From: Kordia sp. TARA_039_SRF
Lineage (GTDB): Bacteria > Bacteroidota > Bacteroidia > Flavobacteriales > Flavobacteriaceae
Reading direction: 5' to 3'
NCBI GenBank assembly: GCA_006383075.2
Contig: SMNH02000012.1
Location: 62,001-126,000, forward strand
DNA: 64,000 bases
Shown: piece by piece, positions 1-64,000 of the stretch
Position numbering within the stretch: the stretch's first letter is position 1
Layout: every line of letters begins with the position of its first letter
Made by a program: the position numbers and the translations under genes
The notes under the pieces: model-generated
Databases searched by the model: none
Seen by the model: the letters and a program-made list of their open reading frames with translations, nothing else
What the model was told of the DNA's origin: nothing

Positions 1-449
1 AAAAAAGCAAAATCTCCTTGCGGGTCTTTGTCATATCCGAAAAAATGTGGAATTTCTTTTAAAATGATAATAATACCAATTCCTGTAAGCATTCCTTTAA
101 TGACGGATGAAGGGAAAAAATAGCCAATAATTCCAAATTTTAAAACGCCAAAAACAATTTGAATGACACCTGCCAAAACAACCGCAACCAAAAAATCTTT
201 GAACCCGAGTGAGGCAATCGCTGCAATTACAATCGCTGTTAAACCAGCAGCAGGACCACTTACGCCAATTTGAGAACCACTCATGATTCCGACAACAATT
301 CCTCCTACAATACCGGCAATTAAACCAGCAAAAGGTTCAGCTCCACTCGCAACGGCAATACCTAAACAGAGTGGAAGTGCAACAAAGAATACAATAATAC
401 TTGCGGGAAAATCCGCTTTGAGGTGTTTAAATGGATTAGAATTAGACAT
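1..449 (-). CDS. SulP-family inorganic anion transporter, N-terminal part (cut by window edge)
   Basis: The first 149 residues of a membrane transporter run off the left edge. The start is the ATG read leftwards from base 449. The protein opens with a short hydrophilic tail ([14 protein letters not shown]) and then dense hydrophobic helices. The first has [18 protein letters not shown], followed by a glycine-rich helix and the segment [14 protein letters not shown], which is the typical TM1-TM3 region of SulP/SLC26 proteins of the BicA type. Such carriers exchange or co-transport sulfate, bicarbonate or chloride. The substrate cannot be read here and the C-terminal STAS domain, if present, is outside the window. 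The leader contains a small inverted repeat. Confidence 0.88.
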
Positions 450-478
450 GATAGTAAATGTTTTGTGAATTGAAAATG

Positions 479-495
479 ATGCGTACAAAACGCAT
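479..495. promoter_or_regulatory. Inverted repeat in the SulP leader
   Basis: ATGCGT and ACGCAT face each other across five bases, 30 bases upstream of the SulP start codon. It could be a regulator site or an RNA hairpin. Nothing else in the sequence tells which. Confidence 0.3.
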
Positions 496-608
496 ATTTT
501 TCGTTTGTTGTTAGCGTTATTTTTTTTTGAGAATTGGAACGATTCACTTAAAAGTATGAGAATCAAAGAGAAACGTTCAAGTTTATCTATTTATGGGATA
601 TAAATATA

Positions 609-935
609 TTATCCTATTTCTGGTGGTGGAATCAGTATTTCAATATTATGTGACAAACCAAATCGCTGTATGTAAAAGTGCGTATCTAATACAGATAAAT
701 CACTGTCATCCAACATAAAAGGGGTAGCGTAGTGTGTTACTTTTTCGTCTTTTTCAGAAGTATCTTTGGTTTCCTTTTCAGTATCATCATCAAAATCACA
801 ATCGACAAGTTCGTACGAAGTATCCACTAAAAAAGTATATGTTTTAATAATTGGCTGTAAAAAAAATGCACAAAGCACCAATACAAAAGCGAATTGCCTT
901 ACTAGTAGGAACTTGTATTTGCGCGTTTGTTGCAT
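609..935 (-). CDS. Small membrane-anchored protein of unknown function
   Basis: A 108-residue protein I do not recognise. It has a basic N-terminus and one hydrophobic segment (about residues 12-34), which could be a signal anchor. A very acidic stretch follows (DCDFDDDTEKETKD) and the end is proline-rich (ILIPPPEIG). Its start codon lies one base downstream of the stop of the TetR gene at 937-1605, so the two are probably co-transcribed and perhaps translationally coupled. The SulP gene lies downstream on the same strand. A role in envelope or ion homeostasis would be a guess from position only. Confidence 0.6.
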   Translation of the reverse strand: MQQTRKYKFLLVRQFAFVLVLCAFFLQPIIKTYTFLVDTSYELVDCDFDDDTEKETKDTSEKDEKVTHYATPFMLDDSDLSVLDTHFYIQRFGLSHNIEILIPPPEIG

Positions 936-936
936 G

Positions 937-1605
937 TCAGTTAATTACTTTAAAAACCAAATCTGTATAAAATTTCACAATGGCGTCTTTTCCTTTTTTT
1001 ACATCAGTTAATGATGGCAAATGTTTTGAAAAATAACGCTGCTGATGTGCGCCTTCTATCACAGTAGAAATTAGCATATTTGGATATTCAAATGAAGGAT
1101 TAATATCAGTTACCATATTGCTTACACGTTGTACAACGCGCTTATACACTTGATAATATCCTTTTTCATTTTCGGTGTCAATATCCTTGGTATGATATGC
1201 CTTTGACGACTCAGCAATGATAATTCTATTCAGAATAATTTCGTCAATATAAGAAAATGAATTGTCAACGTCAACTTTGCGTGTTAAAATTTCGACGGCA
1301 GCTTTTAATTTGTCTTTCTTAGATGGAATATTGGTTGTAGCAAACACTAATCTATACTCAATCCAACTCCAATACCAGCAAATTAAATAGACCAATAGCA
1401 TGTGCTTACTCTCAAAATATCGGTAGATTGAACTCTCGTTAGAGCCAATAGATTGCCCTAATTTTTTAAAGGTAAATGCTTCAAAACCTAGTTCGTCAAT
1501 CATTTCAATACTACGGGAAACAATCTTTTTTCCCAATTCAGAAGATTCAGGATTTTTAGTGTATAATTCTTCACTAATGACGATATGTACTTGCAGATTT
1601 TCCAT
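937..1605 (-). CDS. TetR/AcrR-family transcriptional regulator
   Basis: A 222-residue protein with a TetR N-terminal DNA-binding domain at about residues 24-70. It reads GKKIVSRSIEMIDELGFEAF, then a helix-turn-helix with SNESSIYRYFESKHMLL. The remaining helical part would be the ligand-binding and dimerisation domain and has no recognisable ligand motif. It is the first gene of a minus-strand group that continues into the small membrane protein and perhaps the SulP transporter, so it may regulate that group and itself. A 17-bp palindrome sits in its promoter. The -7 element is only about 10 bases from the ATG, so the transcript would be almost leaderless. Confidence 0.85.
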   Translation of the reverse strand: MENLQVHIVISEELYTKNPESSELGKKIVSRSIEMIDELGFEAFTFKKLGQSIGSNESSIYRYFESKHMLLVYLICWYWSWIEYRLVFATTNIPSKKDKLKAAVEILTRKVDVDNSFSYIDEIILNRIIIAESSKAYHTKDIDTENEKGYYQVYKRVVQRVSNMVTDINPSFEYPNMLISTVIEGAHQQRYFSKHLPSLTDVKKGKDAIVKFYTDLVFKVIN

Positions 1606-1615
1606 ACAAATAACA

Positions 1616-1638
1616 CAAATATAATAGTATTACTATTA
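1616..1638 (-). promoter_or_regulatory. TetR promoter with overlapping palindrome
   Basis: On the minus strand the sequence TATATTTG (1616-1623) matches the Bacteroidota -7 consensus TAnnTTTG exactly. Immediately upstream, and overlapping it by two bases, is the 17-base inverted repeat TAATAGTA-T-TACTATTA (1622-1638). A repressor bound there would block the promoter, as expected for TetR autoregulation. The site assignment is inferred. Confidence 0.5.
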
Positions 1639-1929
1639 AAAACTAGAAGTTTAACTATTTTTTTTGACAAAAGAGAAAAATAAGTTGTGTAAATAGCTGT
1701 TTTGCAATAGGTAATGATTTGAAAATCAGATTTGTGAAAAACACCATAAAGTATCGGTTTCGGATTAGTGTATGATTTCGTTGCGTGTTTAAGCACTAAA
1801 GTTAGCAAATAATCACAGATAGAAAATTTCAGCGGAATTTTCGTAAGTAAGCCTTTACCAGCAATGAATTATACATCGTGTTGGCTGTAGTTTTTACTTA
1901 TTAAATCTGTCATTCAAATATCAGATACT
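1639..1929. other. Intergenic region, no gene seen
   Basis: About 290 bases between the TetR promoter and the stop of the next minus-strand gene. It contains short AT-rich runs and no convincing ORF, hairpin terminator or RNA gene. Confidence 0.5.
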
Positions 1930-2301
1930 TTATTTTTCTAATGTCCATGGAACGAACGCCATTGCTATAATTCCTCCTAATCCCAAAAGAGGAAGAACAA
2001 AAAGAGCAGTATCATCTTGAAGTAGAAATATAGTTCCAATAGTCAAAAGTATAATACCCCAATATTGTATCGGAATCCAAAAAATTGTATGTCTGTTTTT
2101 TTGCCTAACAATTCTCTTTGTGTTTTTTTCGATTACTTTCGTATTCCACTGCCAACCAAAGAGAAAACAAAATGGACTTGTAGTTATAGCTGCTATACTT
2201 AATGTTTCTTCAAATCTCAAATCAAATGTTTTTGCAATGAAAATGAATATTATTACTAAAATTAGTGCCACTAATATTCCTCTGCCTGTCCAAATTATCA
2301 T
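1930..2301 (-). CDS. Small integral membrane protein, unknown function
   Basis: A 123-residue hydrophobic protein with about four membrane segments: residues 8-26, 34-50, 76-92 and 98-118. A basic loop between helices two and three (NTKRIVRQKNRHT) would face the cytoplasm. The family is not recognised. It stands alone, divergent from era. The ATG start is followed by a plausible first helix. It could be a DUF-type membrane protein common in Flavobacteriaceae, but nothing in the sequence gives a function. Confidence 0.6.
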   Translation of the reverse strand: MIIWTGRGILVALILVIIFIFIAKTFDLRFEETLSIAAITTSPFCFLFGWQWNTKVIEKNTKRIVRQKNRHTIFWIPIQYWGIILLTIGTIFLLQDDTALFVLPLLGLGGIIAMAFVPWTLEK

Positions 2302-2446
2302 TTTATATAGTTTTAGTTATTATTGGTATATATATTAAGTATCTAAATTATTCTAAAGTTCTACTTTTAATTAATTTTTTGGGTGTTAAAAAAATAATAG
2401 TTCTTTAATACTGTTTTTAAATTACAGCCAACTTGATAAATATACG

Positions 2447-2454
2447 TACTTTTG
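2447..2454 (+). promoter_or_regulatory. Predicted era promoter, -7 box
   Basis: TACTTTTG is a perfect match to the Bacteroidota -7 consensus, 35 bases upstream of the era ATG. No strong -33 TTG is visible at the usual distance. Confidence 0.5.
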
Positions 2455-2489
2455 TCGTCCAATTTTATCGCGAAAAATAATTAATATCT

Positions 2490-3371
2490 ATGGCACACAA
2501 AGCAGGATTTGTAAATATCATCGGAAACCCAAATGTAGGGAAATCTACTTTGATGAATACTTTTGTGGGTGAAAAATTATCTATTATCACCTCAAAAGCA
2601 CAAACCACACGTCACCGAATTTTAGGAATTGTTAATGGAGACGATTTTCAAGTGATATTTTCAGATACGCCAGGCATTATAAAACCTGCTTATGAACTGC
2701 AATCTTCTATGATGGATTTTGTAAAGTCTGCTTTTGAAGATGCCGATGTATTAATTTATATGGTTGAAATTGGCGAGAAAAGTCTAAAAGACGAAGCCTT
2801 TTTCAAGAAAATCGTCAACAGTAAAATTCCTGTGTTATTATTGTTAAATAAAATTGACAAATCCTCGCAAGAGCAATTAGAAGAACAAATGGAATTATGG
2901 CGCGAAAAAGTGCCAACTGCAGAAATCTATCCGATTTCCGCATTAGAAAATTTCAATGTACCACAAGTATTTTCAAGAATTATTGAATTGTTACCTGAAT
3001 CGCCAGCGTTTTATCCAAAAGACCAATTAACGGACAAACCGGAACGTTTCTTTGTCAATGAAACTATTCGCGAAAAAATCTTAGTAAACTACAAAAAAGA
3101 AATTCCGTACGCAGTTGAAGTAGAAACGGAAGAATTTTTTGAAGAAGAAGATATCATCCGAATTCGCTCTGTCATTATGGTAGAACGCGAAACACAAAAA
3201 GGAATCATCATCGGACACAAAGGAAACGCTATCAAAACCATTGGAATACAAGCGCGAAAAGACTTAGAAGCCTTCTTCGGAAAGCAAATTCACATTGAAC
3301 TCTATGTAAAAGTCAACAAAAACTGGCGTAGCGACGCCAAGCAGTTGCGTCGCTTTGGGTATAATGGGTAG
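2490..3371 (+). CDS. era: GTPase Era, 30S ribosome maturation factor
   Basis: A 293-residue protein of normal Era length. The GTPase domain has G1 GNPNVGKS at residues 12-19, the switch region with TTRHR at about 39-43, G3 DTPG at 59-62 and G4 NKID at 120-123. The C-terminal KH domain carries the RNA-binding loop IIGHKGNAIKTIG. Era binds 16S rRNA and assists late assembly of the small ribosomal subunit. It is preceded by a perfect -7 box and followed by a heptamer repeat array. The second assembly GTPase, Der, lies 750 bases further on, separated by an opposite-strand gene. Confidence 0.97.
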   Translation: MAHKAGFVNIIGNPNVGKSTLMNTFVGEKLSIITSKAQTTRHRILGIVNGDDFQVIFSDTPGIIKPAYELQSSMMDFVKSAFEDADVLIYMVEIGEKSLKDEAFFKKIVNSKIPVLLLLNKIDKSSQEQLEEQMELWREKVPTAEIYPISALENFNVPQVFSRIIELLPESPAFYPKDQLTDKPERFFVNETIREKILVNYKKEIPYAVEVETEEFFEEEDIIRIRSVIMVERETQKGIIIGHKGNAIKTIGIQARKDLEAFFGKQIHIELYVKVNKNWRSDAKQLRRFGYNG

Positions 3372-3440
3372 TTGTGTTTGTTGGTTTTTTGTTGTTCGTT
3401 CTCTGTAATTTGTCCGTGTCAATTTAGAGTATTACCATTT

Positions 3441-3482
3441 AACAGACAACAGACAACAGACAACAGACAACAGACAACAGAC
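3441..3482. repeat. Heptamer tandem array, six copies of AACAGAC
   Basis: Six perfect head-to-tail copies of a 7-base unit lie between era and the 3' end of the opposite-strand gene. The unit is a rotation of AGACAAC and so differs by one base from the AAACAAC array upstream of paaZ (34192-34233), which also has six copies. Confidence 0.9.
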
Positions 3483-3487
3483 AGCAA

Positions 3488-4018
3488 TTAACTAATAACC
3501 TCTTTCAAAAAACCATACAACGCATACATTTCCTGCTTTCCTGTGGCTTTTCCCCAGCGCCCGCCGAAATACAACACAAACCAAATAACCACCATGAAAA
3601 ACATCAACGCAATTTGAATGGCGTACGAATTCTTTAAAGCTGCATTGGAATACGCCCAAACACCGAATCCGATAAACAAACACGCAACTAAAAAGTGTAA
3701 AAACATAAAAAACGTCCACACAGTCGGACTCGGGCCAAACAATCCGTGAAGCATACAGGAATTTTCATCAATCTCATCCACTTCTACATGGAGTTGTGGC
3801 GACCAAAAATGTTGCTGTGCTTTCGGAATTTTAATAAACACATGCTGGTCAATGCGAGAAACCACAAAAGTTTTTTGACTTTTCTTAGTTGCTTCCAAAC
3901 GTGCTAAAATGGCTTCTGCCGATTCAGAAAGCTCCATTTTAAACCGCGGACGCAATACAATTTCTTCTCCTAAACTCATGGTTGCCAATTTTAAAAAATC
4001 CAAAATAGTAGATTCCAT
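3488..4018 (-). CDS. Conserved protein with C-terminal membrane anchor, unknown function
   Basis: 176 residues. Residues 1-95 are soluble and look like a small alpha/beta domain (VVSRIDQHVFIKIPKAQQHF, then HVEVDEIDENSCMLHGLFG). Two membrane helices follow at about 101-121 and 131-152, with a short cytoplasmic tail. The family is not recognised with certainty. It sits between era and der on the opposite strand and ends just beyond the heptamer array. The divergent der promoter lies between its start and der. No catalytic motif is visible. Confidence 0.6.
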   Translation of the reverse strand: MESTILDFLKLATMSLGEEIVLRPRFKMELSESAEAILARLEATKKSQKTFVVSRIDQHVFIKIPKAQQHFWSPQLHVEVDEIDENSCMLHGLFGPSPTVWTFFMFLHFLVACLFIGFGVWAYSNAALKNSYAIQIALMFFMVVIWFVLYFGGRWGKATGKQEMYALYGFLKEVIS

Positions 4019-4093
4019 CCAAAAGAATGCTGATAAAAATCATAAACTCCTAAAACTTACTGCAATTTACTTTTTACGCGTCGTTAGAAAACG

Positions 4094-4101
4094 TACCTTT
4101 G
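4094..4101 (+). promoter_or_regulatory. Predicted der promoter, -7 box
   Basis: TACCTTTG matches TAnnTTTG exactly, 19 bases before the der ATG, giving a short A-rich leader. Confidence 0.55.
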
Positions 4102-4120
4102 CAGGCACAAAAAGAACGAA

Positions 4121-5425
4121 ATGAGTAATATAGTAGCCATCGTAGGACGACCAAATGTAGGGAAATCAACATTGTTTAATCGCATGATAAAGCGCAGAGA
4201 AGCAATTGTAGATTCAGTAAGTGGTGTGACTCGTGATCGCCATTATGGAAAATCGGATTGGAACGGAAAAGAATTTTCACTAATTGATACAGGCGGATAT
4301 GTCGTAGGAAGTGATGATATTTTTGAACAAGAAATTGACAAGCAAGTAGAATTAGCAATCGATGAAGCCGACGCAATTCTTTTTGTGGTGGATGTCGAAG
4401 CTGGAATTACAGGAATGGACGAAGAAGTGGCAAACTTACTCCGCAGAGTCAACAAGCCTGTTTTATTGGTAGTTAACAAAGTAGATGCTGCCAATCGTTT
4501 GCACGATGCTACCGAATTTTACTCGTTAGGCTTAGGTGAATACTATCCAATAGCAAGTATTAACGGAAGTGGAACTGGCGAAATGTTAGACGCACTCATA
4601 GAAGCCTTGCCTGATGTTGAAGAAAAAGAAGAAGAAAACTTGCCGCGTTTTGCCGTGGTGGGACGACCAAACGCTGGAAAATCATCCCTAATCAATGCGC
4701 TAATTGGAGAAGACAGATACATTGTAACTGACATTGCAGGAACAACGCGTGATGCGATTGATACCAAATACAATCGTTTCGGATTTGAATTCAACTTAGT
4801 AGATACGGCTGGAATCCGACGAAAAGCCAAAGTAAAAGAAGACTTAGAGTTTTACTCCGTAATGCGCTCTATTCGTGCTATTGAACATTCGGATGTGTGT
4901 TTGTTAGTTGTAGATGCCACGAGAGGATTTGATTCGCAAGTACAAAACATTTTCTGGCTAGCGGAAAAAAATCACAAAGGAATTGTCATTTTGGTGAATA
5001 AGTGGGATTTGGTTGAGAAAAATACGTCTACCGTAAAAGAATTTGAACAACACATTCGTCAACAAATTGAGCCGTTTACAGACGTTCCTATTGTTTTTAT
5101 TTCGGCGTTGACCAAACAGCGAATCTTCAAAGCGATTGAAACTGCGGTACAAGTCTATAAAAATCGCTCACATCGAGTACCAACTAGTAAACTCAACGAT
5201 GTCATGTTGCCAATCATTGAAAACACGCCGCCGCCAGCATACAAGGGAAAATACATCAAAATAAAATTCTGTACGCAATTGCCAACGGCATATCCACAAT
5301 TTGCTTTCTTTGCCAATTTGCCACAATACATTCGCGATCCGTACCGAAGATTCGTAGAAAACAAACTCCGTGAACAATTTGATTACACAGGCGTACCAAT
5401 TCAAGTGTATTTCAGAAAAAAATAA
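4121..5425 (+). CDS. der: Ribosome biogenesis GTPase Der (EngA)
   Basis: 434 residues with the two tandem GTPase domains diagnostic of Der. The first has GRPNVGKS at residues 9-16, DTGG at 56-59 and a VNKVD motif near 120. The second has GRPNAGKS near 180, DTAG near 230 and NKWD near 290. A C-terminal KH-like domain follows, ending in PIQVYFRKK. Der acts in 50S subunit assembly. The short membrane protein at 5428 starts two bases after the stop, so it is probably translated from the same message. Confidence 0.97.
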
Positions 5426-5427
5426 CC

Positions 5428-5694
5428 ATGTCACCCAAAGCAATTCTCATCGCATTTGTCATTGTCAGTTTATTACTGATTGGCGTGATGTTTTTAGCGG
5501 TGGATGGAAGAAACAATACATTAGTTCCTAAATCGGAAAATAGTATTTCAACTCAAAAAAAATCGCAAGAACAAATTCTTCTTAAAGATTCCATTCACAA
5601 AAAAGACAACGGGAACCTTCAAAAAATAAAAGACAGTATTCGTTTGCAGAAAATTATAGACTCGCTTCAAGCAATAAAAACTACTTCGGAATAA
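5428..5694 (+). CDS. Small single-pass membrane protein downstream of der
   Basis: 88 residues. One N-terminal membrane helix (about residues 4-24) is followed by a charged, probably helical tail with a repeated pattern of KDSI and QK. No family is recognised. It begins two bases after the der stop, so coupled translation is likely. The topology predicts a short cytoplasmic N-terminus and a tail outside the inner membrane. Confidence 0.6.
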   Translation: MSPKAILIAFVIVSLLLIGVMFLAVDGRNNTLVPKSENSISTQKKSQEQILLKDSIHKKDNGNLQKIKDSIRLQKIIDSLQAIKTTSE

Positions 5695-5728
5695 TTTTTA
5701 AACACTATTTCGATAAATTTTCTTTATT

Positions 5729-5765
5729 GCAACCATGTTGCTTTAACAAATTTGACCTAAATTTG
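5729..5765 (+). promoter_or_regulatory. CobW-family gene promoter with palindrome over the -33 element
   Basis: TAAATTTG at 5758-5765 is a perfect -7 box. The TTG at 5738-5740, 17 bases upstream, can serve as the -33 element. It lies inside the inverted repeat GCAAC-CAT-GTTGC (5729-5741), so a protein bound to the repeat would block the promoter. A zinc-responsive repressor (Zur) would suit the downstream gene, but I cannot confirm that the motif belongs to Zur. Confidence 0.5.
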
Positions 5766-5784
5766 TAATGTAAAGTATTCAACT

Positions 5785-7008
5785 ATGGAAATTTCAAAAA
5801 AACTACCAGTTACCGTACTAAGCGGATTTTTAGGTGCAGGAAAAACAACATTACTCAATCATATTTTGCACAACAAAGAAGGTCTCAAAGTAGCCGTTAT
5901 TGTCAATGATATGAGTGAAGTAAATGTAGATGCCAACTTGGTAAAAAGTGAAAATGTACTTTCGCGAACAGAAGAAAAACTCGTAGAAATGAGCAACGGT
6001 TGTATTTGTTGCACCTTGCGGGAAGATCTCATGGTTGAAGTGGAACGTTTGGCAAAAGAAGATCGTTTTGACTATTTATTAATAGAAAGTACAGGAATTA
6101 GCGAACCGATTCCCGTGGCGCAAACCTTTTCTTTTGTGGATGAAACTAACGGAATCGACTTGTCGCGTTTTAGCTATGTAGATACGATGGTAACGGTGGT
6201 AGATGCATTTAACTTTTTTAAAGATTTTGGAAGTCCAGAAACGCTTATGGACAGAAATTTGACTGATATTGAAGGCGATTTTAGAACCATCGTAAACCTC
6301 TTAACTGATCAAATTGAATTTGCCAACGTCATTATTCTGAATAAAGCAGATTTAGTGTCGGAAGATCATTTGGGTGTGTTGAAAGCTGCCATTCACAAAC
6401 TCAATCCTGCTGCGAAAATATTAGAATCAACCTATAGTAAAATCAATCCAACGGAAATTCTTAATACAGGACTGTTCAATTTTGAAGAAGCCGAACAAAG
6501 CGCAGGTTGGATTGAAGAACTCAACAAAGAAGCACACACGCCAGAAACCGAAGAATACGGAATTTCCTCGTTTGTATATCGCACCAAAAAACCATTCGAC
6601 CCAAGTCGTTTTCTATCCTATATTCAACAAAAATTTCCACATAACATCATTAGAAGCAAAGGACTTTTTTGGCTGGCTTCTCGTCCAGGTCAAGCATTAG
6701 TTTGGGGACAAGCTGGCGGATCAATAAAAGCAGATAGTGCCGGAGTTTGGTGGGCAAGTATGCCTTTTAAAGAACGGATTCAATACGCACCTTTTATTGA
6801 AAACCAACAACAAATAGAGGCAGATTGGGATATAACTTTTGGCGACAGAAAAAACGAAATAGTCTTTATCGGGCAAGATATGGACGAAACACAAATTAGA
6901 GCAGACTTAAATGCTTGTTTGGTAACTGAAGCTGGATTAGACAGTAATCATTGGCAAAAAGGCTACGAAGATTATTGGCCAGTACAAAGAGCATATGCTT
7001 TAAAATAA
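5785..7008 (+). CDS. CobW/ZigA-type GTP-dependent metallochaperone (COG0523)
   Basis: 407 residues. The Walker [10 protein letters not shown] is at residues 14-22. The metal-binding CxCC motif (GCICC) is at 72-76, followed by ESTGISEP and an NKAD guanine-specificity motif. The C-terminal CobW domain contains [16 protein letters not shown]0523 proteins insert metals into client enzymes, and the ZigA/YeiR branch serves zinc under limitation. The palindrome over its promoter fits metal-dependent repression. The neighbours are der upstream and an outer membrane barrel protein downstream, which could be functionally linked if it is a metal importer. That link is inference only. Confidence 0.9.
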
Positions 7009-7166
7009 AGATTGATGCCTTATATTATTTTTCACGATTGTACATTTTGTGTAGAGAATTGTCGTCATTTATGATTTTTGTCTCGTCTTTTAAGATTATT
7101 TTAATAATAATTAGTGAATTTTTCTGTTTGTTTGTTATCAAAACCGATTATCAATCAAAAAACGAA

Positions 7167-9935
7167 ATGAATAAACCATTTATCACATTGTTGATAGTAC
7201 TTTGCACGTTACTATCAGGAAATCTTTTTGCACAAGAATTTGAAATTAAAGGAAGTGTTGTAGACAGCACCACAAAATTACCGCTAGAATCTGCTACGAT
7301 ATATCTGCAAACACTAAAAGACTCTTCACTTATTACATACACGATTAGCGACAAAGACGGAAAATTTGAATTGGCAGGTCGTACACAACAAAAAGAAGCC
7401 AATTTATTTGTGACTTTTACAGGATTTAAACCGTATCAGCAAAAAATCACACTTGACAAATCAGTCATCACCTTGCCGCAAATCGGGATGGAAATAGCAG
7501 CAGACGAATTGGATGCCGTGCAAATTACAGCAATAAAAGCACCAATTACAGTTAAAAAAGATACGCTCGAATTCAACGCAGATTCTTTTAGAACACGTCC
7601 TGATGCAACGGTTGAAGACTTAATCAAGCAATTGCCAGGTGTTGAAGTTGATAGTGACGGAAAAATCAAAGTCAACGGTAAAGAAGTCAATAAGATTTTG
7701 GTAAACGGAAAGCCGTTTTTTGGAAACGATCCCAACATCGCAACGAAGAATCTAACCAAAGAAATTGTAGATAAAATTCAAGTAACCACGACCAAAAGTG
7801 AGTCGGAAGAATTTACAGGAAAACAAGCAACTTCGGAAGAACAAACCATTAACATAGAACTAAAAGAAGACCAAAATAAAGGTTTCTTCGGGCGAGCCAC
7901 CGTGAGCGGTGGAACGGACGAACGCTACGCCATGAGTGGAATTGGGAACTATTTTAATGACAAACAACGCGTTAGCGTATTGGGAAGTAAAAACAATATC
8001 AACAGTTCGGGTTTTAGTTTTGACGAAATTTACGATATGATGGGAAGTACCGCCAACAGTATTTCTAGAAACGGCAATGGTTCTTTTTCTATCAACGGAC
8101 AAAGTTTTGGTGGCGGACAAGGAATTACAACGACTACCAATGGCGGAATTAGTTTTGTGGACGAATACGAAGACAAAACAGAAATTGTTGCCGATTATTT
8201 CTATTCACGTGCCGATTCGGAAAATGAGAGTAGAGTAGAGCGTGAAAACATTCTGCCAGACGGACGTTTCTTTACGAATTCGAGAAGCACTTTTTTAAAC
8301 AAAAATGACAACCATCGCGCAAGTGCCGAATTGCAATTTGAAATTGATTCGACCTTTAAAATTTATGTGCGACCAAACTTTCAATTTACAGAAGGAGAAA
8401 ATTTTTCATCACGAACAGAAGAATCGTTAGATGAAGATGGCAACGTACTCAACACGGGAGTTTCCAGCGATTTTACAGAATCTGAACGTAGAAACTTTAG
8501 AAGTAATATTGACGTTATCAAGAAATTTGGAAGTAAAGGAGCATTTTTACGTATTGGAACCAACGGAAACTTTATCAACAATACATCAGACAATTTCCTA
8601 AATACAACCAATGAAATTTTTGGTACAATGCCATCCTCAGAAACCAGAGATCAATTGACAGATACAGAATCGAAAGAAAATAATATTTCTGCCGATATTG
8701 AATATCGAATTCCACTAAAAGAAAAACTATTTTTAGATGTTGAATATCGCTTCTCCAACAGACGAGAGCGCAACGACAGACGTGTTTTTGATTTTAACAA
8801 TACAACCAATGCGTATGACGATTTCAATGAAAGTCTAAGTTCTGATTTGCGCGTAAATTTCCAAACGCATTTGCCTAGAATTGGAATCAATTACGAAACG
8901 GAAAAACTATACCTTAGTTTCAACACAGGATTGTTTATTTCGGAGCTTGAAAACGAAGAATTCATTCAAAATACCTCTGTGCGTTCTACCTTTTCAGACA
9001 TTAACATCAACGGATACATGCGCTATCGCATCAAGCAAGGAATGAGTGTATATTTTAACTATAATACACGAACGCAAGCGCCACGTGCTCAGCAATTACA
9101 ACCTGTTGCCAATGTGAGCAATCCGCTAAATATTACGGTTGGTAATCCGAATTTGAATCGAGAGTTTAGCCATAACATGTATGCTAACTTTAACAACTAC
9201 GACTTCAAAACGCAATCAGGTTTTTTCTTATGGTTTTCGGGTGGTTTTACAAACGATCAAATTGTACCTGTATCGGTAACAGACGAAAACAGAATTCGTA
9301 CCACAACGTATACCAACGTTGACGGAATTATTAGAGCAAATGGTGGCGGTTCATTTAGCAAAACCATCAAAAAAGACAGTACATCGTTGCGCTACAGTGT
9401 TGGATTGTATGGAAACTATAACAAAAACTTCAACTTTAGTAATGGCGTTAAATTTTCAACGAAGCGTAGTGGAATTACACCAAGTGTGCGAATGACGTAC
9501 AGCTACAAAAAATTACTAGAAATAGAACCATCGTACAATATAAATTTCAACACAACAAAATATAGTTTAGACAATTTTGACAATGAATCGTTTCAAGCGC
9601 ATACGGTAGGATTGAAAACAACTACGTATTGGCCAAAAAATATTGTGTTTGGAAATGATTTGCGATATACCTATCAAACCAACGTAGCACCAGGATTTGA
9701 ACGAAGTTCTCTGTTTTGGAATATGAGTTTGGGACTCAAAATTTTAAATGACAAAGGAACCATCAAACTTACGGCGTACGATTTATTAGATCAAAATATC
9801 AATACGAGAAGAACCGTAACAGCTGACTTTATTCAAGATTCGCAAAGTACGGTGTTGCAACGTTACTTTATGCTTGGTTTTACTTATAAAGTCAACAAAG
9901 TCGGCGGAAATAAAAACAAATTTGAAGTGTTTTAA
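7167..9935 (+). CDS. TonB-dependent-receptor-like outer membrane beta-barrel protein
   Basis: 922 residues from the ATG at 7167. An upstream in-frame extension to 6951 overlaps the previous gene and lacks a signal peptide, so I rejected it. Residues 1-23 form a signal peptide ending LFAQ. A carboxypeptidase-regulatory-like domain follows (about 25-110: IKGSVVDSTTKLPLESATIY). Next comes a plug-like domain with PDATVEDLIKQLPGVEVDSD and a KILVNGKPFFGNDP segment, and then a large barrel with alternating aromatic strands. This arrangement is that of the outer-membrane-barrel family related to TonB receptors. The substrate is not evident. A strong terminator follows directly. Confidence 0.9.
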   Translation: MNKPFITLLIVLCTLLSGNLFAQEFEIKGSVVDSTTKLPLESATIYLQTLKDSSLITYTISDKDGKFELAGRTQQKEANLFVTFTGFKPYQQKITLDKSVITLPQIGMEIAADELDAVQITAIKAPITVKKDTLEFNADSFRTRPDATVEDLIKQLPGVEVDSDGKIKVNGKEVNKILVNGKPFFGNDPNIATKNLTKEIVDKIQVTTTKSESEEFTGKQATSEEQTINIELKEDQNKGFFGRATVSGGTDERYAMSGIGNYFNDKQRVSVLGSKNNINSSGFSFDEIYDMMGSTANSISRNGNGSFSINGQSFGGGQGITTTTNGGISFVDEYEDKTEIVADYFYSRADSENESRVERENILPDGRFFTNSRSTFLNKNDNHRASAELQFEIDSTFKIYVRPNFQFTEGENFSSRTEESLDEDGNVLNTGVSSDFTESERRNFRSNIDVIKKFGSKGAFLRIGTNGNFINNTSDNFLNTTNEIFGTMPSSETRDQLTDTESKENNISADIEYRIPLKEKLFLDVEYRFSNRRERNDRRVFDFNNTTNAYDDFNESLSSDLRVNFQTHLPRIGINYETEKLYLSFNTGLFISELENEEFIQNTSVRSTFSDININGYMRYRIKQGMSVYFNYNTRTQAPRAQQLQPVANVSNPLNITVGNPNLNREFSHNMYANFNNYDFKTQSGFFLWFSGGFTNDQIVPVSVTDENRIRTTTYTNVDGIIRANGGGSFSKTIKKDSTSLRYSVGLYGNYNKNFNFSNGVKFSTKRSGITPSVRMTYSYKKLLEIEPSYNINFNTTKYSLDNFDNESFQAHTVGLKTTTYWPKNIVFGNDLRYTYQTNVAPGFERSSLFWNMSLGLKILNDKGTIKLTAYDLLDQNINTRRTVTADFIQDSQSTVLQRYFMLGFTYKVNKVGGNKNKFEVF

Positions 9936-9953
9936 ACAACACAAAGTAATTGT

Positions 9954-9990
9954 AAAAAAAGCTTCTGAAAACGTTCAGAAGCTTTTTTTT
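9954..9990 (+). terminator. Rho-independent terminator after the barrel gene
   Basis: GCTTCTGAA pairs with TTCAGAAGC around the loop AACG. The stem is extended by an A7/T7 flank and ends in a T-run. It begins 18 bases after the stop codon. Confidence 0.9.
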
Positions 9991-10043
9991 GTATCTTTTC
10001 GGAGAAATTTTTAATCGAAAAATCATTCAATAAAAAAATACAC

Positions 10044-10577
10044 ATGCGAATCAACATGAAATCACTGTTAATTATAGGACTGCTATTTACGTTTGCCACA
10101 ACTTTAGGACAAGATAAAACTCTAAAAACGGAAACTGCTTTTATGAGTTGTATATATGAGGCTTTGCCAGATAAAGGAGCAAAATTCAGACAAGTACTAA
10201 ATACGGCAGAGAAAAAGCTCATTGAAGCCAAGTATTTAAAAGATGCAAAAGGCGCAAGCTATGTGGAAATTTACAAAGATATTCGCAATATGTTTTCGCC
10301 AAAACTCAAAGACTTAGGCGTGGCAGCTTATATGGTTGAAATCCAAGGAAAACTTGGCAACCCCGAAACGTCAAAATGTATGGAAGCTGTATTTGCTTCC
10401 CCAGCATTTAAGGATTCAAAACTTTCTAAAATGCTAGTTTTAATACAATCGTTAGCAAAATATGAAGATGGAGAAACCTTGACAAATGACATCTTAAAAA
10501 TTATAAACCCAGCCGATTTTAAGCATGATTACTATCGCATGACGACATTTACCATGTTAGAAGCCATGAACCAATAA
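10044..10577 (+). CDS. Secreted protein of unknown function, first of a tandem paralogue pair
   Basis: 177 residues with a signal peptide (MKSLLIIGLLFTFATTLGQ). The start may be either the first ATG or the one four codons on. The mature part is mostly helical. It shares with the next gene the motifs FM-x-C near the N-terminus, AEKKLIEA, SYVEIYKDIR, a second cysteine in KCMEA, FKDSKLSKM and a final DFKHDYY. The two conserved cysteines could form a disulfide in the periplasm. I know no family name. It follows a strong terminator, so it has its own promoter. Confidence 0.7.
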   Translation: MRINMKSLLIIGLLFTFATTLGQDKTLKTETAFMSCIYEALPDKGAKFRQVLNTAEKKLIEAKYLKDAKGASYVEIYKDIRNMFSPKLKDLGVAAYMVEIQGKLGNPETSKCMEAVFASPAFKDSKLSKMLVLIQSLAKYEDGETLTNDILKIINPADFKHDYYRMTTFTMLEAMNQ

Positions 10578-10618
10578 GTATTTGCTATTTTCATTAATTT
10601 ATAAAGAACTAGAAAGTT

Positions 10619-11167
10619 ATGCGTAAAAGAATCACAGTGATGAGTTTTGTTTTTATCATGGTAATTTCACTTCGCGTAAAAGCACAAAACAACGACTACA
10701 AACTAGAAAATCAATTTATGGATTGTGTGTGTAGTGTGTTTGATGATAACGGTGCCGAATTGAAAAAACGCATTAAAAATGCAGAAAAAAAACTCATCAA
10801 AGCCGAAGTTTTAGCCAATACTAGTGGCAAAAGTTATATTGCACTATTTAAAAACATTCGCACAGCAATTGATGGCAGAGTAGCAAATTTTGGTATTAGC
10901 GATTACGTAATTCAGTCGCTCATGTCGTCTGAGAACGCTAAAAAATACAATGCTTGTATGGGCAGAATGATGCAAGATGCGGACTATAAAGATTCTAAAA
11001 TCAACAAGTTTATTATCTTATCAACCACTTCGGGAAGCAATCCAAAAATCACAGACCTTACCAGCAAAATGCTAGAAATATTCGAAGCCAAAGACTTCAA
11101 CCACGATTTCTATAAATACTTAACATTTTCGCTTATTGATAAATACAACATGGCGAATAAAAAGTGA
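10619..11167 (+). CDS. Secreted protein of unknown function, second of a tandem paralogue pair
   Basis: 182 residues with a signal peptide ending KAQ. It aligns along its length with the preceding protein: FMDCVCSVF against FMSCIYEAL, AEKKLIKAE, SYIALFKNIR, ACMGRM, YKDSKINKF and DFNHDFY. It has one extra cysteine next to the first conserved one. The order and spacing of motifs show a tandem duplication followed by strong divergence. The function is unknown. A 20-base perfect palindrome lies 41 bases after the stop. Confidence 0.7.
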   Translation: MRKRITVMSFVFIMVISLRVKAQNNDYKLENQFMDCVCSVFDDNGAELKKRIKNAEKKLIKAEVLANTSGKSYIALFKNIRTAIDGRVANFGISDYVIQSLMSSENAKKYNACMGRMMQDADYKDSKINKFIILSTTSGSNPKITDLTSKMLEIFEAKDFNHDFYKYLTFSLIDKYNMANKK

Positions 11168-11208
11168 GTTTTCATCAATTGGTGTTCAAATAAAAAAAAT
11201 CTCAAATT

Positions 11209-11228
11209 CAACTACAACGTTGTAGTTG
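11209..11228. repeat. 20-bp perfect palindrome
   Basis: CAACTACAACGTTGTAGTTG is its own reverse complement and is preceded by A8. It may be a weak bidirectional terminator or a protein-binding site between the paralogue pair and the adhesin gene. Confidence 0.5.
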
Positions 11229-11296
11229 TTAAAAATCTACGAACTCGCTAGACGCTCAATGAAAAATATGTATTTTTAAAAAATTCACGAACAAAA

Positions 11297-13717
11297 ATGC
11301 GTACGTTTTCCACTTACATCTCGGTTGTGTTATTACTATTTTTAGTAACTACAATAAGCGCACAAACACCGCCAACAATTACTGCAACAGGCAATCAGCA
11401 ATATTGTGGAAACGCGCCAATGAATATCGCAATGAACGTTTCCATCACGGATCCAGATCCTGGTGATACTACGTTGCCAATTGTATATATCCAAATTTCA
11501 GAAGGTTACAGCAGTGGACAAGATGTGTTGAGTCTTTCAGGAACACACGCTAGTATTAATGCCGTTTGGGAAGCAGATTTAGGACGTTTGGCACTCATAG
11601 GACCTGCTACGTTTGCAGAATATGAAGCTGCCATTGAAGATGTTGTATTTGAAACGACACAAACAAATTTTACAGAAGATAAATTTTTCTCTATCAATCT
11701 AGGAGATGCAAACTATTTACCGTCTACAGGACATTATTATTTTTATGTGCAAAATACGGGAATCACGTGGACGCAAGCGCGCGCTGCCGCAGAAACACAA
11801 GACTATTTCGGACTGCAAGGCTATTTAGCAACACTAACCACAGAAGAGGAAGCAGATTTAGCAGGTTCGCAAAATTCAGGTACAGGTTGGATTGGCGCAA
11901 CAGATACCGAACAAGAAGGAACATGGAAATGGGTAACAGGACCAGAAGCAGGAACAGTTTTTTGGATAGGAGAAGTTGGCGGAACACCTCAAAATGGACT
12001 GTATACCTTTTGGAACTCTGGCGAACCAAATAATTTCAATGGTGAACATTATGCGCATATCACGGATCCTAGCGTGGGAATTTTAGGTTCATGGAACGAT
12101 TTGCCTAACGAAGGTTCTACTGACCCGAGTAATCCGTATCATCCACAAGGTTATATTGTGGAATTCGGCGGAATGCCTGGTGATCCTGAAGTAAATTTAT
12201 CCATAAGTACACGAATTGAAACACCAAAATCAACCGTTACAGGAAGTCAAAGTTGTGATGTGAATCAACTTACATTAAGCGTAGAAACCAATACGGATAC
12301 TGTTTTTTGGTACGAATCTGAAACCGCAACAACACCAATTCACACAGGAACAACCTATACAGTAACACTCACAGAAACGACTACATTTTGGGTGCTTCCA
12401 GCATTTTCAGGCTGTACAGAAGGTACTCGAATTCCAATAACAGGAACCATATTTGGACTGCCAGAAACGCAAGATATCTCCATTGTACAATGTGGTTCTA
12501 CAAGCGGAATCACTATTTTTAATCTATTCGATTACAATCAAGAAGTAGCAGCTGGCGTCGTACAAAATCGCCAAATTCGGTATTACACCGATAGCAATTT
12601 AATAGATGAAATTTCAACAAGTGCATACACGAACATTTCCAATCCGCAAACAGTTTATGCCAAAGTAACTGATTTGACAACAGGTTGTGAAAACACAGCA
12701 GAAATAACACTTGAAGTAGCTTCAAATGCTATAAATAATGCTACGTTGAGCGAATGTGATACGATTGAAGAACTCGGATTTACGCAATTTGACTTGTCGG
12801 AAGCAGATGCGCAAATACTTAATGGCTTGCCCACGGATGTTACGGTTGTATATTATGAAACGTTAGATGACGCGTTGCTTGTCAACAATCCATTGGGAAC
12901 ACAATTTACAAACACGACACCGTATTCACAAACAATTTTTACTCGCTTGGAACAAAACGGCGATTGCTATGGAATTGGGGAAGTCACGCTTACGGTATTG
13001 AACTTACCAGCAATTGCAGCCGAAGAAACTGTATTTTACTGTACAAACTTTTCACCACAATTCATCGGTTTAGAAAGTGGTATTACTGCTGATTTTGACA
13101 ATTATACATTTTTATGGTCAACCGGAGAAGTGACTCCTGAAATACAAGTCAACGAAATAGGAACGTATACTGTTGAGGTAACACAAATTGGCGGTTGTAC
13201 CAAAACGAAAACCATCACGGTTGCCCCTTCAAATATTGCGACAATTGCGAACATTCAAATTGATGATATTTCAGAGAATAATGTAGTGACTGTAGTCGTT
13301 TCGGGCGAAGGAGAATATGTGTATGCGCTTAACAATCCAAACGGAATCTATCAAGAATCAAACGTTTTTCAGAATATTCCAGCGGGATTTCACACGGTTT
13401 ACGTGAAAGATATCAAAAACAATTGCGGAATAGTTTCGGAAGACATTGCGGTTATTGGCTACCCAAAATTCTTCACACCAAACAATGATGGCGTCAACGA
13501 CACGTGGCAATTAAAAGGAATTTCTAATATATTTCAAGCAAATTCAAAAGTCTATATTTACGATAGATACGGAAAATTGCTCAGAATCCTTATCAATTCC
13601 GAAGACGCATGGAATGGAACCATCAACGGAGCTAAAATGCCATCAAGTGATTATTGGTTTTCTGTGCAATTACAAGACGGACGTACCTTTACAGGACATT
13701 TTACTTTGAAAAGATAG
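11297..13717 (+). CDS. Secreted C-type-lectin adhesin with type IX secretion (type B) C-terminal domain
   Basis: 806 residues with a signal peptide ending TISAQ. Residues about 145-290 form a C-type lectin fold: WTQARAAAE, then the EPN calcium/mannose-type motif near residue 242 and SWNDLP near 265. The middle carries Ig-like repeats rich in Thr, each with paired cysteines. The last 85 residues are the gliding-motility-associated C-terminal domain (YPKFFTPNNDGVNDTWQL ... IYDRYGKLL ... GHFTLKR), which directs export and surface anchoring by the type IX system. It is probably a carbohydrate-binding surface adhesin. EPN predicts mannose-like ligands, but this is by analogy. Confidence 0.9.
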   Translation: MRTFSTYISVVLLLFLVTTISAQTPPTITATGNQQYCGNAPMNIAMNVSITDPDPGDTTLPIVYIQISEGYSSGQDVLSLSGTHASINAVWEADLGRLALIGPATFAEYEAAIEDVVFETTQTNFTEDKFFSINLGDANYLPSTGHYYFYVQNTGITWTQARAAAETQDYFGLQGYLATLTTEEEADLAGSQNSGTGWIGATDTEQEGTWKWVTGPEAGTVFWIGEVGGTPQNGLYTFWNSGEPNNFNGEHYAHITDPSVGILGSWNDLPNEGSTDPSNPYHPQGYIVEFGGMPGDPEVNLSISTRIETPKSTVTGSQSCDVNQLTLSVETNTDTVFWYESETATTPIHTGTTYTVTLTETTTFWVLPAFSGCTEGTRIPITGTIFGLPETQDISIVQCGSTSGITIFNLFDYNQEVAAGVVQNRQIRYYTDSNLIDEISTSAYTNISNPQTVYAKVTDLTTGCENTAEITLEVASNAINNATLSECDTIEELGFTQFDLSEADAQILNGLPTDVTVVYYETLDDALLVNNPLGTQFTNTTPYSQTIFTRLEQNGDCYGIGEVTLTVLNLPAIAAEETVFYCTNFSPQFIGLESGITADFDNYTFLWSTGEVTPEIQVNEIGTYTVEVTQIGGCTKTKTITVAPSNIATIANIQIDDISENNVVTVVVSGEGEYVYALNNPNGIYQESNVFQNIPAGFHTVYVKDIKNNCGIVSEDIAVIGYPKFFTPNNDGVNDTWQLKGISNIFQANSKVYIYDRYGKLLRILINSEDAWNGTINGAKMPSSDYWFSVQLQDGRTFTGHFTLKR

Positions 13718-13847
13718 TCGTCTGGTTGCTAGTTGCTAGTTTTTTGTTGATTATTCTTTAAAAAACCAGAAAAACCTTCAATCATTGAATTTTTAAATCC
13801 TTGAATTGAGCGAAGCGAAGCCAAAAAAGTAGCTGAGCCTGTCGAAG

Positions 13848-14669
13848 CTACCAACTTCCACCAGCGCCACCGCCACTAAATCCGCCGCCGCCGAATCCAC
13901 CACCGAATCCGCCGCCACCGCTAAATCCACCGCCGCTGCTTCCGCTGCCGAAAGAACCTTTTCCAAGGTTGCTTAAAATGATAATATCTAGTAAATCATT
14001 TCCAGTACTTCTTCGTCTGCCACCGCGATTATTTCCGCCGCCATTACGTTTGTTATTTCCTAAAATAGAGACCAACACAATAAAAATAATCAGCAAAACA
14101 AACAAAACACCGACTCGAATTCCTTTAGAAGAAGTCCTTCGTTCACCTGTAAATTCGCCAGCTAGTACTTCAATAATGCTATCTACACCAGCATTCAAAC
14201 CGCCGTAATAATCGCCGCGTTTAAAAAAGGGAATAATTCTATTTCGAGTAATTTGTCCCACAATTCCTGCCGTTAGTTCATTTTCGGCTCCGTAGCCTGG
14301 AGAAATCCAGATTTTTCGTTCTTTTTCCGCTAATAAAATCACGACACCATTATCTTTTCCTTGTTGTCCAACTTCCCACTTTTGTCCCCATTCAGGTGCT
14401 AACATTCCGATACTTTCACCTTGTAAGCTTTCAATAATAACCACAATAATTTGTGTAGATGTGGTATCAGAATATTTGATGAGTTTGTATTCTAGCGCAT
14501 CTTTTTCTTGCTTTTCGAGCAATTTTGCGTAATCATACACCGCATCTGGATTGGCTTTTGTAGGTTTTGGTGGAATGTCATATTGCCCGTATGAAACGTT
14601 CAAAAAGAACAGTCCAATCATAAAAAGTAACGTGCGAAGCGATTTTTTATATGTAAATACTGTTATCAA
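13848..14669 (-). CDS. TPM-domain membrane protein with glycine-rich tail (YgcG-like)
   Basis: 273 residues. A TTG start at 14667-14669 overlaps the TGA stop of the previous gene (TTGA), and from it the protein gains a good signal peptide with KK and R before the hydrophobic core. The next in-frame ATG would cut that signal, so TTG is preferred. The TPM domain spans about 35-175 (DAVYDYAKLL ... TTSTQIIVVII ... KDNGVVILLA). One membrane helix lies at about 185-205 and a long Gly/Ser tail ends GGAGGSW. It is the last gene of a lemA-TPM-TPM operon. The family is linked to envelope stress and photosystem repair elsewhere, and its role here is unknown. Confidence 0.88.
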   Translation of the reverse strand: MITVFTYKKSLRTLLFMIGLFFLNVSYGQYDIPPKPTKANPDAVYDYAKLLEKQEKDALEYKLIKYSDTTSTQIIVVIIESLQGESIGMLAPEWGQKWEVGQQGKDNGVVILLAEKERKIWISPGYGAENELTAGIVGQITRNRIIPFFKRGDYYGGLNAGVDSIIEVLAGEFTGERRTSSKGIRVGVLFVLLIIFIVLVSILGNNKRNGGGNNRGGRRRSTGNDLLDIIILSNLGKGSFGSGSSGGGFSGGGGFGGGFGGGGFSGGGAGGSW

Positions 14670-15103
14670 CCTTTGGAGATTTCGTTTGAGAGTTCGTTTT
14701 CATCGTCTACGTCCCATGGAAAATGTTGTTGCAATTCTTTTCCAGCTTGCAAAATACCAGCAATGAGTCCTTGTGTAAAGTTTCCTTTCGTAAAATGTTC
14801 GCGCATCAAATCGCGCGTTGCATTCCAAAAATTATTCGGTACGACATTATTAATGCCTTCATCACCATAAATCACAAATTTCCGATCGCGCACAGCGACA
14901 TAAATTAGCACACCATTTCGAAGTTTGGTATTGTCCATTTTGAGCAGGTGAAAAACTTCCAATGCGCGGTCAAACGAATCAATTTCCACATGGTCTTCAA
15001 TATGAATTCGGATTTCGCCAGAAGTCTTCCGTTCCGCCGTTCGAATGGCAGCAATAATTTCTTGTTCTTCTTCTGCGGTGAGGAAATCTTCTACTTTAGA
15101 CAT
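14666..15103 (-). CDS. TPM-domain protein, cytoplasmic form
   Basis: 145 residues with no signal peptide. The TPM fold is visible in EEQEIIAAIRTAERKTSGEIRIHIEDH, where the SGEIR segment matches the family, and in NGVLIYVAVRDRKFVIYGDEG. It is the middle gene of the lemA-TPM-TPM operon. It starts 18 bases after lemA ends and its stop overlaps the TTG start of the next gene. Confidence 0.87.
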   Translation of the reverse strand: MSKVEDFLTAEEEQEIIAAIRTAERKTSGEIRIHIEDHVEIDSFDRALEVFHLLKMDNTKLRNGVLIYVAVRDRKFVIYGDEGINNVVPNNFWNATRDLMREHFTKGNFTQGLIAGILQAGKELQQHFPWDVDDENELSNEISKG

Positions 15104-15121
15104 GATTTTTTGATTTTTGAT

Positions 15122-15721
15122 TTAGGAACTGAAATCAAAATCGTCATCCTTGATTTCGTAGTCTTTGGCTCCTTCATCAGCTTTAAAACGTGCTTTTTCT
15201 TTAAAGCCAAAAACACCTGCAAACATATTATTCGGGAATGTTTTAATGCCTTTATTGTATTTGTTAACAGAATCATTAAAGCGATTGATAGCTGTACGAA
15301 CAGAGTTTTCCGTACTTGCCAATTCGTCTTGAAGCTTTAAGAAATTTTGATTGCTTTTTAAATCAGGATATTGTTCAACGGTAACCAATAATCTAGACAA
15401 AGCACTGGAAAGACCAGATTGTGCTTCTTGAAATTTGGCTAAATTTTCAGGTGTCAAATCATCCACATTCACTTGTGTTTGTGTAGCTTTTGCACGTGCA
15501 TTTATAACAGCTTCTAGCGTAGTGCGTTCAAAATCGGCAGCACCTCTTACAGTTTTTACCAAGTTACCAATCAAATTACTTTTTCGTTGATACTCACTTT
15601 CAACTTTTGACCAAGCTGTTTTTGAATCTTCGTCTAAAATGACCATTCCGTTATATTTCGTATATGAAAGGATACCAATAATGGCAATAACGACAAGGAT
15701 AATAATCGATTTTTTACTCAT
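15122..15721 (-). CDS. lemA: LemA family protein
   Basis: 199 residues. An N-terminal membrane helix (about 5-22) leaves a short cytoplasmic tail. It is followed by the LemA signature: AWSKVESEYQRKSNLIGNLV, then ARAKATQTQVNVDDL and SRLLVTVEQYPDLKSNQNFL. The family forms a periplasmic or external helical bundle anchored in the inner membrane and is commonly co-encoded with TPM proteins, as it is here. It is the first gene of the operon. Confidence 0.93.
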   Translation of the reverse strand: MSKKSIIILVVIAIIGILSYTKYNGMVILDEDSKTAWSKVESEYQRKSNLIGNLVKTVRGAADFERTTLEAVINARAKATQTQVNVDDLTPENLAKFQEAQSGLSSALSRLLVTVEQYPDLKSNQNFLKLQDELASTENSVRTAINRFNDSVNKYNKGIKTFPNNMFAGVFGFKEKARFKADEGAKDYEIKDDDFDFSS

Positions 15722-15768
15722 AATTATTCGGGTTTATTTATTGGTTTGTATTGAGTTTGGTGTAAGCG

Positions 15769-16098
15769 TTACAAGTTTTCCTTAATTTTTACAAGTTCGG
15801 CTCTTATATGTTGTAATTTACGAATAATCTCAAAATTGGAAAGTGTTTTTTTCTTTTCTTCTTTTAAATGAACTTTGGCACCTTCAAGCGTAAAGCCACG
15901 CTCTTTTACCAAATGATAAATGAGTTCTAAATGTTTGATGTCTTCAGGTGTAAATTTTCGGTTTCCCTTAGCATTTTTTTTAGGTTGAATTTCATCAAAT
16001 TCTTTTTCCCAAAAACGAATCAAAGAAGCATTGACATCAAAAGCTTTGGCAACTTCTCCGATGCTGTAATATAATTTATCTGGTAAATCAACATGCAT
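15769..16098 (-). CDS. MerR-family transcriptional regulator
   Basis: 109 residues. The helix-turn-helix is at about 11-40 (YYSIGEVAKAFDVNASLIRFWEKEF), followed by the wing and the helical region PEDIKHLELIYHLVKERGFTL. The C-terminus is short and basic with no cysteine cluster, so it is not a metal sensor of the classical type. It overlaps the stop of the M23 peptidase gene by one base (TAATG) and is therefore translated from the same message. This peptidase-MerR pair is frequent in Bacteroidota, and the regulon is unknown. Confidence 0.88.
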   Translation of the reverse strand: MHVDLPDKLYYSIGEVAKAFDVNASLIRFWEKEFDEIQPKKNAKGNRKFTPEDIKHLELIYHLVKERGFTLEGAKVHLKEEKKKTLSNFEIIRKLQHIRAELVKIKENL

Positions 16099-17072
16099 TA
16101 GTCAAGCGATTGATTTTGCTTTGCAGCGTTTTTCAACAATTCTTCAAACTCTTCTGGCGATAAGTTTCCATAGTAGAAATTAATCGGATTGATTTTTTGA
16201 CCATTTTTACGAATTTCATAGTGCAAATGCGGTGCTTGCGAGCGTCCTGTGCTTCCTACAAAACCAATCAAATCGCCGCGTTTTACTTTTTTTCCTTTGC
16301 GAACGTTGTATCGGCTCAAATGTGCATATAAAGAAACATAACCATAGCCATGGTCAATACGAATATGCTTTCCAAATCCTGATGAAGCATTATCGGCACG
16401 TACCACAACTCCATCTCCAGAAGCATATACAGGCGTTCCTCTTGGTGCCGTAAAGTCCATTCCCCAATGCATTTTTCGTGCCTTTGTAAATGGATCGCTT
16501 CGGAAACCATAACCAGAAGCCATACGTGTTAAATCTTCGTTATTTACAGGTTGAATCGCAGGAATAGATGCTAAAAGTTTTTCTTTGTCTTCCGCAAGTT
16601 TTGCAATTTCATCCAACGATTTTGAATGGACAATCAAGCGTTTTTGTAATTTTTCCAATTCTTTGGTAGTAGATACTAGCAAATCGGCATTTTCATAATT
16701 ATATAAGGCTTCGTATCGGTTCACACCACCAAAACCGGCTTTGCGTTGTTCTTCAGGAATCGGATTGGCTTCAAAATACAAACGATAAATATTATTGTCG
16801 CGTTCTTCCAAGTTTGCCAACACAGCTTGCGCTTGAGTCATTTTCTTATTAAGCAATTTGTATTGCAATTGCATTTGCGTCAACTCGCGTTTCAGCATCT
16901 TCTCTTTTGGCGTTTCGAGTGCAGTATTAAACATGATAGTTACCAAAATAAAAGAGCACAAAACAACAGCGGCTACAAACAAAACCATCACGCCAATTTT
17001 GCGTCCGCGCTTTGTCTCAATCTTCCGATATGACAATGTTTCTGAATCGTAATAATATTTTACCTTACTCAT
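16098..17072 (-). CDS. M23-family zinc peptidase (cell-wall endopeptidase)
   Basis: 324 residues. A cytoplasmic N-terminus (KVKYYYDSETLSYRKIE) is followed by one membrane helix at about 27-49 and a coiled coil at about 55-110. The LytM/M23 domain is at about 190-300, with the zinc ligands in HWGMD and the HLHYE motif. It should cleave peptidoglycan crosslinks in the periplasm. Members with this layout take part in cell division or shape. The alanyl-tRNA synthetase gene is divergent upstream. Confidence 0.92.
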   Translation of the reverse strand: MSKVKYYYDSETLSYRKIETKRGRKIGVMVLFVAAVVLCSFILVTIMFNTALETPKEKMLKRELTQMQLQYKLLNKKMTQAQAVLANLEERDNNIYRLYFEANPIPEEQRKAGFGGVNRYEALYNYENADLLVSTTKELEKLQKRLIVHSKSLDEIAKLAEDKEKLLASIPAIQPVNNEDLTRMASGYGFRSDPFTKARKMHWGMDFTAPRGTPVYASGDGVVVRADNASSGFGKHIRIDHGYGYVSLYAHLSRYNVRKGKKVKRGDLIGFVGSTGRSQAPHLHYEIRKNGQKINPINFYYGNLSPEEFEELLKNAAKQNQSLD

Positions 17073-17245
17073 TTCTTAATTTATACTATTTTTGTACAGT
17101 TTTTCGTGAAAATAGTTCGCGACAAACTTGTGAAACAAACAAATATAGCTATAGTTTTACAGTTTTTAGAAATTTTAAAGTAGCTTAAGATAATTTTAAT
17201 AATACAAAAGAAGTATCTGGCGAGCTGAACATAAAAATATAACAC

Positions 17246-19858
17246 ATGAAATCTCAAGATATCAGAGCGAAATTTTTGGAGTTTTTTGAATCTAAAAAAC
17301 ATCAAATTGTACCATCAGCACCAATGGTACTAAAAAACGATCCTACGTTGATGTTTATTAACTCTGGAATGGCGCCTTTTAAAGAATACTTCTTAGGAAA
17401 TGGAACGCCAAAAAGCAACCGTATTGCCGATACTCAAAAATGTTTACGCGTTAGCGGAAAGCACAACGACTTGGAAGAAGTTGGGTATGATACCTATCAT
17501 CACACCATGTTTGAAATGTTGGGAAACTGGAGTTTTGGCGATTATTTTAAGAAAGAAGCGATTACGTGGGCGTGGGAATTATTAACAGAAGTTTATAAAA
17601 TTGATAAAGATATTTTGTATGTGACTGTTTTTGAAGGAAGCGACGAAGACGGATTGCAACTCGATCAAGAAGCATACGATTTGTGGAAAGAAATTGTCCC
17701 TGAAGAGCGCATTTTGATGGGAAATAAAAAAGACAATTTCTGGGAAATGGGAAGCCAAGGACCGTGCGGACCGTGTTCTGAAATTCATGTTGATATTCGT
17801 TCTGAAGAAGAAAAAGCAAAAATTTCGGGTGCCGAATTGGTCAATCAAGATCATCCGCAAGTCGTGGAAATTTGGAACTTGGTATTTATGCAATACAATC
17901 GAAAAGCAGACAAATCGCTTGAAAAATTACCTGCACAACACGTAGACACTGGAATGGGATTTGAGCGTTTGTGCATGGTGTTGCAAGATGTAAAATCAAA
18001 TTACGATACCGATGTTTTTACGCCAATTATTCGTGAGATTGAAGCAATTACCAATACGGAATACGGAAAAAATGAAAAAACTGATGTTGCTATTCGTGTC
18101 ATTGCTGATCATGTACGTGCGGTTTCATTTTCGATTGCTGATGGACAATTGCCAAGCAACAATACTGCGGGATATGTAATTCGTCGAATTCTACGTCGTG
18201 CTGTGCGTTACGGATTTACGTTCTTAAACAAAAAAGAGCCGTTTATCTATCGTTTGGTAGAGGTGTTGGATAAAAAAATGGGCAAAGCGTTTCCTGAAAT
18301 CAAAGAGCAAAAACAACTGATTCAAAATGTGATTAAAGAAGAAGAAGCTTCGTTTTTACGCACGTTGGATCAAGGTTTAGTATTGCTCGATCGTGTGATG
18401 AAAAACGTAAAAGGCACAGAAGTTTCTGGAAAAAAAGTATTTGAACTCAAAGATACCTACGGTTTTCCTGAAGATTTAACCGAGTTGATTCTGAAAGAAA
18501 ATAATCTCACCTATAATCATGAGCAATTCAACAAGCTTTTAGAAGAACAAAAAGGAAAAGGTCGTGAAGCAACGGCAATTCAAACAGACGATTGGGTAAC
18601 GATTATCGAAGACGAAGATGAAGAATTCGTAGGCTATGACACGTTGGAAGTAAACGTAAAACTGGTAAAATATCGTAAAATAGAGACCAAAAAAGATGGT
18701 GTTCAGTATCAATTGGTGTTCAATTTGACGCCTTTTTACCCAGAAGGTGGTGGACAAGTAGGCGATAAAGGGTATTTAAAATCGCAAGATGGTGATACGG
18801 TGTATATCATCGACACGAAAAAAGAAAACAATTTAATTGTTCATATCGCTAAAACATTGCCAAAAAAGTTAGATGCTACGTTTAAAGCAGTGGTTGATGA
18901 AAAACAGCGTATACGTACTGCGGCAAATCACACAGCGACACACTTATTGCATCAAGCGTTGCGCGAAGTGTTGGGAACACATGTGGAACAAAAAGGTTCG
19001 GCAGTACACTCTAAATATTTACGATTCGACTTTTCGCATTTCTCAAAACTAACTGTAGAGGAATTACGTGATGTAGAAGACTTCGTAAATGCCCGCATTG
19101 AAGGAAAGTTACCGTTAGTTGAAAAACGCAATCAGCCTATCGAAGAAGCGATGGCAGAAGGCGCTATTGGATTGTTTGGCGAAAAATACGGTGATACGGT
19201 TCGTTCTGTACGTTTTGGACAATCGATTGAATTATGCGGTGGAACGCATGTAGAAAACACGGCAGATATTTGGCATTTCAAAATAAAATCGGAAGGCGCG
19301 GTTGCCGCAGGAATTCGACGAATTGAAGCAATTACCTACGATGCGACGAAAGAGTTTTACTTTGAAAACAATCGTGCGTATTATGAAATCAAAGATGCTT
19401 TAAACAATCCAAAAGATGCGGTGAAAGCTGTGGCAGATTTAAAAGATGAAAACGCCAAACTCAAAAAGCAGATTGAAGATTTACTCAAAGAAAAAGCAAA
19501 AAATCTAAAAGGCGAATTAAAGCAAGAGTTGGAAGAAATTAACGGCGTTCAGTTTTTAGCGAAAAAAGTAGATTTAGATCAAAACGGCATCAAAAACCTA
19601 GCGTTTGAGTTGGGCGGAGAAATTAATAACTTATTCTTATTCTTTGCTACGGCAACCGAAAATAAAGCGATGTTAACCTGCTATATTTCAAAAGAATTGG
19701 CAGCAGAACGCGGTTACGATGCTGGAAAAGTAGTGCGTGAATTAGGAAAACTCATTCACGGCGGCGGCGGCGGACAACCATTTTTTGCAACGGCTGGAGG
19801 AAAAAATCCTGGCGGAATTCCAAAAGTATTGGAGCGCGTTCGTGAGTATGTGAAATAA
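17246..19858 (+). CDS. alaS: Alanine--tRNA ligase
   Basis: 870 residues, full family length. The class II catalytic domain begins [17 protein letters not shown] and has the segment [14 protein letters not shown]. The editing domain carries HTATH near residue 561 and the CGGTH motif near 665, which together bind zinc. The C-terminal coiled coil and the DHHA1 domain follow ([17 protein letters not shown]). It charges tRNA-Ala and clears mis-charged Ser or Gly. It is divergent from the M23 gene and has no obvious riboswitch or T-box upstream. Confidence 0.98.
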
Positions 19859-19966
19859 TCGATTAAAAACGCAAGTTCAACCATTTTCTATAGTGTAAAA
19901 GGATTTTTTTTAGAAAGAAACTTATATTGCATTCTCGTAAAACTGAAAATAATATAGAATAGCCCA

Positions 19967-20365
19967 ATGAAAAAAATGTATATCCTTGTATTGGCACTGT
20001 TGTTTGCAACGCCAATATTCGCACAAGAAAACACAAAAAAAGACGAAAAAAACGACGATGTGTATGTTTGGTGTGTCATGCCTAATAAAAAAGGAAAATG
20101 GTACAAGTTGGAAAAACCAACGACCAAAGTTGTAACCGATTTTCAAGATAAGCTCATCTATCTTGAGCTGCTAAATCCGTACGATATTGTTGAAAAAGGA
20201 AAGCTAGATCGCGCTACGAGTGATGCCATTTTAAAAATGGAAAAAATCAAAGGTGTGACCTACGAAAGCAAAGAATTAGTCGGATTTACACAAGGAATGA
20301 AAAACAGGCTAAACTTGATGTATCACATTGCTAAAAGAGCCGCAGAAGCCAAAGAAAAGCAGTAA
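19967..20365 (+). CDS. Small secreted protein, unknown function
   Basis: 132 residues with a clear signal peptide (MKKMYILVLALLFATPIFAQ). The mature part is charged and mainly helical towards the end (GMKNRLNLMYHIAKRAAEAKEKQ) and has one cysteine in VWCVMPNKKGKWYKL. The family is not recognised. The next gene (GSCFA) starts two bases after its stop, so the two are probably co-expressed. Confidence 0.65.
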   Translation: MKKMYILVLALLFATPIFAQENTKKDEKNDDVYVWCVMPNKKGKWYKLEKPTTKVVTDFQDKLIYLELLNPYDIVEKGKLDRATSDAILKMEKIKGVTYESKELVGFTQGMKNRLNLMYHIAKRAAEAKEKQ

Positions 20366-20367
20366 AG

Positions 20368-21318
20368 ATGCAATTGCAAACCAACATTCCGTTTGTAAAA
20401 GAACCATATAACCCAATAAGTTATGATTCCCATATCTGCTTATTGGGTTCTTGTTTTTCGGAACATATTGGTGAAAAATTAGCGTATTACAAATTCAACA
20501 CGTTTCAAAATCCGTTTGGAATTTTATTTCATCCAAAAGCGATTGAAAATCTCATTGTAAAAGCCATCAATCAAGAGACTTTTACAGAAAACGATATTTT
20601 TTATCAAAACGAACGTTGGCATTGTTTTGAAGCGCATTCTGAGTTGAGTCACGAAAACAAAGAAACGGTTTTACAGCGACTCAATGCTGCGATTGCACAA
20701 ACGTATCAAACTTTGCAAGAAGCTTCTCATATCATCATTACGTTGGGCACAGCGTGGGTTTATCGTTTTATAGAAACGGATATGCTTGTTGCGAATTGTC
20801 ACAAAGTCCCACAAAAGCAATTTTTAAAAGAATTATTGTCGGTCGATGAAGTGGCTGCCAGTGTTGAAAATTGTATTGCGCTGCTAAAAAGTTTCAATCC
20901 GAAATTGACAATTGTGTTTACGGTTTCGCCTGTGCGACATGTAAAAGATGGTTTTGTGGAAAATCAACAAAGCAAAGCGCATTTGTTAGCGGGAATTCAT
21001 CAGCACATTTCCAAACGTGAGCATATTCATTACTTTCCTTCTTACGAATTGATGATGGACGAACTACGCGATTATCGTTTTTATGCAGATGATATGTTGC
21101 ATCCAAATACCTTGGCGGTGAATTATATTTGGGAAAAATTTCAACACGCTTGGATTTCTCACGAAAGTGAACCAACCATGGAAACCGTAGCAAGCATTCA
21201 AAAAGGATTGTCGCACAAACCGTTCAATCCGAATTCGGAACAGCATCAGAAATTTTTAGTCAATCTTCACACTAAAATTGAAAAACTGCAACAAGAGTTT
21301 TCTTTTATAAAATTTTAA
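20368..21318 (+). CDS. GSCFA-domain protein (SGNH-hydrolase-like)
   Basis: 316 residues. The family signature appears at about residues 26-32 as LLGSCFSEHIG, followed by KFNTFQNPFGILFHP, ITLGTAWVYR, TVSPVRHVKDGF, and the late block YRFYADDMLHPN with the Asp/His pair expected of an SGNH-type site. The domain is thought to be a serine esterase or acyltransferase-like fold, and its substrate is unknown. The start is two bases after the preceding stop. There is no signal peptide, so it is cytoplasmic. Confidence 0.9.
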   Translation: MQLQTNIPFVKEPYNPISYDSHICLLGSCFSEHIGEKLAYYKFNTFQNPFGILFHPKAIENLIVKAINQETFTENDIFYQNERWHCFEAHSELSHENKETVLQRLNAAIAQTYQTLQEASHIIITLGTAWVYRFIETDMLVANCHKVPQKQFLKELLSVDEVAASVENCIALLKSFNPKLTIVFTVSPVRHVKDGFVENQQSKAHLLAGIHQHISKREHIHYFPSYELMMDELRDYRFYADDMLHPNTLAVNYIWEKFQHAWISHESEPTMETVASIQKGLSHKPFNPNSEQHQKFLVNLHTKIEKLQQEFSFIKF

Positions 21319-21422
21319 CAAATTAGCGTGTAACTTATTAATTTATAGTTAAGTACGGGGAAACCATACTTTTTGATATTTTCTTTCAAGTAATTTTATG
21401 TAGAACTAAAAATTTAATAATT

Positions 21423-21596
21423 ATGAAAAAGAAAGGAATCAAAAACTTACGATTAAACAAAAATTCTGTGTCGGTTTTAAACGAAGCTGCAAGAATTAAA
21501 GGAGGAAACAACACGGCATTGTGTACAGGATTGGCTGGCTCATGCTGGTGCAATGTAACGGTGACAGATTGTTATCCATGTCCAGGAGAAAGATAG
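21423..21596 (+). CDS. RiPP precursor peptide, class I lanthipeptide-like, five cysteines
   Basis: 57 residues. The leader contains KNLRLNKNSVSVLNEAARIK, close to the Bacteroidota lanthipeptide leader pattern (L-x-LNK-x-S/T-I/V-x-x-L). It ends with Gly-Gly at residues 27-28, a cleavage site for a C39-type peptidase/ABC exporter. The 29-residue core has Cys at 34, 41, 43, 50 and 53 and five Ser/Thr, enough for lanthionine or disulfide formation. No LanB/LanC/LanM or exporter gene is in the window, so any processing must come from elsewhere. A weak terminator separates it from a second, broken precursor. This is a family resemblance by eye, not a search result. Confidence 0.8.
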   Translation: MKKKGIKNLRLNKNSVSVLNEAARIKGGNNTALCTGLAGSCWCNVTVTDCYPCPGER

Positions 21597-21605
21597 AACA
21601 AACAA

Positions 21606-21643
21606 ACAGTAAAGCGAATTTAATTTTGTTTTGCTGTTTTTTT
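21606..21643 (+). terminator. Probable terminator between the two precursor genes
   Basis: ACAGTAAAGC can pair with GTTTTGCTGT (two G-U pairs) over a 12-base loop, followed by T7. The long loop makes it a moderate candidate. Confidence 0.5.
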
Positions 21644-21674
21644 AATTGTGATGAATTCATAAAAAAGAAAAACC

Positions 21675-21876
21675 ATGAAAAAGAAAAGTTTAAAAAATTT
21701 ACAACTACGAAAAAGTTCAATTTCAATTTTGGAAAATCTATCTGTAAAAGGAGGAAATACCTATGATAGCCGAATGAATCATTTGCCCTGAACCAGATAC
21801 GGAAGGAGCAGGTTGTAATACGAATGCAACAGGCTGTCAAACATTTGCTTCCTACTGTGATTGTGGAACGTACTAG
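21675..21876 (+). pseudogene. RiPP precursor gene disrupted by a one-base frameshift in the core
   Basis: The ATG at 21675 opens a leader very like its neighbour (KNLQLRKSSISILENLSVK, then Gly-Gly). After NTYDSRMNHLP the frame hits TGA at 21789-21791. The +1 frame from about 21772 continues without a stop as IICPEPDTEGAGCNTNATGC and ends YCDCGTY with TAG at 21874-21876. Joining the frames by removing one base near 21768-21775 gives a precursor of about 66 residues with five core cysteines, like the first copy. It is either a true loss of function, a sequencing or assembly error, or, less likely, programmed frameshifting. Confidence 0.75.
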
Positions 21877-21899
21877 AGAATAGTAAACCTTAATGATAC

Positions 21900-21935
21900 A
21901 CTGTCTCAAGAGTTAAACTTTTGAGGCAGTTTTTT
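21900..21935 (+). terminator. Rho-independent terminator after the precursor pair
   Basis: ACTGTCTCAA pairs with TTGAGGCAGT (one G-U), loop of 11 bases, then a T-run of six. Confidence 0.85.
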
Positions 21936-22036
21936 GTTCCTGAAAACCGAAGTAAGCTTCATTAGTGAGTGTAGAAAAGTTGTAAAATGATTTATTATGA
22001 GTATACTTGTAAGAATATCATTTAAAATTATATTGG

Positions 22037-22234
22037 ATGAAAGTAAAACATATTATTGCCATATTTCTTTTGGGGATTTTGATAACTATTGTCGGCTCAT
22101 TGTTTAAAATACAACACTGGCCGTACGGTGGAGAATTGCTCACAGCAGGTTCACTCGCAGAAAGTTTGGCAATACTATTAGGAATATGGAAATTGTTTTC
22201 TACTAAAAAGTTTCAAGACTTCTTGAATAGTTAA
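22037..22234 (+). CDS. Mini membrane protein resembling the N-terminus of GldL
   Basis: 65 residues with two membrane helices. The segment GSLFKIQHWPYGGELLTAG is very close to the start of GldL, the type IX secretion/gliding motor protein. GldL has about 200 residues and a long cytoplasmic part that is absent here. It is therefore a stand-alone GldL-N-like protein. It is unlikely to act as the motor itself because it lacks the rest of GldL. It lies between the RiPP precursors and the hydroxylase, convergent with the latter with two bases between the stops. Confidence 0.75.
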   Translation: MKVKHIIAIFLLGILITIVGSLFKIQHWPYGGELLTAGSLAESLAILLGIWKLFSTKKFQDFLNS

Positions 22235-22236
22235 AA

Positions 22237-23979
22237 CTAGTTAGCAACCAATTCAATACCGTCTGCAATTAAATGTGCGATACTTGGGCGTTCTTTTTGC
22301 ATTGCTTCCAAACGGTTTATGATATTTGTGGCTAGTGAATTTTTATCTAAAGTCAACTCATACAGCTCTATCAACAACAGCCAATCTTTAGGGTGATTTG
22401 CAGTAAGTTCGTCAAAAATATGTGGTAAAGAAACGTTATTGTCTTTTCCAGTTCTATAATCTCGAACTTGCATATACAATCTTTCAAGCGCTTCATCTTC
22501 TTTCGATTTCGGAACTTTTACGGTTAATGTGTTCGATTTAAAATGCATCGAATCAAACGAATTATAATCTGCTGCACCTGCATATGCGGACACAATTTTT
22601 TTCCCTAATGCCAAATCAAACGTACCGTATTCTGGTTTAAATAAGACGCTATTGCCATACGTTACGGTACAATCGGTAAACTGAATCAAAATCAATTTTC
22701 CGTTAAGATTTCGAATTCCTGTTACGTTCAAACCATCTACTTTGATGCCGCTTTCATATTCGAACGAAATACGCTCACCATCATAAAAATTATACGCTTT
22801 TAAATCGCGCGGACTCATATCTTCAATCGCTAAATTGATACCTTTTAATTTACCCAAAGGCGAACTAAAACCGTGTGGATGCATGGTAATTCCGTGACCA
22901 ATCAATTCCTTCTCCCGATTCGATAAGGCAGTAGGTCCTTCCGTTCTAAAAAAGACCACTTCGTTATCTTCATTCGTAATCATTTCGGTAAATACGCCCG
23001 AAACTTGCAAGCCTGTACTGAGTTCAATTGTTCCAATCTTTTTTGACTCAATCAACTTTCGCAAGCCCCGAAAGCCACCTTTTCGCAATGCCATGGTTTG
23101 TGCAAACTCTTCCAAAACTTGCATCAAATATGAAAAATCGGGTGTAACGTACAATTGTGGTTGTGGTTTGGTGATGTCAAACTCTTGATACGCCGCATCA
23201 ACCGAATAGGGAAGTTTTTTCACTTCATCGGTCATGCACCATTTGCTTTCGCCGATAGAAGACAACAAACCTGCGCCATAAATCTTCGGATTGTCCACAT
23301 TGCCAATTAGACCGTATTCTACGGTCCACCAATGTAAATTACGAATCATAGCCATTTCTGATAATTCAACTTTTTTTGCTTGTAATTCGTTAACGCGATT
23401 TTCGGCTGCTTCAATTTCAGCAGTTGTAGAACCTGGTGCTTCTTTTAAAATAGACAACTTTCGTACAGCTTCATACATATCATTGTCATGGGAAGACAAA
23501 ATGGCTTTGGCGCCAATTTCTCCAAAACGACGTAAATATTCTGCATAATCTGGATTGGCAATAATAGGCGCATGTCCCGCCGCTTCGTGAATAATATCGG
23601 GTGCTGGTGTGTATGAAATATGTTCCAATTGACGAATATCACTCGCAATCACCAATACTTTATACGCTTGAAATTCCATAAATGCGTTTGGCGGAATAAA
23701 ACCATCAACGGCAACGGCTGCCCAACCAATTTCCTTTAAAATTCGATTCATACCATACATGCTTGGAATGCTATCGATGGAAATTCCTGTTTTTTGCAAA
23801 CCTTCTAAGTACGAATCGTGTGCAACATGTCGCAAATATGAAACACTCTTTCGCATCACATAGCGCCAAACGGCTTGATTAATCGGAGTGTATTCGTCAT
23901 AATTTTGCGGTTTGATATATTGTTGCAAATGTGGCGGAAGTCTGTCTAATAAAGGATTGGTTTCAATATTCTCGTTCAT
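22237..23979 (-). CDS. phhA: Aromatic amino acid hydroxylase (phenylalanine 4-monooxygenase type)
   Basis: 580 residues from the ATG at 23977-23979. A GTG five codons upstream is less likely. The pterin-dependent hydroxylase core is in the first half. The iron-binding HEAAGH is at residues 131-136 and the third ligand is probably the Glu of WWTVEYGLIG near 223. The enzyme hydroxylates phenylalanine to tyrosine with tetrahydropterin and oxygen. The last roughly 280 residues form an extra domain that simple bacterial PhhA (about 260-300 residues) lacks. It is divergent from the TetR gene next to the paa cluster, which suggests joint control of aromatic catabolism. A good promoter lies in the divergent gap. 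Confidence 0.88.
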   Translation of the reverse strand: MNENIETNPLLDRLPPHLQQYIKPQNYDEYTPINQAVWRYVMRKSVSYLRHVAHDSYLEGLQKTGISIDSIPSMYGMNRILKEIGWAAVAVDGFIPPNAFMEFQAYKVLVIASDIRQLEHISYTPAPDIIHEAAGHAPIIANPDYAEYLRRFGEIGAKAILSSHDNDMYEAVRKLSILKEAPGSTTAEIEAAENRVNELQAKKVELSEMAMIRNLHWWTVEYGLIGNVDNPKIYGAGLLSSIGESKWCMTDEVKKLPYSVDAAYQEFDITKPQPQLYVTPDFSYLMQVLEEFAQTMALRKGGFRGLRKLIESKKIGTIELSTGLQVSGVFTEMITNEDNEVVFFRTEGPTALSNREKELIGHGITMHPHGFSSPLGKLKGINLAIEDMSPRDLKAYNFYDGERISFEYESGIKVDGLNVTGIRNLNGKLILIQFTDCTVTYGNSVLFKPEYGTFDLALGKKIVSAYAGAADYNSFDSMHFKSNTLTVKVPKSKEDEALERLYMQVRDYRTGKDNNVSLPHIFDELTANHPKDWLLLIELYELTLDKNSLATNIINRLEAMQKERPSIAHLIADGIELVAN

Positions 23980-23993
23980 GAGGCAAATTTTCA

Positions 23994-24025
23994 CAAAGCT
24001 ATTAAAACATCAAATAGGATGACAA
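23994..24025 (-). promoter_or_regulatory. Predicted promoter of the hydroxylase gene
   Basis: On the minus strand TAGCTTTG (23994-24001) matches the -7 consensus, with TTG (24023-24025) 21 bases upstream as -33. Confidence 0.55.
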
Positions 24026-24088
24026 TAAAATATAGAAATTCAACGTATTTTATAAAATATGTATCTTCACCATAAAAAAGTTGCTATC

Positions 24089-24667
24089 ATGCCGCAAAAA
24101 CCAACAACACGGAAAGAAGAAATAGTACAAACAGCGGAATTGCTTTTTAAAAAGAAAGGCTACAGTGCTGTAACCATGCGCGACATCGCGCAAGCTATGG
24201 GAATCAAAGCGGCGAGTTTGTATAATCACATTCAATCCAAGCAAGAAATTTTGGCGGATATCATCATGAAAATTGGTGAGCAATTTACCGCAGGAATGGC
24301 AGAAATCGTAGCGATGGAGGAAGCGACAAGTATTGAAAAGCTTGAGCGAATCATCAAACTACATGTGCAAATTACAATGGAAAATCCTTCCCGAATGGCA
24401 ACCATGAACAACGATTGGATGCATTTAGAAGAAAAACTCGATTACTATTTGCAACTACGTCATAACTACGAAGAAAGCTTTCGTCAAATTCTAACAGAAG
24501 GCATTACAAAAGGAGAAATTAAAGATGTAAATCCTGAAATCATACTCTTTTCCATTCTTTCCACATTACGTTCCTTATACCTTTGGATTCCTAAAAGAGA
24601 TGAAATTATAAAACAAGATTTGCTTGGGAAATTAAGTCAAGTGCTACTTACAGGGGTTGTTTTATAA
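24089..24667 (+). CDS. TetR-family regulator, probable phenylacetate repressor (PaaR-like)
   Basis: 192 residues starting at MPQKPTTRKEEI. An ATG ten codons upstream lies in a poorer context. The DNA-binding domain reads TAELLFKKKGYSAVTMRDIA with the recognition helix in IKAASLYNHIQSKQEIL. The C-terminal half is a typical TetR effector domain. It lies upstream of the paa cluster, and TetR-type PaaR proteins control this pathway in many bacteria with phenylacetyl-CoA as inducer. A 20-bp palindrome overlaps the paaE promoter and is its likely target. Between the two lies a RiPP precursor gene with its own promoter and terminator. Confidence 0.85.
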   Translation: MPQKPTTRKEEIVQTAELLFKKKGYSAVTMRDIAQAMGIKAASLYNHIQSKQEILADIIMKIGEQFTAGMAEIVAMEEATSIEKLERIIKLHVQITMENPSRMATMNNDWMHLEEKLDYYLQLRHNYEESFRQILTEGITKGEIKDVNPEIILFSILSTLRSLYLWIPKRDEIIKQDLLGKLSQVLLTGVVL

Positions 24668-24750
24668 TTATGGTAAACCTGTAAAGCATTGATAGACTTT
24701 GCATTAACAATTCTACTGTAAAGCCTTCCTTTAACAAGTGTAATCTTACG

Positions 24751-24758
24751 TATCTTTG
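24751..24758 (+). promoter_or_regulatory. Promoter of the third RiPP precursor, -7 box
   Basis: TATCTTTG fits TAnnTTTG exactly, 28 bases before the precursor ATG. The -33 region (CTTTAAC) is weak. Confidence 0.55.
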
Positions 24759-24786
24759 TGTCAATTAATTAAAAACCCATTTCTTA

Positions 24787-24966
24787 ATGAAAAGAAAACT
24801 TACCAACGATTTGAGGTTGAACAAACGTTCTGTCTCAAATCTAAATGCTATTGTTGCTGGTGGACCGCCTCCTCCGCCAGGAAGTAACTCATGTGTAGGA
24901 GTGCAAACATGTCTTACCTGTGAAGGCAATACATGTGAGCAGACATGTGACAGAACTTGTACCTAA
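24787..24966 (+). CDS. RiPP precursor peptide with six Ser/Thr-Cys pairs
   Basis: 59 residues. The leader MKRKLTNDLRLNKRSVSNL has the LNK-x-S-V-x-x-L pattern shared with the two precursors at 21.4-21.9 kb. It ends AIVAGG, so Gly-Gly is at 25-26. The core begins with five prolines. In the last 25 residues every cysteine (36, 42, 45, 50, 54, 58) is directly preceded by Ser or Thr: SC, TC, TC, TC, TC, TC. No modifying enzyme or exporter is adjacent. The gene stands between the TetR regulator and paaE, with its own promoter and terminator, so it is transcriptionally separate from phenylacetate genes. Lanthionine, thiazoline or disulfide chemistry is possible and cannot be chosen from sequence alone. 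Confidence 0.8.
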   Translation: MKRKLTNDLRLNKRSVSNLNAIVAGGPPPPPGSNSCVGVQTCLTCEGNTCEQTCDRTCT

Positions 24967-24996
24967 ACTATTTTATTTAGATGCAATAAAACCATG

Positions 24997-25026
24997 AAAG
25001 AGCCTTTATGTAAGGGCTCTTTTTTT
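24997..25026 (+). terminator. Rho-independent terminator after the third precursor
   Basis: AAAGAGCC pairs with GGCTCTTT, and the stem extends inward (TTTA/TAAG with one G-U). A T-run follows. It insulates the precursor from the paa promoter 40 bases on. Confidence 0.9.
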
Positions 25027-25065
25027 ATGTAAACAACTGATTGATAATATTTAACAAAAATTTAG

Positions 25066-25096
25066 TTGCAAGTCAAACTAACAATTGTTAGTTTTG
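25066..25096 (+). promoter_or_regulatory. paaE promoter with overlapping 20-bp palindromic operator
   Basis: TTG at 25066-25068 and TAGTTTTG at 25089-25096 form a Bacteroidota promoter with 20 bases between them. The perfect palindrome AAACTAACAATTGTTAGTTT (25075-25094) covers the spacer and most of the -7 box. Repressor binding would exclude the sigma factor. The TetR protein encoded at 24089 is the obvious candidate ligand. That assignment is inferred. Confidence 0.7.
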
Positions 25097-25117
25097 TGTA
25101 AAATAACTAAAAATTGC

Positions 25118-26191
25118 ATGGCAAAGTTTCATGAAATTGAAGTCGCAGACGTGTATAAAGAGACTTCAGATTGTACGGTAATCACATTCAATATTCCTGA
25201 AAATCTCAAAGAAGAATTTCAATATACGCAGGGACAATACTTAACACTGCGCAAAATCATCAACGACGAAGATGTGCGCAGATCGTACTCGTTATGTTCC
25301 AGTCCAATTGATGGCGAATGGAAAGTCGCTGTAAAGCAAATTTCAGGCGGAAAATTTTCTACCTATGCCAATACCGAATTAAAAACAGGTGATACGCTCG
25401 AATTAATGGCGCCAGCAGGCCGTTTCTATGTAGAAGTTGATTCAAATGCAAAGAAAAATTACATAGCCTTTGCCGCAGGAAGTGGAATTACGCCGATGCT
25501 TTCCATTATAAAAACACACTTGGAAGCGGAACCAGAAAGTACTTTCAAGCTCTTTTACTTGAATCGCACGGTAAAATCCATTATCTTTAAAGAAGCAATA
25601 GAACAATTGAAAAACAAATACTTAGAGCGTTTCAATATCTTCTATTTCTTGACAAAAGAGCAACGTGATATCGAATTTTTAAATGGGCGATTTACGCCAG
25701 AAAAGATTCAATTGCTCACTAAAATGTTCATTGATGTTACTGATACGGCAGATTGTTTTATCTGTGGACCAGAAGAAATGATTTTCCTCATCAGAGACGA
25801 ATTGGAAGCTGCGGGATTGCCAAAAGAAAACATTCACTACGAACTCTTCTTTTCGGGCGATAAAAAAGCAGACAATGCACAAATCGCGCAAGCATTAGAG
25901 CATAAAGTCGACGGAACTGATGTCACAATTGTTGATGGCGGAAAAGAATTTCACTTCATCATGGAAGATGAATACGATAACATCCTTGATGGCGCATTGG
26001 CGGCAGGAGCCGATTTGCCGTTTGCCTGCAAAGGTGGCGTGTGTAGTACCTGTAAATGTAGAGTGCTAGAAGGTGCCGTGGAGATGAAAATCAACTATGC
26101 ACTCATTGAAGAAGAACTCGCGAGCGGATTGGTGCTGTCGTGCCAAGCTGTTCCAACCACAGAAAAAGTCGTAGTCGATTTTGATGTGTAG
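25118..26191 (+). CDS. paaE: Phenylacetyl-CoA epoxidase reductase subunit PaaE
   Basis: 357 residues from the ATG at 25118. An upstream in-frame TTG lies within the promoter and is rejected. The FAD domain has RRSYSLCSSP (residues 54-63) and the NAD domain has AAGSGITPMLSI. The C-terminal plant-type ferredoxin domain has ACKGGVCSTCKC and a distal cysteine in LVLSCQAVP, binding a 2Fe-2S cluster. It passes electrons from NAD(P)H to the PaaA di-iron centre. Here paaE heads the cluster, whereas in E. coli it follows paaD. It is directly under the palindrome-bearing promoter. Confidence 0.95.
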   Translation: MAKFHEIEVADVYKETSDCTVITFNIPENLKEEFQYTQGQYLTLRKIINDEDVRRSYSLCSSPIDGEWKVAVKQISGGKFSTYANTELKTGDTLELMAPAGRFYVEVDSNAKKNYIAFAAGSGITPMLSIIKTHLEAEPESTFKLFYLNRTVKSIIFKEAIEQLKNKYLERFNIFYFLTKEQRDIEFLNGRFTPEKIQLLTKMFIDVTDTADCFICGPEEMIFLIRDELEAAGLPKENIHYELFFSGDKKADNAQIAQALEHKVDGTDVTIVDGGKEFHFIMEDEYDNILDGALAAGADLPFACKGGVCSTCKCRVLEGAVEMKINYALIEEELASGLVLSCQAVPTTEKVVVDFDV

Positions 26192-26196
26192 TATAC

Positions 26197-26303
26197 TTTG
26201 GGCGTTTCCCTTCGGGTCGGGCTTTCGGTAGTCGCTTTTTTGCCATTCCTGCGTAAGCAGAAATCTCAAAAAGAGCTCCAGCAAAACCTCAATCCCTAAC
26301 GCA
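26197..26303. repeat. Composite dispersed repeat F, copy 1
   Basis: The left part contains GGGCGTTTCCCTTCGGGTCG, and CTTTCGGTAGTCGCTTTTT follows. The right part contains AAAAGAGCTCCAGCAAAACC and ends AATCCCTAACGCA. A short palindrome (family A, 26242-26266, ATTCCTGC) is lodged between them. A second copy with the same nested layout is at 33962-34079. Similar elements are common between genes in Flavobacteriia, from memory. Confidence 0.85.
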
Positions 26304-26350
26304 AATTCCCACGAAAGTGAGAATTTTTTAAAAACAAAAGGAAAACAAAA

Positions 26351-26378
26351 CGTCATGATGAACTTGATTCAGCATCAC
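26351..26378. repeat. Dispersed palindrome, family D
   Basis: CGTCATGATGAACTTGATTC followed by AGCATCAC forms a hairpin around CTTGA. Related copies are at 31540-31568 (inside paaH) and 54405-54433 (inverted). Confidence 0.85.
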
Positions 26379-26439
26379 ACAAGAAACTAAAAGCGAGCAA
26401 ACAACAAAAAACAAACAACAAATAAAAAAACATACTGTA

Positions 26440-27426
26440 ATGAGTGAAGCACAACAAAATACCAATGGGGCAGAGCGCAGTTTAAGTTTAGAAGAAATAT
26501 TTGAGCAGCGCATTGCAAATGACGAAAAAATAGAGCCAAAAGATTGGATGCCTGAAAAATACAGAAAAACACACATCCGACAAATATCGCAACACGCACA
26601 TTCTGAAATCGTAGGAATGTTGCCAGAAGGAAACTGGATTACCAGAGCACCTTCGCTGCGAAGAAAAGTGGCGTTACTAGCAAAAGTACAAGACGAAGCT
26701 GGACACGGATTGTATCTGTACAGCGCCTGTGAAACACTAGGAATCTCTCGTGAGGAATTATACGAACAATTACACTCTGGGAAAGCAAAATATTCAAGTA
26801 TTTTCAACTATCCTACCATTACGTGGGCAGATATGGGCGCCATTGGCTGGTTGGTTGACGGTGCTGCTATTATCAATCAAGTGCCATTATGTAACACTTC
26901 CTACGGACCGTATGCCAGAGCGATGATTCGCGTATGTAAAGAAGAAAGTTTCCACCAGCGTCAGGGATTCGAAATCATGATGACCTTGTGCAACGGAACC
27001 GAAGTGCAAAAGCAAATGGCGCAAGATGCATTGAATCGTTGGTGGTGGCCAGCATTGATGATGTTAGGACCAACAGACGACGTTTCTGTACACACAGAAC
27101 AATCGATGAAGTGGAAGCTAAAACGTAAAACCAATGACGAACTACGTCAGCAATTCATTGATCAAACCGTACCACAAGCAGACATCTTAGGCTTAACCGT
27201 TCCAGATCCAGATTTAAAATGGAATGAGGAAACTGGGCATTATGACTTCGGTGAAATCGATTGGGATGAATTTTGGCAAGTTGTCAAAGGTCATGGACCA
27301 TGTAACAAAGAGCGTATGAATGCCAGAGTAGGTGCATGGGAACGCGGAACGTGGGTAAGAGATGCAGCCATGGCATACGCAGAAAAGCAACAAAACAAAA
27401 AAGAAAATCAAGCGAAAGCAGTGTAA
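26440..27426 (+). CDS. paaA: Phenylacetyl-CoA 1,2-epoxidase catalytic subunit PaaA
   Basis: 328 residues. The ferritin-like di-iron oxygenase domain is clear: [20 protein letters not shown] supplies an E-x-x-H ligand pair and [15 protein letters not shown] the second. The N-terminus ([20 protein letters not shown]) and [10 protein letters not shown] match PaaA. It epoxidises the ring of phenylacetyl-CoA in the cytoplasm in complex with PaaC, helped by PaaB and PaaE. An A/C-rich leader with two AAACAAC units and no Shine-Dalgarno precedes the ATG. Confidence 0.97.
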
Positions 27427-27438
27427 AATAATATGAAT

Positions 27439-27487
27439 GTCATTCCTGCTATTTATGCTGAGTTTATCGAAGTAAGGCAGGAATCTA
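27439..27487. repeat. Composite palindrome: family A arms around a family B core
   Basis: ATTCCTGC and GCAGGAAT (family A arms) flank TATGCTGAGTTTATCGAAGTA-type sequence (family B), a nested arrangement between paaA and paaB. Confidence 0.8.
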
Positions 27488-27551
27488 TAAAAACATGTAG
27501 TAAGTAAAACATCTCAATACTGAATACTCACTACTCAATACTATAAAAAAC

Positions 27552-27836
27552 ATGAACAAAAACTGGCCACTTTGGGAAATATTCGTTCGAAGTAAAAACG
27601 GATTAGAACACCGACACTTTGGAAGTTTACACGCTGCCGATGCAGAAATGGCATTGGAAAATGCAAGAGACGTGTACACTCGCAGAAGCGAAGGTGTAAG
27701 CATTTGGGTAGTAGAATCCAAACACATCACAGCGTCCAATCCAGAACACAATGGCGAATTATTTGAACCAGCGCAAGACAAAATCTATCGTCATCCAACA
27801 TTTTACGATTTGCCAGATGATGTGAAGCATATGTAG
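27552..27836 (+). CDS. paaB: Phenylacetyl-CoA epoxidase subunit PaaB
   Basis: 94 residues, standard PaaB length. The family pattern is plain: WPLWEIFVRSKNGLEHRHFG, then SLHAADAEMALENARDVYTR and EGVSIWVVES. PaaB is a small non-catalytic subunit that bridges PaaAC dimers and may assist electron transfer from PaaE. It is followed by 218 bases of repeat-rich spacer, unusual inside an operon. Confidence 0.97.
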   Translation: MNKNWPLWEIFVRSKNGLEHRHFGSLHAADAEMALENARDVYTRRSEGVSIWVVESKHITASNPEHNGELFEPAQDKIYRHPTFYDLPDDVKHM

Positions 27837-27858
27837 CACTTTGCGCTATTTCCGATGC

Positions 27859-27890
27859 TTACTGAGCTTGTCAAAGTAAGGTGGGAATCT
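27859..27890. repeat. Dispersed palindrome, family B
   Basis: TTACTGAGCTTGTCAAAGTAA is a hairpin with TTACT/AGTAA arms, followed by GGTGGGAATCT. Sister copies are at 29412-29443, within 27439-27487, and at 13831-13849. Confidence 0.8.
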
Positions 27891-27940
27891 CTATGAAACG
27901 AAATTTATCATTTCTATCTTAAGCATTAATCTAGCATTTT

Positions 27941-27964
27941 GTCATTCCTGCGTAGGCAGGAATT
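27941..27964. repeat. Dispersed palindrome, family A
   Basis: GTCATTCCTGCGTAGGCAGG followed by AATT. Arms ATTCCTGC and GCAGGAAT surround CTA-type loop bases. Other copies lie at 26242, 34013 and 36874 (inverted). Confidence 0.85.
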
Positions 27965-28054
27965 CGATTTGATATGAATAGTTAATATTGAATTGCATCT
28001 AATATATAGTTAGAAATTCAAAAATAAAGATACCCACTTTCGTGGGCAATATAT

Positions 28055-28807
28055 ATGAAAACAAACCTATACAACTACATACTAGAACTCGCAGACAACT
28101 GTCTAATTGCAGGACAGCGATTAGGTGAACTTTGCGGTCATGGACCAAGTTTGGAAACAGACATTGCGTGTACGAACATTTCACTCGATTTGTTTGGACA
28201 AACGCGCAGTTACTTTCAATATGCGGCTGATATTAAGGGAGAAGGCGCAACGGAAGACAGTATTGCTTTTTTACGCTATGAGCAAGAATATAAAAATGTG
28301 CTCTTAGTAGAACAACCAAATCGTGATTTTGCATTTACGATGGCGAGACAGTACTTATACGATGTCTTTCACTTGTTGTTGTTAGAAAAATTGCAGTTCA
28401 GTCAAGACATCACGTTAAGTGCCATTGCTAAAAAATCTATCAAAGAAGCTTCGTATCATGTGCGTTTTACGGGCGATTGGATTAAACGTTTAGGTGATGG
28501 AACTGAGGAAAGTCACGAAAAAATGCAAGCTGCGATTAACGACCTTTGGACGTATACCAACGAATTATTTGAAGTAACTGAAGATGCGAAAATCATGGTA
28601 GCAGAAGGTATTGGAGTTGATGTATCTACGCTAAAAGAAGCCTATTACGAAAAAGTATCTGCATTGCTGGAAGAAGCTACACTAACGATTCCGGAATCAA
28701 AATACTTTCAAAAAGGAGGGAAATCTGGAATTCACACAGAACACATGGGCTATTTATTGGCAGACATGCAATACATGCAAAGAGCCTATCCAAACATGAA
28801 GTGGTAA
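28055..28807 (+). CDS. paaC: Phenylacetyl-CoA epoxidase structural subunit PaaC
   Basis: 250 residues with a ferritin-like fold. Typical blocks are LADNCLIAGQRLGELCGHGP, LEQPNRDFAFTMARQYL-type sequence, SIKEASYHVRFTGDWIKRLG and the C-terminal SGIHTEHMGYLLADMQYMQR. PaaC pairs with PaaA and helps bind phenylacetyl-CoA but lacks a complete metal site. A short hairpin of the repeat type (CCCAC/GTGGG, 28033-28046) lies just before its start codon. Confidence 0.96.
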   Translation: MKTNLYNYILELADNCLIAGQRLGELCGHGPSLETDIACTNISLDLFGQTRSYFQYAADIKGEGATEDSIAFLRYEQEYKNVLLVEQPNRDFAFTMARQYLYDVFHLLLLEKLQFSQDITLSAIAKKSIKEASYHVRFTGDWIKRLGDGTEESHEKMQAAINDLWTYTNELFEVTEDAKIMVAEGIGVDVSTLKEAYYEKVSALLEEATLTIPESKYFQKGGKSGIHTEHMGYLLADMQYMQRAYPNMKW

Positions 28808-28896
28808 CAAAGTCAATCCTGCGCAAGCAGCAACCTAAAATATAATCTCAAACAAAAAAAACAACACCCAACACCAAAAACCCAATACCTAAAGAA

Positions 28897-29397
28897 ATGC
28901 TTTCCACCAAACAACATATTGACGAAAACTTAATTCCAATCTTGGAAAAAGTATCCGATCCAGAAATTCCGGTACTTTCCATCATGGATATGGGAGTAGT
29001 ACGTTCTGCGGTATTGGTGGATGGAATTGTGGAAGTCAGCATTACACCAACATACACAGGTTGTCCTGCAATGGATGTGATTGGCGATGATATTACAAAA
29101 GCATTACAAGAACACGGCTATGAATCAAAAGTAAAACTCATTCTGTCACCAGCTTGGACCACCGATTGGATTACAGAACGCGGTCGAAAAGCGCTTCGTG
29201 AATACGGAATTGCGCCACCACTAACGGCAGATGCCGACAAAGAAGCATTATTGGGTGAAAAACGAATTGTAAAATGTACCAATTGCGGTTCAACAAATAC
29301 CAAACTCGTCAGTCAATTTGGTTCTACAGCGTGTAAAGCATTGTTTAAATGCGAAGACTGTTTAGAGCCTTTTGATTATTTTAAATGTCTTAAATGA
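28897..29397 (+). CDS. paaD: PaaD, DUF59-type assembly factor of the epoxidase
   Basis: 166 residues. The MIP18/DUF59 domain occupies the first 95 residues (KVSDPEIPVLSIMDMGVVRS and TYTGCPAMDVI). A C-terminal zinc-ribbon-like segment carries CTNCGS, then CKALFKCEDCLEPFDYFKC. PaaD is needed for a functional complex and probably helps insert the cluster or iron centre. Its leader is the repetitive A/C-rich CAACACCCAACACC type also seen before the branched-chain E1 gene. Confidence 0.95.
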   Translation: MLSTKQHIDENLIPILEKVSDPEIPVLSIMDMGVVRSAVLVDGIVEVSITPTYTGCPAMDVIGDDITKALQEHGYESKVKLILSPAWTTDWITERGRKALREYGIAPPLTADADKEALLGEKRIVKCTNCGSTNTKLVSQFGSTACKALFKCEDCLEPFDYFKCLK

Positions 29398-29411
29398 CAA
29401 TTTCCTTTAAA

Positions 29412-29443
29412 TACTGAGCTTGTCGAAGTAAAAGCGGGAATCT
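29412..29443. repeat. Dispersed palindrome, family B
   Basis: TACTGAGCTTGTCGAAGTA followed by AAAGCGGGAATCT, between paaD and paaG. Confidence 0.8.
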
Positions 29444-29465
29444 CTATATAAACACTAAACAACAC

Positions 29466-30251
29466 ATGAGCGACCAATCTATCAAACTCATCATTCAAAA
29501 TAAAGTAGCGTACATCACGCTCAATCGTCCTGAAGTATTCAACAGTTTTAATCGCGAAATGGCGTTATTACTTCAAGAAACGTTAGACCAATGTAAAGAA
29601 AATGAAGACGTGCGAGCTATCGTTTTAACAGGCGAGGGAAAAGCATTTTGTGCGGGACAAGATTTAAAAGAAGTCACGCATCCAGAACTAAATCCAGGAT
29701 TCAAAAAAATACTCGAAGAACATTACAATCCTATCATTCAGCGAATTCGTTCCATTGAAAAGCCTGTCATCGGCGCGGTAAATGGTGTTGCTGCTGGTGC
29801 GGGAGCAAATATTGCCTTGGCTTGTGATATTGTGGTGGCTCATGAAAAAGTTAGTTTCATTCAGGCATTCAGTAAAATTGGACTTATTCCAGACAGTGCG
29901 GGAACGTTCTTTTTGCCAAGAATCATTGGTTTTCAAAAAGCATCTGCGTTAATGATGTTGGGCGACAAAGTATCCGCTGAAGAAGCAGAACGCTTGGGAA
30001 TGTTATACAAAATATTGCCACTAGAAACATTCAATGAAGAAGTTATTGCGTTAGCAGAAAAGTTAGCAAAAATGCCAACCAAAGCATTAGGATACACTAA
30101 AAAAGTGCTCAATCAATCCTTGACAAACGACTTGGATTCACAATTAGCTCTAGAATCAAAATATCAAATACTATCAAGCGAAACAGAAGACTATCGCGAA
30201 GGTGTTGCTGCTTTCGTGGAAAAACGCATGCCGAAATTTAAAGGGAAATGA
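29466..30251 (+). CDS. paaG: 1,2-epoxyphenylacetyl-CoA isomerase PaaG (crotonase family)
   Basis: 261 residues of the crotonase superfamily. The CoA-binding and oxyanion segments are AFCAGQDLKEV (near residues 61-71) and GAVNGVAAGAGANIALACDI (near 103-122). The catalytic-side block is IPDSAGTFFLPRIIG, with the Asp seen in PaaG (DSAG). It turns the ring epoxide into the oxepin. Its position after paaD supports PaaG rather than PaaF, which is encoded at 36998. Confidence 0.93.
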   Translation: MSDQSIKLIIQNKVAYITLNRPEVFNSFNREMALLLQETLDQCKENEDVRAIVLTGEGKAFCAGQDLKEVTHPELNPGFKKILEEHYNPIIQRIRSIEKPVIGAVNGVAAGAGANIALACDIVVAHEKVSFIQAFSKIGLIPDSAGTFFLPRIIGFQKASALMMLGDKVSAEEAERLGMLYKILPLETFNEEVIALAEKLAKMPTKALGYTKKVLNQSLTNDLDSQLALESKYQILSSETEDYREGVAAFVEKRMPKFKGK

Positions 30252-30293
30252 TTAACGATTGCTGATTGTTGAATTTTGATGTAAGAACTAACT

Positions 30294-30659
30294 ATGAAGT
30301 CAAATCAATTAGAAGACAGACTTATTGAATTCTCTGTAAATGTGATTAATTGTTGTAAAAAAGCAGATGATTCTTTCGCCTCACAACATTTAGTAAAACA
30401 GCTCATTCGTTCAGCTACTTCAGTAGCTTTAAATTATGGAGAAGCAAGAAGTGCTGAATCATCTAGAGATTTTCTCCATAAAATGAAATTATGTTTAAAA
30501 GAGTTGCGAGAGTCTATAGTAAATATGAAAATTCTAAAACAAGCACAATTAATTAAAGATAAAGAAATAATAAATAGATTAATAGATGAGAATAATCAAC
30601 TAATCTCGATTTTTGTCGCAAGTATCAAAACAGCTACTTCAAAAATCAACAATCGTTAA
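30294..30659 (+). CDS. Four-helix-bundle protein (23S rRNA intervening-sequence protein family)
   Basis: 121 residues. The family blocks are LEDRLIEFSVNVINCCKK, IRSATSVALNYGEARSAESS and RDFLHKMKLCLKELRESI. These small helical bundle proteins were first found in intervening sequences of 23S rRNA and are also widespread as free-standing genes. Their function is unknown and may involve nucleic acid binding. Here the gene lies between paaG and paaH, in a place with no known link to phenylacetate. It looks like an insertion. Confidence 0.9.
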   Translation: MKSNQLEDRLIEFSVNVINCCKKADDSFASQHLVKQLIRSATSVALNYGEARSAESSRDFLHKMKLCLKELRESIVNMKILKQAQLIKDKEIINRLIDENNQLISIFVASIKTATSKINNR

Positions 30660-30675
30660 TCTACAATCGTCAAAT

Positions 30676-31851
30676 ATGAAGAATATAGGAATCATAGGTT
30701 CAGGAACCATGGGAAGCGGAATTGCACAAGTGGCGGCAACTGCGGGATGCATGGTTAAATTATACGATACCAAACAAGAAGCTTTAGACAAAAGTAAAGC
30801 TGCTTTGGAAAAAATACTCAATCGATTAGTGCAAAAAGGACGCATTGACGAAGCCGAAAAAAACAGAATTCAAGGAAACATTTCGTATGTTGATACACTC
30901 AAAGATTTAGGCGATTCAGACCTAACAATCGAAGCGATTATTGAAAATCTAGACATCAAACAAAAAGTTTTTACAGAATTGGAAACGTACGTAAGTGATA
31001 CCGCAATTATTGCGTCCAACACATCATCACTTTCCATTGCTTCCATTGCTTCTGCTTTGCAAAAACCAGAGCGTTGTATCGGAATTCACTTTTTCAATCC
31101 AGCACCATTAATGAAACTGGTTGAGGTAATTCCCGCGATTCAAACTTCCAAAGAAGTACTAGACATTGCAACAAAAACAATTACTGATTGGAAAAAAGTC
31201 GTGGCGGTTGCCAAAGATACGCCTGGATTTATCGTAAACAGAGTCGCGCGACCTTTTTACGGAGAATCGTTGCGCATCTACGAAGAAGGAATTGCAGATT
31301 TTGCTACGATTGACAATGCCTTAAAAACACTCGGAAACTTCCGCATGGGACCTTTTGAGTTGATGGATTTCATCGGAAACGACGTCAACTATACCGTAAC
31401 GGAAACCGTATTTACAGCGTTCTATTACGATTCAAGATACAAACCATCATTCACGCAAAAACGCCTATCAGAAGCAGGATACTTAGGAAGAAAAACAGGA
31501 AAAGGCTACTACGATTATGATGAAAACGGTAAAATAATCCGTCATTCTGAACTTGATTCAGAATCACATTACAGTGAGTTGAACGAAACAATCTTTGATC
31601 GTGTACTCGTCATGCTCATCAACGAAGCAGCAGACGCTTTATTCCTAAACATCGCTTCCGCAGAAGACATTGACAATGCGATGACCAAAGGTGTCAACTA
31701 TCCAAAAGGATTACTCGCTTGGGCAGACGAAAAAGGAATCGATTGGTGCGTGAAAACCCTAGATAATTTATACGACGAATATCATGAAGATAGATATCGT
31801 TGTTCGCCGTTGCTTAGAAAAATGCTAAGAAGTGGAAAAACTTTCTTTTAA
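30676..31851 (+). CDS. paaH: 3-hydroxyacyl-CoA dehydrogenase PaaH with a repeat-derived insert
   Basis: 391 residues from the ATG at 30676. An upstream in-frame start would overlap the preceding gene and is rejected. The Rossmann motif GSGTMGSGIAQVA is near the N-terminus, the catalytic histidine is in GIHFFNPAPLMKLVEVI and VNRVARPFYGE links to the C-terminal domain. It oxidises 3-hydroxyadipyl-CoA with NAD. Residues 289-299 (RHSELDSESHY) are encoded by a full copy of the palindromic repeat family D, in frame, in the loop after YYDYDENGKII. The downstream helices look intact, so the protein is probably still functional. Confidence 0.93.
   Translation: MKNIGIIGSGTMGSGIAQVAATAGCMVKLYDTKQEALDKSKAALEKILNRLVQKGRIDEAEKNRIQGNISYVDTLKDLGDSDLTIEAIIENLDIKQKVFTELETYVSDTAIIASNTSSLSIASIASALQKPERCIGIHFFNPAPLMKLVEVIPAIQTSKEVLDIATKTITDWKKVVAVAKDTPGFIVNRVARPFYGESLRIYEEGIADFATIDNALKTLGNFRMGPFELMDFIGNDVNYTVTETVFTAFYYDSRYKPSFTQKRLSEAGYLGRKTGKGYYDYDENGKIIRHSELDSESHYSELNETIFDRVLVMLINEAADALFLNIASAEDIDNAMTKGVNYPKGLLAWADEKGIDWCVKTLDNLYDEYHEDRYRCSPLLRKMLRSGKTFF
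31540..31568. repeat. Family D palindrome inside the paaH coding sequence
   Basis: CGTCATTCTGAACTTGATTC followed by AGAATCACA. Arms ATTCTGAA (31544-31551) and TTCAGAAT (31557-31564) flank CTTGA. It is the same element as the intergenic copies at 26351 and 54405. Confidence 0.9.
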
Positions 31852-32201
31852 TGGAAAAGTTTTTAGATATCAGGATTGAAGATAAGTTTAAGATTAGTGA
31901 TAATATTAAAGAAAAATTCAAGGTTGAATATCCACTTATCATAACTGGTATTATAGATGCTAAATATTATGGAAAATTAGAAAGTGGAAATTTTGTTGAA
32001 CTCAAAATTGAAAGTGAAACTTTAATCAGAAAAATCGTAGGTGTCGATTACTTTACATTACCAATTCATGCTAATATTGGTGAGGTAAAAACCAGAAGTG
32101 TAGGTTTATTAATTGAATGTGAAAGTAAAGAAGGGTTAAATAAAATTTCAGGAGTAAAACTAATACGACAAACAGCGATAATCTATATAAAAACAAAATG
32201 A
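31851..32201 (+). CDS. Unknown 116-residue protein, possibly a beta-barrel domain like EF-Tu domain II
   Basis: Its ATG overlaps the paaH stop by one base (TAATG), so it is translated from the same message. The sequence is strand-rich: FKVEYPLIITGIIDAKYYGK, then ESGNFVELKIESE and ANIGEVKTRSVGLLIECES. The order of a G-I-I turn, a G-x-F-V-E-L strand and a late hydrophobic strand recalls the second domain of translation GTPases. That likeness is weak and by eye. The DNA is more AT-rich than the flanking paa genes. No such gene belongs to known phenylacetate operons, so it is a probable insertion. Confidence 0.55.
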   Translation: MEKFLDIRIEDKFKISDNIKEKFKVEYPLIITGIIDAKYYGKLESGNFVELKIESETLIRKIVGVDYFTLPIHANIGEVKTRSVGLLIECESKEGLNKISGVKLIRQTAIIYIKTK

Positions 32202-32246
32202 AATTTGGAGATTTATAATTCAAAATCCAATATTTACAATTGAATC

Positions 32247-32654
32247 ATGCAAGGAGAAAAAATACCATATAAAATGTTGAGCCAAGACCCATTCAGCACA
32301 TGGCTTGGCACCGAAATTCTAGAATGCGAAATTGGACGCTGCAAAGTTGGATTGACTATCAGAAAGGAAATGCTCAACAGTATGGGAAAAGCGCATGGCG
32401 GCATTAGTTACTCGTTGGCAGATACCGCTTTTGGTTTTGCAGCCAATACACATGGAAAATATGCAGTCTCTATTGAAACGTCTATCAATCACATAGAAGC
32501 ATTAGAAGAAGGCGATTTCATTACTGCCGAATCAGTCATCGAAAAAGTAAAAAACAAACTCGGTTTCAACATTGTCGAAGTCAAACGCGGAGAGGAAGTC
32601 ATTGCATTATTCAAAGGTGTTGTATATCGAACGCAAAAAGACTGGGAAGAATAA
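32247..32654 (+). CDS. paaI: PaaI hotdog thioesterase
   Basis: 135 residues. The hotdog thioesterase signature is GKAHGGISYSLADTAFGFAAN, with the usual HGG followed by an acidic Asp. The next strands read AVSIETSINHIEALEEGDFI. PaaI removes CoA from dead-end ring-hydroxylated acyl-CoA intermediates and so protects the pathway from CoA depletion. The location between paaH and paaJ fits. Confidence 0.93.
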   Translation: MQGEKIPYKMLSQDPFSTWLGTEILECEIGRCKVGLTIRKEMLNSMGKAHGGISYSLADTAFGFAANTHGKYAVSIETSINHIEALEEGDFITAESVIEKVKNKLGFNIVEVKRGEEVIALFKGVVYRTQKDWEE

Positions 32655-32744
32655 AGAAGATTAACGATATTTGATTGCAGATTTAAGATTAAAAACTTCA
32701 AAAATCAACAATCTTTAATCAAAAATCTCAAATAAAAAAAGAAC

Positions 32745-33956
32745 ATGGAATCATACATCATAGACGGAGTCAGAACTCCCATAGGAAAATTCAAAGGAAC
32801 CTTAGCAACCAAGCGTGTGGACGACTTGGGAGCGCTGGTCATCAAAGAAGTTACGGACAGAAACCCAAACATTCCCAAAGATGCATACGACGACGTGATT
32901 ATCGGTTGTGCCAACCAAGCAGGAGAAGACAATCGAAACGTGGCGCGTATGTCGTTATTACTAGCGGGATTGCCACACACCGTGCCTGGCGAAACAGTGA
33001 ACAGACTATGTAGCTCTGGATTATCAGCAATCATTCATGCCAATCGTGCTATCAAAGCAGGCGACGGCGATGTATTCATTGCTGGTGGTGTAGAAAACAT
33101 GACGCGCGGACCGTACGCAATTGCCAAACCATCCAGTGCTTTTGGAACTGATGCTAAAATGTACGATACCAGTTTTGGATGGCGATTCATCAATCCGAAA
33201 ATGGAAAAAATGTACGGCACGGACGGTATGGGACAAACGGCAGAAAATCTCGTAGAAAAATACAATATCTCACGTGAAGATCAAGATGCGTTTGCCTACA
33301 GAAGTCAAATGAAAGCCACTCAAGCACAAGTGTCTGGGCGATTGGCGAAAGAAATTGTCGCGGTTGAAATTCCACAACGAAAAAAAGATTCAATCATCTT
33401 CAATCAAGACGAATTCATCAAACCTACTACAACACCAGAAATCTTAGCAAAACTCCGACCAGCTTTCAAAAGTGAAGGTGGAAGTGTAACCGCAGGAAAT
33501 GCTTCTGGACTCAACGACGGCGCGGCAGCAACCATTATCGCTTCCGAAGCGGCAGTCAAAAAATACAATCTCAAACCGATGGCGAGTATTGTAAGTTCGG
33601 CGGTAGTTGGAGTAGAACCACGAATTATGGGAATCGGACCTGTAAACGCGTCCAACAAAGCACTAGAAAAAGCAGGACTAACCATGGAAGACATGGATAT
33701 CATAGAACTCAACGAAGCCTTTGCAGCGCAAAGTTTAGCGTGTATTCGCGAATGGGGATTGGCAGATGATGATGAACGAATCAATCCAAACGGTGGTGCC
33801 ATTGCTATCGGACATCCGTTAGGCGTGACAGGAACGCGCATTGCGTATTCGGCGGCGTTGCAATTGCAGGAAACGTGCAAACGCTACGCACTCATCACCA
33901 TGTGTATCGGTGTTGGACAAGGCTATGCAGCGATTATTGAAAACGTAAATCGATAA
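32745..33956 (+). CDS. paaJ: 3-oxoadipyl-CoA thiolase PaaJ
   Basis: 403 residues. The thiolase signatures are complete: the nucleophilic cysteine in ETVNRLCSSGLSAI near residue 90, the His motif GGAIAIGHPLGVTGTR and the C-terminal MCIGVGQGYAAIIE. It splits 3-oxoadipyl-CoA into succinyl-CoA and acetyl-CoA and also acts on the 2,3-dehydro form earlier in the pathway. Its leader is an A-rich degenerate array with AATC units and no Shine-Dalgarno. A composite repeat begins five bases after the stop. Confidence 0.95.
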   Translation: MESYIIDGVRTPIGKFKGTLATKRVDDLGALVIKEVTDRNPNIPKDAYDDVIIGCANQAGEDNRNVARMSLLLAGLPHTVPGETVNRLCSSGLSAIIHANRAIKAGDGDVFIAGGVENMTRGPYAIAKPSSAFGTDAKMYDTSFGWRFINPKMEKMYGTDGMGQTAENLVEKYNISREDQDAFAYRSQMKATQAQVSGRLAKEIVAVEIPQRKKDSIIFNQDEFIKPTTTPEILAKLRPAFKSEGGSVTAGNASGLNDGAAATIIASEAAVKKYNLKPMASIVSSAVVGVEPRIMGIGPVNASNKALEKAGLTMEDMDIIELNEAFAAQSLACIREWGLADDDERINPNGGAIAIGHPLGVTGTRIAYSAALQLQETCKRYALITMCIGVGQGYAAIIENVNR

Positions 33957-33961
33957 AATAA

Positions 33962-34079
33962 TTTGGACGTTTCCCTACGGGTCGCGCTTTCGGCAGTCGC
34001 TTTTTGAAAACTGTCATTCCTGCGTAGGCAGGAATCCATTTTTCAAAAGAGCTCCAACAAAGCCTCAATCGCTAACGCA
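33962..34079. repeat. Composite dispersed repeat F, copy 2
   Basis: Same layout as 26197-26303: GGACGTTTCCCTACGGGTCG and TTTCGGCAGTCGCTTTTT, a nested family A palindrome (34013-34037), then AAAAGAGCTCCAACAAAGCC and TCGCTAACGCA. The 344-base gap 33957-34300 is filled by this element, a reversed CTCAATACT-type segment (34091-34115), a family E copy and the heptamer array. No gene is seen in it. Confidence 0.88.
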
Positions 34080-34120
34080 GTTTAGAAATGAGATGTTAGT
34101 ATTGAGTATTGAGATTTTTT

Positions 34121-34174
34121 CGTCACTTCGAGTGTTTTTTCGCAGAAAAAATGTATCGAAAAGTACTTTGAAAC
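34121..34174. repeat. Dispersed repeat family E, copy 1
   Basis: It begins CGTCACTTCGAGTGTTTTTT and ends ATGTATCGAAAAGTACTTTG. The inverted copy at 56883-56932 is almost identical over 50 bases. More diverged copies are at 54507, 54587 and 58181. Confidence 0.88.
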
Positions 34175-34191
34175 AAAAATAGATTTTTCGT

Positions 34192-34270
34192 AAACAACAA
34201 ACAACAAACAACAAACAACAAACAACAAACAACTCAACAACAAACAACTCAACAACAAACAACTCAACAA
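34192..34270. repeat. Tandem array before paaZ: six AAACAAC heptamers, then 15-mers
   Basis: AAACAAC is repeated six times without error (34192-34233). Two copies of TCAACAACAAACAAC and half of a third follow (34234-34270). It lies 31 bases upstream of the paaZ start and would form an unstructured leader prone to slippage. Confidence 0.9.
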
Positions 34271-34300
34271 AAAAGATAAAAAACAAACAACCACACACAA

Positions 34301-36793
34301 ATGATACTACAAAGCTACATTAACGGACAATGGACAGCAGGAACAGGAGAAGGCACTCCAATGTTTGATGCCGTCTCAGGAGAAACCATCGGATTTGCAA
34401 CTACGGAAGGACTCGACATTCCAGCAGCCTTGCAATATGGAAGAACCAAAGGAGGCGAACAACTTCGAAAAATGACCTTTCAAGAACGTGGAAACATGCT
34501 CAAAAAATTAGCGTTGTATTTAACGAAACGCAAAGAGCAATTCTACGAAATCAGTTACAAAACAGGCGCAACTCGTGTTGATAGTTGGATAGACATTGAA
34601 GGCGGATTTGGAAACCTATTTGCCAATGCTTCGTTGCGTAAACTCTTTCCAAATCAACCGTTTCACGTAGAAGGTGATCCTATCGATTTATCTCGTGGCG
34701 GACGATTTATGGCGCATCATATTTTAGTGCCAAAACACGGAGTTGCTGTACACATCAACGCATTCAACTTTCCAGTGTGGGGAATGTTAGAAAAATGCGC
34801 TGTAAACTGGATGGCAGGAATGGCAGCAGTGGTTTTGCCAGCGCCACAAACAGCTTATTTAACAGAAGCGGTGGTACGAGTGATTGTAGATTCTGGAATT
34901 TTGCCAGAAGGTTCGTTGCAGTTATTAAGCGGAATGACCAAATCGATTTTAGATACGGTTGAATCGCAAGATGTCGTTACCTTCACAGGTTCAGCGCATA
35001 CAGGTCGCATCTTAAAAGCACATCCAAGACTCACACAAGAAGCTGTACCATTTACCATGGAAGCAGACTCACTAAACTGTTCGGTTTTAGGAGAAGATGC
35101 TGTGCCTGGAACTCCAGAATTTGATTTATTCATCAAAGAAGTTCGCAAAGAAATGACCGTTAAAACAGGTCAAAAATGTACGGCTATCCGTAGAATTGTC
35201 GTGCCAGAAAACTTGGTAGAAGATGTACAAATTGCTTTAGGAAAACAGCTCAGCAAAGTCATTATTGGAGACCCAAGACTCAAAGAAGTTCGCATGGGCG
35301 CGTTGATTAATCAAACGCAAGTGCAAACGGTGAAAGATCAAGTGTCTAAATTGGCAAAAACAGCAGACATCGTTTACGGAACTTTAGATACCATTGAAGC
35401 TATAGGCGCTGATGGCGAAAAAGGAGCGTTTTTAAGTCCAATCTTACTCAGAGAAAACAATCCGTTCAAAAATACAGACGTACACGAAATTGAAGCATTC
35501 GGTCCTGTAAGTACCATTATGCCGTATAAAAATATGGACGAAGCCATTCAATTAGCGCAACTAGGAAAAGGTTCGTTAGTGTCTTCAATCTTTACCAATG
35601 ATGATACTATTGCAAGAGAATATGTTGTTGGAGCAGCATCGCATCACGGGCGAATTTTAGTAGGAAATCGCGATATGGCAAAGCAAAGTACAGGTCATGG
35701 TTCACCATTGCCTTTGTTGGTGCATGGAGGTCCAGGACGCGCAGGCGGCGGTGAAGAAATGGGTGGAATGCGCGGCATCAAACATTATATGCAGCGTTGC
35801 GCCATTCAAGGTTCACCGACTACGTTGACGGAAGTGACAGGAATCTATCAGGCGAATGCCGAGTATAAAGAAACAGACAAACATCCATTTGCGTATCATT
35901 GGGAAGATATTGAAGCGGGAATGTCTATCAAAACACACAAACGAACCGTAACTGATACCGATATTATCAATTTCGGAAACTTGACTTGGGATCATTTCTA
36001 CGCACACACCGACATTACGTCGCTAGACGGAAGTATTTTTGAAAAACGTACGGCGCACGGATACTTTATCATTTCTGCTGCAGCGGGATTATTCGTCTAT
36101 CCAAACAAAGGACCAGTTGCAGCGAATTACGGATTGGAAGAATGTCGTTTCTTGCGTCCAATCTACCACAACGATACGATTTATGTGCGATTGACGTGTA
36201 AAGAAAAAGTAGACCGAGATTCGCGTGGAAAAGAATTGCCAAGCGGTATCGTAAAATGGTTTGTGGAAGTATTTGACCAAGAAGATGAATTGGTAGCGAT
36301 TGCGACGATTTTGACCATGGTTCAAAAGAAAAATCCGTTTGCGACTATCAACAAAAATACAGTTCAAAATTACTTGTCAAAATTAACTGAAGACACCAAA
36401 CCAGCTTGGGGAAGCATGAATGCGCAGCAAATGGTAGAGCATTTGGAATATTCCTTACGCGTGGCTTCTGGGGAAATTCAGGATTTTGACATCGAAACTC
36501 CTGAAAAGATTCTGGAAAAAGTGAATGAAACTTTATACAATCACAATCCGATGCCCAAAAATTATGACGCGCCAAAGCTGTTGGAAAACGAGCTTTCTAC
36601 CACGCGTTACGAAAATCTGGCGGAAGCCAAAACCAAATTACTAGAAGCGTACGACGAATTTGAAGCTTATTTCAAAGAACATCCAGAAGCGACGACGAAA
36701 AATGCAGTGTTTGGACATTTGGATAAATTTGAATGGGATTTGATGAATACGAAGCATTTTAATCATCACTTTGAGCAATTTGGGCTTTTGTAG
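34301..36793 (+). CDS. paaZ: PaaZ, oxepin-CoA hydrolase/semialdehyde dehydrogenase, with extra C-terminal domain
   Basis: 830 residues, about 150 longer than typical PaaZ (near 680). The aldehyde dehydrogenase domain covers about 1-510, with GFGNLFANASLRKLFP, HINAFNFPVWGML and the catalytic cysteine 293 in GQKCTAIRR. The MaoC-type hydratase domain (about 525-675) has LTWDHFYAHTDITSLDGSIF and FEKRTAHGYFIISAAAGLFV. After NPFATINKN (about 676 on) comes a helical domain with WGSMNAQQMVEHLEYSLRVA and ending DLMNTKHFNHHFEQFGLL, which resembles DinB/DUF1569-type bundles. The first two domains hydrolyse oxepin-CoA and oxidise the resulting aldehyde. The role of the third is unknown. Confidence 0.94.
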   Translation: MILQSYINGQWTAGTGEGTPMFDAVSGETIGFATTEGLDIPAALQYGRTKGGEQLRKMTFQERGNMLKKLALYLTKRKEQFYEISYKTGATRVDSWIDIEGGFGNLFANASLRKLFPNQPFHVEGDPIDLSRGGRFMAHHILVPKHGVAVHINAFNFPVWGMLEKCAVNWMAGMAAVVLPAPQTAYLTEAVVRVIVDSGILPEGSLQLLSGMTKSILDTVESQDVVTFTGSAHTGRILKAHPRLTQEAVPFTMEADSLNCSVLGEDAVPGTPEFDLFIKEVRKEMTVKTGQKCTAIRRIVVPENLVEDVQIALGKQLSKVIIGDPRLKEVRMGALINQTQVQTVKDQVSKLAKTADIVYGTLDTIEAIGADGEKGAFLSPILLRENNPFKNTDVHEIEAFGPVSTIMPYKNMDEAIQLAQLGKGSLVSSIFTNDDTIAREYVVGAASHHGRILVGNRDMAKQSTGHGSPLPLLVHGGPGRAGGGEEMGGMRGIKHYMQRCAIQGSPTTLTEVTGIYQANAEYKETDKHPFAYHWEDIEAGMSIKTHKRTVTDTDIINFGNLTWDHFYAHTDITSLDGSIFEKRTAHGYFIISAAAGLFVYPNKGPVAANYGLEECRFLRPIYHNDTIYVRLTCKEKVDRDSRGKELPSGIVKWFVEVFDQEDELVAIATILTMVQKKNPFATINKNTVQNYLSKLTEDTKPAWGSMNAQQMVEHLEYSLRVASGEIQDFDIETPEKILEKVNETLYNHNPMPKNYDAPKLLENELSTTRYENLAEAKTKLLEAYDEFEAYFKEHPEATTKNAVFGHLDKFEWDLMNTKHFNHHFEQFGLL

Positions 36794-36834
36794 TTGCTAG
36801 TATTGAGATGTGAGAATTGAGAAAAGTTTCGACT

Positions 36835-36900
36835 GTCATTCCGCACTTGATGCGGAATCCACATTGAAAAATAATGGATTCCTGCCTGCGCAGGAATGAC
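36835..36900. repeat. Pair of inverted palindromes, family A and relative
   Basis: GTCATTCCGCACTTGATGCG with GAATCCA (36835-36861) faces an inverted family A copy ending GCAGGAATGAC (36874-36900). The two form hairpins individually and can also pair with each other through GTCATTCC/GGAATGAC. Confidence 0.85.
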
Positions 36901-36997
36901 AAATGAAGTTCTAACGAAAAGATGCTGATTGACAAACAGAAAAATAAAAAAAAACACAAGTAGCGAGTCTCAATACTCACTACTAATATCTAAGAAT

Positions 36998-37750
36998 ATG
37001 ACCGATCCATACGTAAAACAACACATAGAAAACGGCGTAGCCACTATCGAATTTTTTCATCCAGCACACAACTCGTTGCCTGGTGATATTTTAGCAAAAC
37101 TAGCACAAACCATCACAGATGCAGGAACGAATGATGAGATTAAAGTGATTATTCTAAAAAGCGGAAAAGACCGTACGTTTTGCGCGGGAGCGAGCTTTAA
37201 AGAACTCATCAATATCAACGATGCGGAAACAGGAAGAGTCTTCTTTTCAGGATTTGCCAATGTGATTAACGCCATGCGAAAATGTCCAAAATTCATCATC
37301 GGACGTGTACAAGGAAAAACTGTTGGCGGCGGTGTTGGATTGGCGTCTGCGGTAGATTATTGTATGGCTTCCAAATTTGCTTCTATCAAATTGAGTGAAC
37401 TCAATGTCGGAATCGGGCCTTTTGTGGTTGGACCTGCGGTAGAACGCAAATTAGGATTAAGTGGCATGTCGCAAATAGCTATTGACGCCAATAGTTTTTA
37501 CGACGCAGAATGGGCGAGAAGCAAAGGTTTATACATGCAAGTGTTCGATTCGAATGAGGAATTGGATGAAGCTGTCACAGCGTTTGCCAATCATTTGTGT
37601 ACCTACAATCCAGAAGCGATGGCAGAAATGAAAAAAACCTTTTGGAAAGGAACAGAAGACTGGGACGAATTGCTAGCAGAACGCGCTGCGATTTCAGGAC
37701 GTTTGGTGTTGAGTGATTTTACGAAGGAGACTTTGAAGCGGTTTGCGTAA
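36998..37750 (+). CDS. paaF: Enoyl-CoA hydratase/isomerase of the paa cluster (PaaF-like)
   Basis: 250 residues from the ATG at 36998. Upstream in-frame codons fall in repeat sequence. The crotonase pattern is present in FCAGASFKELININD and VQGKTVGGGVGLASAVDYCM, then SELNVGIGPFVVGPAVERKL. It probably hydrates 2,3-dehydroadipyl-CoA. The second conserved glutamate region differs from canonical crotonases (NVGIGPFVV instead of the usual E-x-x-x-G-L-x-P), so isomerase activity is an alternative. It is flanked on both sides by CTCAATACT-type repeats in opposite orientation. Confidence 0.82.
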   Translation: MTDPYVKQHIENGVATIEFFHPAHNSLPGDILAKLAQTITDAGTNDEIKVIILKSGKDRTFCAGASFKELININDAETGRVFFSGFANVINAMRKCPKFIIGRVQGKTVGGGVGLASAVDYCMASKFASIKLSELNVGIGPFVVGPAVERKLGLSGMSQIAIDANSFYDAEWARSKGLYMQVFDSNEELDEAVTAFANHLCTYNPEAMAEMKKTFWKGTEDWDELLAERAAISGRLVLSDFTKETLKRFA

Positions 37751-37935
37751 AGGTAGATATTAATATTTAGTAGTGAGAATTGAACTTTTTATTAAGGGGA
37801 GATTTAAGTTAGAACTAATTTCAAAGCAACTTTTTTGAAAAGACATTATTTGTAAATATTAATGTCAAAATAAGAAAATAATATCTTACTTTTAAGTCTC
37901 AATTATTACAAAACTTTATTATTTAAGATTAGAGA

Positions 37936-39294
37936 ATGAGTAAACAGTCTTCAGATATAGAATTAGCCTCTAAAGAGAGAGAAGATATTTTTGACCTATA
38001 TTACAATACAATCGAAAATTTTAAACTTGAATTTATAAAAAATCAAGAAAAAGAAGATTCACCAAATTATGAGTTAATAGAGAAAGCATTAACTGTTTTA
38101 GAAAGAAATTTAGATGATTTGGCTAAATATGAATTTAAAAAACCGAGAATTGTCAATCTAGGGAATTTTACAGTTAAAACTTTTTTATATGATTGGAAAG
38201 ATATTTTTAACAAATTAGGAAGGAGAAAAGGATTTATAAGGGATTTTACATATACTATACTAATAGTATCCTCTATTTTATCAAAGATTGAGTTATTAGA
38301 ATCCATTATTTTTAGAAAATATATTAAAGGACTATCACCAAGTAGAGAAGATAGGATATATTTTGAAGAGAATAAAATAGAAATAAGAGATAATTTAGGA
38401 TTGGCAAAGACATATCGCTCTTCCATATTGAATAAACTTTCTCAAATTTTCGGTGATAAATCAGATGAGTTAAATCTAGCTCGCCATAAAATAGATGATG
38501 ATTTTAATATAGATTTGGTAGCTAGGTCATTAAAAATAAGAAGAGAAGAAAATATTTTTGAATCAATCTATTTTGATAAATTTTTAGATATAGACATAGA
38601 AGAATATAGGAAAAAAATAAATACATCAAAAATAATCTCTGAAATACAAAAAGAGAGAGAATATCCTCTGGACGCTAGTTTTGAATGGTCAATGACTTTA
38701 AAATTTGATAATGATTCAGATGAATATAGAGCTAATCAAATTGCATATTCTATTTGGGTAATATCTGAAGCATTGGAAAAAATTGACGGAGTTACAATAA
38801 CGTTAGAAGACTCAGGTATAGGAAGTAGGTGGTTTAAGTTCAAAATTGGGATTAAAGACGAATTGACTAAACAAGAGGTTAAAGAAGTTCTTAATAAATC
38901 TAAAGAAGCTCTTCAAGCTCACTATTTAGAAAAACCTATAGAAGAAGCTAAAAAAATAAAAGCAGAACGGGAAAAAGTTGAAAAGGAAACAAAATCAATT
39001 GTAAATGAGGAAGATGCAAAAAAGATTCGAGATTTGGAAATTGAAAAGTTGCGACTTGAAAATGAAGCTGCTAAAGTGAATATAATGAAAGGCAAGCTTG
39101 AATTGATTCAAGGTATATCTAAACTAATTAGTGACGGAATCGTTCAAAATGATAGTAATATTCAGCTAATGCTTAATGATATGTTATTTCTGGAGAAAAA
39201 GAATGATTCTGTAAATGAAGGTGAAAATATTGAAATAATTGAAGAAGATGGTATAGTAAAGCCTCCAGAAAAAGATGACACAATAGAAGCATAA
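37936..39294 (+). CDS. Unknown 452-residue protein with coiled coil, accessory insertion
   Basis: I do not recognise this protein. There is no signal peptide or membrane helix. Residues about 1-230 are charged and helical. About 245-320 form an alpha/beta segment (ASFEWSMTLKFDNDSDEYRA, GVTITLEDSGIGSRWFKFKI). A basic-acidic coiled coil follows at about 320-405 and an acidic tail with PPEKDD at the end. Base composition and codon use are more AT-rich than the surrounding paa genes. With the antitoxin-like gene downstream it separates paaF from paaY, so it was probably inserted. The layout is reminiscent of conflict-system adaptors, but no effector domain is visible and I make no functional claim. 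Confidence 0.6.
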   Translation: MSKQSSDIELASKEREDIFDLYYNTIENFKLEFIKNQEKEDSPNYELIEKALTVLERNLDDLAKYEFKKPRIVNLGNFTVKTFLYDWKDIFNKLGRRKGFIRDFTYTILIVSSILSKIELLESIIFRKYIKGLSPSREDRIYFEENKIEIRDNLGLAKTYRSSILNKLSQIFGDKSDELNLARHKIDDDFNIDLVARSLKIRREENIFESIYFDKFLDIDIEEYRKKINTSKIISEIQKEREYPLDASFEWSMTLKFDNDSDEYRANQIAYSIWVISEALEKIDGVTITLEDSGIGSRWFKFKIGIKDELTKQEVKEVLNKSKEALQAHYLEKPIEEAKKIKAEREKVEKETKSIVNEEDAKKIRDLEIEKLRLENEAAKVNIMKGKLELIQGISKLISDGIVQNDSNIQLMLNDMLFLEKKNDSVNEGENIEIIEEDGIVKPPEKDDTIEA

Positions 39295-39301
39295 TTAATA
39301 T

Positions 39302-39550
39302 CTAGCATCCATATTTGTATTTCAGTTCATTTTTTAAGTTATCCCAAGATTTACTTTCAGTTTTGCCAGCCATTCGTTTTTTTCGACGTTCTTCAATAAT
39401 AGCATACTGTTTATCAGAAACGTTAGAATTTGTGTCAGTAGTAGCAATCATCGCATCAAAAACACCATCTAAAATGATTAATTTCGTATCATCTTCAATA
39501 ATGATTTCAAATTGTTTGATAAGTTTTTCTTTTAATTCTAATGCACCCAT
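39302..39550 (-). CDS. Antitoxin-like small protein without adjacent toxin
   Basis: 82 residues from the ATG at 39548-39550. It opens MGALELKEKLIKQFEIIIED and then has DKQYAIIEERRKKRMAGKTE and SWDNLKNELKYKYG. The pattern of an N-terminal ELKEKLI helix and a C-terminal basic helix ending W-x-x-LK resembles addiction-module antitoxins that partner RelE toxins in Bacteroidota. No RelE/HigB-like ORF lies next to it on the same strand. Downstream is the end of the convergent 452-residue gene, 7 bases away. It is an orphan antitoxin or a remnant module. Confidence 0.6.
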   Translation of the reverse strand: MGALELKEKLIKQFEIIIEDDTKLIILDGVFDAMIATTDTNSNVSDKQYAIIEERRKKRMAGKTESKSWDNLKNELKYKYGC

Positions 39551-39643
39551 GATTCTATAGCTTATAAACAAATATACATAAATTAAAATATAGTATTTTT
39601 ACAGATAATTATAAAAAATTAAAGATTCCCGCTTTTACGGGAA

Positions 39644-40246
39644 ATGAATATGATCTACGAATTTAAAGGCTATATACCAGTTGTACATGAAAGCAGTTTT
39701 GTGCATCCATTAGCAGCCGTAACTGGCAATGTAATTATTGGAAAAGATTGTTATATCGGTCCAGGTGCGGCAATTCGTGGCGATTGGGGCGAAATTATCT
39801 TGGAAGATGGTGTCAATGTACAAGAAAACTGTACCGTACACATGTTTCCCGGAAAATCAATTGTATTGAAAGAAAGTGCGCATATTGGGCATGGCGCGAT
39901 TATTCACGGTGCGAATATTGGCAAAAATGTTTTAGTCGGAATGAACACTGTCATCATGGACGATGCGGAAATCGGAGATGAAAGCATCATTGGTGCCATG
40001 GCGTTTGTAAAAGCGCAAACGGTGATTCCACCTCGTAGTTTGGTTGTTGGAAATCCTGCGAAAATCATAAAGCAAGTCAGTGACGAAATGATTGCTTGGA
40101 AAACTAAAGGAACACAACTTTATCAACAATTGCCAAAAGATTGTCACGAAACTTTACGTGAAGTGGAGCCACTGCGTGAAGTTCCAAAAAATCGTCCCAC
40201 ACAAGAAGCCTTTTACGATACGTTGCGCGATTTTATGAAGAAGTAA
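39644..40246 (+). CDS. paaY: PaaY, gamma-carbonic-anhydrase-like thioesterase
   Basis: 200 residues (or 198 if the second ATG is used). A left-handed beta-helix hexapeptide repeat runs from about 10 to 150: FVHPLAAVTGNVIIGKDCYI, AAIRGDWG, VQENCTVHMF and HIGHGAIIHG, with the three histidines expected to bind zinc. The tail KTKGTQLYQQLPKDCHETL and EVEPLREV matches PaaY rather than generic carbonic anhydrases. PaaY removes CoA from 2-hydroxycyclohepta-1,4,6-triene-1-formyl-CoA, a toxic dead-end product. A small hairpin (TTCCCG/CGGGAA) abuts its start codon. Confidence 0.92.
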   Translation: MNMIYEFKGYIPVVHESSFVHPLAAVTGNVIIGKDCYIGPGAAIRGDWGEIILEDGVNVQENCTVHMFPGKSIVLKESAHIGHGAIIHGANIGKNVLVGMNTVIMDDAEIGDESIIGAMAFVKAQTVIPPRSLVVGNPAKIIKQVSDEMIAWKTKGTQLYQQLPKDCHETLREVEPLREVPKNRPTQEAFYDTLRDFMKK

Positions 40247-40266
40247 TAATTTCAATTTTTCACTGA

Positions 40267-41772
40267 TTAAGTATTGGTATTCACCAATTCCAAAGTAGTT
40301 GTATACAAATCCGTTTTATGCATTTTTGCTTTGAGCCACGCGTAAAAACTCATGACAAAAATATCTTCTTCCACACGTGTTTTCCACTGAAATGAAGCTT
40401 CTACTTCCGTGTGAAACGCTGTTGAGGTTACTATTTCAGGTGCGTTGTAGTATTGTTTTACAAGTTTTAAAAATGTAATTACGCGCGCTTCTCCCGATTT
40501 CCGCAAAAACGGATAGTACTTGCGCTGAAAACTTGCAAATCGTGAATCGACATAAGAAATATTTCCCAGTTCAATGTGCAATAACAACTCAATCAAGTTC
40601 TTTTTTAAAACCCAATCGATTCCTGCTTTTTCCTCGTACCATTTATCGGTATGGTAAAATTTAGAAAATACCTGCTGCGCTTTTTTAAATTCGTTTTGCT
40701 GAAAATAACACACAATCAAGCTCAAATGCACATCGAGCATGGTTTCCAAATCATACTTTTTTAGCTGTATAATTTCTTCCAGCAATGCAATCGCTTTTTG
40801 GGCTTCTCCTAAATAATTACAATTCAACGCCAACAAACATTGATAGGGCAACAAAGCGTCTTTGTAGTATCGCCGTTTTTGTTGCTCCATTTGCTCTTTC
40901 ATGCGTGTTAAATATTGTACACTTTGCGTGAATTCTTTTTTTCGAAAGAAAATATTCGCAATCAAATACAACACTTTGATATGATAAAATAGATGTTTCT
41001 CACTTTGTTTTAGTCGATTGGAAATGTCGTGATAATTTTCAAGTAAAAACGGCGCAATGGCAAAATACGTTTTGGTAACAGCCGCAACCGAATTGACAAT
41101 TTGTGCCAATTGATACAGTGATTTGTACGACAAGCCCATTTCTTGCGAAATCTCGAAACGCTCATAGGTTTCCTGAATTAATGTTTGCAGCGAAATAACT
41201 TCACCTTTATACATCACTTTTTGCAACTTTTCCTGGATGACAGCGTATGCCATATTCAACTTTTCTTCTTGTAAAAAATCCTGTTGATTGGCGGTACATT
41301 TTTCAATCAATGTTTCCAATGGTGGTGAAAAATCTGTTTTGTGTGCGTATTGTATTTGTGTGTGATAGACTTCGTTGAGCAGTGAAAAATGTAAAATATC
41401 ACGCGCTTTCTTTTCGGCTTTGTCTAAAATTTTAAACGCGGTTTTGTATTGTTTTTGTAATAATAAATTGCGTGCGACAAGAATACGCTTGGTAATGTCC
41501 AATTCGACAGAAACTTCATGTGTCAAACTTTGGGTTGCCATAAAATCGACCAATGCACTCCACAAACGTTTCCGCAATCCGTGATAGGCTGTTTTATTAT
41601 CGTTTCCATATAACTTTTGAGGAATTTCTTTTACGGGATATTTCGCGAGAAGCAACTCAAACAATTGCACATTTTTAGTATCGTGTCGTTTGTTTTTATA
41701 CTTTAAATACTTTACGAATTCTTGTTGTTCTTCCGTAGAAAATTGAGAAATAATAGCATCAATAGCAATCAT
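40267..41772 (-). CDS. TPR-like helical repeat protein, unknown function
   Basis: 501 residues, almost entirely helical. Repeats of about 35-40 residues are visible, for example YKTAFKILDKAEKKARDILH, LIANIFFRKKEFTQSVQYL, GEAQKAIALLEEIIQLKKYD and LSLIVCYFQQNEFKKAQQVF. There is no signal peptide, membrane segment or DNA-binding domain. The N-terminus (ISQFSTEEQQEFVKYLKYKN) is conserved-looking. Proteins of this kind occur throughout Flavobacteriaceae without assigned roles. It is divergent from yiaA. Confidence 0.7.
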   Translation of the reverse strand: MIAIDAIISQFSTEEQQEFVKYLKYKNKRHDTKNVQLFELLLAKYPVKEIPQKLYGNDNKTAYHGLRKRLWSALVDFMATQSLTHEVSVELDITKRILVARNLLLQKQYKTAFKILDKAEKKARDILHFSLLNEVYHTQIQYAHKTDFSPPLETLIEKCTANQQDFLQEEKLNMAYAVIQEKLQKVMYKGEVISLQTLIQETYERFEISQEMGLSYKSLYQLAQIVNSVAAVTKTYFAIAPFLLENYHDISNRLKQSEKHLFYHIKVLYLIANIFFRKKEFTQSVQYLTRMKEQMEQQKRRYYKDALLPYQCLLALNCNYLGEAQKAIALLEEIIQLKKYDLETMLDVHLSLIVCYFQQNEFKKAQQVFSKFYHTDKWYEEKAGIDWVLKKNLIELLLHIELGNISYVDSRFASFQRKYYPFLRKSGEARVITFLKLVKQYYNAPEIVTSTAFHTEVEASFQWKTRVEEDIFVMSFYAWLKAKMHKTDLYTTTLELVNTNT

Positions 41773-41950
41773 TATATCATCCTTTTTATTTTATTTAAAA
41801 AATTGATTATTAGTATTTTAAATAAGAAATAATAGTATAAATATAATCCTTTTTTATAAAAAACTGTGTTTGGTAACTAAAATTCCGATTGCATATTTGC
41901 TTCGTAATCAAACAAAAAACAAATCAATTTACATTTAAAATCAACCCATT

Positions 41951-42412
41951 ATGGAACAACAAACATTTTCAACATCAAAAGAAAAAACAAAAAAATCACA
42001 GCTTGAAAAAAATCCATTCAAACCAACGCCTGCATTTATTTCTGCAGCTTGGGCGGCATTAGGTGTCGGAATGATTGCTTATTGTGTAGGATTGTGGAAT
42101 GCCACCATGGAACTTAACGAAAAAGGCTATTATTTCACCATTTTACTCTTCGGATTGTTTTCAGTGGTTTCGGTACAAAAAGCCGTAAGAGATAGAATGG
42201 AAGGAATTCCTGTTACTGATATATATTACGGAATTAGTTGGTTTACAACTATTGCTTCTATCACTTTATTATTGGTAGGATTGTGGAACGCAGAGATGGA
42301 ATTAAGCGAAAAAGGATTTTACGGTATGTCGTTCACCTTGAGTTTATTTGCTGCCGTTGCCGTTCAGAAAAATACGAGAGATATCAGCGCATTTGCAAAT
42401 CAAGACAATTAA
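41951..42412 (+). CDS. yiaA: YiaA/YiaB-type inner membrane protein
   Basis: 153 residues with four membrane helices arranged as two similar halves. The first has [20 protein letters not shown] and the second [20 protein letters not shown], each followed by a helix ending SVQKAVRD or AVQKNTRD. This internal duplication is the hallmark of the YiaAB family, whose function is unknown. A strong terminator follows. Confidence 0.93.
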
Positions 42413-42430
42413 ATGTGGTTGATTTACCCC

Positions 42431-42470
42431 AACCTCGTAGCAATTATATTTATATTGTTGCGGGGTTTTT
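42431..42470 (+). terminator. Rho-independent terminator after yiaA
   Basis: AACCTCGTAGCAAT pairs with ATTGTTGCGGGGTT (three G-U pairs) over a 9-base loop and ends in T5. Confidence 0.85.
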
Positions 42471-42527
42471 AAATTTAAATAGCATAAGAATTATTGTAGT
42501 AACGTTTATCTCATATATTTCTATAAC

Positions 42528-42866
42528 ATGAAAAAATTATATCTATTCTTTATATTTATAAGTTGCATTTCCTGTACAAACTACGGTGAGAAAGGTGATG
42601 GAAATGGTAACTTAAAGCATGAATTTTTAACAGAAAAATGTGAAAGTAAACCTAATTATGAAAGCTGGTTGTTTTTGCGCCCCGAAAATAAAACGGTATG
42701 TTACCAATATTACAAAGGTGAGAAATTTTCTGGAACAAGTATTGAGTATCACTATAACGGAAATACAGCCTTTATCTATACGTACGAGGAAGGTGAGGAA
42801 ATCGTAGAGAAGCGAAAGACGTACGACGTAAATGGTACGCTTATCAAACAAGAAGAAAAATACTAA
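42528..42866 (+). CDS. Small lipoprotein
   Basis: 112 residues. The signal peptide ends in a lipobox (ISCISC), predicting a lipid-modified cysteine near residue 16. The mature part has a hint of MORN-like strands (YYKGEKFSGTSIEYHYNGNT, KTYDVNGTLIKQEEKY), as in the larger YwqK-like protein at 53337. The function is unknown. Confidence 0.65.
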   Translation: MKKLYLFFIFISCISCTNYGEKGDGNGNLKHEFLTEKCESKPNYESWLFLRPENKTVCYQYYKGEKFSGTSIEYHYNGNTAFIYTYEEGEEIVEKRKTYDVNGTLIKQEEKY

Positions 42867-42911
42867 AAGTCAGATGAGTTTACCTTTTTGACTTTATAAA
42901 AATAAAATATC

Positions 42912-44183
42912 ATGAGTTTAAAAATCAAAAGTGCTTTACCTGAATTAGTGGAAAATAACATCATTACAGAAGAAACGGCGCAAAAAATCATTGCATATTA
43001 CGACAAGCCTGAAGAAACAACACAATCCAATAAACTGTTTATTGTTTTTGGAATTTTGGGCGCTGCACTCGTCGGATTGGGAATTATCTTAATCATGGCG
43101 CACAATTGGGACGAACTGCCCAAATTTGTCAAACTTATCGCTGCCTTTTTTCCTATGATATTGGGACAAGTAGTTTTAGGCTACAGCATTGCAAAAAATA
43201 AAAGCATGATTTGGAAAGAAACTGCCACGGTATTTCTATACTTTTCGGTTGGTGCATGCATTGCGTTGGTGAGTCAAGTTTACCATATTTCAGGAAATTT
43301 AGAATCGTTTATACTCGCGTGGACCGTTTTATGCGCTCCGTTACTGTATGTTACCAAATCGAAAGCAGCTATCTTTTTGCACTTAATATTTAGCACCTAT
43401 TACGCGCTCATTACAGGATACGGATTCAACGTTCAAACTGCTCCGTTGCTATACTTTGTATTGCTCAGCGTGTGTATTCCACGATACATTACTTGTATGA
43501 AAGAAAAAGAATCTGCCACAGTAAACGCTTTACATTGGCTATTTCCTGCGAGTTTGTTGCTGTCGTTGCCGGTATGTTATGACCGAAGTCCACAAGTTGC
43601 GTATTTGTTGTACATGTTTTTATTGGGAATTTATGTCAATATTGGACAACTTCCATATTTTAAAAATAAATCCGTACTCCAAAACGGATACTTGTGTTTT
43701 GGCGCCATAGGAACTATTATTTTATTGCTATTGGTAAGTTTTCACGATGCTTGGTTGTTTGGTTTCCGTTACGACGTTGTAGATACAGTAGAAGTAATTA
43801 GTGTACTGACGTTATTTTTAGGTGCTTGTTTTGTTTTGTATGTGAATGCGAAATTTCAAAAAGTACAGCAGTTATCCATGTTGCAATTTATTTTTATCGT
43901 TTACGGAATCATCTTTTTGATTGGATTGGTAGATACAATTACAGCAACCATTCTTATAAACATATTGCTATTTGCAATAGGAATTGCACTCATTAAAACG
44001 GGAGCAGATAATATACAATTCAGTACACTAAATTATGGTATGCTTATCATCACCGCATTAATCATCTGTCGTTTTTACGATACAGATGTCAGTTTTGCTA
44101 TTCGCGGACTTATCTTTCTTAGTATTGGTGTTGGATTTTTTATCACTAATTACATCATGTACAAAAAACAACTCAAAAAATAA
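42912..44183 (+). CDS. DUF2157 polytopic membrane protein
   Basis: 423 residues. A cytoplasmic N-terminus of about 45 residues (LPELVENNIITEETAQKIIA) leads to around a dozen membrane helices. The first is IVFGILGAALVGLGIILIMA followed by HNWDELPKFVKLI, the DUF2157 signature. The next gene starts five bases after its stop and encodes the partner GDYXXLXY protein, a pairing seen in many bacteria. The function of the pair is unknown. Confidence 0.9.
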   Translation: MSLKIKSALPELVENNIITEETAQKIIAYYDKPEETTQSNKLFIVFGILGAALVGLGIILIMAHNWDELPKFVKLIAAFFPMILGQVVLGYSIAKNKSMIWKETATVFLYFSVGACIALVSQVYHISGNLESFILAWTVLCAPLLYVTKSKAAIFLHLIFSTYYALITGYGFNVQTAPLLYFVLLSVCIPRYITCMKEKESATVNALHWLFPASLLLSLPVCYDRSPQVAYLLYMFLLGIYVNIGQLPYFKNKSVLQNGYLCFGAIGTIILLLLVSFHDAWLFGFRYDVVDTVEVISVLTLFLGACFVLYVNAKFQKVQQLSMLQFIFIVYGIIFLIGLVDTITATILINILLFAIGIALIKTGADNIQFSTLNYGMLIITALIICRFYDTDVSFAIRGLIFLSIGVGFFITNYIMYKKQLKK

Positions 44184-44188
44184 ACATC

Positions 44189-44743
44189 ATGAAAAAAACA
44201 TATATCTACTTACTTTTTAGTTTAATGGTGATTGCACAAATTGTGGCATCAGCGCAAATTGTATATAAACATGAAGCTACCATTCATTCAGAAAATGTAT
44301 ACAAATTTATAACAGCTCCAATTGATCCAAGCGATCCGTTTCGCGGAAAATATATTGTGCTAGACTTTAAAATGAATTCATTCACGACTGATGACGAAGA
44401 TTGGGATTACGGAGAAAAAGCCTATCTCTATCTCGAAAAAGATGAAGAAGATTATGCATATATAGATACACTTTCCAAAACCAAACTAGCAAACAATCCA
44501 AACGATTATATAATCGTAGAAACAGGAAGTTATTATGACGGTAAAATTCATTTTGATTTGCCTTTTGATACCTATTATATGAAAGAAACCAAAGCGTACG
44601 ATGCTGAATTATTATACAGAGAAAATAACAGGCGAGGCGAAGCGCAAAAAGTGTATGCTACCGTATATATTCAAGATGAAACCTATGTGCTCACGGATGT
44701 AATTATTGACGGAATTTCTATCAAAGATTCGGTAGAAAAGTAA
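44189..44743 (+). CDS. GDYXXLXY-domain secreted protein, partner of DUF2157
   Basis: 184 residues with an N-terminal signal or anchor ending ASAQ. The family motif appears in a relaxed form as DPFRGKYIVLDFKMNSF (GKYIVLDF for GDYxxLxY). Later FDTYYMKETKAYDAELLYRE and KVYATVYIQDETYVLTDVII follow the family layout. It should face the periplasm next to the DUF2157 protein. Confidence 0.85.
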   Translation: MKKTYIYLLFSLMVIAQIVASAQIVYKHEATIHSENVYKFITAPIDPSDPFRGKYIVLDFKMNSFTTDDEDWDYGEKAYLYLEKDEEDYAYIDTLSKTKLANNPNDYIIVETGSYYDGKIHFDLPFDTYYMKETKAYDAELLYRENNRRGEAQKVYATVYIQDETYVLTDVIIDGISIKDSVEK

Positions 44744-44914
44744 TTTTTATGAATATATTGCAATCACATCTACAATGTCACGAAAAATTTGACGGGATTG
44801 TGTTTCATCAACATTAAAAAAGGTTTTTGGTATCTTCTGAATTTGAAATGAGTGGATTCCAATTGATTCTGAACTATTTCAGGTGAAATAACATTAAATA
44901 AAAAGTAAAAACAT

Positions 44915-45526
44915 ATGGCAAAAATTTGGACATTTCCTGAATCCAAACATCACACTTTAGTCGTAATTCGAAACAAAACGCTGTATTTTGACAACAAAAA
45001 AGGCGCAAAACTATCGGAGCAAATTGAAAATTTAGAAAAAAGCCCTTTGTGGATTTTACCGAATGAAATTCCGCTGGACGATATTCTCAGCGTAAAATTC
45101 GTCAAAAATAAGTTCAATATTGATACTACAAATATCAATACCGATATTCGTGTCAATGATCCCAAAAAAGCAGACGAAATTTTTAAGGCAATCAGCAATG
45201 AAGCACCTCATTTGAAAGCTACGGTCAAAAGAATGAGCATTATTTTCAGTTATTTTGGAATCGGGATCATTATTGCCATACACTTATATATATCGCTCAT
45301 TATATGGTTAATTAAAGTAATAAAAATTGGCAGTGGAGCCAATCATTCCTATTTACAAGATGAATTCGGAATGTTTTTAGGCAACATAATCTACGGAGTT
45401 GGTTCTATGGGAATGATTAGCATCGTCATCATCAGTTTAATTTATATATTGCCCACAGTGTATCTTTTCAATAGAGATATAGAAAACAGACCTTTTATAA
45501 AAAGACTTCATCGGGTATCCTCATAA
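44915..45526 (+). CDS. Membrane protein with N-terminal PH-like domain, unknown function
   Basis: 203 residues. Residues 1-100 look like a small beta-rich domain (HHTLVVIRNKTLYFDNKKGA, then DILSVKFVKNKFNIDTTNIN). Two long membrane helices follow at about 108-135 and 160-185, with a short basic tail. No family name can be assigned. It stands alone between the DUF2157 pair and the Spy-like gene. The 171-base gap upstream holds nothing recognisable. Confidence 0.6.
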   Translation: MAKIWTFPESKHHTLVVIRNKTLYFDNKKGAKLSEQIENLEKSPLWILPNEIPLDDILSVKFVKNKFNIDTTNINTDIRVNDPKKADEIFKAISNEAPHLKATVKRMSIIFSYFGIGIIIAIHLYISLIIWLIKVIKIGSGANHSYLQDEFGMFLGNIIYGVGSMGMISIVIISLIYILPTVYLFNRDIENRPFIKRLHRVSS

Positions 45527-45627
45527 TTTTTTGAGAATTCTACATGCATGCTATGATTTCTTCCGGAATCAATTAAACCTTTTCTCAATTCAAAAGTCCT
45601 AAAAGCAAGAATTTTAAAAAAACAATT

Positions 45628-46089
45628 ATGAAAAACATCCTGTATGCACTCGCTATATTATTCACAGTAAATTTAGCAGCACAAGAACATCCAGAACATG
45701 GAGGAAGAAAAGGTAAAATGAAAGCACACAAAGAGTTTTTGCAAAGCCTAACTCCCGAACAACACGCAACCTTACAAACGAAAAAGTTGACATTAGCGTT
45801 AGATTTGTCAGCGCAACAACAAGCTAAAGTATTGACATTGCAAACAAAAAAAGCAACGGAACACAAAGCGAAAATGGAAGCGCACAAAGCAATGAAAGAA
45901 AAAGGTGAAAAACCGACAGCAGAACAGCGTTATCAACTAATGAACGAGCGTTTGGATGCGCAAATTGCTTACAAAAAAAGCATGAAAAAAATTCTAACGA
46001 ATGAACAATACGAACGTTGGGAAAAAATGCAGCTTCACAAAGGAAAACAAAAGAAGCAGCGAAGAGGAAAACGAATGGCTAAGAAATAA
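45628..46089 (+). CDS. Spy/CpxP-like periplasmic helical protein
   Basis: 153 residues with a signal peptide ending NLAAQ. The mature part is helical and rich in Lys, Gln and His. It has LTPEQHATLQTKKLTLALDL and the late LTNEQYERWEKMQLHKG, the repeated LT-x-x-Q pattern of Spy/CpxP-type proteins. Such proteins act as ATP-independent chaperones or envelope-stress sensors. The tail is very basic (KQRRGKRMAKK). A terminator follows. Confidence 0.8.
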   Translation: MKNILYALAILFTVNLAAQEHPEHGGRKGKMKAHKEFLQSLTPEQHATLQTKKLTLALDLSAQQQAKVLTLQTKKATEHKAKMEAHKAMKEKGEKPTAEQRYQLMNERLDAQIAYKKSMKKILTNEQYERWEKMQLHKGKQKKQRRGKRMAKK

Positions 46090-46138
46090 TTGGAAGCCTG
46101 TATAGTCATAAAAATCTCGGTTATCGGGTAAAAAACAG

Positions 46139-46169
46139 AAAAGAGAAGTGAAAAGGCTTCTCTTTTTTT
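46139..46169 (+). terminator. Rho-independent terminator after the Spy-like gene
   Basis: AAAAGAGAAG pairs with CTTCTCTTTT over an 8-base loop, followed by more T. Confidence 0.85.
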
Positions 46170-46232
46170 GTTATTTCTACACAATTTTAGTAATATTGGA
46201 ATATCAATTTAGCTAACAACAACCAACAAATT

Positions 46233-46589
46233 ATGAAAAAATACATTACACTATTCGCATTTGTATGTATGTTATTTCTAGGAATGCAGACGACTACGGC
46301 TCAGGAAGATATAGAGCCATCAGCAATGGATACTCCTGAAATAAAAGCCAAACTCAAAACGTTAGATTTGGCAAAAACGGTAGAACTTACAGATGTACAA
46401 ATAAAGCAAGTCTACGAAATTTTCTTAGCGTATGAGAAAAATGGTCAAGGAATTGAAGGAATGACTTTAGCAAAAGCTAGAAAAGAAATTACAAATTTAT
46501 TGTTGCCAGGTCAACGCGAAAAATTTGCAAAAACGTTTTCTAAAGAAGTTACTAGAGAGCGAAAAATGGAAAGAGGAAGAGACCAATAA
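46233..46589 (+). CDS. Small secreted helical protein, Spy-like
   Basis: 118 residues with a signal peptide ending TTTAQ. The mature helices (TLDLAKTVELTDVQIKQVYE, then TLAKARKEITNLLLPGQREK) resemble the preceding Spy-like protein in pattern, with LT-x-x-Q and a late PGQREKF. It is probably a second envelope chaperone-like protein, and the pair may be functionally linked, although each has its own terminator. Confidence 0.7.
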   Translation: MKKYITLFAFVCMLFLGMQTTTAQEDIEPSAMDTPEIKAKLKTLDLAKTVELTDVQIKQVYEIFLAYEKNGQGIEGMTLAKARKEITNLLLPGQREKFAKTFSKEVTRERKMERGRDQ

Positions 46590-46603
46590 ACTCCAAAACA
46601 CAT

Positions 46604-46638
46604 AAAAAAAACTCGGTTTGCTACAACCGAGTTTTTTT
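46604..46638. terminator. Bidirectional terminator between Spy-like gene and hemL
   Basis: A7-ACTCGGTT pairs with AACCGAGT-T7 around TGCTAC. It is symmetrical, so it can serve both convergent genes. Confidence 0.92.
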
Positions 46639-46661
46639 ATGCGTATTATTTTAGCAGAAGT

Positions 46662-47948
46662 CTACAATTCTTTTGCAACTTCTTTAACTGCTGCAATCGT
46701 TTTATCTAAATCTTCATACGAAAGCGCATCTGATAAAAACCAGCTTTCAAAAGCGGATGGCGCAATATAAATTCCTCGCTCTAATAAACCGTGGAAAAAT
46801 TTCTTAAACGTATCGTTATTTCCTTTGGCAGAAGACGCAAAATCAACAACAGGCTCATCACAAAAATGTACGGAAATCATAGAACCAATTCGGTTAATTT
46901 GATAGGTAACGCCAGCTTCAGACAACACTTTTTCCATGCCTTCGTGCAAATACATGGTCTTTTTTGTCAAACTTGTAAAAACGTCATCGCGCTCATTCAA
47001 TTCTTGCAACATTGCCAATCCAGCTGCCATAGCCAACGGATTTCCACTCAACGTTCCTGCTTGGTACACAGGGCCTAAAGGTGCTAAATGACTCATAATC
47101 TCCTTACGCGATGCAAAAGCTCCAACAGGCAATCCGCCGCCAATTACTTTTCCAAAACAAATAATATCAGCATTCACACCTAACAATTCTTGCACGCCAC
47201 CTTTTGCCAATCGGAATCCTGTCATGACTTCATCAAATACGAGCAAAATATTATGTGCATCACACACAGCACGCAATCCTTCCAAGAAACCTTCTACAGG
47301 TGGAATACAACCCATATTTCCAGCAACAGGCTCTACGATAATACAGGCAATTTCGCCTTCATTTTTCGCTACAATCTCTTGTACATGTTCCAAGTCGTTA
47401 AAACGAGCGAGTAAGGTGTCTTTTGCAGTTCCTTGTGTCACACCAGGACTGTTTGGACTTCCAAAAGTGACCGCGCCACTTCCTGCTTGAATCAAAAAAG
47501 CGTCGCTATGACCGTGATAACAACCTGCAAACTTTATAATTTTATCCTTTCCGGTATAACCACGTGCCAAACGAACGGCACTCATGCACGCTTCCGTTCC
47601 ACTATTTACAAAGCGAATCATGTCAATATTTGGTACCATTGACACAGCGAGTTCTGCAATTTTAGTTTCAATCTCGGTTGGCATACCGAAAGAAGTACCT
47701 TTCTTTGCTTTCTCAACAACGGCATCAATTACAGGCGGATGTGCATGCCCTAAAATCATCGGTCCCCACGAATTGATGTATTCAATATATTGTTTGCCAT
47801 CTTCATCGGTGATATAAGCACCTTTGGCTTCTTTTACAAAAATTGGCGTACCGCCAACGGCTTTAAACGCACGAACAGGTGAATTTACGCCGCCAGGAAT
47901 CACTTTTTGTGCTTCTGCAAACAGCGCGCTGCTTCGTTTATATTCCAT
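46662..47948 (-). CDS. hemL: Glutamate-1-semialdehyde 2,1-aminomutase
   Basis: 428 residues, full length. Class III aminotransferase features are [10 protein letters not shown] near the start, [34 protein letters not shown] and the PLP lysine in [16 protein letters not shown]. The end [15 protein letters not shown] is typical. It converts glutamate-1-semialdehyde to 5-aminolevulinate in the C5 route of haem synthesis. The downstream gene on the same strand encodes a cell-wall hydrolase and is upstream in transcription order, 22 bases away. Confidence 0.97.
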
Positions 47949-47970
47949 CTTTTTTATGCTTTTTTTTAAA

Positions 47971-48813
47971 TTAAAAATCTTTCGGGAGAGGTTTTACAAA
48001 TAACACCTGACCAATGAAAATATCATTAGTTTCCAATCCATTTAAGGACTTTAATTTGGCAACGGTGATTTTGTGTTTTCTAGCAATACTGTACAAGGTA
48101 TCGCCTTTTTTTACGGTATAACGGTCGTTATGTGTGGTTACTTTCTTTGCGTCTTCTGGCTTTTTGCCTAATACTTCTGCGTCGTATTTATACAATTTAT
48201 AACGCTCTATCAGCGAAATTAATTTGTTGGGATATTTTCTATCGGTAGCGTACCCTGCTTTTTTCAAGCCTCGTGCCCAACCTTTGTAATCGTCTTTTGG
48301 CAATTTAAACAAGCCTGCATAGCGTGAGCGTCCCGTTAAGAATAACGAATGATCGGTAAACGAATACGCGGGATTGGCATACTTACGGAAACATTCTTGG
48401 TCTTCATCATCATCGTGATATACGCGTTCGCCTTTCCAACCTCTATGACACTTAATACCAAAATGATTGTTAGAGCGCAAGGTAAGTTCGCCTTTTCCTG
48501 AACCTGATTCTAAAATTCCTTGTGCAAGCGTAATGCTAGCAGGAATGCCGTGCAGCTCCATTTCGCGCTTAGCAACGTCGCTATACGTATCAATATACAC
48601 TTCTGTTAAACTTTTGGTAGCGGTGGCTTTAGGAACTTTAATCGTAATATCCTTTGTAGGCTTTTCATTCGCTACATCTTTTTCAGGAATCGTAGTTTTT
48701 ACGACTGTAGTAGTCTTTTTTGTTCTCTTTTTCGATTTAGAAACACGATTTTGCGTTCCACAACTTGACAATATCAAGAATCCTAAAAGTGTATAAATAA
48801 GCTGTTTCTTCAT
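47971..48813 (-). CDS. LysM-containing glucosaminidase lipoprotein
   Basis: 280 residues. The signal ends in a lipobox (LILSSCG). A basic linker leads to a glucosaminidase domain at about 75-205: [20 protein letters not shown] with the catalytic glutamate, and [20 protein letters not shown]. The LysM domain is at the C-terminus ([20 protein letters not shown]). It should cut N-acetylglucosaminyl bonds in peptidoglycan at the outer or inner membrane. It starts 4 bases after the ACC-deaminase-like gene ends, forming an operon with it and hemL. Confidence 0.93.
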
Positions 48814-48817
48814 CTAT

Positions 48818-49729
48818 TTATATAATCGTTTGTTGTCCTTTTTGCTGTAGTTTTTGGTTCATTCCTGCAATTCCTTGCAATCCTCCTGAATGAATTGCTA
48901 AAATACGATTTTGTTTGCCAAAATACCCGTTTTTCATCAAATCAATAATTCCAAAAAGCATTTTTCCTGTATAAATCGGATCGAGCGGAATACTTGTTTG
49001 TTGTTTAAATTGATTGATAAATGCAATCAGTTCTTCTGTCACTTTTCCATAACCGCCAAAATGATACGCTGTTATCAATTCCCAATTGGTTTTTTCTGTC
49101 AACTTCACGATATCTTTTTGCAGAAAATCACCTTTTAAGGCTGGAAATCCTACTACTTTTTGATGTGGAAATGCACCATTGGCAATTCCTGCAATCGTTC
49201 CGCCTGTACCAACCGCACAACAAATCGTATCAAAATCCTGTTCGTTTTCCGTGATGATTTCTGCGCAACCTTTCACTGCCAAACTATTTGTTCCGCCTTC
49301 GGGAATACTATAAAAACGTCCGAACTGGGCTTTTAATTGTGTTGTAAATGCTTCAGAAGTTTTGGCGCGATACGCTTCTCGCGAAATAAAATGCAATTGC
49401 ATCCCGTTTTGCTGTGCGAATTTGAGTGTCGGATTACGGTCTATTTTTGTGTGTAATTCTTCACCACGAATAACGCCAATGGTTTGAAATCCATGTAATT
49501 TTCCAGCAGCAGCAACTGCCGCGATATGATTGGAAAACGCGCCGCCAAAAGTAAGTAACGTTGAATGTTGTTGTGTTTTCGCTTTCGCGAGATTGTATTT
49601 CAACTTCCTGAATTTATTACCAGAAACAAACGGATGAATCAAATCTTCTCGCTTGATGAACAAACGCACATCAGTTTCAAACTCTAGCTTGACTTCTTGA
49701 ATCGGGATATTTTTTGTTTGAAATTCCAT
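48818..49729 (-). CDS. PLP-dependent ACC deaminase/D-cysteine desulfhydrase family enzyme
   Basis: 303 residues. The PLP lysine lies in KREDLIHPFVSGNKFRKLKY, with AFSNHIAAVAAAG and the phosphate loop CCAVGTGGTIAGIANG. The final IHSGGLQGIAGM is also typical of the family. Substrates of this group include 1-aminocyclopropane-1-carboxylate and D-cysteine. Which applies here cannot be decided by eye. It is followed closely by the glucosaminidase gene. Confidence 0.88.
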   Translation of the reverse strand: MEFQTKNIPIQEVKLEFETDVRLFIKREDLIHPFVSGNKFRKLKYNLAKAKTQQHSTLLTFGGAFSNHIAAVAAAGKLHGFQTIGVIRGEELHTKIDRNPTLKFAQQNGMQLHFISREAYRAKTSEAFTTQLKAQFGRFYSIPEGGTNSLAVKGCAEIITENEQDFDTICCAVGTGGTIAGIANGAFPHQKVVGFPALKGDFLQKDIVKLTEKTNWELITAYHFGGYGKVTEELIAFINQFKQQTSIPLDPIYTGKMLFGIIDLMKNGYFGKQNRILAIHSGGLQGIAGMNQKLQQKGQQTII

Positions 49730-49735
49730 GAAAAC

Positions 49736-50059
49736 TCAAAAATAACGTAAAAACTGAAACAACTTTCGTGTTTTTAAATACTCAAAATTGCGTTCGTTTC
49801 GATAGGCTTCTTGCTCAAAACTCAAGGTTTTGTAGGCAACATAGCTATTTCGGTAGATGCAAAACCGAATCAACCATTCTAAAAAATAGATGATATAAAA
49901 AGGAACAATCAACAATTCTAGCTGTTGTCGCAAATGAATCTTCTCATGATGTATCAACGCAGCATTGCTTTTATCATTCGCATCACGCAAAAAAATAAAC
50001 GGATACAAGGTAATTCCCCGAAAACCTTTAGGTACTATATATTTCGATATCAAAACCAT
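49736..50059 (-). CDS. Small protein with an HExxH motif in a membrane context
   Basis: 107 residues. HHEKIHLRQQ at about residues 37-46 contains HEKIH, the zinc-metallopeptidase signature. A hydrophobic helix follows at about 50-70 and a downstream glutamate stands in SFEQEAYRNERNFEY, which could be the third ligand, as in M48/M56-type peptidases. It is far shorter than any of those enzymes and lacks the extra helices. It might be a minimal peptidase or a degenerate relative. It starts an operon with the ACC-deaminase-like gene, six bases apart. Confidence 0.65.
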   Translation of the reverse strand: MVLISKYIVPKGFRGITLYPFIFLRDANDKSNAALIHHEKIHLRQQLELLIVPFYIIYFLEWLIRFCIYRNSYVAYKTLSFEQEAYRNERNFEYLKTRKLFQFLRYF

Positions 50060-50106
50060 GACTATTGCCGTTCAAAATTTGAGCCAATTTAAGTACCTTT
50101 GTAGAA

Positions 50107-50259
50107 ATGAAGAAATTAATTCCCATCGAAGAAGGCGATTTTTATCTTTCGCCCGAAGGTTATAAGGTGTTTACGGAGCAATTTCACCTAAAAAGAGGCT
50201 ATTGCTGCGAAAGTGGTTGTAAACATTGCCCGTACGGATTTAACAAAAAAAGAAAGTAA
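50107..50259 (+). CDS. DUF5522-type cysteine-rich mini protein
   Basis: 50 residues. It begins MKKLIPIEEGDFYLSPEGYK and ends with the cysteine block GYCCESGCKHCPYGF, followed by a basic tail. Four cysteines in CC-x4-C-x2-C suggest metal binding. Proteins of this size and motif are widespread in Bacteroidota and proteobacteria with no known role. The start ATG follows a good A-rich leader. The divergent neighbour is the HExxH protein. Confidence 0.8.
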   Translation: MKKLIPIEEGDFYLSPEGYKVFTEQFHLKRGYCCESGCKHCPYGFNKKRK

Positions 50260-50393
50260 TTTATGGATTGTGTTTTTATGAAATACAAAAAAGCAATGGC
50301 ACATTTTCATCGTGTGGACATTCGGTATCCTTAGTGTTTGCTATCATTGGCAGACTTAAAGAAATACGAATACTTATCTAATCACACACAAAA

Positions 50394-52382
50394 ATGACGT
50401 TTAAAGAACATATTTTACAAGGAATTCCAAACGAATTACCAACACCAAAACCCTACGATACTAACATCAATCACGCGCCAAAGCGAAAAGAAATACTCTC
50501 CGCAGAAGAAAAAAAGCTAGCGCTTCGAAATGCACTGCGCTATTTTGACAAAAAACATCATGAAGTATTGTTGCCAGAGTTCAAAAATGAATTGGAAACC
50601 TACGGCAGAATCTACATGTATCGTTTTCGTCCAGATTACAAAATGTATGCACGTCCGATAGACGAATATCCAGGAAAATCAACACAAGCAAAAGCCATTA
50701 TGTTGATGATTCAAAACAATTTAGATTACGCTGTAGCGCAACATCCGCACGAATTAATTACCTACGGAGGAAACGGAGCCGTATTTCAAAACTGGGCACA
50801 ATATCTTTTGGTAATGCAGTATTTGGCTGAGATGAATGATGAGCAAACTTTAGTCATGTATTCAGGTCATCCGCTAGGTTTGTTCCCATCGCACAAAGAC
50901 GCGCCAAGAGTTGTGGTAACCAACGGAATGATGATTCCAAACTATTCACAACCTGACGATTGGGAAAAGTTCAACGCATTGGGCGTAACGCAATACGGAC
51001 AAATGACGGCAGGAAGTTATATGTACATCGGACCGCAAGGAATTGTTCACGGAACAACAATTACGGTACTCAATGGTGGGCGAAAAATTTCCAAAAACGG
51101 CGAAGGTTTGGAAGGAAAACTATTCCTCACCGCAGGATTGGGCGGTATGAGTGGTGCGCAACCCAAAGCGGGCAACATTGCAGGTTGTATTACCGTCTGT
51201 GCAGAAGTGAATCCGAAAGCTACTGAAACGCGTCACTCGCAAGGTTGGGTAGATGAGGTTATTCATGATTTGGACGAATTAGTCACAAGAGTTCGAGCTG
51301 CTAAAGCAAACAAAGAAGTCGTTTCTATTGCCTATCAAGGAAATGTGGTAGATGTTTGGGAGAAGTTTGATGCGGAAGATATTTTTGTGGATTTGGGAAG
51401 CGATCAAACTTCCTTGCACAATCCGTGGGCTGGCGGGTATTATCCTGTGGGACTTTCCTATGAAGAATCCAATGAGATGATGGCAAACAATCCTTCACTC
51501 TTTAAAGAAAAAATACAAGATACCTTGCGCAGACACGCAGCAGCGGTCAACAGGCATACCGAAAAAGGAACTTATTTCTTTGATTATGGAAATGCCTTTT
51601 TGCTAGAAGCTTCACGTGCTGGTGCAGATATTATGGCAGAAAATAATATCGATTTTAAATATCCAAGTTACGTGCAAGACATCATGGGACCGATGTGTTT
51701 TGATTACGGATTTGGACCATTCCGTTGGGTTTGTGCATCTGGAAAGCCAGAAGATTTAGCCAAAACTGATCAAATTGCTTGTGAAGTGTTGGAAGAAATC
51801 ATGAAAGTATCTCCTGCGGAAATTCAGCAGCAAATGGCAGACAATATCCGGTGGATAAAAGGCGCTCAGGAAAACAAATTGGTTGTTGGCTCGCAAGCGC
51901 GAATTCTCTATGCTGATTCGGAAGGTCGTGTAAAAATTGCACAAGCATTCAACGATGCGATTGAACGTGGTGAAATTGGACCTGTCATTCTCGGTCGCGA
52001 TCATCATGATGTTTCTGGAACCGACTCACCTTACCGAGAAACTTCAAACATTTACGACGGTTCTCGCTTCACGGCTGATATGGCAATTCACAATGTTATT
52101 GGTGATAGTTTTAGAGGCGCTACTTGGGTATCCATTCACAACGGTGGTGGCGTTGGTTGGGGTGAAGTAATCAATGGTGGCTTCGGCATGGTTCTTGATG
52201 GTAGTAAAGAAGCATCAAAACGTTTACAATCCATGTTGTTTTGGGATGTAAATAATGGAATTGCCAGAAGAAGTTGGGCGCGAAATGAAGAGGCTGTTTT
52301 CGCGATAAAGCGCGCCATGGAAGTAGAGCCAAATTTAAAAGTAACACTTCCCAACATGGTAGACGATGCGTTATTAGATTGA
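50394..52382 (+). CDS. hutU: Urocanate hydratase
   Basis: 662 residues, the long form of urocanase. The NAD-binding motif is in LFLTAGLGGMSGAQPKAGNI, and the active-site region contains FDYGNAFLLEASRAGAD and MCFDYGFGPFRWVC. The end NGGGVGWGEVINGGFGMVLD also matches the family. It hydrates urocanate to imidazolone propionate, the second step of histidine breakdown. No hutH, hutI or hutG is in the window, so the pathway genes are dispersed. Confidence 0.96.
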   Translation: MTFKEHILQGIPNELPTPKPYDTNINHAPKRKEILSAEEKKLALRNALRYFDKKHHEVLLPEFKNELETYGRIYMYRFRPDYKMYARPIDEYPGKSTQAKAIMLMIQNNLDYAVAQHPHELITYGGNGAVFQNWAQYLLVMQYLAEMNDEQTLVMYSGHPLGLFPSHKDAPRVVVTNGMMIPNYSQPDDWEKFNALGVTQYGQMTAGSYMYIGPQGIVHGTTITVLNGGRKISKNGEGLEGKLFLTAGLGGMSGAQPKAGNIAGCITVCAEVNPKATETRHSQGWVDEVIHDLDELVTRVRAAKANKEVVSIAYQGNVVDVWEKFDAEDIFVDLGSDQTSLHNPWAGGYYPVGLSYEESNEMMANNPSLFKEKIQDTLRRHAAAVNRHTEKGTYFFDYGNAFLLEASRAGADIMAENNIDFKYPSYVQDIMGPMCFDYGFGPFRWVCASGKPEDLAKTDQIACEVLEEIMKVSPAEIQQQMADNIRWIKGAQENKLVVGSQARILYADSEGRVKIAQAFNDAIERGEIGPVILGRDHHDVSGTDSPYRETSNIYDGSRFTADMAIHNVIGDSFRGATWVSIHNGGGVGWGEVINGGFGMVLDGSKEASKRLQSMLFWDVNNGIARRSWARNEEAVFAIKRAMEVEPNLKVTLPNMVDDALLD

Positions 52383-52426
52383 AACCTCGATTACGTATAA
52401 TATAGTAACCCAAAAAAAGCAGTGAT

Positions 52427-52981
52427 ATGAAAAAATTAAAAGTACTATTTCCAATAGTTGCCTTATTGCTCATCACTTCTTGTATTTCGGTAAGAGTGGT
52501 TGCCGATTATGACCAAGAAGCTGATTTTAAAACGTATAAAACGTTTGCGTTTTATAAAACAGGAATTGACCAAGCAGAGATTTCAGATTTAGACAAAAAA
52601 AGAATTCTTCGTTCCATTGAAAATGAAATGGTAGCCAAAGGTTTTGTAAAATCAGACAATCCAGATTTATTAGTAAACATTATGACCAAAGCGAACAAGC
52701 GCGTTGACCTTAACAACAATTGGGGTTGGGGATTCGGCGGCTGGGGCTGGGGCTGGAATCCTTGGATTTGGGGCGGCGGCGGAATGCAAACCGTTCGAAC
52801 TCGCGTTGAAGGTGTGCTTTACATCGATTTGATTGATACCAAACAGAAAGAATTGGTATGGCAAGGAAGAGGCGCAGGAAATTTATTGAACACGAGCAAT
52901 ATTGAAAAGAAAGAAGCGCGTATTCAAGAATTTGTCAAAGAAATTATGAAGGAATATCCGCCAATGGCAGACACGCAATAA
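52427..52981 (+). CDS. DUF4136 lipoprotein
   Basis: 184 residues. The lipobox is LITSCIS, giving a lipidated cysteine near residue 19. The DUF4136 fold is visible: DYDQEADFKTYKTFAFYKTG, SDNPDLLVNIMTKANKRVDL and LYIDLIDTKQKELVWQGRG. A Gly/Trp-rich insert (WGWGFGGWGWGWNPWIWGG) lies in the middle. It is probably anchored in the outer membrane, and its role is unknown. A strong terminator follows. Confidence 0.9.
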   Translation: MKKLKVLFPIVALLLITSCISVRVVADYDQEADFKTYKTFAFYKTGIDQAEISDLDKKRILRSIENEMVAKGFVKSDNPDLLVNIMTKANKRVDLNNNWGWGFGGWGWGWNPWIWGGGGMQTVRTRVEGVLYIDLIDTKQKELVWQGRGAGNLLNTSNIEKKEARIQEFVKEIMKEYPPMADTQ

Positions 52982-53000
52982 AGACACTATCACATAATTT

Positions 53001-53037
53001 AAAAGCCTTGAAGCAATTAAGTTTCAAGGCTTTTTTT
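53001..53037 (+). terminator. Rho-independent terminator after the DUF4136 gene
   Basis: GCCTTGAA pairs with TTCAAGGC, flanked by A4 and T7, with a 10-base loop. Confidence 0.92.
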
Positions 53038-53067
53038 ATTTTTCTAATGAAAACAGCAAAAAAAGTA

Positions 53068-53167
53068 CCGCTGCTTTTATTTTTTTCTCCGTTACTTTTA
53101 GGTAAAACCTCCGCACCTTTCAAGGAAAACCTCCGTTGCTTTTGTTTAAAACCTCAGCATCTTTTTT
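53068..53167. repeat. Five degenerate direct repeats with 21-22 base period
   Basis: CCGCTGCTTTT, CCGTTACTTTT, CCGCACCTTTC, CCGTTGCTTTT and CAGCATCTTTT begin at 53068, 53089, 53111, 53133 and 53155. The last three are each preceded by AAAACCT. The rest of the 300-base gap 53037-53336 holds no gene. Confidence 0.75.
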
Positions 53168-53336
53168 AAAATGGTTGATTTTCGCATATAAATTCATGAA
53201 AGTTTAGATGTTTTTGAACTAAAAATGCTTCTGTCTTATGGTTGTAAACGCCTTAAATCCCCATATTTTAAGTTTTCATTATAATCCGCGTTTAGTGTAA
53301 TTTTATATATTTACGGTTATAATTTACTTCACTTTT

Positions 53337-54179
53337 ATGATTCAAAAAATCACTTATACATTTACTATTCTCTGTGTTTTTGTCAATGTATGTATTGCAC
53401 AAGACAGTCTGTTTATCAAGGTTGATAGAAACAATCGTGTAAAAGAATTGGGTGTGATTCGCAATGGAAAAAAGGACGGATTGTTCTTTAAATACAAACG
53501 CAACGGAAAGCACAAATCTCACATGTATGAAAATGGTAAAAAACGAACTTTAGAAACTTCGGAAGTTAATGTGGAAACTACGTATGATCCGAAATCAAAA
53601 GGACAGATTATAGGAGAAAGTTTTGGGATTCGACATAAAGAAAGACGTGAAGGATTGTGGCTTTTCTTTAATGAAAACAAGCAATTGAGCAGCGCTTCTT
53701 TGTATGTAAATGATTTTCTGGAAGGAACAACGTATCATTTTCATTCCGACGGAGAAATTCTTCGAAAAGAACAATATACCAAAGGAAAGAAGCACGGAAT
53801 CTCAGAGGAATTTCATGCAGGTGGCGCATTACACTATCGCACGACATATCAAGATGGAAAAATAGCAGATGGGAAGCAGATTTATTACTATCCTAACGGT
53901 AATAAAAAAATCGTAAACCACTATAAAAATGGTGAAAAGTTTGGAAAAAGTACTACCTATTACGAATCCGGAAACATAGAAATTGAAGGTGAATACCGCG
54001 ATAAAGGATTTGCAGAAGGTCCATGGAAAGAATACTATGAGAGTGGTGCTCTAAAAGAGGAATATTACTATAAACACGGATTGTTTCACGGCGAATACAC
54101 CATTTATAATGAAGACGGAAGCATTGCGGAGCAGTACATTTATAAGAATGACAAACTGATTAAGACGATTAAGAATTAG
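53337..54179 (+). CDS. Secreted MORN-repeat (YwqK-like) protein
   Basis: 280 residues with a signal peptide ending VCIAQ. It contains about seven to eight MORN-2 repeats, for example RNGKKDGLFFKYKRNGKHKS, YTKGKKHGISEEFHAGGALH, IYYYPNGNKKIVNHYKNGEK and WKEYYESGALKEEYYYKHGL. Such proteins are often labelled YwqK-family antitoxins, but that name says little here because the protein is exported and no toxin gene is adjacent. It is probably a surface or periplasmic repeat protein. Confidence 0.88.
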   Translation: MIQKITYTFTILCVFVNVCIAQDSLFIKVDRNNRVKELGVIRNGKKDGLFFKYKRNGKHKSHMYENGKKRTLETSEVNVETTYDPKSKGQIIGESFGIRHKERREGLWLFFNENKQLSSASLYVNDFLEGTTYHFHSDGEILRKEQYTKGKKHGISEEFHAGGALHYRTTYQDGKIADGKQIYYYPNGNKKIVNHYKNGEKFGKSTTYYESGNIEIEGEYRDKGFAEGPWKEYYESGALKEEYYYKHGLFHGEYTIYNEDGSIAEQYIYKNDKLIKTIKN

Positions 54180-54404
54180 AGGCGCGTTGCTTTTAGATTC
54201 GCTTTCGCTGTTAGAGTTAAGACCGCTTTGCTATTAGATTTTTAAACTTTTTCTTTTTTATCGCTTCGCTCAATTTCAGGATTTTAGCTTTCTTCTCTTT
54301 TTAGAAACTTTTGAAAATACACTTTTACATTTAGTATTTTGTAGACGTCAGTTCGATTTCAATGGCAAAAGCAATCAATCATTATTGAAAATTTTAGCTA
54401 TTTG

Positions 54405-54433
54405 TGAGAAGCTGAATCAAGTTCAGCTTGACG
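54405..54433. repeat. Family D palindrome, inverted copy
   Basis: Reads TGAGAAGCTGAATCAAGTTC then AGCTTGACG. Its complement matches the copies at 26351 and 31540. Confidence 0.85.
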
Positions 54434-54506
54434 AAGCCGTTTTCAATCTTACATAAAAAAACATTGGTACATTTTCAAATTATCAAATTGATACATTAAA
54501 AAAAGT

Positions 54507-54557
54507 CGTCAGTTCGAGTAATTTTCAATAGAAAATTGTATCGAGAACTACTTTGAA
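54507..54557. repeat. Dispersed repeat family E, copy 4
   Basis: Starts CGTCAGTTCGAGTAATTTTC and contains TGTATCGAGAACTACTTTGA. It faces an inverted copy 30 bases on. Confidence 0.8.
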
Positions 54558-54586
54558 GCAAAGAACGCTTTTCAATTACGAGCACA

Positions 54587-54627
54587 TCTCGATACAAATT
54601 TGTTTTACAAATTCACTCGATATGACG
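54587..54627. repeat. Dispersed repeat family E, copy 5 (inverted)
   Basis: TCTCGATACAAATTTG at one end and CACTCGATATGACG at the other. Together with 54507-54557 it can fold into a large hairpin. Confidence 0.8.
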
Positions 54628-54687
54628 CACTGAACTTAAATATCTCATTTTCAAATCATCAAATCAACACATTAACAATTGCTACAT

Positions 54688-56760
54688 TTAGTACATTAAC
54701 AATTCCTCAATCTTCGCTTTTACTTTTTCTGTGGATGGAATCATAGTTTGCTCCAATGTACTGTTGAGTGGAATGGCAGGCATATTTTCAGAACCAATGA
54801 CCATCACGGGTGCGTCTAAATATTTAAAGCATTTTTCTTGAATCATTCCCGCAATAGCGCGTGCAAACGAATTGTTGACAGGCTCTTCTGTAACGACTAA
54901 ACACTTTCCTGTTTTTTGTACAGATTCGATAATAGTTTCTTCATCTAATGGAAATAAGGTTCGCAAGTCGATGATTTCAATGTTTTCGCGTTTTCCTTCC
55001 GAAGCGTTCATTGCCCAATGCGTTCCCATTCCGTAGGTAATAACGGTTAAGGTTTCTTTTTCATCTTGCTTCCAGATTTCTTGCAACACATTTGCTTTCC
55101 CGAAAGGCAACATATAATCTTCCGCAGGTTCCACCGAAGTCGCGCCTTTGGTGCCGGGTACTTTTGACCAATACAAGCCTTTATGCTCTAAAATCACAAC
55201 TGGATTTGGATCGTGATACGCAGCTTTCATCAAACCTTTTAAATCGGCTCCGTTGCTTGGATAGGCAATTTTGATCCCTCTAATGTTGGTTAAAACCGAT
55301 TCTACGGATGATGAATGATATGGCCCGCCACTTCCATACGCGCCAATCGGCACACGAAGAATCATAGAAACTGGCCATTTTCCGTTCGATAAATAACACG
55401 AACGACTTACTTCCGTAAACAACTGATTGAGTCCTGGCCAAATATAATCGGCAAATTGAACTTCTACAATTGGTTTTAGTCCAACCGCACTCATTCCTAC
55501 AGTAGAACCTACAATAAACGCTTCTTGAATTGGCGTATTGAATACTCTATCGTCTCCAAATTTTTGCGCCAATGTTGCTGCTTCGCGGAAAACACCACCC
55601 AAACGTCCACCAACATCTTGTCCGTAGAGCAGACATTCTTTGTGTTTGCGCATCAGTTCTTCTACGGCAAACAAAGCACAATCAACCATCACAACTTTTT
55701 CTTCGCGTGCTGGACTTCGCTCTCCAACTTCTTCAGTTACAGGTGTTGGTGCAAAATCGTGCGTAAATAAATCGGCTGGAGTTGGGTCTTCAGCTTGAAC
55801 CGCTTCCTCAAAATCGACTTTTACTTTGGCAATAGCATCTGCTTCTATCTTTTGTACAGCTTCCGCAGAAAAGCCATGGTCTAGTAATTGTTGTTTTAAC
55901 ACTGGATACGGATCGCGCGAGCGTGCTTCTTCCAAATCGTCACGATACCATTCCATTCGCACACCTGACGTATGATGATTAAGTAATGGAACTTTGGCAT
56001 GTACTAAGATTGGACGACGTTCTTCACGAATGGTTTGAATGACTTTTTCAAGCGTTTTATAGCTTTCTGTAAAATTAGCACCGTCAATAGAAACGGCTTC
56101 CAATCCTTTGAAACCTTCTGCATATTCTGCGGCATTTTGCGCTCTAGTTTCTGCTTCATTCGCAGAAATATCCCAACCATTGTCTTGTACCAAATATAAA
56201 ATTGGCAATTGTTTCAACGCAGCCATTTGAAACGCTTCCGCAATTTCTCCTTCTGTCACAGATGCGTCACCCAACGAGCACACTGTAATCGGATTCAAAT
56301 TGCGCGTATCTTCAAACGGAGAATCTTTTGCCGCTAGGTCCTCAATACCTTGAATTTCCTTATATTTCATTCCCATCGCAACACCCGTAGCTGGAATGGT
56401 TTGCATTCCCGTTGCCGAAGATTGATGCGGGATTTTAGGTTTGTCAGCATCTTTCAAACTTGGATGCGAGTAATACGTTCGTCCACCAGAAAACGGATCG
56501 TCTTTTTTAGCCAAGAGCTGCAACATTAAGTCATACGGACGCATTCCGATGGCAAGTAACATAGCATCATCGCGATAGTATGGAAAGGCATAATCTTGCG
56601 GAAGCAATTGCATTCCCACCGCACACTGAATCGCTTCGTGTCCGCGCGAAGTTGCATGTACATATTTAGAAACTTGCTTAAAATTGTCTTCGTATAATGT
56701 TGCCATTGCCTTTGCAGTGCATAGCAATGAGAATCCTTTTTCTAGTGTTTTTTTGTTCAT
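54688..56760 (-). CDS. Branched-chain 2-oxoacid dehydrogenase E1, fused alpha and beta subunits
   Basis: 690 residues. The alpha part (about 1-330) has SRGHEAIQCAVGMQLLPQDY and the thiamine diphosphate motif GDASVTEGEIAEAFQMAALK ending LVQDN. The beta part (about 350-690) has YGQDVGGRLGGVFREAATLA, FNTPIQEAFIVGSTVGMSAV and PIGAYGSGGPYHSS. Fusion of the two chains is common in Bacteroidota. It decarboxylates 2-oxoacids from Val, Leu and Ile and passes the acyl group to the E2 encoded at 58242. No E3 gene is nearby. Its leader (CCCAACACC repeats) resembles that of paaD. Confidence 0.93.
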   Translation of the reverse strand: MNKKTLEKGFSLLCTAKAMATLYEDNFKQVSKYVHATSRGHEAIQCAVGMQLLPQDYAFPYYRDDAMLLAIGMRPYDLMLQLLAKKDDPFSGGRTYYSHPSLKDADKPKIPHQSSATGMQTIPATGVAMGMKYKEIQGIEDLAAKDSPFEDTRNLNPITVCSLGDASVTEGEIAEAFQMAALKQLPILYLVQDNGWDISANEAETRAQNAAEYAEGFKGLEAVSIDGANFTESYKTLEKVIQTIREERRPILVHAKVPLLNHHTSGVRMEWYRDDLEEARSRDPYPVLKQQLLDHGFSAEAVQKIEADAIAKVKVDFEEAVQAEDPTPADLFTHDFAPTPVTEEVGERSPAREEKVVMVDCALFAVEELMRKHKECLLYGQDVGGRLGGVFREAATLAQKFGDDRVFNTPIQEAFIVGSTVGMSAVGLKPIVEVQFADYIWPGLNQLFTEVSRSCYLSNGKWPVSMILRVPIGAYGSGGPYHSSSVESVLTNIRGIKIAYPSNGADLKGLMKAAYHDPNPVVILEHKGLYWSKVPGTKGATSVEPAEDYMLPFGKANVLQEIWKQDEKETLTVITYGMGTHWAMNASEGKRENIEIIDLRTLFPLDEETIIESVQKTGKCLVVTEEPVNNSFARAIAGMIQEKCFKYLDAPVMVIGSENMPAIPLNSTLEQTMIPSTEKVKAKIEELLMY

Positions 56761-56882
56761 ATTTTTGGGTGTTGGGTTTTAGGTGTTGGGTCGCTTCGCT
56801 TATGGTTTTTCGTTTTTTGTGGCTACGCTTATGTCTTTTTGTTGATTTGTCTCTGTTGTCTAAAAAAATCTATTTTTTATTT

Positions 56883-56932
56883 AAAAGTACTTCTCGATAC
56901 ATTTTTTCTGCGAAAAAACACTCGAAGTGACG
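56883..56932. repeat. Dispersed repeat family E, copy 2 (inverted)
   Basis: Its complement begins CGTCACTTCGAGTGTTTTTT and is nearly identical to 34121-34170 over 50 bases, 22 kb away. A CTCAATACT-type segment (56969-57003) follows. Confidence 0.9.
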
Positions 56933-56997
56933 GTTTAGCTTCTAACACAAAGTAATCTTTATAAAAAAACTCAATACTAACATCTCAATACTCACTA

Positions 56998-58059
56998 CTA
57001 ACTTACCGCAATCATCCAATTGTGCTTGTCTTCTAGTTTTCCTGAGCGAATTCCGTTGATGGTATCCATGACTAGTTGCCCGACAGGACTTTCGTCAGAT
57101 ACGTGAATTTCCTCATCTTTATATCCAATAGCTTGAATCATCGCAATGCCAACAGCTGTTCCTGTTCCGAAGGCTTCTTCGAGCGTTCCGTTATTGGAAG
57201 CTTCAATAATTTCGGAAAGTTTGATTGGGCGTTGTTCCACTTCGTAACCGTTGTCTTCTAAAATAGTGATGACACTTTTTCGTGTGATGCCGTCCAAAAT
57301 AGCACCATCCAAACTCGGCGTAATGAATTTTCCGTTGATTTTAAAGAAGATGTTCATGGTTCCCACTTCCTGAATGTATTCAAATTCATGCGCATCTAAC
57401 CATAATACCTGGTCAAATCCTTTGGCTTTTGCAATTTCTGTTGGACGAATCGCGGCAGCATAGTTTCCTGCGGCTTTGGCTTCTCCTGTTCCACCTTCTG
57501 CAGCACGGATAAATTTAGTTTCTGCATATAGTTTGATTCGCTTCGTAAAGAAAGGTCCCGCAGGAGATGCAATAATCATAAAATGATAACTTGTCGCGGC
57601 ACGCATTCCAATAAACGGTTCCGTAGCGTACATAAACGGACGCAAATATAAAGCACTTCCTTCTTGTGGCGGAATCCAACCGCGCTCCATGTCTACCAAT
57701 TTTTTGAGTCCTTCCACAAACAATTCCTCTGGAAATTCAGGCATTCCCATACGACGTGCACTAAAATTTAAACGTTTAGCATTTTCTTCTGGACGAAATA
57801 ATAACGGCTCCCCATTTTCGCTGACCGTAGCTTTCATTCCCTCAAAAATTGCTTGCCCGTAGTGCAATGCCATTGCTGCGGGATGTGTCGGAATCATCCC
57901 CAAAGGCTCAATTCTTGGCGTTTGCCATGCGCCATCTTCATACGAACAGATAAACATGTGATCAGTAAAAGTTCTTCCTAAAGGAATGTTGTCAAAATCA
58001 AGCTTTGATACGTTGGATTCTTTTGTGTGTGTGATATGTATGTTTTGCGTTTGTATCAT
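56998..58059 (-). CDS. ilvE: Branched-chain amino acid aminotransferase
   Basis: 353 residues from the ATG at 58057-58059. An in-frame extension to 58149 reads through repeat and leader sequence and is rejected. Class IV fold features are GRTFTDHMFICSYEDGAW, ALHYGQAIFEGMKA, the PLP lysine region GEAKAAGNYAAAIRPTEIAK and the late EAFGTGTAVGI. It interconverts Val, Leu, Ile and their 2-oxoacids. With the E1 and E2 genes on both sides it probably feeds branched-chain catabolism. Repeats of families E and CTCAATACT flank it on both sides. Confidence 0.93.
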   Translation of the reverse strand: MIQTQNIHITHTKESNVSKLDFDNIPLGRTFTDHMFICSYEDGAWQTPRIEPLGMIPTHPAAMALHYGQAIFEGMKATVSENGEPLLFRPEENAKRLNFSARRMGMPEFPEELFVEGLKKLVDMERGWIPPQEGSALYLRPFMYATEPFIGMRAATSYHFMIIASPAGPFFTKRIKLYAETKFIRAAEGGTGEAKAAGNYAAAIRPTEIAKAKGFDQVLWLDAHEFEYIQEVGTMNIFFKINGKFITPSLDGAILDGITRKSVITILEDNGYEVEQRPIKLSEIIEASNNGTLEEAFGTGTAVGIAMIQAIGYKDEEIHVSDESPVGQLVMDTINGIRSGKLEDKHNWMIAVS

Positions 58060-58180
58060 TGTTGTGGGGTTTTTATTGTTTGTTCGCTTCGCTTTTTGTT
58101 TTTCGTTTTTTGTTGATTTGCTTTTATTCGAGGGTATCTCACTATTCAATACTATTGTCTCAAGTCTGTTTTCGTTTCAT

Positions 58181-58227
58181 AGTACTTCTCGATACTAAAT
58201 TTCTTCGAAAAATCACTCGAAGTGACG
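58181..58227. repeat. Dispersed repeat family E, copy 3 (inverted)
   Basis: AGTACTTCTCGATACTAAAT at one end and TCACTCGAAGTGACG at the other. It lies between the ilvE leader and the E2 stop. Confidence 0.85.
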
Positions 58228-58241
58228 TTTCGAGTTCAAGT

Positions 58242-59570
58242 TCAAATACTTCTATTTGAATCAAATTCTTCTAAATAATCACCCACTTTTCTCAGGAATG
58301 AACCGCCAAGATAACCGTCTACCACTCTGTGGTCAAACGATAGTGAGAGATACATCATGCTTCTAATCGCAATTTCATCTCCGTTTTCGGTTTCCATAAC
58401 TTCTGGGCGTTTTTTGATGATTCCCAACGCGAGAATGGCAACTTCCGGTTGATTGATAATTGGTGTTCCCATCAAACTTCCAAAGGTTCCTACGTTGGAG
58501 ATTGTAAACGTACTTCCTTTTATTTCTTCTGGTTTGAGTTTGTTATCACGCGCAGCATTGGCTAAGTGATTGACTTCCGAAGCTAAGCCTTTAAGGTTTT
58601 TTTCATCAGCATTTTTCACCACAGGAACAATCAAGTTTCCACTTGGCAATGCAGTTGCCATTCCAATGTTGATATCTTTACGTTCAATGATTTTTTTGCC
58701 GTCTTCCGTCACCGAAGCGTTGATACCTGGAAAGTCAATAATAGCTTTGGCAACAGCTTCTACAAATAGCGGTGTAAAGGTGAGTCGCTCTCCATATTTT
58801 TCTTGAAACGCTACTTTGTTCGCATTGCGCCAATTCACCATATTGGTCACGTCAATTTCAATATACGCCGTTACGTGTGGTGAAGTATGTTTGGAGTACA
58901 CCATGTGATCCGCAATCATTTTTCGCATACGATCCATTTCAATCACATTATCGTGTCCTTCCACAAATTTGATTGGTGGCGGATTGTAACTACTTTTCGG
59001 TTGCTGAGGTTGTGCTTGTGTTTGCGGGCGACTTGCCAGCGGATAGGTTCTATTTTTAAGATAGTTGAATACATCACTTTTGCGAATGCGTCCGTCGGTT
59101 CCTGTGCCTGGAATGCTTTGCACTTCTTCAATCGTCATGTTTTCTTTTTTCGCAATGCTAACGACTAACGGTGAAAGAAAAGCATCTGGATTTCGTATAA
59201 ATTCTGCGTTTTGAGTTGCTAGTTCAGAGTGATTTTGCTGCGAAATAGTCGCCTCTTTAGTTGAAGTTTTTACGGGAGCTTCTTCTTTACTAGTACCATT
59301 CGAAATGTTTTCTTCTGCATCTGAAACTTCGGAAGCATCTATTAATGCAATCACTTCTCCGACAGGTACGACATCATTGGGTTGAAAACGAATTTCAGTA
59401 ATCGTTCCCGTACAAGGCGACGGCACTTCCGAATCTACTTTATCAGTAGCAACTTCTAAGATAGTTTCTTCTATTTCGACAGTATCTCCTACATTTTTTA
59501 GCCAACTGATGACAGTTGCTTCAGAGATACTTTCACCCATTTTGGGCATTTTCAACGGGACAATAGGCAT
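58242..59570 (-). CDS. 2-oxoacid dehydrogenase E2 (dihydrolipoamide acyltransferase)
   Basis: 442 residues. One lipoyl domain is at about 1-75, with the lipoylated lysine in EVATDKVDSEVPSP. A Pro/Thr/Ser linker leads to a peripheral-subunit-binding domain (AFLSPLVVSIAKKENMTIEE, then GTGTDGRIRKSDVFNYL). The catalytic domain follows, with SFDHRVVDGYLGGSFLRKVG carrying the His and Asp. It forms the core of the branched-chain dehydrogenase with the fused E1. The gene order on the minus strand is E2, ilvE, E1. Confidence 0.93.
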   Translation of the reverse strand: MPIVPLKMPKMGESISEATVISWLKNVGDTVEIEETILEVATDKVDSEVPSPCTGTITEIRFQPNDVVPVGEVIALIDASEVSDAEENISNGTSKEEAPVKTSTKEATISQQNHSELATQNAEFIRNPDAFLSPLVVSIAKKENMTIEEVQSIPGTGTDGRIRKSDVFNYLKNRTYPLASRPQTQAQPQQPKSSYNPPPIKFVEGHDNVIEMDRMRKMIADHMVYSKHTSPHVTAYIEIDVTNMVNWRNANKVAFQEKYGERLTFTPLFVEAVAKAIIDFPGINASVTEDGKKIIERKDINIGMATALPSGNLIVPVVKNADEKNLKGLASEVNHLANAARDNKLKPEEIKGSTFTISNVGTFGSLMGTPIINQPEVAILALGIIKKRPEVMETENGDEIAIRSMMYLSLSFDHRVVDGYLGGSFLRKVGDYLEEFDSNRSI

Positions 59571-59761
59571 GAGCGTTTGTTTTTCAATTTTTCTTTTCCA
59601 TAAAGGCGAACAAAAATACTGAATTTATAATAAATTAAAATAAATACACTATTGAAAGTGTTTTGTATGGTCTTTTTTTCTTTATTTTTGACTTTTGATT
59701 TTATTTTTTTCTTTTAGAAGCTGTTTAATGTGGCTTTTTTATATTTTTTATCTGAAAACCT

Positions 59762-60229
59762 ATGAAGTTAGACCAAATTGACTTGAAGATTTTGAAGCTG
59801 TTGCAACAGAATAGCAATCGCACGACGAAGAGCTTGGCAGAGGAATTAGAGATGTCAACAACACCTGTTTTTGAGCGTATTAAAAAGCTTGAAAAAGAAG
59901 GTTATATTGATAATTATGTGGCATTGCTCAATGCAAAAAAGTTAGGATTGAAACAAACCGTTTTTATTGGTATTACGCTACAAGGACATACACGTAGTTA
60001 TTTGGAAAAGTTTGTAAAGCAGATTAACGAATTTCCAGAAGTCGTGGAATGTCATCGCGTGACAGGAAATTTTGACTATTTGTTGAAACTGGTTGTGGAA
60101 GACGTGGAAGCGTATGAAAAATTTATCATTACTCAATTAACACTGCTTCCATATTTGGGAAGTGTACAGAGTTATATAGCGTTGTCTAAAGGAAAACAGA
60201 CGAATGAGTTGAATTTGGATGTGTTGTGA
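59762..60229 (+). CDS. Lrp/AsnC-family transcriptional regulator
   Basis: 155 residues. The N-terminal winged helix reads LDQIDLKILKLLQQNSNRTT and ELEMSTTPVFERIKKLEKEG. The C-terminal RAM domain has FVKQINEFPEVVECHRVTGN and FDYLLKLVVEDVEAYEKFI. It is divergent from the E2-ilvE-E1 group, and Lrp-type proteins sense amino acids, so control of that group is plausible but inferred. Confidence 0.93.
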   Translation: MKLDQIDLKILKLLQQNSNRTTKSLAEELEMSTTPVFERIKKLEKEGYIDNYVALLNAKKLGLKQTVFIGITLQGHTRSYLEKFVKQINEFPEVVECHRVTGNFDYLLKLVVEDVEAYEKFIITQLTLLPYLGSVQSYIALSKGKQTNELNLDVL

Positions 60230-60288
60230 TTTTATCTAACTAAACTACATCAGGTTAAGTTCATTCTTTAGTTCAAATTAAATCCTTC

Positions 60289-60429
60289 CTTCTTTGTTCA
60301 TTTTTGGCTTGATCCAAAAACGAACCAAAAAAATCAAGTTTTAGATAGGAAATTGCTACGCACCATTCACTAGCTAAGCTGCATGCTTGAAGCTACGCTT
60401 CGCAATTCCGCTTGCTAGTTCATTATTTC
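60289..60429. repeat. Probable dispersed intergenic element
   Basis: Starts TTGGCTTGATCCAAAAACGA, continues TTGCTACGCACCATTCACTA and ends with inverted matches (ACTAGC at 60370 and GCTAGT near 60415). I recall closely similar sequences between genes in other Flavobacteriia. Only one copy is in this window, so its repeat nature is not shown here. Confidence 0.5.
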
Positions 60430-60444
60430 TTACTAAAACAACGT

Positions 60445-60452
60445 TAGTTTTG
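60445..60452 (+). promoter_or_regulatory. Promoter of the VOC gene, -7 box
   Basis: TAGTTTTG matches the consensus, and the surrounding GTTAGTTTTGTGTA is identical to the paaE promoter (25087-25100). The paaE palindrome itself is not preserved. Confidence 0.5.
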
Positions 60453-60482
60453 TGTATTTTTAAGCTTTAATATAATTAGATA

Positions 60483-60893
60483 ATGCTTGATTTTAAGTTG
60501 GATTTTTTAGATCATGTGGCGATTCGTGTGAAAGATATCAATGCTTCTGCAGCTTGGTACGAAAAAGTATTGGGTTTAAAGCGATATCAACTCGAAAAAT
60601 GGGGCGAGTTTCCAATTTTTATGCTGTCGGGAAAAACAGGAATTGCGTTGTTTCCTGCCAATTTGAATGACGCAGCATTGGATTCATCATCTATGAATGT
60701 TAAGATTGACCATTTTGCATTTAATGTCAGTAATGAAGCCTTTGCCAAAGCTCGAAAGCATTATGAAAACTTGGGAATTGCCTATTCGTTTCAAGACCAT
60801 CATTATTTTCATTCGATTTATACGAAAGATTTGGACGGACATGATGTTGAATTGACAACTTTAGTCGTTGATGCGGATGATTTTTATGCTTGA
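60483..60893 (+). CDS. VOC-family (glyoxalase/dioxygenase fold) protein
   Basis: 136 residues. FLDHVAIRVKDINASAAWYE is a typical first VOC half with a metal-binding His, and IDHFAFNVSNEAFAKARKHY begins the second. The last strand DLDGHDVELTTLVVD carries the Glu ligand. It may be a lyase, isomerase or dioxygenase; the substrate cannot be read. It is 55 bases before the ATP-grasp gene and probably co-transcribed. Confidence 0.9.
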   Translation: MLDFKLDFLDHVAIRVKDINASAAWYEKVLGLKRYQLEKWGEFPIFMLSGKTGIALFPANLNDAALDSSSMNVKIDHFAFNVSNEAFAKARKHYENLGIAYSFQDHHYFHSIYTKDLDGHDVELTTLVVDADDFYA

Positions 60894-60948
60894 TTGTATG
60901 GTGCTTCCCAATCTTTGCACTACTTTTATTTTTTTATTGAATTTTTGA

Positions 60949-61902
60949 ATGAAGACCATTACCAACAGCCAGCGAAATTTAGTTCGTATTGTATATGATA
61001 TTGCCAACGAACACGGAATTGCTATTGAATCATTTTCGTACGATTGGATTTTAAAATTAACCAAAAACGAGGTTCAAAAACATGTATTTGGCTATAATTT
61101 TGAATTGAATTCTGCAACTTCCAAAATGATTGCAGGCGATAAAACCGCGACGACAGATTTGCTGCAATCTGCCAATATTCCTACCGTTTTGCATACGCTG
61201 TTTTTGAGTCCAGCAATGGAAAAGTATGTGGGAAGCATTGGAAATTGGGAAAAAATAGGAACGTTTTTTAATGAAAACAATCAAAAAATCGTTTGCAAAC
61301 CTGTCGACGGTACAGGCGGAAATGATGTGTTTTTAGTGAAAACTAGTACACAACTTGAACAAGCGATTCACGAGTTGTTTTCAAAATATCGCAGTATTTG
61401 CTTGTCACCTTTTTACGATATTAAAAAAGAATACCGCGCTGTTATTTTAGATGGCAAAGTGGAATTGTTATACCAAAAAAATATTCCTTTTGTAACGGCT
61501 GATGGTTCAAAAACGATTCTCGAACTGTTGCAAGAAGCCTTTTCCGTTGAAGTTTTAGACAGCGTATTGGCAACATTTTCCAGCACAAAAACACACAAAC
61601 TGAGTGATATTCTCCCGAAAGGGAAAACCATCAACGTGAACTGGAAAAGCAATTTAGGAGAAGGTGCTCAGGCAGAAATTATTCAAAACAAAACCATAGA
61701 ACAGCTTGCGGTAAAAGCTGCAAAGACAATCAATATCCGATTTTGCTCGGTAGATATTATTGAAACTACTTCTGGCGAATTTTTCGTGTTGGAAATCAAT
61801 TCTGGCGTGATGATTGAGCACTTTTTAAACAGCAATCCGCAAGAATATACTCGTATAAAAGCAATTTATGAAAAAGCGGTGTTGCGAATGTTGGAAAATT
61901 AG
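60949..61902 (+). CDS. ATP-grasp enzyme, cyanophycin-synthetase/glutathione-synthetase-like
   Basis: 317 residues. ATP-grasp elements are FGYNFELNSATSKMIAGDKT (N-domain end), IVCKPVDGTGGNDVFLV (nucleotide-binding glycine loop), LSPFYDIKKEYRAVILDGKV and the metal-binding FCSVDIIETTSGEFFVLEIN. It should ligate a carboxylate to an amine with ATP. The substrate is unknown and no partner peptide or amino-acid gene is adjacent apart from the VOC gene upstream. There is no signal peptide. Confidence 0.88.
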   Translation: MKTITNSQRNLVRIVYDIANEHGIAIESFSYDWILKLTKNEVQKHVFGYNFELNSATSKMIAGDKTATTDLLQSANIPTVLHTLFLSPAMEKYVGSIGNWEKIGTFFNENNQKIVCKPVDGTGGNDVFLVKTSTQLEQAIHELFSKYRSICLSPFYDIKKEYRAVILDGKVELLYQKNIPFVTADGSKTILELLQEAFSVEVLDSVLATFSSTKTHKLSDILPKGKTINVNWKSNLGEGAQAEIIQNKTIEQLAVKAAKTINIRFCSVDIIETTSGEFFVLEINSGVMIEHFLNSNPQEYTRIKAIYEKAVLRMLEN

Positions 61903-61988
61903 AAAAAATTTCATGGTTACGGAAACCCGTAAGTATATTTTATATCATTCAAATATTTTTACAAGCAAACTAATCAATTGTAAAAATT

Positions 61989-62483
61989 ATGAAGAAAATA
62001 TCTTTTTTAGTAGTACTGTCAATCATCTTAACGTCTTGTGGAAATTATGTTCGAATTGGAGATTTGACAGGAATTAGCAACCGAAATTTAGATGATAGCG
62101 AAAAATATGTGTTACTTAAAAGAGATGTAGAAGCCATTGCTAAGTCGAAAAATGATGATGCGTTAGAGCAAGCTGTTGATAATCTTACCAAAGAATACGA
62201 AGGTGAATTTTTGAGAAATGCTAAAATTTATGTGAAGAATAATGGTGCTAAAGTAAAAGTTATTGGAGATGTTTGGGGAATTCAACGTACCAATGTAAAC
62301 GTTACAACGAATGCCAACGCCAAAATTGAACTCAAAATTGGCGATAATGTAATTTTTAGAAGAAGAGGTAAATTAACCGACGGAAAAATAGTAGGATTAA
62401 ATGCAACTTCTGTAATTGTGGAATATGGTCGTAAAAAGAAGAAAATGGAGTTGAAATATGATGAGGTAACCAAAAGCGAATAA
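61989..62483 (+). CDS. Lipoprotein of unknown function
   Basis: 164 residues. The lipobox is IILTSCG, giving a lipidated cysteine near residue 17. The middle is helical (SEKYVLLKRDVEAIAKSKND, ALEQAVDNLTKEYEGEF). The end is a small basic beta domain (DNVIFRRRGKLTDGKIVGLN, TSVIVEYGRKKKKMEL) that resembles an SH3-like or KOW-type barrel. The family is not recognised. It is convergent with the next gene. Confidence 0.65.
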   Translation: MKKISFLVVLSIILTSCGNYVRIGDLTGISNRNLDDSEKYVLLKRDVEAIAKSKNDDALEQAVDNLTKEYEGEFLRNAKIYVKNNGAKVKVIGDVWGIQRTNVNVTTNANAKIELKIGDNVIFRRRGKLTDGKIVGLNATSVIVEYGRKKKKMELKYDEVTKSE

Positions 62484-62520
62484 TTGAGGTATTTTATCAA
62501 GAAAAGAAGTGCCCAAAAAC

Positions 62521-63429
62521 TCAACGAATCTTTAAATAGTAATCCAAATACTTTCTTAGATAATTGCGTCTAAAGTGTGTTGCTGCTTTTTCTTTGGAAA
62601 AGAACTGAAAAAAGTAGCGAGTGTTTTCAAATTCAATCAATGTTGCGACACCGTGAAGTTCAGCGTTGTTGTACAAAATTTTAAAATCGATTTCTTCAAT
62701 TTTCATGTCTTTGTACGTGCGATTTTTGCCGTTTTCAAGCGCAACAACACTAGTAGTGACACTATTTGCGATAGCATTTCGCAGTTGTTCCCATTGCGCA
62801 CTCATAGACAAGTTGGGTGATTTTTCAACACGGTCATAAAAAAAGTAGTACTTAGCAAATTTTGCCAATACTTCGGTGTTTGGCAAAGATGAAGTGTCGT
62901 ACATGTGAAATTTATCGAACAATTTTAAAGTAACATGTTCAAGGATAGGAAGCGTAGAATCTTTGGTGAGTTGTGTAACTTCTCTAACGATTTTATTCTT
63001 ACCAGCAATAAAATCAGTGGTTCTGACGCTTGCGATTTCGCGAAACTTTTTTGTCTCTTGAAGAATTCTTTCTAGTGCTTTATCTTGCGTGGTTAATGGC
63101 GTATTCTGAGTTTGTGAACTTGTCAAATTAACTACAAGTCGTATGATTGAAAATACAAGAATTCCAAAAATAACAAAAGCTTTTAAGCCTGAGTAGTCCG
63201 TTTTCTTTACAGGTTTAACCGTTCTGTTCTTGTATTTCTTCTCATTATTCTCGTTAATTTCAAAGCTTTTGAGTCGGTCAATAGTATCTTTATTTGAACT
63301 TGAATTTGAGTTTGTTTTGGAATGCGATGTTGCCTTGTCCGTTTTTTTAGAATAACGAAATTTTCGCTCCGAGTGTTTTTTCGAGCTGTTTCGTTTTTTG
63401 TCGTATTCTGAGCGTCGGGAGCGTTTCAA
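62521..63429 (-). CDS. Single-pass membrane protein with basic disordered N-terminus
   Basis: 302 residues. Only a TTG start (63427-63429) is available because a TAA lies two codons upstream. The first 95 residues are extremely Lys/Arg/Ser-rich and probably disordered (KKRNSSKKHSERKFRYSKK). One membrane helix follows at about 103-123 and then a folded extracytoplasmic domain (WEQLRNAIANSVTTSVVALE, DFKILYNNAELHGVATLIEF). The family is not recognised. The basic tail in the cytoplasm could bind nucleic acid or acidic lipids. Confidence 0.65.
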   Translation of the reverse strand: MKRSRRSEYDKKRNSSKKHSERKFRYSKKTDKATSHSKTNSNSSSNKDTIDRLKSFEINENNEKKYKNRTVKPVKKTDYSGLKAFVIFGILVFSIIRLVVNLTSSQTQNTPLTTQDKALERILQETKKFREIASVRTTDFIAGKNKIVREVTQLTKDSTLPILEHVTLKLFDKFHMYDTSSLPNTEVLAKFAKYYFFYDRVEKSPNLSMSAQWEQLRNAIANSVTTSVVALENGKNRTYKDMKIEEIDFKILYNNAELHGVATLIEFENTRYFFQFFSKEKAATHFRRNYLRKYLDYYLKIR

Positions 63430-63464
63430 GAGTTATCGGAATTAAAATATAATTTTAAAAGTAC

Positions 63465-63486
63465 AAAAAAAAGAACTATGTAGTTC
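63465..63486 (-). terminator. Minus-strand terminator hairpin
   Basis: GAACTA and TAGTTC pair around TG, and on the minus strand the hairpin is followed by T8. It is placed just downstream of the putative 35-residue ORF. Confidence 0.65.
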
Positions 63487-63491
63487 CTTTA

Positions 63492-63599
63492 TTAAAATTC
63501 GTTCGTTTTGCTTTTCTTTTTTATCGAGACAAGATAATCAACAAGATATGAAAAACAAATAATGATAACGCTTACAAATAGCAGGCTGAATAAACTCAT
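63492..63599 (-). CDS. Possible 35-residue single-helix membrane peptide
   Basis: The reading frame is MSLFSLLFVSVIIICFSYLV followed by DYLVSIKKKSKTNEF, a single membrane helix with a positively charged tail, as in many small bacterial membrane proteins. It is bracketed by two minus-strand terminator hairpins, one ending just beyond its stop and one well upstream, which suggests a separate transcription unit in a 366-base gap (63430-63795). No clear promoter or ribosome site is visible. It may be chance. Confidence 0.35.
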   Translation of the reverse strand: MSLFSLLFVSVIIICFSYLVDYLVSIKKKSKTNEF

Positions 63600-63713
63600 A
63601 CATCTTGAAATTAATTACATAAAAAGTTTAGATAGAAGTCTATGTATTTATCAAAGTTGTGCTACAATGCTAGTAAAATTTATCCAAAAAGGCTGTAAAA
63701 ATTAAGTTTTTAA

Positions 63714-63742
63714 CAAAAAAAGAACCACAAAATGCAGTTCCT
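63714..63742 (-). terminator. Minus-strand terminator downstream of the last gene
   Basis: On the minus strand GAACTGCA pairs with TGTGGTTC (two G-U) over TTT, followed by a T-run. It lies 54 bases after the stop of the partial gene. Confidence 0.75.
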
Positions 63743-63795
63743 TCTTTACTGCGTAATTATTCTTAGTGATGTTCTGTTGAAAGTTTAGCTAGTAA

Positions 63796-64000
63796 CTAAA
63801 CAATTTCCACAAAAAGTCCATCGTCGTTTTTCTCTACTTTTGCGAGTTGATTTTTAGTCAATTCTTTCATCGACTTGTCCCACTTTTTGTTAGACAAACC
63901 AGCTTGTGCTTTCAAATCACCCAATGGTAAACGTTCCGCTTTTTTCAACAAATCCAATACAACTTTTGCTTCGTCTGTGAGTGCAACTTGTTTGCGTTCT
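63796..64000 (-). CDS. C-terminal part of an unrecognised protein (cut by window edge)
   Basis: The last 67 residues, in frame to the edge: ERKQVALTDEAKVVLDLLKK, then LPLGDLKAQAGLSNKKWDKS and ending VEKNDDGLFVEIV. The pattern of three helices and a short beta wing (LSNKKWDKSMKELTKNQLAKV) looks like a winged-helix domain. The rest of the gene is outside, so the protein cannot be named. Confidence 0.7.
   Translation of the reverse strand, partial: ERKQVALTDEAKVVLDLLKKAERLPLGDLKAQAGLSNKKWDKSMKELTKNQLAKVEKNDDGLFVEIV

Follow-up and report, generated by a model that had tools for sequence, protein, structure and literature searches.

The window, i.e. the whole stretch of 64,000 nucleotides of Kordia sp. 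TARA_039_SRF that was analysed, contains a small gene for a peptide of 59 amino acids, whose translation from ATG to TAA is MKRKLTNDLRLNKRSVSNLNAIVAGGPPPPPGSNSCVGVQTCLTCEGNTCEQTCDRTCT (Table 1). According to the initial annotation, all six cysteines of this peptide directly follow a serine or threonine residue, with spacings of 6, 3, 5, 4 and 4, behind a leader of the Bacteroidota class I lanthipeptide type. These readings hold. Cys36 is preceded by Ser and the cysteines at positions 42, 45, 50, 54 and 58 by Thr, the spacings are as claimed, and the leader is an exact match to the motif LxLxKx5L (L9, L11, K13 and L19) with Gly-Gly in addition. This motif is described for leaders of Bacteroidota class I lanthipeptides (available part of PMC7268733).

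Table 1. Positions of the features in the window and in the loci L063, L066 and L067 of the same genome (G000)
Feature	Location	Strand	Basis
Predicted precursor peptide gene, 59 aa + stop	24787..24966	plus	ORF, orthologues, dN/dS about 0.18
Leader, residues 1-26, LxLxKx5L + Gly25-Gly26	24787..24864	plus	sequence
Core, residues 27-59, PPPPPGSNSC followed by five TC dyads	24865..24963	plus	sequence
Terminator-like hairpin, then T run	24996..25023	plus	sequence search
TATCTTTG, fits the -7 motif TAnnTTTG	24751..24758	plus	weak; motif not enriched over the library
Second predicted precursor, same leader family, 57 aa	21423..21596	plus	profile, 46 bits; its leader is also a profile row
Third leader-bearing ORF, 38 aa, short Cys-free core	21675..21791	plus	profile match; possibly degenerate
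Leader ORF in own hub, C1:270081, E 0.1	L063, ~3913-4167	minus	profile match
Leader ORF in own hub, C1:275138, E 0.002	L063, ~9075-9215	minus	profile match
LanC + HopA1 + APH-like trio	L066 (G000 C3:474000-486000), 5663-9057	minus	domain reading
LanM-like protein, 957 aa, DUF4135 + LANC	L067 (G000 C5:122000-136000), 4768-7641	plus	

In Pfam no match to the window peptide was found, and in NCBIfam only the leader model NF038153 matched (15 bits at a cut-off of 22); a Nif11-type leader was absent from the peptide in the searches of both collections. NF038153 likewise matched six of ten orthologues of the peptide at E ≤ 1 and eight of ten sister peptides of the library described below (sampled at every 14th place), one of these over the cut-off. 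A leader profile of our own (A3), built from 15 family members, gave 53.5 bits for the window leader, which is itself row 1 of this profile.

The surrounding genes, assigned by reading of their translations, comprise a TetR-type regulator, an aromatic amino acid hydroxylase-like gene and a phenylacetate (paa) cluster. Behind the gene lies a hairpin followed by a T run, and comparable structures were seen by eye behind several of its orthologues. Two more ORFs with the same type of leader are located upstream (Table 1). For the longer one, tblastn gave matches 5' of the hydroxylase-like gene in three of eight Kordia loci, with 95, 65 and 38% identity.

Conservation of the gene and of its dyads

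Orthologues of the window peptide with 60-80% identity were detected in nine of the ten other Kordia genomes searched (L003-L011); the Kordia genome G004 is without one. At all eight named Kordia loci checked, the gene is located between a TetR-type and a paaE-like gene. A search with the orthologue alignment returned nine named loci, eight of them from Kordia and one a weak match in a Beijerinckiaceae MAG. Spread by plasmids was also considered and was dismissed, the peptide being unmatched in 72,556 plasmid records.

The median dN/dS ratio (NG86) was 0.18 over 45 pairs, at a median dS of about 1.1, which is near saturation. The 301 pairwise differences in the dyad codons consist of 238 synonymous and 63 nonsynonymous ones, whereas the 390 differences in the other core codons past residue 36 are 110 synonymous and 280 nonsynonymous. 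At positions 35, 49 and 53, Ser and Thr are exchanged for each other among the orthologues. Conservation of the dyads among homologues, on which the initial annotation had made its reading depend, was confirmed: in the ten orthologues, the window peptide included, 54 of the 57 core cysteines stand behind Ser or Thr and three behind Ala. The three Ala-Cys cases (L009, L010 and L011) each concern the last dyad of the peptide. In L005, Cys45 is replaced by Tyr while Thr41 is kept, so that five core cysteines are left.

The orthologue of K. algicida (G010; L010/L061) has a shortened core with four core cysteines kept and a C-terminal Ala-Cys-Asn.

A leader family dispersed over the genome

The same leader heads short ORFs throughout the genome. 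The window peptide thus belongs to a library scattered over the genome, which is more unusual than the single dyad peptide. Matches to the leader profile at E ≤ 0.01 were found in all 11 Kordia genomes, from at least 95 up to at least 150 per genome (at least 99 in G004); at most 150 candidates of each genome were scored, a number reached by four genomes. The own genome (G000) holds at least 127 matches at E ≤ 0.01 and at least 144 at E ≤ 10. From these 144, 141 were kept, and the three dropped were frames of 22-25 residues without Met. Among the 141 leaders, 93 show the strict motif LxLxKx5L, 139 a relaxed form and 134 the Gly-Gly. The genes form 96 groups on 17 contigs, and 66 of these groups consist of a single gene. 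Cysteine occurs only twice in 3718 leader residues but makes up 11.5% of the core residues; 135 of the 141 cores contain at least two Cys and two contain none. The start of the cores was set by pattern, so that an error of some residues is possible and a few cores begin before the Gly-Gly. A similarity filter applied to the cores removed none of them.

Since the library was collected by the leader alone, the content of its cores is an independent test of how these peptides might be modified. Ser or Thr was found 3-6 residues upstream of 595 of the 673 core cysteines (88.4%; z about 20), compared to an expectation of 51.8% (sd 1.8) in full shuffles and of 57.8% if the Cys were kept fixed. At 3-6 residues downstream, in contrast, Ser or Thr accompanies 343 of the 673 cysteines (51.0%), which is the chance level. 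A one-to-one assignment of a donor 3-6 residues upstream is possible for 88.1% of the cysteines (shuffles 47.7%; mirrored cores 49.0%), and for distances of 2-6 residues the corresponding values are 89.7%, 54.1% and 64.3%. In 17 peptides of other genomes, namely the 11 best matches of the orthologue search and six peptides from LanB loci (weaker matches at these loci were left out), 74 of 89 cysteines fit the upstream spacing, compared to 52% in shuffles. This position of Ser or Thr before Cys is a signature of lanthionine rings; thioether rings predict it, and there is no cause to expect it from disulfides or metal sites.

Ser and Thr are also enriched at +2 from Cys (31.8% vs 21.2% in shuffles, z 6.6) and in the range from +2 to +5 (z 5.6), and are depleted directly after Cys. 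From the enrichment at +2 it follows that short rings in the reverse direction may occur as well. Further deviations are an enrichment of Ser and Thr at -9 and +9 and a depletion at -7 (z -2.6).

Proline is common at +1 of Cys in the library cores, and a distance of 6 between two cysteines is frequent.

It was also considered whether the library as a whole is built on dyads, and this was rejected. The pair [ST]C accounts for 18.7% of the cysteines, vs 18.6% in full shuffles and 20.9% with Cys fixed, and since it is not enriched, the dyad design is particular to the window peptide. Six dyads were reached in 3e-5 of 200,000 shuffles of its 34-residue core, and among the 141 cores of the own genome, itself counted, it is the only one with three or more cysteines all of which are in dyads. 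Over 141 peptides about 0.004 such cases would be expected by chance, a rough value calculated with 3e-5 for each peptide, although their composition differs.

The motif TAnnTTTG is the -7 element of Bacteroidota promoters. As a promoter of the whole library it was rejected, because it was present in 20 of 141 upstream regions vs a mean of 19.7 in shuffles. Gapped word pairs upstream of the library genes were confined to small subsets, little above the shuffled reference, and yielded no common promoter motif.

Candidate modification enzymes and their link to the leader

The enzymes and the exporter that the initial annotation had asked for, i.e. LanB, LanC and a C39 exporter, are all present in the own genome. 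They are encoded in one hub (L063, G000 C1:266001-285900), which comprises C39-ABC, HlyD, Lant_dehydr_C, Lant_dehydr_N and LanC, and also two TPR-AraC regulators, a TPR protein and a small protein with Sigma70 region 2. The glutamylation domain of LanB (Lant_dehydr_N) was found exactly once in each of the 11 Kordia genomes. In the four loci read, those of G003, G010, G004 and the own genome, LanB-N, LanB-C and LanC occur together, and the three proteins of the own hub share 89-94% identity with those of G003 and G010. The identities of the neighbouring AraC, TPR and sorting-domain proteins amount to 44-70% and that of the sigma-like protein to 84-86% in the same two genomes. The C39 exporter is 95% identical in G010 and unmatched in the stretch of G003, which ends there. 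LanB-N matches the solved NisB and its relatives. In an alignment with a solved LanC, the LanC of the hub keeps the motifs WCYG and CHG, which have a role in zinc binding.

The window gene is located on contig C12 and the LanB hub on contig C1, and the gene is therefore not beside LanB or LanC; its link to the hub is by the leader and not by neighbourhood. A hub without any precursor was at one point considered, as pattern searches had given none there; this was abandoned when the profile search gave two weak leader ORFs (Table 1).

Of these, the ORF at C1:270081 has a Cys-rich core which by eye resembles a leader ORF of the LanB locus of G087 (L168). The core at C1:275138 contains Ser and Thr but no Cys, and could yield dehydrated residues only.

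Outside the own genome, leader and LanB also go together. In 199 genomes of the family, leader matches were found in at least 8 of the 18 genomes with LanB and in at least 2 of the 181 without LanB (both partial matches), the counts being lower bounds since at most 42 leader candidates were scored in each genome. Fisher's test gave 3e-8 for this co-occurrence and 3e-6 without the two Kordia, for genomes which are not independent of each other. In five of the six non-Kordia genomes with both leader and LanB, a leader ORF is present within the LanB locus (L164-L168), and the locus of the sixth (G112, L169) has none, though leader and LanB are both in the genome. These loci were chosen by leader match, with the other 10 of the 18 LanB genomes left out.

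Beside the hub, further enzymes of lanthionine type are encoded. More than one LanC protein was detected in 10 of the 11 Kordia genomes; G004 has the hub LanC only. A LanC + HopA1 + APH-like trio was read in the own genome, which resembles class V lanthipeptide enzymes, and HopA1 is present in 10 of the 11 Kordia genomes and missing in G004. A LanM-like protein was likewise read in G000 (Table 1). Full matches to LanC in frames of 974-982 aa were obtained for three of the 11 Kordia genomes (that of G000 was read), and four genomes have frames of 640-654 aa that match LanC in part. In addition, all 11 genomes encode SPASM domains, between one and seven each, and an additional or alternative rSAM step on the peptide may take place.

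Proposed ring formation and comparison with known systems

Taken together, these observations make it likely that the window gene codes for a class I lanthipeptide precursor, presumably expressed and modified, with rings between its dyads, and that it belongs to a dispersed library served by one LanB. The chromosome has one LanB hub, which would recognise the leader with LxLxKx5L and Gly-Gly. The split LanB, consisting of a glutamylation protein and a separate elimination protein, would dehydrate Ser and Thr of the core, and the adjoining LanC would add the Cys thiols onto the dehydro-residues. A requirement for tRNA-Glu has been described for other Bacteroidota (available part of PMC9993889). 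Together with HlyD, the C39-ABC exporter would most probably cleave at the Gly-Gly and export the peptide.

The core contains eight Ser/Thr in all, and no ring is expected inside a dyad. Each Ser or Thr would join a downstream Cys, in the simplest register the one of the next dyad, and the predicted ring map is S33-C36, S35-C42, T41-C45, T44-C50, T49-C54 and T53-C58, with T57 left over. Successive rings would overlap and form a chain, similar to rings D and E of nisin. In the ten orthologues, a private Ser or Thr donor 3-7 residues upstream can be assigned to all 57 core cysteines. For C42 a donor at 3-6 residues upstream is lacking, and S35 lies at a distance of 7, which is disfavoured in the library, so that S35-C42 is the least certain ring of the map. 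The three losses of Thr to Ala concern precisely those dyads whose donor is unneeded in the shifted register, and a reverse register does not predict them; relaxed constraint near the C-terminus would equally explain losses in the last dyad.

One alternative is that another lanthionine system modifies the peptide, either the APH + HopA1 + LanC trio or the LanM-like enzyme. Both were read in G000, and HopA1 and the window peptide are each present in 10 of 11 Kordia genomes and jointly missing in G004. Against this, the leader family is associated with LanB loci both in G000 and in other genera. Furthermore, G004 maintains its many leaders with neither HopA1 nor a second LanC, and the family as a whole therefore needs neither system, although G004, the clearest case for LanB, is also the genome without the window peptide; the LanM-sized frames with full LanC match are restricted to three genomes, while leaders occur in all 11. 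We regard this alternative as improbable.

Slightly less probable still is that the cysteines stay unmodified until export and then form disulfides or bind metal, the adjacent Ser and Thr being incidental. Six cysteines could form three disulfides, and the dyad cysteines are slightly more strictly kept than their partners in the ten orthologues (one loss, to Tyr in L005, vs three, to Ala). However, the exchanges between Ser and Thr at positions 35, 49 and 53 suggest that a hydroxyl group is selected, in the library Ser and Thr are positioned 3-6 residues upstream of Cys and not at the same distance downstream, and the number of core cysteines is not always even, as the five in L005 show.

That the gene is a silent relic, an orphan without product, is very unlikely. 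It does stand alone and far from the hub, and the K. algicida orthologue is shortened, but purifying selection, the same site at eight of eight loci and the terminator-like hairpin argue against this reading.

Cyclisation to thiazol(in)es, which had been named as one of the chemical options, can practically be set aside: azolines need no ring spacing and would tolerate the adjacency, but the search for YcaO, the usual enzyme, was negative in all 11 Kordia genomes and positive in 5 of 14 control genomes. Among the options of the initial annotation, rings between the pairs are the one that fits.

Its view that adjacency alone sets the core apart from ordinary lanthipeptides could not be upheld, as nisin contains one Thr-Cys pair inside its rings D and E. 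These two rings are described as "intertwined" (available part of PMC5294574). The difference is that nisin has a single such pair in two overlapping rings, whereas the window peptide has six dyads in a row, for which the ring map is a prediction.

The precursors of Bacteroidota class I lanthipeptides, as far as described in the available part of PMC7268733, share with the window peptide the leader motif, the Gly-Gly, a core rich in Cys, Ser and Thr, a split LanB as for pinensin, LanC and a C39 protease. That study considered precursors at most seven genes away from a protein with a LanC domain, whereas the window gene lies at a great distance from the hub, in a library with more than 100 members. 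The library is organised like those of the prochlorosins and synechococsins, with 29 substrates of ProcM and 79 of SyncM (PMC10783134; for SyncM also the available part of PMC9872173). Common to them and to the Kordia library, here in gene architecture alone, are one modification system, a conserved leader with Gly-Gly and many scattered precursors with diverse cores. The prochlorosins, however, depend on a class II LanM and Nif11-type leaders, unlike the split class I LanB and LanC of Kordia, whose window peptide gave no Nif11 match; Kordia also has more precursors per genome, and at least the window member has kept its position throughout most of the genus.

In the available part of a TrRiPP survey (PMC11118758), up to 176 RiPP precursors are given for a Bacteroidota genome, which is not stated to be Kordia, and Kordia serves as exemplar for the lanthipeptide and rSAM-modified classes; these parts do not contain a hub with one LanB, the common leader, the ring-spacing signature or the window peptide. 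Further reports concern a lanthipeptide cluster of K. antarctica and a Kordia cluster of proteusin-like type (PMC7477175 and PMC10734526, in their available parts). Thus, as far as these sources extend, the leader type, split LanBs, the scheme of one synthetase with many precursors (for class II) and the richness of Kordia in RiPPs are already known, and a one-LanB library with a common leader was not found in the open-licence literature.

On balance, we lean slightly towards a wider reading, in which one nearly invariant split LanB/LanC hub processes more than 100 dispersed cores and would represent the largest known single-synthetase lanthipeptide library, equivalent in class I to the prochlorosins and of separate origin. 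The window peptide would be an old and fixed member, whose six dyads might form continuous interlocked thioether rings. If true, this would be a class I system of a breadth so far described, in the literature covered, for the class II enzymes ProcM and SyncM, and it could serve to build peptide libraries and to study how recognition of the leader leaves the core free to evolve. The spacing signature could provide predictions of ring pairing for each core before any chemistry, and the six-dyad peptide would be a clean test of how LanC chooses among overlapping partners.

The leader is also found beyond Kordia. In a class-wide sample of 395 genomes, in which at most 21 leader candidates were scored per genome, at least three genomes, the own included, showed leader matches at E ≤ 0.001. 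The non-Kordia genome G087 of the same family has at least 12 leader matches on four contigs together with one LanB, which is a similar arrangement of smaller size. In G595, which belongs to another family of the class, at least six leader matches lie within about 5 kb (C5:53775-58454) and form a clustered array.
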